A stretch of DNA of 20,211 bases, from IMG/VR virus record IMGVR_UViG_3300022602_003284, positions 1 through 20,211 of that record; one strand, written 5' to 3'. The translations under genes and the position numbers were made by a program. Position 1 is the stretch's first letter. Each line of letters opens with the position of its first letter. The notes under the pieces are model-generated. The model saw nothing but the letters and a program-made list of their open reading frames with translations. It made no database searches and was not told where the DNA came from. This DNA comes from a virus. Below, piece by piece: positions 1 to 20,211 of the stretch.

Positions 1-93
1 CTAGAACACAACTATCACCACATTATGTACACTGATTGGACCTTGCATGCCGCAGATCAAATACGCGACATAATCAATTCGGCCCAACGTTGA
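1..93 (+). CDS. C-terminal end of an unidentified protein (partial)
   Basis: An open frame enters from the left edge in frame 1 and ends at a TGA at 91-93, giving 30 residues. The tail contains YTDWTLHAADQIRDIINSAQ, which reads like an amphipathic C-terminal helix. No family can be named from so short a piece. It converges on the reverse-strand SGNH gene and would overlap it tail-to-tail by 37 bp. Such overlaps are tolerated in compact phage genomes, but the overlap also leaves open that this is a chance open frame. The sequence left of the window would settle it. Confidence 0.45.
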   Translation, partial: LEHNYHHIMYTDWTLHAADQIRDIINSAQR

Positions 94-779
94 TTGGCTA
101 GATCTCCGGGATGGAATCCGTCGGGTTGAAAACTCTGCAGGTCTTTGGCCAGCTCATAAATTCCATTTTTATCGTTGGTAAAAATCCACTGAGAAAAATC
201 TATTTCATTGATCAAGTAATTTAATTCAGGATATTTAAATACCCCAAAGTCGCCATTGGGACTTATGTTATCAAACGCAGTCCAGTAATTTACATAGCTC
301 ATGAAACGATACGGTATGTGTTTATTTTGTAAAAAATTTTGTAATTTGACTATTTCTTGTAAGTTAATTGTGGCAAGACTCAGTTCACTGCTGACTTTAT
401 ACATTTCGTAAAACATCTTGTGTGCCACAGGATTTTTAAACCAAGTGCCCAATTGTCCTCCGCTAAAAATATAGCCAAGTTTGTTTCCGGGCAGTCTGCG
501 ATAAAACCCATAACTGTCAAATAGCTCGTTCCATGCACTGTCTTCTAGACTGGTCAAATAATCCAATCTGGTAACTCCGCTCCACATCACCAATACCATG
601 TCGGGCCGATCTTCCGGTACTTTTCTTATCACACTGTCACAGATGTATTGATTACCGGCGGCTGCTTCGGCTACATTGGTTATGTTGTGGCCAGTGATGT
701 ATCGGGGCCAACAGATATTTGGCCCACCGGGCGATTCGGGCCATTGGGTAAAACTGCATCCACTTATAAGTATATTCAT
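57..779 (-). CDS. SGNH/GDSL-type hydrolase-like phage protein
   Basis: A 240-residue protein with the block layout of the SGNH hydrolase superfamily. The N-terminal strand ends in GCSFT, with Ser9 as candidate nucleophile. Gly42-Asn43 (AAAGNQYI) fits the second block, and the C-terminal DGFHPG supplies an Asp220/His223 catalytic pair. The usual block-III Asn is not obvious (WSGVTR stands there), so activity is probable but not assured. There is no signal peptide or membrane segment. Family members are esterases, lipases or carbohydrate acetylesterases; in a phage a role on host surface polysaccharide or on a virion component is possible, but the substrate is unknown. I start at the ATG at 779; a TTG one codon earlier is less likely. 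No Shine-Dalgarno sequence precedes the ATG, and a TATAAATA box lies 5 nt upstream. It is the only gene on this strand in the left half of the window. Confidence 0.72.
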   Translation of the reverse strand: MNILISGCSFTQWPESPGGPNICWPRYITGHNITNVAEAAAGNQYICDSVIRKVPEDRPDMVLVMWSGVTRLDYLTSLEDSAWNELFDSYGFYRRLPGNKLGYIFSGGQLGTWFKNPVAHKMFYEMYKVSSELSLATINLQEIVKLQNFLQNKHIPYRFMSYVNYWTAFDNISPNGDFGVFKYPELNYLINEIDFSQWIFTNDKNGIYELAKDLQSFQPDGFHPGDLANQRWAELIMSRI

Positions 780-784
780 CAAAA

Positions 785-792
785 TATTTATA
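785..792 (-). promoter_or_regulatory. T4-late-type promoter box TATAAATA (reverse strand)
   Basis: The reverse strand reads TATAAATA, identical to the T4 late-promoter consensus, which occupies about -13 to -6. With that geometry transcription would start at about 779, the A of the SGNH gene's ATG, so the mRNA would be leaderless. The same bases could also be a sigma70 -10 (TATAAA) with a weak -35 (ATAACA, 18-bp spacing, on the complement of 811-816). The match is seen directly; use as a promoter is inferred. Confidence 0.5.
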
Positions 793-819
793 GACTAAGT
801 ACATGGTATATGTTATAAT
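791..819 (+). promoter_or_regulatory. Sigma70-type promoter for the nuclease gene
   Basis: TAGACT (791-796), a 17-bp spacer and a perfect TATAAT (814-819) form a plausible host-sigma70 promoter. Initiation about 7 nt after the -10 box would fall at 825-827, on the start codon of the nuclease gene, predicting a leaderless or nearly leaderless mRNA. No Shine-Dalgarno sequence precedes that ATG. The promoter interleaves with the opposite-strand box at 785-792, so the two directions may compete. Confidence 0.5.
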
Positions 820-824
820 CGCTT

Positions 825-1535
825 ATGATACAATCACCCTACAATTATACACCCATTAGTAGAACCACAATAGATGGCAAACGACATTATTGTTTGCCCG
901 ACGGCAGTAAAGTGCCCTCGGTAACAACCATACTGGACCGTACTGCACCTGCAGAAAAACGCGAAGCATTGGCCAATTGGCGAAAAGCCATTGGTGCAGA
1001 ACGTGCACAAGCAATAACCACAGAAGCCGCTAACCGTGGCACACGCATGCACAGCTATTTAGAAGCATACATTCTCAGCGACGACATGCGGCCCTTGCCC
1101 ACCAATCCCTATGCACATCCCTCATGGTTCATGGCTGCGGAGGTTATACTACAAGGACTTCCCAATGTAACAGAATATTGGGGCAGTGAGGTTCCTGTTT
1201 ATTATTCGGGCCTGTATGCCGGTACCACAGACTGCATTGGCTTATGGAAAGGTGCTCCGGCTATCCTGGATTTCAAGCAAAGCAACAAGGTTAAAAAACG
1301 TGAGAATATCGGTGATTACTTTATTCAACTGGCAGCCTATGCAGCAGCACACAACGACACACACGGCACTGCAATCAACACCGGTGTAATTTTGATGGCA
1401 GTTCAACCCAAGTTACTTGAAGATCAGACATATAGTAAACCCGAATACCTTGAATTTGTCATCGAAGGCGACGAGTTTCGTTACTGGACCGAGGAATGGA
1501 TGAAACGTGTTGAACTGTATTATCTAACCGCATAA
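825..1535 (+). CDS. PD-(D/E)XK nuclease, RecB/MGME1-like exonuclease
   Basis: A 236-residue protein with the core of a RecB/Cas4/MGME1-type single-strand-specific nuclease. An early RGTRMHSYLE segment (Arg71-Glu80) matches the RG-x-x-x-H-x-x-x-E helix of the superfamily. Asp136 (GTTDCIG) and Asp149-Phe-Lys151 (ILDFK) form the D...DxK metal site. Gln168...Tyr172 (QLAAYA) matches the QxxxY motif. The size fits the phage family annotated as mitochondrial genome maintenance exonuclease 1-like. The expected role is trimming or resecting DNA ends in replication, recombination or packaging. The stop codon overlaps the next start (TAATG at 1533-1537), so the radical SAM gene is probably translationally coupled to it. 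The promoter at 791-819 predicts a leaderless mRNA. Confidence 0.82.
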   Translation: MIQSPYNYTPISRTTIDGKRHYCLPDGSKVPSVTTILDRTAPAEKREALANWRKAIGAERAQAITTEAANRGTRMHSYLEAYILSDDMRPLPTNPYAHPSWFMAAEVILQGLPNVTEYWGSEVPVYYSGLYAGTTDCIGLWKGAPAILDFKQSNKVKKRENIGDYFIQLAAYAAAHNDTHGTAINTGVILMAVQPKLLEDQTYSKPEYLEFVIEGDEFRYWTEEWMKRVELYYLTA

Positions 1536-2506
1536 TGACGCCGATACAGTTTGAACATTTAGACATACCCATTATTCGCAGTTGCAATTTGGCCTGCAAA
1601 GGATGTATAACACACAGCGACCATAAAAACATACGCGGCACAGTGCGGATCGAAGACAGTCACGACTGGTTGTCGTTTTGGAGTACAAAACTCGATCCCA
1701 AGACCATTACCTTATTTGGTGGAGAACCGTTGTTGCATCCGCAGTTTGCTGCCTGGGTCAAAACTGTCAGACAGTATTGGCCCAAGAACAGTATCAGTCT
1801 CAATACCAATGGATATTATCTTCCCAATTTGTTTGACAACATTGCGGATGTATTTGGTCCCGGAACCGAAATGAGCATGGTAATCAGTATACAAACCGGA
1901 ACCGAGCCGTATCTTTCCAAAGTTCGAGAAAACATTGCATTACTCAAGCAACAGGTGCTTGATTATTATTTGACCTTGCCTGGAGTCAAATCTGCCGAGT
2001 GGAATTTGTGGTTAGACGAGTCGGCAACGCATCACAAACAATGGTTTGGACTAAAAGTCAATGGTGTAACATCGGCAATTGGATTTGCCGTTTGCGAACA
2101 GTACAAACTGCCTTGGTGCATACACTATACCGGATTTGGCGAAGAGATGCGTCCCACATACGACTACAACGCCAATCATGAAGTTGAAAATCATCAATAC
2201 TGTCAAGCCAAAAAGTTTGTAACACTGTATAGGGGACGTATTTACAAATGTCCTCCTATAGGCGTATTAGAACACAGTTTGCTTACCTTTGGCATTAAAG
2301 ATCACCCCGAATGGCAACCTTACATGCAACAATATCGTACCCTGGGAGTTACGAGTACAGATCAAGAGATTCAGCAATGGTTTGTGGACCAAGCCAATCC
2401 CGAGAAAGTTTGCAACATGTGCGGTTTCAGCGGACCAAAAAGTACAGTTATAACTCCTGAATCACGCAGTCATGTGCTCAAGAATTACTGGAACTATAGT
2501 CTTTAA
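1535..2506 (+). CDS. Radical SAM enzyme with C-terminal cysteine cluster
   Basis: A 323-residue radical SAM protein. The CxxxCxxC motif is CNLACKGC (Cys17, Cys21, Cys24), which binds the [4Fe-4S] cluster that cleaves S-adenosylmethionine. It is followed by the GGEP segment (FGGEPLLHP), expected to contact SAM, and by an LNTNG strand. The last third carries further cysteines (Cys223, Cys239, Cys293, Cys296; YKCPP and CNMCG), which look like a SPASM/twitch-type auxiliary-cluster domain. SPASM proteins often modify peptides or proteins, but many other reactions occur, and no substrate can be assigned. The gene is coupled by TAATG to the upstream nuclease and sits 41 bp before the tailspike, so a virion protein is one candidate target. 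A post-transcriptional or small-molecule role is equally open. Confidence 0.82.
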   Translation: MTPIQFEHLDIPIIRSCNLACKGCITHSDHKNIRGTVRIEDSHDWLSFWSTKLDPKTITLFGGEPLLHPQFAAWVKTVRQYWPKNSISLNTNGYYLPNLFDNIADVFGPGTEMSMVISIQTGTEPYLSKVRENIALLKQQVLDYYLTLPGVKSAEWNLWLDESATHHKQWFGLKVNGVTSAIGFAVCEQYKLPWCIHYTGFGEEMRPTYDYNANHEVENHQYCQAKKFVTLYRGRIYKCPPIGVLEHSLLTFGIKDHPEWQPYMQQYRTLGVTSTDQEIQQWFVDQANPEKVCNMCGFSGPKSTVITPESRSHVLKNYWNYSL

Positions 2507-2509
2507 AAA

Positions 2510-2517
2510 ACTAAATA
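2510..2517 (+). promoter_or_regulatory. Late-promoter-like box ACTAAATA before the tailspike
   Basis: ACTAAATA shares the TAAATA core with the other gene-proximal boxes in this window. By T4 late geometry the start would be near 2523, giving a 25-nt leader with a distant AAGG (2531-2534). A 7-bp inverted repeat (CTTTAAA 2501-2507 with TTTAAAG 2535-2541) flanks the box, but in AT-rich DNA this could be chance. Confidence 0.35.
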
Positions 2518-2547
2518 CTAAAATATCGCTAAGGTTTAAAGTACAGT

Positions 2548-3690
2548 ATGGCAATTCTACAAATTTCTCAGATGCAAATCCGTCGTGGATTACAACAAGA
2601 TTTACCGCAGTTGGCCAGTGCCGAACTGGGTTGGAGTCTAGACACACGCCGTTTGTTTATTGGCAACGGAACTCTTGCCGAAGGTGCTCCCAGCACCGGA
2701 GTCACTGAGATTCTTACACAGTACAGTAACTTTTTGGGCTTTATCAACGCTTATACCTTTGCTGGAACCAATTCGGGATATACCAGTCAAACCGGTGCCA
2801 CAGTACTAAATCCCGTCACTAGAAGTTTACAAAGTGTACTAGACGACACTGTGAATGTTTACGATTTTGGAGCAGTGGGCAACGGAGTAGCCGATGATAC
2901 TGCGGCCTTGCAACGAGCCATTACGCAAATTTATCCCGGCAATCTAAATGGCGTTTATTCCAATGTACAACGAACAATCAAAATACCGGCCGGTAACTAT
3001 CTAATCAGCAGTGCACTCTTGATTCCGCCCAACTGTACCTTAAAGGGCGATGGCAAAAACAACACAATTATCAACATTGGCAACAGTGCCAATTCGGCAA
3101 TTATAACCAGTGACAGTTTGTTTCAGTACGGTGGCAGTATTGGCACCGGCGGAGTACGGTATCCCGGCTTTATTACCATTCAAGATCTAGGATTTAAATC
3201 AAACAGTTCATCGTATGCGGTAGCAACGGTAAATGACACCACAGATATTTTATTTGATCGTGTGCAATTCCAAGGCGGCAATTACAGTTTATCAATCACG
3301 GGCAATAGCAGCATTGTAAAATTACACGATAGCACATTTAGCGGATTTACATCATCGGCACTCAGTATTGCCAGCACAGTAACCGGTTTGGTCACACGCA
3401 ATGACCGCTTAGACACTTATCAACTAGTACTAACCAGTGGTACAACAACAGTGACCACTCTGGCAAATGGTGCCGGCTATATCAATTATCAAATGCAAGA
3501 CAATTCCAATGACTATAGATTTGGAACAATAACCTATAGCATGACCAATGGAGTATGTGTGTTCGAAGACGAATATACCGAACCCGGAACCACATTGGGT
3601 GCAAATCTATATGCAAATAGTACCGGCACATTGAGTTGCACGGTATCTAACAACACAACACTCAAGTACTCAGTTAAACAATTTACATAA
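2548..3690 (+). CDS. Tailspike / receptor-binding protein with pectate-lyase-type beta-helix
   Basis: A 380-residue virion protein. Residues 1-50 (QIRRGLQQDLPQL, then ELGWSLDTRRLFIGNGT) match the Mtd_N-like module at the head of many phage fibres and spikes. Residues from about 103 (NVYDFGAVGNGVADDTAALQ, then IKIPAGNYLIS and GDGKNNTI) match the Pectate_lyase_3 entry region of right-handed beta-helix tailspikes. Ser/Thr/Asn-rich strands follow to about residue 300, and a short beta-rich C-terminal domain may support trimerisation. Such proteins bind or cleave surface polysaccharide of the host; catalytic residues cannot be assigned by eye. The ATG follows a late-type box (2510-2517). It is followed after 3 bases by the 147-aa gene, which may be a partner. 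Confidence 0.8.
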   Translation: MAILQISQMQIRRGLQQDLPQLASAELGWSLDTRRLFIGNGTLAEGAPSTGVTEILTQYSNFLGFINAYTFAGTNSGYTSQTGATVLNPVTRSLQSVLDDTVNVYDFGAVGNGVADDTAALQRAITQIYPGNLNGVYSNVQRTIKIPAGNYLISSALLIPPNCTLKGDGKNNTIINIGNSANSAIITSDSLFQYGGSIGTGGVRYPGFITIQDLGFKSNSSSYAVATVNDTTDILFDRVQFQGGNYSLSITGNSSIVKLHDSTFSGFTSSALSIASTVTGLVTRNDRLDTYQLVLTSGTTTVTTLANGAGYINYQMQDNSNDYRFGTITYSMTNGVCVFEDEYTEPGTTLGANLYANSTGTLSCTVSNNTTLKYSVKQFT

Positions 3691-3693
3691 TAC

Positions 3694-4137
3694 ATGTTTC
3701 AATTAAAAGCCGAGGATCGATTGAGATCCTGGCGTAAATTTCGAACCAGCATCGGTGCATTGCCGTTGGAAGTTGCTTTATTGCAAACTGCTCAATTGTG
3801 GACTCGTGCACCATTTACACCGTATCATCTGGAATCCACTCCCGAGGCCTGGCCCGATCCCTGGACCTTGATTGAAGAAAATTATTACTGTGATATTGCA
3901 AAATGTCTCGGGATAGTGTATACTATATCATTAACACAACATAAAAAGAATTTAGAAATCGAATTTAGGATTTATCAAGACGAAACCGGACACGAGTATA
4001 ATTTAGCCTGGATCAACAAAGGAAAATATATACTTAATTTGATAGATAGTGAAGTTGTAAATATTGAACAGTTCGATAAAACACTAAAGTTGAAAAAAAG
4101 ATATTCCGCAGAAGAATTAAAATTAGAAAGCTATTAA
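3694..4137 (+). CDS. Conserved-looking phage protein, 147 aa, unknown function
   Basis: A soluble 147-residue protein, rich in aromatic residues in its first half (RLRSWRKFR, LWTRAPFTPYHL, WPDPWTLIEENYYCDIAKCL) and more charged and strand-like later. There is no signal peptide, membrane helix or known catalytic motif. I believe similar proteins occur in T4-like marine phages, but I cannot attach a function. It starts 3 bases after the tailspike stop, so the two are very likely co-translated. A role in spike assembly or attachment is possible from position alone. Its 3' end leads into nrdA with a 9-bp gap, and a weak sigma70-like promoter for the nrd block may lie inside it. Confidence 0.65.
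   Translation: MFQLKAEDRLRSWRKFRTSIGALPLEVALLQTAQLWTRAPFTPYHLESTPEAWPDPWTLIEENYYCDIAKCLGIVYTISLTQHKKNLEIEFRIYQDETGHEYNLAWINKGKYILNLIDSEVVNIEQFDKTLKLKKRYSAEELKLESY
3896..3924 (+). promoter_or_regulatory. Possible sigma70 promoter for the nrd block, inside the 147-aa gene
   Basis: TTGCAA (3896-3901, 4 of 6 consensus), a 17-bp spacer and TATACT (3919-3924, 5 of 6) lie about 220 bp upstream of nrdA. It would let nrdA be expressed apart from the tailspike unit. Coding sequence constrains these bases, so the match may be fortuitous. Confidence 0.25.
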
Positions 4138-4146
4138 GAGGTATCA

Positions 4147-6453
4147 ATGACAAGCATTCAAGTAACAAAAAGAAATGGTAGCAAAGAACTACTGGATTTA
4201 GAAAAACTACACCGAGTAGTAATTTGGGCAACAGAGGGCATAACTGGAGTTAGTGCTAGCGAAGTAGAAATAAAAAGCCACATACAGTTTTACAACGGAA
4301 TTCGAACTACCGATATTCAAGAAACCTTGATCAAGAGTGCTGCAGACTTGATAAGCGAAGAAACTCCCAACTACCAATACGTTGCCGGACGTTTAATCAA
4401 CTATCATTTACGCAAAGAAGTTTACAACAACTACAAGCCATGCACATTACTTGAACTGGTCAAAAAGAATACCGCCGCTGGTTTTTATGACTCGGCATTA
4501 ATTACAACCTACACAGAAAATGAATGGGCACAATTAAATGATTATATTCGACACGAGCGTGACGAAACATTTACCTATGTGGCCATGGAACAGTGGCGTG
4601 GCAAATATCTAGTACAAAACCGTGTTACTGGAGAAATATTTGAAACTCCGCAAATGGCCTATATGTTGATTGCGGCCACACTGTTTCAAAAATATCCAAA
4701 AGAAACAAGATTACAATGGGTTCGAGATTATTATGACGCTATTTCAAATTATGATGTTAGCTTGCCTACTCCGGTTATGGCAGGTGTACGCACCCCGCAA
4801 AAACAATTCAGCAGTTGTGTTCTTATTGAGTCTGACGATAGTCTTGACAGTATTAATGCCACTAGTAGTGCGATTGTTCGCTATGTGAGTCAAAAGGCCG
4901 GTATTGGCTTGGGCGTTGGTGGCATACGTGCACTTGGTTCGCCAATTCGCAATGGCGATGCTTATCACACCGGTATCACTCCGTTCCTAAAACTGTTCCA
5001 AGCAGCAACACGTAGTTGTAGCCAAGGCGGTGTACGCAACGGTGCTGCTACTGCTTACTATCCCGTATGGCATCTTGAAATTGAAGACATGCTGGTGCTA
5101 AAGAACAACAAAGGCACAGAGGATAATCGAGTACGCCAGATGGATTACGGCGTACAATTCAACAAATTAATGTACGAAAGACTTATTCAAGGCGGCAATA
5201 TTACCTGTTTTAGCCCGCATGATGTGCCCGAAATGCGAGATGCTTTCTATAACGATCAAGATCGATTTAAAGAATTATACGAGCGAGCCGAACGCAATAC
5301 AAAACTACGCAAGAAGACATATCCAGCAGCCGAACTGTTTGCCCGGTTCATGCAGGAACGTAAAGACACCGGACGTATCTATTTGCAAAACATTGACCAT
5401 GCAAACACACATAGTCCGTTTGATGAAGCACTGCATCCAATTAAGCAGAGCAATTTGTGTGCCGAAATTGACTTACCAACTCGTCCGTTAAAAGACATTA
5501 ACGATCCCGATGGCAGAATTGCATTGTGTACCTTGAGTGCCATCAACTGGGGCAATGTTAAAAGTCCCCGTGACTTTGAGAAAATGTGTACACTGGCAGT
5601 GCGTGGACTAGATGCATTGTTGAGTTATCAAAACTATCCGGTGCTGGCTGCCGAGTTAAGCACACGAGAATTTAGACCGCTAGGTATTGGCGTCATCAAC
5701 TTGGCCTACTTCTTGGCCAAGCACGATGCCAGTTACAGTGATCCCAAAGCACTGGCCTTGGTAGATGAATATGCCGAAGCATGGAGCTACTACTTGATCA
5801 AGGCTTCGGCTGACTTGGCACGTGAACAAGGTGCTTGCGATAAATGGCAAGAACTAAAGTATGCCGATGGTAGATTGCCAATTGACACGTACAAACGAGA
5901 AGTTGACGAGCTAGTACCACACCAAGAGCGTATGCCGTGGAGAAGTTTGCGAGAACAAATACTCAACACCGGCATTCGCAATGCCACACTAATGGCCGGA
6001 ATGCCAGCCGAAACTTCGGCACAAATATCAAATGCCACAAACGGATTTGAGCCACCAAGAAACTATGTAAGTGTAAAGCAAAGCAAACACGGTGCTTTAC
6101 GACAAGTAGTACCCGAATATAGAAGACTAAAGAACAAATACGAATTGTTATGGGATCAACGCAGCCCCGAAGGCTATTTAAAAATCTGTGCAATATTTCA
6201 AAAATACATGGACCAAGGCATCAGTGTCAACACTTCGTACAATCCCAAGTTCTACGAAGACGAAAAGATCCCCATGAGTGAAATGCTCAAGCACCTGGTC
6301 CTGTGCTACAAGTACGGAATCAAACAACTTTATTATTTCAATACAAACGATCAAGCTGGCGAAATCGACGTTACGTCATTGGCATTCAACAAGCAAGAAA
6401 CAACTAGTCAAGAAAGTATAGATCAAGAATCTTGTGATTCTTGTGTTATTTAA
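4147..6453 (+). CDS. nrdA: Ribonucleoside-diphosphate reductase, class Ia, alpha subunit
   Basis: The 768-residue catalytic subunit that reduces ribonucleoside diphosphates to deoxyribonucleotides for phage DNA synthesis. An N-terminal ATP-cone-type domain (about residues 3-95, starting IQVTKRNG) suggests dATP/ATP control. Active-site residues align one position before the E. coli numbering: Cys224 (FSSC), Asn436-Leu-Cys438-Ala-Glu440 (NLCAE), Cys461 (ALCTLS), and the radical-transfer pair Tyr729-Tyr730 (QLYYFN). The C-terminus ends ESCDSCVI, giving a Cys763/Cys766 shuttle pair that a glutaredoxin or thioredoxin would reduce. The length matches the family, so it appears intact. GAGG precedes the ATG at good spacing. 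It is separated from nrdB only by a homing endonuclease gene. Confidence 0.98.
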   Translation: MTSIQVTKRNGSKELLDLEKLHRVVIWATEGITGVSASEVEIKSHIQFYNGIRTTDIQETLIKSAADLISEETPNYQYVAGRLINYHLRKEVYNNYKPCTLLELVKKNTAAGFYDSALITTYTENEWAQLNDYIRHERDETFTYVAMEQWRGKYLVQNRVTGEIFETPQMAYMLIAATLFQKYPKETRLQWVRDYYDAISNYDVSLPTPVMAGVRTPQKQFSSCVLIESDDSLDSINATSSAIVRYVSQKAGIGLGVGGIRALGSPIRNGDAYHTGITPFLKLFQAATRSCSQGGVRNGAATAYYPVWHLEIEDMLVLKNNKGTEDNRVRQMDYGVQFNKLMYERLIQGGNITCFSPHDVPEMRDAFYNDQDRFKELYERAERNTKLRKKTYPAAELFARFMQERKDTGRIYLQNIDHANTHSPFDEALHPIKQSNLCAEIDLPTRPLKDINDPDGRIALCTLSAINWGNVKSPRDFEKMCTLAVRGLDALLSYQNYPVLAAELSTREFRPLGIGVINLAYFLAKHDASYSDPKALALVDEYAEAWSYYLIKASADLAREQGACDKWQELKYADGRLPIDTYKREVDELVPHQERMPWRSLREQILNTGIRNATLMAGMPAETSAQISNATNGFEPPRNYVSVKQSKHGALRQVVPEYRRLKNKYELLWDQRSPEGYLKICAIFQKYMDQGISVNTSYNPKFYEDEKIPMSEMLKHLVLCYKYGIKQLYYFNTNDQAGEIDVTSLAFNKQETTSQESIDQESCDSCVI

Positions 6454-6460
6454 AAATAAT

Positions 6461-6468
6461 CATAAATA
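6461..6468 (+). promoter_or_regulatory. Late-promoter-like box CATAAATA before the first homing endonuclease
   Basis: CATAAATA differs from the T4 late consensus only at its first base and lies just after the nrdA stop. A start 6 nt after the box would be at 6474, giving a 16-nt leader with AAAGG before the ATG at 6490. That transcript would lack nearly all of the left arm of the hairpin at 6466-6491. Late control of homing endonucleases is known in T4 (I-TevI). Confidence 0.5.
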
Positions 6469-6491
6469 ATTATGTTGAAAGGCATAATTAT
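6466..6491 (+). promoter_or_regulatory. RBS-sequestering hairpin at the homing endonuclease start
   Basis: A perfect 9-bp inverted repeat: ATAATTATG (6466-6474) pairs with CATAATTAT (6483-6491). The 8-nt loop TTGAAAGG (6475-6482) holds the Shine-Dalgarno AAAGG, and the right arm includes the A and U of the AUG at 6490. In a transcript reading through from nrdA the start region would be folded. A transcript begun at the late box would lack the left arm. The stem has only one G-C pair, so its stability should be modest. Confidence 0.55.
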
Positions 6492-7164
6492 GGAATACAT
6501 AGGGTTTATATACGAATGGACAAATTTAATAAACGGTAAGAAATATATAGGTTCGCATAAAGGAAAAATTGAAGACAATTACATCGGAAGTGGGAAATTA
6601 TTTAAATATGCCATTAAAAAATATGGTATTGAAAATTTTGAAAGGAAAGTATTAGAATATATTAAGGACAATACTACATTAAAATTAAGAGAACAGTACT
6701 ATCTTGATTTATTTGAATGTGCATCGTCTGATTTATACTATAATATATCTTATTCTTCTACAGGTGGTAATATGGGACAAAATTATAAAATCATATCAGA
6801 AAGAATGAAAGAAAATAATCCCAATGCTGGCGGTATAGCAAGACGAGAATATAACAAAAAATACGGATCTCCAAATAAAGGATGGACCCCAACAACCGAA
6901 TTTTATAAAAAATGTCGAGAGAAGAAATTAGGCGATAAAAATCCTCGTTATGGCAAGCCTGGTACAATGAGAACAACTACATACCTATTAGACCCAACAA
7001 CTAAAGATATTACATTTACCTTTGACTGTTTAGCCGACGCCGAAGCTAAATTAAATGCAAATCACGCTAGTGTGTATTATAATAGGAAAAGAAATGCCCC
7101 GTATCGCGGTTACTATTGGTGCGTGGGCGAAGCAGAATTACAAAAACAAAGAGAAACAATATGA
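6490..7164 (+). CDS. Free-standing GIY-YIG homing endonuclease with NUMOD3-type motifs
   Basis: A 224-residue site-specific endonuclease. The N-terminal GIY-YIG domain shows GFIYEWTN and KKYIGS (GxIY...YIG). One or two NUMOD3-like DNA-binding motifs follow ([15 protein letters not shown]). The C-terminus ([12 protein letters not shown] to GYYW) resembles a NUMOD1/HTH-like DNA-binding unit. I prefer the ATG at 6490 to the in-frame ATG at 6472, because AAAGG lies 7 nt before it and the GIY-YIG domain begins at once. The gene is plainly richer in A+T than nrdA and nrdB (some lines are only 20-30% G+C by eye), as expected of an acquired mobile gene. Its stop overlaps the nrdB start as ATGA. It would promote its own spread by cutting phages that lack the insertion; the target is probably in or near the nrdA/nrdB junction. 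Confidence 0.88.
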
Positions 7165-8288
7165 CAGTATTCAACATAAACAATAAAACAAAACACACCG
7201 AAGCATTAGCGTTCTTGGACGCCAGCGGCACTGCTAGTATTCAACGCTACGAAACTGTAAAGTACAGACAATTCGACAAACTCACAGACAAACAATTAGG
7301 ATTTTTTTGGCGTCCTGAAGAAGTTGATACACTAAGGGATGCCAAAGACTTTAAAGACCTAACTCCATTTGAACAACATATATTCACAAGTAATTTAAAG
7401 CGACAAATTGTATTAGACAGTGTGCAGGGTAGAAGTCCTAATTTGGCCTTTCTACCTCTTGCCACAATACCCGAACTAGAAACTTGGATTGCTACCTGGG
7501 CATTTAACGAAACAATTCACAGTAGAAGTTACACACATATTATTCGCAATGTGTACAGTGATCCTGGTGCAGTATTTGACAGTATCCTTGACATCGAGCC
7601 CATTGTAAATTGTGCTCGAGATATTAGCAAGTATTACGATGATTTGATTGAAGCCAGTCATTACTATCAGTTGTTGGGATATGGTCGACATACAGTAAAT
7701 GGAAAAACAGTCAACATTACCGAACGTGATTTAAAAAAGAAATTATGGTTAGCACTTAATAGCGTTAATGCGTTAGAGGGCATTCGCTTTTATGTTAGTT
7801 TTGCCTGCTCGTGGGCATTTGCCGAACTTAAAAAGATGGAGGGCAATGCCAAGATTATTAAACTTATTTGCCGTGATGAAAACATACATCTGGGATTTAC
7901 ACAAACTGCATTAAAGTTATTGCCACAGGATGATCCAGTATATGCCGACATCCGTGAAGAAACACTAGCGGAATGTACACAAATGTTTTTGAGTGCAGGA
8001 CAACAAGAAAAAGATTGGGCCAAGTATCTGTTCAAAGATGGCAGCATGATCGGACTTAACGAACAATTACTAAGTCAATATGTAGACTGGCTCATGTGCA
8101 AGCGTATGACTGCTGTGCATTTAGACTGCGGCATCAAGCCCGGATCAAATCCTTTACCCTGGACTGCCAAATGGATCGCAGGTTCAGAAGTGCAAGTGGC
8201 ACCTCAAGAAACCGAAATCTCCAGTTATGTCATTGGCGGAACCCGACAAGACGTCGATTCGAATACTTTTAAAGGCTTCAGTTTATAA
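7161..8288 (+). CDS. nrdB: Ribonucleoside-diphosphate reductase, class Ia, beta subunit
   Basis: The 375-residue radical-generating subunit partnering NrdA. The diiron ligands and tyrosyl radical site align two positions after E. coli NrdB: Asp86 (VLDSVQG), Glu117 and His120 (NETIHSRSY), radical Tyr124, Glu206 (ALEGIRF), Glu240 and His243 (RDENIH). The C-terminal tail ([10 protein letters not shown]... FKGFSL), which docks on the alpha subunit, is intact. A longer frame opens at 7116, but the extra 15 residues lie inside the homing endonuclease gene. The ATG at 7161 gives the normal family N-terminus, overlapping the upstream stop by 4 nt (ATGA). Expression therefore probably depends on read-through from nrdA and coupling to the endonuclease gene. 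Confidence 0.98.
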
Positions 8289-8292
8289 ACGC

Positions 8293-8320
8293 AATAAATA
8301 CACTATAACAAGGATTTATT
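8293..8320 (+). promoter_or_regulatory. Late-promoter-like box with overlapping inverted repeat before the 104-aa gene
   Basis: AATAAATA (8293-8300) fits the TAAATA late-type core. Its first 7 bases (AATAAAT) pair perfectly with ATTTATT (8314-8320), directly before the ATG at 8321; the loop ends with the Shine-Dalgarno AAGG (8310-8313). A late start near 8306 would remove the left arm. All seven pairs are A-U, so the hairpin would be weak. The leader shares CTATAACA with the leaders at 12100 and 15748. Confidence 0.4.
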
Positions 8321-8635
8321 ATGTCAGTAGTACAAACGTTCACATACTCGGTTGAAGCACCAAAAACATTTACATCAGAAGATGCTTGGGCCAAGACTCT
8401 TTCCACAGAAGAACAAACTGCGTATCAAACAGCATTTTTAGCACAAAGAACTTTGGTGCAAGCACAAATTGCTGCTGGCAATTTGGTAGAAAAACTTGAT
8501 CCCGGTCTCGAGTGGACCTGGAAAGATCAAGCCAGTGCCGATGCATTTGTGTGGGATGCAAATTACAAAGCAATTTTTGATCGTTATCTAGCAGCAACTG
8601 GCATGACATTTAATCTAGTGACAACAACAAAATAA
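8321..8635 (+). CDS. Small phage protein, 104 aa, unknown function
   Basis: A 104-residue soluble protein that I do not recognise. It has a strand-like N-terminus (VVQTFTYSVEAPKTF), a long helical middle (YQTAFLAQRTLVQAQIAAG) and Trp-rich segments (LEWTWKDQASADAFVW). There is no signal peptide, membrane helix or metal motif. It has a clear Shine-Dalgarno sequence (AAGG) and its own late-type box. It stands between nrdB and the glutaredoxin gene, whose ATG follows its stop by 3 bases. Position alone would suggest nucleotide metabolism, but the late-type box argues for separate, possibly virion-related, expression. Confidence 0.6.
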   Translation: MSVVQTFTYSVEAPKTFTSEDAWAKTLSTEEQTAYQTAFLAQRTLVQAQIAAGNLVEKLDPGLEWTWKDQASADAFVWDANYKAIFDRYLAATGMTFNLVTTTK

Positions 8636-8638
8636 TTT

Positions 8639-8884
8639 ATGATAACAGTATATTCAAAAAACAATTGTCCGTTTTGCGTCAAAGCAAAATATCTATTAGA
8701 ACAAAAGGGAATAGAGTTTACCGAAGTAAAAATTGATGAAACTCCCGAAGCACGTGAATTTGTCATGAGTGAAGGACATAGAACAGTCCCACAAATTTAC
8801 CAAGATGGCAAACTTCTAGTAGAAGGCGGCTACAATGGCCTAGCCCGCCAGTCGGACGAATTCTTTCAAACACTCAAAGGATAA
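8639..8884 (+). CDS. Glutaredoxin
   Basis: An 81-residue thioredoxin-fold protein of the short glutaredoxin class. The dithiol active site CPFC occupies Cys10-Cys13 after the first strand (ITVYSKNN). The cis-proline segment TVPQIY and the glutathione-binding-type EGGYNGL follow at the expected spacing. It most likely supplies electrons from glutathione to the C-terminal cysteine pair of NrdA, so it belongs functionally with nrdA and nrdB in the same run. The start is 3 nt after the previous stop with no obvious Shine-Dalgarno sequence, suggesting coupling. T4-like phages commonly carry a redoxin near nrd genes. Confidence 0.93.
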   Translation: MITVYSKNNCPFCVKAKYLLEQKGIEFTEVKIDETPEAREFVMSEGHRTVPQIYQDGKLLVEGGYNGLARQSDEFFQTLKG

Positions 8885-8886
8885 AA

Positions 8887-9180
8887 ATGTTAGTTCAAAA
8901 AGGATACAAAGATGGCGACATCATTTGTTTTAAACTAGTCACCGGTGACGAAATTGTAGCCAAACTCGTGAGCAAAAGTGTCGAGGGCGACTTTATTGTT
9001 TCTAAGCCTTGCACAGTGGTTCCTGCACGAGAAGGCTTGGGCCTGATGCAGACCATGATTTCTGGGGATATAAATACTAATGTGACTCTAAGAGGCACAC
9101 ATATTTTGATGCACGCTCCAGTTATTGCCGATATAGAAAAACATTATATCAAAACAACTACCGGCATCCAACTTAGTTAA
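8887..9180 (+). CDS. Small beta-rich phage protein, 97 aa, unknown function
   Basis: A 97-residue protein predicted to be mostly strands. GDIICFKLVTGDEIVAKLV, then DFIVSKPCTVV, has the look of an Sm/Lsm-like small barrel (function-of-context strand, then a G-D-E-I-V-A-K strand). This resemblance is by eye and weak. The rest (LGLMQTMISGD... TLRGTHILMHAPVIADIEKHY) has no catalytic motif. AAAGGA overlaps the glutaredoxin stop and serves as Shine-Dalgarno sequence. A perfect late-type box (9069-9076) lies inside its coding sequence, ahead of the PAAR gene. If truly Sm-like it could bind nucleic acid, but that is speculation. Confidence 0.6.
   Translation: MLVQKGYKDGDIICFKLVTGDEIVAKLVSKSVEGDFIVSKPCTVVPAREGLGLMQTMISGDINTNVTLRGTHILMHAPVIADIEKHYIKTTTGIQLS
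9069..9076 (+). promoter_or_regulatory. Perfect late-promoter box TATAAATA upstream of the PAAR gene
   Basis: TATAAATA, exactly the T4 late consensus, is followed by CTAATG. It lies inside the 97-aa gene, about 113 bp before the PAAR start. It is well placed to drive the PAAR and 620-aa structural genes late in infection. Because it sits in coding sequence, chance occurrence cannot be excluded. Confidence 0.4.
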
Positions 9181-9188
9181 GGTTCATT

Positions 9189-9494
9189 ATGCCGGGGTTA
9201 CCAATAGCAGTAAACGCACTTTCCATTACAAATCCGGCTCCGCCAGCACCGCCGCCGGGGGCAGTTATTGCAATAAGACCAATTCTAGTCAATGGACAAC
9301 CAGTGGCCACAGTTGGCGATAAAATCGTGCCGCACGGCAATCCCAAAATACAACCGTTGTGCCAAGCCGGATCATTTATAACTGTGGGCAAGCCCAATAT
9401 TTTGGTCAACGGCAAACCGGTGGCATTTGTAGGCAGTTTGTGCAGTTGCGGACACTTGATTGCCACTGGAATACCCACTGTGCTTGTGAGTTAG
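9189..9494 (+). CDS. PAAR-motif protein, putative baseplate spike tip
   Basis: A 101-residue protein made almost wholly of PAAR repeats: Pro/Ala-rich N-terminus, then VNGQPVATVGD and VNGKPVAFVGS. It has candidate zinc ligands His49, Cys58, Cys85/Cys87 and His89 (CSCGH). PAAR proteins form the sharpened cone capping the central spike; the T4 counterpart is gp5.4. There it would help puncture the outer membrane and so supports a contractile tail and a Gram-negative host. AAGG overlaps the preceding stop as Shine-Dalgarno sequence. The next gene, a large structural candidate, begins 1 base after its stop. Confidence 0.88.
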   Translation: MPGLPIAVNALSITNPAPPAPPPGAVIAIRPILVNGQPVATVGDKIVPHGNPKIQPLCQAGSFITVGKPNILVNGKPVAFVGSLCSCGHLIATGIPTVLVS

Positions 9495-9495
9495 C

Positions 9496-11358
9496 ATGAG
9501 TTCGGCACTACAACTGACTGCTACTGCAACCATACTGAATGGGCAAGGACTTGCAGAAAATTCTGCATTGATGTCGGCCATATCACGGTATCAAGCATTG
9601 CCCACTGTGGCTATTACGGCCAATATATTTGTTACCGCTGCGGCCAATATCGATTTGAGCGATCCCTATCTCGGCACTGCTTTAAGCAATCTCGGCACCG
9701 GTATCACAAACAACACGTACTGGATGTTGGACTACTATCCGGCCAACACTGTTCCCGTATGCTCGACCAATTTGGGATATGTGTTTCAGAGCAATATTTC
9801 AGCAAGCCTGGCCAATATTGCCAATATAGCGTCAGTGAGTCGAACAGTGACCAATCAAGCCACTGTGCCGTTTGCATCGGGCATGAGCGGATTTGCCAAC
9901 GTGTTTACCACAGTATACGGCTATACCAATAGCGTATTTGATACTGTGGGTTCGATTTATATGTTGCAGGGCAAAACTTATGCACAAAGCGGTATAGGAT
10001 ATCGCAATCCCACTGACCTAAGCACTATTGGAATAGGACAAGCAGCTCCCTTGATATCTGACACTGTGCTGAATTGGGGAACCATGTATGATGTTACTCG
10101 ACTCAACTTGATCGGCGACCCCTATGTTTTTGGACAAAATCTCTTGAATCAAGGCTTGGGCAGTTATGGTAATCTGTCTGTGAATTTGACTGCTGCCGGA
10201 CTTGACATCAATGACATAACCGCAGTTCCGGTAAGCACAACCACTACCAAACAAACAGCAAGCGTTTTGACAGTACACTCTTTAGTGGGCTCGGTTGATC
10301 TTCCCACATTGACCAATGTGGTAACTACCAATACTGTGACTGCAATCAGCCCCGATGTGGTAGTGGGAATTTATCGCAATGTCACCGGATCTGATTTGTC
10401 GGCCATAATTGCGGCCACTGGAATCACAGTGCCAGTGGGTTCACAAATCACTTCCCTGGCCGACTTTTTGACCTTGACCAATGTCATTGATTCGGCTTTG
10501 GTTCCTCAGTATGCCAATTTGGGAATCTATTCCTTGAACGATGTGGGATCGTATATACATCAAACTTTGGGAGCAGGATATTTTCCAACTTGGGCCAGTA
10601 TTGCTACAACACTAGAAGTAGTGGTAATTCCAACATTTGCCAGCAACATCACTGACAACACAACCGGATCAAGTTTGGTTTTATCTAGTTCAACCATCAG
10701 TACTTTGCAAAATTACATCAGTTCGGGCACTGGACCGTTTAACAATCCGATCATGAGCGACTTTTTGGGTGCCACAGCCGGCATGAACTATACCAGTGAC
10801 TATCAAAACATAATTTCGTATTACAATACAATCAATCCTAGTTTGGTGGTTGCTGCTCTAAACACCTTGAGCAACGATGTTACTACCTATGTCAATGCCA
10901 TGCCCGGATCCAAATCAACATTGATAGCTGCTGTAAATTCAGCGGTGTCAGCAGTCAATGCAACACTAAATGCCTTGGGCAACACAACACCGGTGACTCA
11001 GGCCTCAACAGTCTTCAACGATGTTACAACAAAATTGGCACTGGAAGTGAGCAATCTCAACAAGGCCGGAGTTGTATTTGATTCGGGCAGTCGACAAGGG
11101 TTGTTTTCATTTGCCCAAACACTGTCAACATTATTTTCCGACAATGTCAAAATACAAACCACTCAATTTGGTGCAAATTTGATAACCAATGATGCGTACG
11201 GTGATACCATACGAGCTGCAATTGCCGAAACTACAAATACACAAGCACTACAAAAAATCGGAATACAAGTGCATAATGATCCGGCTCCGAGTCAAGCAGT
11301 GGAACTGGCCCAGGCACAAAACATACCATTAAGTACGTACTTATCACAGAATAAGTAA
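9496..11358 (+). CDS. Large Ser/Thr/Asn-rich virion protein candidate, 620 aa
   Basis: A 620-residue protein that I cannot assign to a named family. Composition is low in charge and Cys, rich in Ala, Thr, Ser, Asn and Val, with many strand-like stretches (TNVVTTNTVTAISPDVVVGIY). A helical section appears near residues 450-530 (YQNIISYYNTINPSLVVAAL, VNSAVSAVNATLNAL). There is no signal peptide or membrane helix. It starts 1 base after the PAAR stop, so the two are surely co-expressed. The likeliest role is a baseplate or tail-tip component associated with the PAAR spike. The last residues (SQAVELAQAQNIPLSTYLSQ) look like a discrete C-terminal helical motif. The structural role is inferred from composition and neighbourhood. 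Confidence 0.65.
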   Translation: MSSALQLTATATILNGQGLAENSALMSAISRYQALPTVAITANIFVTAAANIDLSDPYLGTALSNLGTGITNNTYWMLDYYPANTVPVCSTNLGYVFQSNISASLANIANIASVSRTVTNQATVPFASGMSGFANVFTTVYGYTNSVFDTVGSIYMLQGKTYAQSGIGYRNPTDLSTIGIGQAAPLISDTVLNWGTMYDVTRLNLIGDPYVFGQNLLNQGLGSYGNLSVNLTAAGLDINDITAVPVSTTTTKQTASVLTVHSLVGSVDLPTLTNVVTTNTVTAISPDVVVGIYRNVTGSDLSAIIAATGITVPVGSQITSLADFLTLTNVIDSALVPQYANLGIYSLNDVGSYIHQTLGAGYFPTWASIATTLEVVVIPTFASNITDNTTGSSLVLSSSTISTLQNYISSGTGPFNNPIMSDFLGATAGMNYTSDYQNIISYYNTINPSLVVAALNTLSNDVTTYVNAMPGSKSTLIAAVNSAVSAVNATLNALGNTTPVTQASTVFNDVTTKLALEVSNLNKAGVVFDSGSRQGLFSFAQTLSTLFSDNVKIQTTQFGANLITNDAYGDTIRAAIAETTNTQALQKIGIQVHNDPAPSQAVELAQAQNIPLSTYLSQNK

Positions 11359-11389
11359 GCAGTTAATGGCACAAAACGCACAAAATCGT

Positions 11390-11451
11390 TATTTAAGAAA
11401 ATCCTAGATTCATTATCTAATATTATAACTGGATCTAGTGGTTCTTAAATA
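11390..11451 (+). other. Two-part stem-loop upstream of the lysis gene
   Basis: The 121-bp gap 11359-11479 holds an inverted repeat. TATTTAAGAA (11390-11399) pairs with TTCTTAAATA (11442-11451), 10 bp perfect. After a small internal loop, CTAGATTC (11404-11411) pairs with GGATCTAG (11431-11438), with one G-U pair. The apical loop is 19 nt and AT-rich. There is no U-tract, so it is not a standard terminator. The right arm contains CTTAAATA, a late-box variant, whose start would fall near 11457. It ends 16 bp before the Shine-Dalgarno sequence of the hydrolase gene and so does not cover it. Confidence 0.5.
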
Positions 11452-11479
11452 GAGTACAAGAAACAAAAAGGAGAGCAAT

Positions 11480-12082
11480 ATGAGAATTATGATGCAAATC
11501 ATAATAGCCGTATTAGCCCTGACCGTAATGGCACCCGGTCAAGCACAGTCTGTTAACTCACGGGAATTGGACTGTCTGGCTCGTAACATTTATTACGAAG
11601 CCGGCTTAGAAAGCGAAGAAGGTCAAGTGGCAGTGGGCCTGGTTACAATTAATCGAAGCCGCGATCAAAAATATCCAAGCACCATTTGTGGTGTGGTCAA
11701 TCAAAAGACAACGTTCAGTGTACCTCGAACTGTCACACACATCCGACAAGTCACAACCGGAATGATTTTCAAAACGGTTACAAAAATTAAAGAGACAGAA
11801 ACTGTATGGACCAGCTACGCAGTGTGTCAATTCTCATGGAGATGTGAAAATGTACGTAAAATTAATTATACAGATAGTAGATGGACCAATAGTGTTGCCG
11901 TCGCTCAAGAACTGCTTGCGGGCGGATACCAAGAACTCCGTGACAAATATGCGGACATTGAGTATTTTCACGAAAAGCATATTCACCCGGCTTGGGCTAG
12001 AACCAAACGCCAAATTATTAGAATTGGTGGACACATATTTTATGCGGACAAAACGACCGACTTGACATTAGCATCCGAATAG
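11480..12082 (+). CDS. Exported SleB-type cell-wall hydrolase (putative endolysin)
   Basis: A 200-residue protein of the SleB / Hydrolase_2 family, muralytic enzymes acting on peptidoglycan. Residues 1-22 form a Sec-type signal peptide (Arg2, hydrophobic IIIAVLALTVMA, probable cleavage after GQA). The catalytic domain begins LARNIYYEAG, with Glu40 the likely catalytic acid. It continues GQVAVGLVTINR, CQFSWRC, and ends with the typical WARTKRQIIRIGGHIFYAD. Four cysteines (Cys30, Cys69 region and the CQFSWRC pair) could form disulfides in the periplasm. Secretion by the host Sec system means it could lyse without a large-hole holin. AAGGAG (11468-11473) lies 6 nt before the ATG, the strongest ribosome-binding site in the window. 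The role is host lysis; a virion-borne role is less likely given the signal peptide. Confidence 0.87.
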   Translation: MRIMMQIIIAVLALTVMAPGQAQSVNSRELDCLARNIYYEAGLESEEGQVAVGLVTINRSRDQKYPSTICGVVNQKTTFSVPRTVTHIRQVTTGMIFKTVTKIKETETVWTSYAVCQFSWRCENVRKINYTDSRWTNSVAVAQELLAGGYQELRDKYADIEYFHEKHIHPAWARTKRQIIRIGGHIFYADKTTDLTLASE

Positions 12083-12099
12083 TTGTAAAATAGTAAATA
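12062..12099 (+). promoter_or_regulatory. Promoter region before the 74-aa gene (sigma70-like plus late-type box)
   Basis: TTGACA (12062-12067), 18 bp, then TAAAAT (12086-12091) makes a good sigma70 match, although its -35 lies in the end of the hydrolase gene. Overlapping it, AGTAAATA (12092-12099) is a late-type box. It is followed by CTATAACA and an AAGGAG ribosome-binding site, the same arrangement as before the genes at 8321 and 15766. Dual early/late control is possible. Confidence 0.4.
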
Positions 12100-12121
12100 C
12101 TATAACAACAAGGAGTCGATT

Positions 12122-12346
12122 ATGGGCAAACATGTAATGTTGGTTGATGAGTTTGAGGATGCTGAGTATCCTGGTGAGATCAGCAACGAAGATTACGGAT
12201 TCATACTTGACTCGGAGGGCGAGCTAAAAAGCATTTTCCTTCCCGAAAACGTTCCGTTTAAAGCACCCAAAAATGTCAACAAGATCCTGCGATTGTTTGG
12301 CATTCACGACGTCGACAATGTGGATGTAGATCAGCCAATTCAGTAA
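12122..12346 (+). CDS. Small acidic phage protein, 74 aa, unknown function
   Basis: A 74-residue acidic protein (DEFEDAEYPGEISNEDYGFI, then NKILRLFGIHDVDNVDVD). It looks compact, with a strand pair followed by a C-terminal helix. I recall similar small proteins in T4-like marine phages but no function. AAGGAG precedes the ATG. It has its own promoter-like region and is followed after 4 bases by the second radical SAM gene, so the two may be co-transcribed and the small protein could be a partner of that enzyme. No peptide-substrate hallmark such as a Gly-Gly leader or repeated core is visible. Confidence 0.62.
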   Translation: MGKHVMLVDEFEDAEYPGEISNEDYGFILDSEGELKSIFLPENVPFKAPKNVNKILRLFGIHDVDNVDVDQPIQ

Positions 12347-12350
12347 AACA

Positions 12351-13655
12351 ATGCTCAAAGATAGTTTTTGTTCCAGTCCGTGGTTCCACCTCCGTCTCAC
12401 CTATGATGGTAATTTTGAAGAATGCCGTTGGCACAAGGCCAAATCCGACGGGACAAATATCAAAACTCACAGTATCATGGAGTTTTACAACAGTGATCGC
12501 ATGCAACAGTTGCGTACAGATTTATTGAATGGACGCAGTCCCAAAGGATGTGCAAACTGCTATTATCAAGACCGATTTGACAAACTCAGTGGACGTAAAA
12601 GACAGTTGCTTAAAAGTGCCATAGACATTGACAATTTTGATTTGACTGCTCGAGCCAGTCCGCATTACGATCTCTTTGTACACAGTTTCGATACTCGAGG
12701 GCATGCCAATTACCATCCCACAGATTTACAAATAGACCTAGGCAACATTTGTAACAGTGCCTGTATCATGTGCACGCCTTTTGCCAGCAGCCGCCTAGAA
12801 CAAGATTATAAAAAATTATACCAAATAACGCCGTTATTTGAAAATCCAAAAAATTATACATCTTGGACACGCAATCCCGAAACCGTGGCACGAGTAGTGG
12901 ATCAAATCAGTCTGATTCCCAATTTGCGTTACGTACACTTCTTGGGCGGCGAAACATTGTATGATCCTGCCTTCTATGACATTTGCGAACGATTAATTGC
13001 CAACAACACTGCCAAAAACATCATAGTGGGCACAACCACAAACGGTACAATTTATGATCAACGTGTTGAACATCTTGTGCGAGAATTCAAAGAATTCCAT
13101 TTGGGCATCAGTATCGAAAGCGTTACCGAATTGAACGATTATGTACGCTATCCGTCCAAGATATCGGTAGTTAAACACAATATAGATAAGTTTTTGCAAT
13201 TGAGAAATGACACAAAACTTTATGTAAGTTTGCGTATCACTCCCAATGTTTTTACCGTCAGCGAAATAGATCAATTATTTGAATACATGATTGAAAAAAA
13301 TGTCATAGCCGAAAGTTGCGACATACTCACTGATCCGGCACCGTTGCAAATACAATTGATGCCCGAACCAATAAGAAACACCACGCTTGCCAAAATCAAT
13401 CAAGTGATAGATCGCTATCAATTGGAAAAGACCGATCAAACAAACATTCGCAGAAGCGATATAATCAGTGATGTTATAGCCAATGTCATAATTGACTATA
13501 GAAATTTTATCAGAGACTATCAGCCGTTGTTGGAAACTGAACAATTGCGAACACAATTGGTCACGTTCATAAAAGCGTTTGAATCACTGAGAAACAATAG
13601 CATACTAGACCATGTGCCCGAATACAGAAACTTTCTCAAAGATTACGGATATTGA
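12351..13655 (+). CDS. Radical SAM protein with N-terminal twitch-type cysteine domain
   Basis: A 434-residue radical SAM enzyme. Residues 1-75 form an N-terminal cysteine domain: Cys7 (SFCSSPW), Cys25 (EECRW), Cys67 and Cys70 (GCANC), a plausible auxiliary [4Fe-4S] site. This matches the family called twitch-domain-containing radical SAM protein, in which the auxiliary domain precedes the barrel. The SAM cluster motif is CNSACIMC (Cys134, Cys138, Cys141), followed by GGE at 199-201 and a TTTNG strand. The C-terminal 150 residues are helical and may bind substrate. The reaction is unknown; the fold family includes peptide and protein modifiers. It starts 4 bases after the 74-aa gene and overlaps the next gene by 44 bp. 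Confidence 0.82.
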   Translation: MLKDSFCSSPWFHLRLTYDGNFEECRWHKAKSDGTNIKTHSIMEFYNSDRMQQLRTDLLNGRSPKGCANCYYQDRFDKLSGRKRQLLKSAIDIDNFDLTARASPHYDLFVHSFDTRGHANYHPTDLQIDLGNICNSACIMCTPFASSRLEQDYKKLYQITPLFENPKNYTSWTRNPETVARVVDQISLIPNLRYVHFLGGETLYDPAFYDICERLIANNTAKNIIVGTTTNGTIYDQRVEHLVREFKEFHLGISIESVTELNDYVRYPSKISVVKHNIDKFLQLRNDTKLYVSLRITPNVFTVSEIDQLFEYMIEKNVIAESCDILTDPAPLQIQLMPEPIRNTTLAKINQVIDRYQLEKTDQTNIRRSDIISDVIANVIIDYRNFIRDYQPLLETEQLRTQLVTFIKAFESLRNNSILDHVPEYRNFLKDYGY

Positions 13656-13998
13656 TACCCAACGCAAACTGTTGGTGGATTTGGAATTGCGTCGACACGG
13701 CGATACTGCCAGTTTGGTCACTGTAAATGGATTTACGGTCGATCGAGACAAAATCAGATTTGAATTTGATCTACTGGATCCGGTTGTGTTGTCAATTGAT
13801 TTGCTAAAATTCACCGAAGGGGTCAGTGCTATCGAAGTGTTTTTGACCATAAATGGACATGAAGTTTTACCAAAATATCAGCATCTTTCAAGCTCAAACA
13901 ACAGTTATATAGACAAATTGGGCAATTGGACCTTTAAAATACCCAAAAATTTCTATCTTTGGTACCACACGGTCACTGGAAAGGGCTTTATCGCTTGA
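13612..13998 (+). CDS. Beta-rich phage protein, 128 aa, overlapping the radical SAM gene
   Basis: A 128-residue protein, strand-rich (LVTVNGFTVDRDKIRFEFDL, SAIEVFLTINGHEVLP, LGNWTFKIPKNFYLWYH), ending in an aromatic segment and TGKGFIA. I do not recognise a family. The ATG at 13612 overlaps the radical SAM gene by 44 bp without a clear Shine-Dalgarno sequence; a later TTG/GTG start near 13672 would remove the overlap but drop about 20 residues, so the N-terminus is uncertain. Tight linkage to the radical SAM gene makes it a candidate partner or substrate, though it is beta-sandwich-like rather than a short precursor peptide. The stop codon lies inside the -35 box of the uvsE promoter. Confidence 0.6.
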   Translation: MCPNTETFSKITDIDTQRKLLVDLELRRHGDTASLVTVNGFTVDRDKIRFEFDLLDPVVLSIDLLKFTEGVSAIEVFLTINGHEVLPKYQHLSSSNNSYIDKLGNWTFKIPKNFYLWYHTVTGKGFIA

Positions 13999-14023
13999 CA
14001 AAGAAATAATAGTAGTATATAAT
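13995..14023 (+). promoter_or_regulatory. Consensus sigma70 promoter for uvsE
   Basis: A perfect TTGACA (13995-14000), the optimal 17-bp spacer and a perfect TATAAT (14018-14023). The start would be near 14030, the A of the uvsE ATG, so the message should be leaderless; indeed no Shine-Dalgarno sequence exists before that ATG. It should be recognised by unmodified host RNA polymerase, hence early expression. The -35 overlaps the preceding stop codon. Confidence 0.8.
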
Positions 14024-14029
14024 GACTAC

Positions 14030-15112
14030 ATGACTATACACACTACTCCCCGAATTGGCTTCTGTTGCAAATGGCTCAACGACCCCACCGAATGCGGCGG
14101 CATGAAGGTAAATGCCAAAGATCGCGAGCTGAACGGTCGAAGCACCACCATGCGTTGGCTACGCGAACACAAAAGCGAGGCCGAACAACGTCAGTGGGAC
14201 ATTATGAACCACAATGCTGCGGCCGCGGTACGCTTGATCGAACGTGTGGCCACGCTACCGCCCGAGCGTAGAATGGTGCGATTGGGCAGTGAAATGCTAC
14301 AAGGCTATACCGAAAAAGACTGGACTGCTTGGTGGCAACGGCAAGAGATACAGGATCACTGTGCTAGGATATTTGCACCCATTGGCGAAACTGCTCGACG
14401 TTTGGGTGTGCGTATCAGTTTCCATCCCGGACAGTTTTGTGTGCTGGCCAGTGAAAACGAAGAAATAGTAAATAGAAGTATTGAGGAGTTTGAGTATCAT
14501 GCAGACATGGCCCGTTGGATGGGATACGGCGTTCGATTCCAGGACTTTAAGATCAACGTCCACATATCCGGGCGTAAGGGTCCACAAGGAATCAAAGACG
14601 TATTTGGACGTTTATCACCAGAGGCTAGAAACTGCCTTACAATTGAAAACGACGAAATGTCTTGGGGCCTTGACGCCAGCCTTGAACTCGCCAACACCTG
14701 TGCACTTGTACTTGACGTACACCACCACTTTGTCAGAACCGGAGAGTATATCAAGGCGAAAGATGATAGATGTCTACGTGTAATTGATTCATGGCGAGGT
14801 GTCCGCCCAGTGATACATTACTCTCAGAGCAGAGAAGATGTACTCAAAGGACACGATGTTAACAAACTCCCCAATCTTGAAGAATTATTATCACAAGGAT
14901 ACAAAAAACAAAAACTCCGTGCACATAGTGATTTTATGTGGAATAGTGCTGTAAATGATTGGGCTAGAGAACATTGGGAATGGGCCGATGTGCAAGTCGA
15001 AGCAAAAGGGAAAAATCTAGCTAGTTTACAATTGACGGAGTTCTGGAAAGGCAGTAAAGATACCATGAGTCCTATTCTTGAGATTGAAGCAGACTCCGCG
15101 GCCAATTCCTAA
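14030..15112 (+). CDS. uvsE: UV-damage endonuclease (UvsE/UvdE family)
   Basis: A 360-residue TIM-barrel endonuclease that nicks DNA 5' to UV photoproducts and related lesions, starting repair without a photolyase. The N-terminus (RIGFCCKWL) is the family's first strand. Metal-site segments are in order: His132 (FHPGQF), Glu206 (TIENDEMSWG), Asp229 and His231-233 (LDVHHHF), PVIHYS, RAHSDFMW and the final Glu of QVEAKGKN. All expected segments are present, so it should be active. The last 28 codons (from about 15026) lie antisense to the reverse-strand homing endonuclease gene; this tail (TEFWKGSKDTMSPILEIEAD) follows the conserved core and may be a late addition. Expression is expected to be early, from the consensus promoter at 13995-14023. 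Confidence 0.95.
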   Translation: MTIHTTPRIGFCCKWLNDPTECGGMKVNAKDRELNGRSTTMRWLREHKSEAEQRQWDIMNHNAAAAVRLIERVATLPPERRMVRLGSEMLQGYTEKDWTAWWQRQEIQDHCARIFAPIGETARRLGVRISFHPGQFCVLASENEEIVNRSIEEFEYHADMARWMGYGVRFQDFKINVHISGRKGPQGIKDVFGRLSPEARNCLTIENDEMSWGLDASLELANTCALVLDVHHHFVRTGEYIKAKDDRCLRVIDSWRGVRPVIHYSQSREDVLKGHDVNKLPNLEELLSQGYKKQKLRAHSDFMWNSAVNDWAREHWEWADVQVEAKGKNLASLQLTEFWKGSKDTMSPILEIEADSAANS

Positions 15113-15670
15113 TTTTAAAGATGTTTGGTCAGCAGACAGTCCATTGTTCATTAATTGTATTGCATGTTTATACAATTCATAATTAGGTAAATTTTTCCCT
15201 TTCAGTACAGAAAGTCTTCGTTCCTCGGAACATGGTTCTTTAATACCATACCGAGGATTATTTTTGCCTTTCTTTGACTTAGATAGATTCTGGCACCATT
15301 CTTCTGTTCGAACTATTCCCTTTAGGCTTTTACTTCTTTTTTCTAAAGTTTTCTTGCTTGGGTGCCAACCTTTTTTTGATGGCGGCATTGCGTTCTCGAC
15401 AATATTAGATAAGTTATCAATTCCTATTCTTTTTATTTCCTGTTCCTCGAGAATATATGCAGTATCTTCATCAATATTGAGATGAATAAATTCAACGATA
15501 ACATTTAAATTATTATCTAATATCTTTTTGATTATTCTATCTTTATGTGGATTATTATTACCGTCCTTTAATTTAGTATGTTGGTATGCACGATCTCCCG
15601 AACCCTTTCCTATGTAAAACACAGTATTGGTTCTTGTATCTATTAATTGGTACACATAATATTTTTTCAT
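15026..15670 (-). CDS. Free-standing GIY-YIG homing endonuclease, second copy type, reverse strand
   Basis: A 214-residue site-specific endonuclease. The GIY-YIG domain is at the extreme N-terminus (YYVYQLID, then TVFYIGKGSGDRAYQH), closer to the LEM3-like GIY-YIG form than to the first endonuclease here. NUMOD3-like motifs follow (NNPRYG and the Lys-rich WHPSKKTLEKRSKSLKG). The C-terminus (LSADQTSLKLGIGRGVCFNL) looks like a helix-turn-helix. I start at the ATG at 15670; extension to 15724 would need a TTG and adds residues unlike the family. A late-type box lies 4 nt before the ATG. The gene is AT-rich and its 3' end overlaps the uvsE 3' end by 87 bp in antisense. It is a different endonuclease from the one in the nrd block, so two separate acquisitions are likely. 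Confidence 0.85.
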   Translation of the reverse strand: MKKYYVYQLIDTRTNTVFYIGKGSGDRAYQHTKLKDGNNNPHKDRIIKKILDNNLNVIVEFIHLNIDEDTAYILEEQEIKRIGIDNLSNIVENAMPPSKKGWHPSKKTLEKRSKSLKGIVRTEEWCQNLSKSKKGKNNPRYGIKEPCSEERRLSVLKGKNLPNYELYKHAIQLMNNGLSADQTSLKLGIGRGVCFNLKNRTHGIFTAFPELRQL

Positions 15671-15674
15671 ATTG

Positions 15675-15682
15675 TATTTATG
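15675..15682 (-). promoter_or_regulatory. Late-promoter-like box CATAAATA (reverse strand) for the second homing endonuclease
   Basis: The reverse strand reads CATAAATA, the same octamer as before the first homing endonuclease. T4-type geometry would start transcription at about 15669-15670, on the ATG, so the mRNA would be leaderless. No Shine-Dalgarno sequence is visible. Confidence 0.45.
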
Positions 15683-15737
15683 ATTTTGTACACGATATAC
15701 ACCATCTACGAACAAGTGGTACAACCCGCAGTCTAAT

Positions 15738-15763
15738 CATAAATACCCTATAACAGGGTATTT
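15738..15763 (+). promoter_or_regulatory. Late-promoter-like box embedded in a hairpin before the structural gene at 15766
   Basis: CATAAATA (15738-15745) overlaps the left arm of a perfect 8-bp hairpin. AAATACCC (15741-15748) pairs with GGGTATTT (15756-15763) around a 7-nt TATAACA loop, and two more T follow. The right arm contains the only Shine-Dalgarno candidate (AGGG, 15755-15758). Read-through RNA would hide it and, with the T run, might terminate. RNA started near 15751 would lack the left arm. Confidence 0.55.
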
Positions 15764-15765
15764 TT

Positions 15766-16089
15766 ATGATCTTATCAAATGTATTTGTAGGCACTATGGC
15801 CAATGATGGCACAGGTGATACACTACGTTCAGCATTCCAAACCATAGACAATAACTTTGCCAATATCCTGGCACAGGCCAATACCGTTGCCGGAGTTTCG
15901 TCTGTGGCCGGTCGCTCGGGCAATGTCATACTGTCGGTTAACGATGTCAACGGGGCCGCTGCCATCAGTTATGTGAATTCGCAAACGGCCTATACCATGG
16001 GCAACTATCAAAATTACACCAGTAATGTGTCCTCGATCAGTGCTGCCTTGGACCAATTGGCTGCTAGATTGAAAGCCGCGGGATACTAA
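15766..16089 (+). CDS. Small virion/fibre protein with an ANDGTGDTLR motif
   Basis: A 107-residue protein. VGTMANDGTGDTLRSAFQTI, then NNFANIL, matches a short module common near the start of T4-like neck, tail-fibre and other structural proteins. The middle is strand-like (VILSVNDVNG) and the C-terminus a short helix (ISAALDQLAARLKAAGY). No membrane or signal segment. It begins a forward run of structural genes and has a late-type box inside a hairpin, consistent with late expression. The exact virion position is unknown. AGGG is the only ribosome-binding site candidate and is base-paired in the predicted hairpin. Confidence 0.7.
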   Translation: MILSNVFVGTMANDGTGDTLRSAFQTIDNNFANILAQANTVAGVSSVAGRSGNVILSVNDVNGAAAISYVNSQTAYTMGNYQNYTSNVSSISAALDQLAARLKAAGY

Positions 16090-16094
16090 GATCA

Positions 16095-16102
16095 GCTAAA
16101 TA
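16095..16102 (+). promoter_or_regulatory. Late-promoter-like box GCTAAATA before the 106-aa gene
   Basis: GCTAAATA carries the TAAATA core and sits 26 nt before the ATG at 16129. A start near 16108 would give a 21-nt leader with AAGGA at good spacing. The first two bases deviate from the T4 consensus, so support comes mainly from position. Confidence 0.35.
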
Positions 16103-16128
16103 ACACAAAGACCCAAGGATTTTAAGAA

Positions 16129-16449
16129 ATGGCATATTCATACACATACGTATCCGGTAGTGCAATAACAACTCCGCCAATAAACAGTACAAAAGTTATC
16201 ATTGTATCCAATGTTGCATTGGTGGCCAATATCAATGGCACAGCCAGTTTAACCAGCAACGTTGGCACAGTGATTCCGCCAAATTACCGAACAAGTTTTA
16301 ATATGCAGGGTATTAACAATACACTGAGTCTATTGTCAACAAGCGGTGTTGCACTGATATCGGTCACTCAAGTGGGCAACGTGGCTGCAAGTGGAACAGC
16401 ACCGGCAGTGGCCAATAACTCGTTTGTTGCCAACGTAGCCGCATACTAA
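16129..16449 (+). CDS. Small beta-rich structural protein candidate, 106 aa
   Basis: A 106-residue protein of strand-forming composition with very few charged residues (YSYTYVSGSAITTPPINSTK, VALVANINGTASLTSNVGTV, ISVTQVGNVAASG). There is no cysteine, signal peptide or membrane segment. The pattern resembles small decoration, fibre or baseplate-associated phage proteins, but no family is recognised. AAGGA is well placed before the ATG. It lies between the ANDGTGDTLR protein and the coupled basic/acidic pair; shared composition with the long fibre at 17203 supports a virion role. Confidence 0.6.
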   Translation: MAYSYTYVSGSAITTPPINSTKVIIVSNVALVANINGTASLTSNVGTVIPPNYRTSFNMQGINNTLSLLSTSGVALISVTQVGNVAASGTAPAVANNSFVANVAAY

Positions 16450-16459
16450 AGGACAGGAC

Positions 16460-16828
16460 ATGAAACTAGCTGAATTTGTTACCGAAACTGCTGCTTGGCA
16501 AAAGAAGTCGGGCAAGAACAAAAACGGTGGCCTAAACAAAAAAGGTGTTGCCAGCTATCGCAGAGAACACCCGGGCAGCAAACTACAAACCGCGGTCACC
16601 ACCAAACCCAGCAAACTCAAAAAAGGCAGCAAGGCCTCCAAGCGTCGTGCCAGTTTTTGTGCACGAATGCGTGGCATGAAAAAACATCGTACCGGCAGCA
16701 AAACTGCACACGATCCCAATAGCCGTATCAACAAGAGCCTACGCAAATGGCATTGCGAAAGTGTAGAACAGTTGTTGGAATTGGTACAATTGGCTGAATC
16801 CTGGATTAATGAAAGAACAAAATTATGA
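16460..16828 (+). CDS. Highly basic phage protein, DUF6321-like, 122 aa
   Basis: A 122-residue, very Lys/Arg-rich protein. The central segment (KKSGKNKNGGLNKKGVASYR, PGSKLQTAVTTKPSKLKKGS, KRRASFCARMRGMKKH, DPNSRINKSLRKW) matches my recollection of the widespread phage domain DUF6321. The N-terminal ten residues (MKLAEFVTETA) and C-terminal helix (VEQLLELVQLAESWINER) are additions. The charge suggests nucleic-acid binding or packing with acidic partners, but the function is unknown. AGGACAGGAC precedes the ATG. Its stop overlaps the next ATG (ATGA, 16825-16828), coupling it to a strongly acidic protein. Confidence 0.75.
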   Translation: MKLAEFVTETAAWQKKSGKNKNGGLNKKGVASYRREHPGSKLQTAVTTKPSKLKKGSKASKRRASFCARMRGMKKHRTGSKTAHDPNSRINKSLRKWHCESVEQLLELVQLAESWINERTKL

Positions 16829-17196
16829 ACATGGCAGAAATTTTACGCAAGTTGGCCGACGTGGTTGACGGACAACAACAGGGCGGTAGCGACACCGAAA
16901 TTACCAATCGTCCCGGGGCCGACAGTGCAATGCATGTCGCACCCGAACCTCAAGATCAAGAAGATCACTCAGTGATCAATGTCAAGAGCATGACACCACC
17001 ACTACAACAAAAACTGGACCTAATGAAACGTCTAGCCGGAGACGAAGGTGAAGAAGCCTGTGACGAATGTGGATGTTCGCCATGTGAATGTCACGATGAA
17101 GATCATGCGGACGAAATGGAGATCATGCGACGCAATGCTGGCATTGCTCCAATAACAATTGCTTTAGCCGACGAAGACGAACCCTGGGAAGGTTAA
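16825..17196 (+). CDS. Acidic, cysteine-cluster phage protein, 123 aa
   Basis: A 123-residue, strongly acidic protein. An N-terminal helix (MAEILRKLADVVDG) leads into a Gln/Gly/Asp linker and a helix (MTPPLQQKLDLMKRLAGD). A dense cysteine/acid cluster follows, CDECGCSPCECHDEDH, with five cysteines and two histidines able to bind zinc or another metal. The C-terminus is MRRNAGIAPITIALADEDEP. No enzyme motif is visible. It overlaps the basic DUF6321-like gene by ATGA, so the two are made in fixed ratio; opposite charges make a physical complex attractive but unproven. The fibre gene starts 6 bases after its stop. Confidence 0.68.
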   Translation: MNMAEILRKLADVVDGQQQGGSDTEITNRPGADSAMHVAPEPQDQEDHSVINVKSMTPPLQQKLDLMKRLAGDEGEEACDECGCSPCECHDEDHADEMEIMRRNAGIAPITIALADEDEPWEG

Positions 17197-17202
17197 TCGT
17201 CA

Positions 17203-19293
17203 ATGGCAATCCAAAAACTATTCAGTGGGCGAGCAAACAGCACAAACGGTGCCACATTTGTGGGCGAACGTGGTCATATCTTCTATGACGAAGTTGTTGG
17301 CCAATTAAGAATAAGTGATGGCGTTACTGCCGGGGGATTGCCAATCATTGTGGCCAGTACCACTGCCAATCTTGGCAACTTGTATGTGGCCGGAACCACA
17401 ATCTCTACAACAACCACCAACTCGGATCTAAATTTAGACAGTAATGGCACTGGCAATGTAAACCTTGTGGGCAGTTTGCGTATCCTAACCAGTGCTGGCT
17501 ATTACTCGATTACTCCGGTATTATCAGCCAGTCAGCAGGGCGTGGTCACAGTAAACGGCAACTTGGCTACCAATGGTAATTTGATCACAAACGGCCCCAG
17601 CTACTTTACCGGCACTTCCAGTTTCATTGGTGCCACAACCTTTGTTGGAGCCGAAGTCAATACCGGTAATGTTACCATCAATGGTAATTTGAATGTTAAT
17701 GGTCCCAGTTACTTTGTGGGCAATGTGGCCGAAATTGGTAACTTGACAGTTACTGGTAGCTCGGTCAATAACGGCACGGCAACATTTAATGGCACTACTA
17801 CATTCAACGGGGCCAAAGTCACAGTTGGTAACAATACTATAACTGGTAATAGTATTGTCAACGGTCCAAGTTACAACTATGGCGTCAGCTACTTTGCGGG
17901 TAACGTAAACATAACAGGCAATACTGCATTTGTGGGAAATGTTAGTCAATTGGGCTACACCTCATTCACGGGCGATGTGGCACACATTGGTAACATTGTT
18001 ATCACTGGCCAAACCACCAACAACGGACTCAGCGTGTTCAACGGTAATTTGACCATTGCGGGCAATGCGGCACTTGTTGGTAACACCACAGTGTCAGGCA
18101 ATACCTTGGTTACCGGAACAACCACTGTGGCTGGCAATACATTAGTGACTGGAAATACAACTGTAACCGGCAACACCAGTGTAATTGGTACTACTTATCT
18201 AACGGGCAACAGTTATGTAACCGGCAACACGTTTGTTATTGGAACTACTACGGTTACGGGCAACACTTTTGTAACCGGTCAGATCACAACTATTACTGGT
18301 GCTACTTATCTACAAGGCAACAGTTATATCATTGGTAATACCTTTGTTACAGGGCCAACAACAGTAACTGGCAATGTTACTGTAACTGGCAACATGTTGC
18401 AGACTGGTGAAAGTATTTTTAACATCACTCAGCAAAACAGTGTTCAAGGTGCAGTAGAGATCACTGGTGATACCAACGCACAGTGGCAAACTCCTGTACA
18501 AACTGGAGTTATGCTACAGATCACTGGACAAGCCAACATCGCTGATCGAGTTTACTTTGACAGTGTAGGCAATTACTCGCTACTGGCTGGTAGACGCTTT
18601 GAAGGCAATATGTCTACCCCCACTGGAGTACAGGGCAATGTGGACCTGTTTAGAATTGCCGGCACCGGCTATACCACTGCAGGTTGGGCCAACATTGGTC
18701 CGGCTCGTATCACATTTACCACAAACGAAATATTTACTGCGACCAACCAAGGTGGACGTATAGAATTTTGGACTACTGCAAATGCCAGTGGCCCGGCGTA
18801 TAGCACAATCTCAAGAACTGCTACAATAGATCCTGCACTGGGTGTGACTGCTACAGGATTTGCGACTGCTGGTAATGTCTCGGCAGGCAATGTAACTGTA
18901 ACAAACAACGAATCCGTTGGCGGCAATGTCACAGTAACTGGTAACGTAACGGCCGCAAACGTAAATGCCACCTTACACGGCAACGTGGTTGGTGTTGCAT
19001 CAAGTTTGGGTACAAACACTACATCTTTTGCTACAACATTCTTAACAGGGCAGGTATCAGTTCCAATTACAACTGTAGCAAAAACAGGAACGACTGATAC
19101 AACATGTACGATAACTGGATTAACTACAAGTCATAAAGTTATCGTTACACCGGGGGCAGATACAAATACTGGCATTGCAGTTACCGCAGCATATCCATCT
19201 GGCTCTAACACATTAACAGTTCAATTGCAAAACTTTAGTGGTAATCCTATTACTACAACAGCATTTAACTTAACTTACATGGCGTGGATCTAA
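17203..19293 (+). CDS. Long tail-fibre-like protein with hexapeptide repeats, 696 aa
   Basis: A 696-residue fibre. Residues 1-50 (GERGHIFYDEVVGQLRISDG) resemble the Mtd_N-type head, like the tailspike at 2548. From about residue 85 to 400 the chain is built of short G-N-x-x-[VIL]-x units with inserts SYFxG and NGPSY. Residues 287-402 are an almost uninterrupted six-residue repeat, suggesting a thin triangular beta-helix. Residues 430-560 form a globular-looking section (QWQTPVQTGVMLQI... AGRRFEGNM). More TGN repeats follow, then a C-terminal domain from about 605 (ITTVAKTGTTDTTCTITGLT) to LTYMAWI that could be the receptor-binding or trimerisation tip. No protease or lyase motif is seen. It probably contacts host receptors. 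The cysteine-cluster gene overlaps its stop codon. Confidence 0.78.
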   Translation: MAIQKLFSGRANSTNGATFVGERGHIFYDEVVGQLRISDGVTAGGLPIIVASTTANLGNLYVAGTTISTTTTNSDLNLDSNGTGNVNLVGSLRILTSAGYYSITPVLSASQQGVVTVNGNLATNGNLITNGPSYFTGTSSFIGATTFVGAEVNTGNVTINGNLNVNGPSYFVGNVAEIGNLTVTGSSVNNGTATFNGTTTFNGAKVTVGNNTITGNSIVNGPSYNYGVSYFAGNVNITGNTAFVGNVSQLGYTSFTGDVAHIGNIVITGQTTNNGLSVFNGNLTIAGNAALVGNTTVSGNTLVTGTTTVAGNTLVTGNTTVTGNTSVIGTTYLTGNSYVTGNTFVIGTTTVTGNTFVTGQITTITGATYLQGNSYIIGNTFVTGPTTVTGNVTVTGNMLQTGESIFNITQQNSVQGAVEITGDTNAQWQTPVQTGVMLQITGQANIADRVYFDSVGNYSLLAGRRFEGNMSTPTGVQGNVDLFRIAGTGYTTAGWANIGPARITFTTNEIFTATNQGGRIEFWTTANASGPAYSTISRTATIDPALGVTATGFATAGNVSAGNVTVTNNESVGGNVTVTGNVTAANVNATLHGNVVGVASSLGTNTTSFATTFLTGQVSVPITTVAKTGTTDTTCTITGLTTSHKVIVTPGADTNTGIAVTAAYPSGSNTLTVQLQNFSGNPITTTAFNLTYMAWI
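18061..18408 (+). repeat. Degenerate 18-bp coding repeat (hexapeptide GNTxVT) in the fibre gene
   Basis: About nineteen tandem 18-bp units encode variants of GNTTVT, GNTLVT, GTTTVA and GNSYVT. DNA units differ mainly at silent positions (GGCAAC, GGTAAC, GGCAAT), so the protein repeat is under selection while the DNA has diverged. Such arrays can change length by recombination and alter fibre length. Confidence 0.75.
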
Positions 19294-19294
19294 T

Positions 19295-19567
19295 GTGGCT
19301 GAGGTCATTTGGATTAATCCTGTAGTTAAAGGTAGTTGCACCCCAGCTGGTGGATGCGGTAGCATTTGTTGTAAAACCAAAGTCTTCACAGATGCTACTA
19401 ACTACACGCTGGAATGGTGTAAGTATTACAATCAAGATCCCGCAGTCACTAATAAGTGTATGAACTACGAGAATCGGTGGGAAGGTTGCAAAAACTATCC
19501 CGACACTAGAGTCTTAATGATATACGGCATTTATCCAAAATGCGGATATTATCTTGAAGAAGCCTAG
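19295..19567 (+). CDS. Small cysteine-cluster protein resembling the YkgJ family
   Basis: A 90-residue protein with eight cysteines (Cys15, 21, 25, 26, 42, 55, 65, 83). The order GGCGSICC, then LEWCKYY, then KCMNYENRWEGCKNYPD, resembles the YkgJ-type putative metal-chelating cluster (CxxxCC ... C-x-x-Y-E-x-R-x-x-x-C-x-x-Y-P). The identification is by eye. The start is a GTG at 19295, immediately after the fibre stop within TAATGTG; the overlapping ATG at 19293 opens only a ten-codon frame, so GTG is the better choice. A metal-binding or redox role is likely. Coupling to the fibre gene may mean it acts on, or is packaged with, the fibre. Confidence 0.6.
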   Translation: MAEVIWINPVVKGSCTPAGGCGSICCKTKVFTDATNYTLEWCKYYNQDPAVTNKCMNYENRWEGCKNYPDTRVLMIYGIYPKCGYYLEEA

Positions 19568-19577
19568 CCAAATGTCA

Positions 19578-19606
19578 TTGACTTCGCACCTGCAGTATAG
19601 TAGAAT
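19578..19606 (+). promoter_or_regulatory. Sigma70-type promoter before the membrane coiled-coil gene
   Basis: TTGACT (19578-19583), a 17-bp spacer and TAGAAT (19601-19606), each 5 of 6 to consensus. The start would be near 19613, giving a leader of about 19 nt before the ATG at 19632. No Shine-Dalgarno sequence is apparent. It separates this gene from the structural run. Confidence 0.55.
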
Positions 19607-19631
19607 AAGTGACTAAAATCCTTTTACTATT

Positions 19632-20211
19632 ATGATACTTGCTATTCTTTTATTACTTTCCGGTCTTACCATTAGTGGTGTAGCCATTTACTACTCGGTC
19701 ATGGGACTCATGGCCATATTCTCAGCTGCCGCCGTACCAATTGCTATCATGGGCGTAAGCCTAGAAGTTGGTAAATTGGTAACTGCAAGTTGGGTTAAAG
19801 CACATTGGCCTCGCTTACCACTACTAATGAAATGGTATGCAATTGCCGCAGTCACAATCCTAATGATTATTACCAGTTTGGGTATCTTTGGTTTCTTGTC
19901 AAAGGCACACAGTGACCAAACCCTAGTATCAGGTGATGTACAAAGCAAGATTGCAATCTATGACGAAAAAATTAAAACTGCACGAGAAAACATTGAAGCC
20001 GACCGCAAGCAACTTAGACAAATGGATGAGGCAGTGGATCAAATCATGGCACGCTCAGATTCAGAAAAGGGAGCGGAGAAATCCACAACTATACGTCGAT
20101 CTCAGCAACGTGACCGAAACCTGCTTGTCAAGGACATTGAAGCCAACCAAGTCATCATTAGTCAGCTTAATGACCAATCGGCACCTGTTCGGGCTGAGAA
20201 CCGTAAGGTCG
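19632..20211 (+). CDS. Membrane protein with three TM helices and a coiled coil (partial, 3' end outside window)
   Basis: The frame opens at the ATG at 19632 and runs uninterrupted to the window end (193 residues seen). Residues 2-23 (ILAILLLLSGLTISGVAIYY), 25-45 (LMAIFSAAAVPIAIMGVSLE) and 69-90 (YAIAAVTILMIITSLGIFGF) are membrane helices. From about residue 98 the sequence is charged and heptad-like (KIAIYDEKIKTARENIEADR and onward), predicting a long coiled coil. This layout matches what I recall as the coil-containing protein conserved in marine T4-like phages, of unknown function. A role at the host inner membrane during infection or in lysis timing is possible. It has its own sigma70-like promoter. 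Confidence 0.75.
   Translation, partial: MILAILLLLSGLTISGVAIYYSVMGLMAIFSAAAVPIAIMGVSLEVGKLVTASWVKAHWPRLPLLMKWYAIAAVTILMIITSLGIFGFLSKAHSDQTLVSGDVQSKIAIYDEKIKTARENIEADRKQLRQMDEAVDQIMARSDSEKGAEKSTTIRRSQQRDRNLLVKDIEANQVIISQLNDQSAPVRAENRKV

Follow-up and report, generated by a model that had tools for sequence, protein, structure and literature searches.

A predicted late-promoter hairpin switch at a GIY-YIG homing endonuclease gene lying between nrdA and nrdB of an uncultured phage

The leader of a GIY-YIG homing endonuclease gene lying between the ribonucleotide reductase (RNR) genes nrdA and nrdB of an uncultured phage probably acts as a hairpin switch, through which read-through mRNA would be silent for the endonuclease and a late transcript starting at about position 6474 would be translated. 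The gene is carried on a 20.2-kb fragment recorded in IMG/VR as a virus (hereafter the window), from a phage known from metagenomes only. As we picture it, the endonuclease gene would have entered the nrdA-nrdB gap by transposition of gene and 36-nt leader as one unit, and there read-through mRNA from nrdA would carry the whole leader and pair 6466-6476 with 6481-6491. The paired leader would hide the Shine-Dalgarno sequence and the AUG, leaving the endonuclease poorly translated. Late in infection a gp55-type late polymerase would initiate from CATAAATA, near 6474, giving an mRNA that lacks the left arm of the hairpin, and from this open start the endonuclease would be made. The mechanism had been put forward in an original prediction; it stands as the best explanation of the leader, and pairing is retained, through two-sided changes, in homologs that occupy this site, while the 5' end near 6474, the repression and translation of the two mRNAs and their timing are what we infer from it.

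In the window the endonuclease gene (6490-7164; 224 aa) follows nrdA (4147-6453), the large subunit gene of an aerobic RNR and the proposed origin of the read-through transcript entering the endonuclease leader, and precedes the small subunit gene nrdB (7161-8288), all on the plus strand. Both RNR products are ordinary class I subunits (Pfam Ribonuc_red_lgC, 3.5e-125; Ribonuc_red_sm, 2.1e-38). The nearest matches of NrdA, at ~60%, are in Stenotrophomonas phage DLP6 and jumbo phages, and a nucleotide search of the nrd region against sequenced or named phages returned zero matches. The intervening product is identified as a probable homing endonuclease by phrog_314 (2.4e-30), by a SegE GIY-YIG match (7.1e-06), by its GIY-YIG alignment and by its insertion relative to an empty site, and its start at 6490 agrees with the N-termini of aligned homologs. 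The empty site is seen in the nearest relative, L002 (nrdA 95% and nrdB 97% identical), where the nrdA TAA is followed by 10 nt and then the nrdB ATG; by this comparison the endonuclease gene and its 36-nt leader are an insertion. Spacings of 10-19 nt are found in many relatives and other relatives hold different cargo, so the nrdA-nrdB gap is a hot spot for insertions; inserts in L002-L081 measure about 440, 630-700, 720, 800 and 1213 nt. At its downstream end the endonuclease stop overlaps the nrdB ATG (ATGA), and the nrdB ribosome-binding site sits within the last endonuclease codons. Comparison of this 3' end, CAAAGAGAAACAATATGA, with the nrdA-nrdB spacer of L003, TAAAGAGAAAGACATATG, suggests that the endonuclease reading frame extends into the former nrdB ribosome-binding site and overlaps the nrdB start codon.

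Read-through from nrdA may already be reduced by a weak stem-loop resembling a terminator where that gene ends (6424-6443, plus strand; eight pairs, tail TGTTATTTAA), a point against the switch; the pattern scan that detected it found two such structures against 3.7 expected. The perfect 8-bp stem lies in the C-terminal codons of nrdA and is present in the window and absent from the nearby relatives L002 and L003; the C-terminal residues of NrdA are QESCDSC in the window and QEDCDSC in these two relatives. Elsewhere, the window encodes two radical SAM proteins (1535-2506 and 12351-13655).

The T4-type late promoter element CATAAATA occupies 6461-6468 on the plus strand, exactly where it had been predicted, and ends 21 nt before the endonuclease ATG. 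The prediction of a 9-bp inverted repeat enclosing AAAGG and part of the AUG also agrees with a direct reading: ATAATTATG (6466-6474) is the exact reverse complement of CATAATTAT (6483-6491), the two are separated by 8 nt, TTGAAAGG, and the A and T of the ATG (6490-6492) fall within the right-hand repeat. In the predicted fold two U-G pairs (6475-6482 and 6476-6481) lengthen the stem to 11 bp, with a left arm at 6466-6476, a right arm at 6481-6491 that extends into the AUG, and a GAAA tetraloop. The GG of the Shine-Dalgarno sequence (AAAGG, 6478-6482, 7 nt before the AUG) would thus be paired and its AAA left in the loop. Folding of 6455-6500 gave -8.7 kcal/mol against -2.5 ± 1.6 for shuffled controls (z -3.97), with one of 200 shuffles as good. 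Perfect inverted repeats of at least 9 bp with loops of 3-12 nt number three in the 20.2 kb, where 0.5 are expected, and two of the three coincide with gene starts carrying the late motif. The hairpin is nevertheless AT-rich and modest in strength. When the upstream half of the leader alone was shuffled, 7/60 shuffles blocked the start equally well, so that the window hairpin taken by itself is suggestive rather than overwhelming; among promoters swapped into the leader, 8/80 matched its own hairpin. Searches of Rfam with the leader, and of viral contigs with the exact hairpin pattern, gave zero matches.

That ATAAATA serves as a late promoter in this lineage is suggested by its placement. The window holds six copies against 5.6 expected, not above chance, of which five lie directly upstream of gene starts. 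Within 60 nt of gene starts the motif occurs in the sense and antisense orientations 19 and 3 times in G012 (240 kb) and 25 and 2 times in G009 (320 kb), and genes downstream of it in G009 include those for tail sheath, head-tail adaptor and another virion protein, consistent with a late promoter class that holds in relatives of the window. A gp55-type late sigma factor (phrog_234) was found in two of seven relatives (G016 and G022); its absence from the five other records, which may be incomplete, weighs against the switch. A T4-type major head protein is encoded by G009, G016 and G022; searches for phrog_223 and phrog_254 returned zero matches in relatives and controls alike and so carry no information. 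The -13 base of the window promoter is C, not T, which counts against the switch. The T4 late promoter consists of an 8-bp TATA box lying roughly one helical turn upstream of where transcription starts, and it tolerates deviations at -13 (PMC2988020). The +1 would be expected near 6474. Two other plus-strand copies in the window precede genes in a similar way. One (8294-8300), with a weak inverted repeat, is 20 nt away from the start codon of gene 8321; the other (15739-15745) enters a hairpin (15741-15749 with 15755-15763) that covers the start of gene 15766. At this second site a late promoter, a terminator-like stem with a T run and a start codon share one 30-nt hairpin (ATAAATACCCTATAACAGGGTATTTTTATG), a design that recurs before an unrelated gene at L092:12650 and L115:15568.

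Evidence for the switch comes from homologous leaders. No close relatives of the endonuclease were found by a single-protein search, and homologs, with N-termini like GFIYEWTN or GFIYIWTN, were reached through alignments and then by a search with L172. They occupy the same nrdA-nrdB position in L269/L431 and in L272, and interrupt nrdA itself in L172, L259 and L411-L428. The window endonuclease is 35% identical to that of L269/L431 and 40% to that of L272 (35-43% among all three), which implies that the layout was either conserved over a long divergence or repeatedly selected. ATAAATA precedes the ATG by 20 nt in L269/L431 and by 16 nt in L272, each with its own hairpin. The layout reads ATA-ATTATGTT/GAAA/GGCATAAT-TAT in the window, ATA-GTTAAAA/GGATA/TTTTAAC-TAT in L269 and GCATAAATAATC/GTGGA/GATTGTTTATGC in L272. 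In the window and L269 the ATA that closes ATAAATA is paired to the first two bases of the ATG and the T preceding them, and pairs 4, 8 and 9 differ between them on both sides with pairing intact. Compensatory change in the arms, which the original prediction had proposed to look for in related phages, is what these nrdA-nrdB homologs display. The nrdA-internal homologs also have promoter and hairpin (-21.6 kcal/mol in L172), and the order of promoter, hairpin, Shine-Dalgarno sequence and AUG is kept across both sets, with arms that have changed and still pair. Covariation within the L411 leader group amounted to one two-sided pair and within the L261 group to zero; both groups are too conserved for such an analysis, hence our use of L269 and L272. 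Against the switch, the hairpin in the L433-L446 group lies between promoter and Shine-Dalgarno sequence and leaves the latter uncovered. By comparison of leaders, the switch reading is well supported.

We expressed the effect of each leader as the free energy required to open the AUG together with the 13 nt preceding it, in the read-through and in the predicted late RNA, with energies predicted at 37 °C on short fragments and leader sets that share some ancestry. For the window endonuclease the cost is 7.3 kcal/mol in read-through RNA and 2.9 in the predicted late RNA; the model thus places over the ribosome-binding site and AUG a structure that the late RNA would be unable to form. T4 control genes behave as known under this measure (kcal/mol, read-through/late: I-TevI 14.7/0.7, I-TevII 13.0/0.3, segB 15.4/5.6, e 15.6/1.0, soc 7.9/0.4, gene 49 14.7/2.6). 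Where ATAAATA lies 12-45 nt upstream of the ATG, the medians over 35 distinct GIY-YIG leaders are 9.0/2.9; 21 of the 35 were equalled by at most 3/60 promoter-side shuffles, and the set is costlier to open than 123 endonuclease leaders that lack the motif (p 2e-5). Own halves cost more than swapped halves both in 32 distinct GIY-YIG leaders (motif-ATG spacing 14-38 nt; mean 11.2 versus 5.4, p 2e-4) and at 58 distinct starts of the relatives' ordinary late genes (5.0 versus 3.7, p 2e-4); matched starts without a promoter gave no effect (p 0.94). From the excess at both kinds of start we conclude that pairing between a late promoter and the start region it serves is a tendency of this lineage.

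A second arrangement emerged from the spacing of the motif. In 1.46 Mb of relatives the ATAAATA-ATG distance is bimodal, with peaks at 5 and 20 and almost nothing at 10-14. Spacings of 3-9 nt account for 73/181 motif-bearing genes (about 40%) in relatives and 0/21 in T4 (p 6e-5), and ATAAATA-N4-6-ATG outnumbers N10-12 by 80 to 9 in seven relatives, compared with 19 and 22 in ten named phages. The short-layout genes (L087-L159; relatives G009, G012, G013, G015, G022 and G029) include many plainly true starts, such as MKIVIVTGGFDPIHSGH and MIIYKTINKINGKWYIG. A Shine-Dalgarno sequence is present in 1/73 of them versus 49/80 at longer spacing, although so short a gap could hardly hold one in any case. 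If +1 lies about 6 nt past the motif, the 5' ends of these late mRNAs would coincide with the AUG or fall close to it, and we predict the mRNAs to be leaderless or nearly so, a class absent from T4; no paper on leaderless late transcripts in T4-like phages was found in the literature searched. TATAATA has a smaller peak at the same distance (28/121), so leaderless starts may extend beyond late promoters. A second GIY-YIG endonuclease gene in the window (15029-15681, minus strand; ATG 15670-15668) has ATAAATA 4 nt upstream (15681-15675) and a predicted leaderless late start, and endonucleases of G012 and G006 share this layout. Its 15029-15112 portion overlaps the end of a convergent endonuclease-family ORF (14030-15112; phrog_8420), and a further short-layout ATAAATA lies at 785-791 on the minus strand. 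Short-layout endonuclease leaders have a low folding cost (median 4.6). An AUG without a Shine-Dalgarno sequence would work only at an mRNA 5' end and be inactive internally on read-through RNA, so the short layout would need no hairpin. Tentatively, late and mobile genes may thus have two exchangeable silencers, a promoter-built hairpin with a Shine-Dalgarno sequence or a leaderless ATAAATA 4-6 nt before the AUG, with both sorts of endonuclease in the window.

Three other accounts of the leader were weighed. The promoter might be used and the hairpin idle; the inverted repeat would then be a by-product of high AT content and of a near-palindrome present twice in direct orientation, perhaps through duplication of a start region. 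Each arm is indeed nearly palindromic, so that the inverted repeat doubles as a 9-nt direct repeat of ATAATTATG (6466-6474 and 6484-6492) and pairing could arise incidentally, and the hairpin's modest rank among partial shuffles and swapped promoters fits that origin. However, local AT-rich shuffles yield an inverted repeat of at least 9 bp in 1.4% of cases, two of the window's three repeats of this size sit at starts with a late motif, and L269 and L272 keep the pairing at the same site with changed arms; we regard the by-product account as unlikely.

Less likely still, the late transcript could be leaderless or nearly so and translated from an in-frame ATG at 6472-6474, inside the left arm, the hairpin merely weakening internal starts. 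This ATG lies 3 nt after ATAAATA, and many related phage genes have ATAAATA-N4-6-ATG; a distance of 3, however, falls outside the 4-6 peak (one case), so that +1 would come after the A of this ATG. The MLKGII extension it would add is absent from all aligned homologs, which begin at the residue matching 6490, and the well-placed AAAGG serves 6490; we rejected 6472 as the main start. The most improbable account treats the AU-rich start region as an operator, bound by a RegA-like repressor or by the endonuclease, in place of an RNA switch. T4 RegA sites are AU-rich around the AUG, as in gene 44 AAAUUAUGAUU (PMC3014915), and I-TevI represses its own late promoter (PMC2988022), but RegA sites are without structure (PMC3014915) and an operator leaves the conserved pairing with changed sequence unexplained. 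Operator and RNA switch could also act together.

The hairpin switch itself has precedents. Endonucleases with a late promoter and hairpin have been described for I-TevI, I-TevII, I-TevIII, segB and Aeh1 mobE (PMC2988022), and the nearest to the window's gene are, on a par with I-TevI, the free-standing T4 segB and Aeh1 mobE, the latter carried in an RNR gene. Aeh1 mobE, an HNH endonuclease gene within nrdA whose ribosome-binding site is covered by an RNA hairpin (PMC2988022, citing Gibb and Edgell 2007, 2009), is like the window gene free-standing, in an RNR gene and behind a late promoter beside a Shine-Dalgarno-hiding hairpin; it differs in being HNH rather than GIY-YIG and in lying within nrdA instead of in the nrdA-nrdB gap, a position matched by the window's homologs L172 and L411-L428. 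In about 20 contigs the GIY-YIG family divides nrdA into two ORFs, which mirrors the Aeh1 mobE arrangement with another kind of nuclease. T4 I-TevI shares the GIY-YIG class, the read-through fold over the start and the computed behaviour, with ATAAATA 23 nt before the AUG, but is encoded in the td intron and has a far stronger hairpin (14.7 versus 7.3 kcal/mol to open). T4 segB is likewise a free-standing GIY-YIG gene whose CATAAATA, 22 nt before the AUG, forms the left arm against the start codon; it lies in a tRNA cluster and has a longer stem. T4 soc and lysozyme e follow the same read-through and late-start logic, soc being nearest in stability (7.9/0.4), but they encode virion and lysis functions and are not mobile elements. 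T4 mobE occupies the same nrdA-nrdB slot, but is HNH, starts overlapping the nrdA stop and lacks both a late promoter and a hairpin covering its start (PMC2988022).

The proposed benefit of the switch, early expression of the nrd operon without early endonuclease toxicity, is doubtful. The T4 work summarised in PMC2988022 does not support it: with the I-TevI hairpin removed, that review reports no endonuclease effect on phage viability, and it points to intron splicing as the alternative. The enrichment of promoter-hairpin pairing at ordinary late genes likewise indicates that it is not special to an endonuclease.

This type of endonuclease switch was already known; newly added are this member, its relatives in RNR genes, the kept pairing and the lineage-wide pattern. 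The switch, so far documented in a handful of T-even phages, would thereby extend to a large uncultured group, in GIY-YIG endonucleases for which ribonucleotide reductase genes are a recurrent target and whose leaders keep the pairing as the sequence changes. Leaderless-type late starts are a direct genome-wide prediction for these phages, and late promoters that serve also as one half of a repressing hairpin may be a general habit among them.
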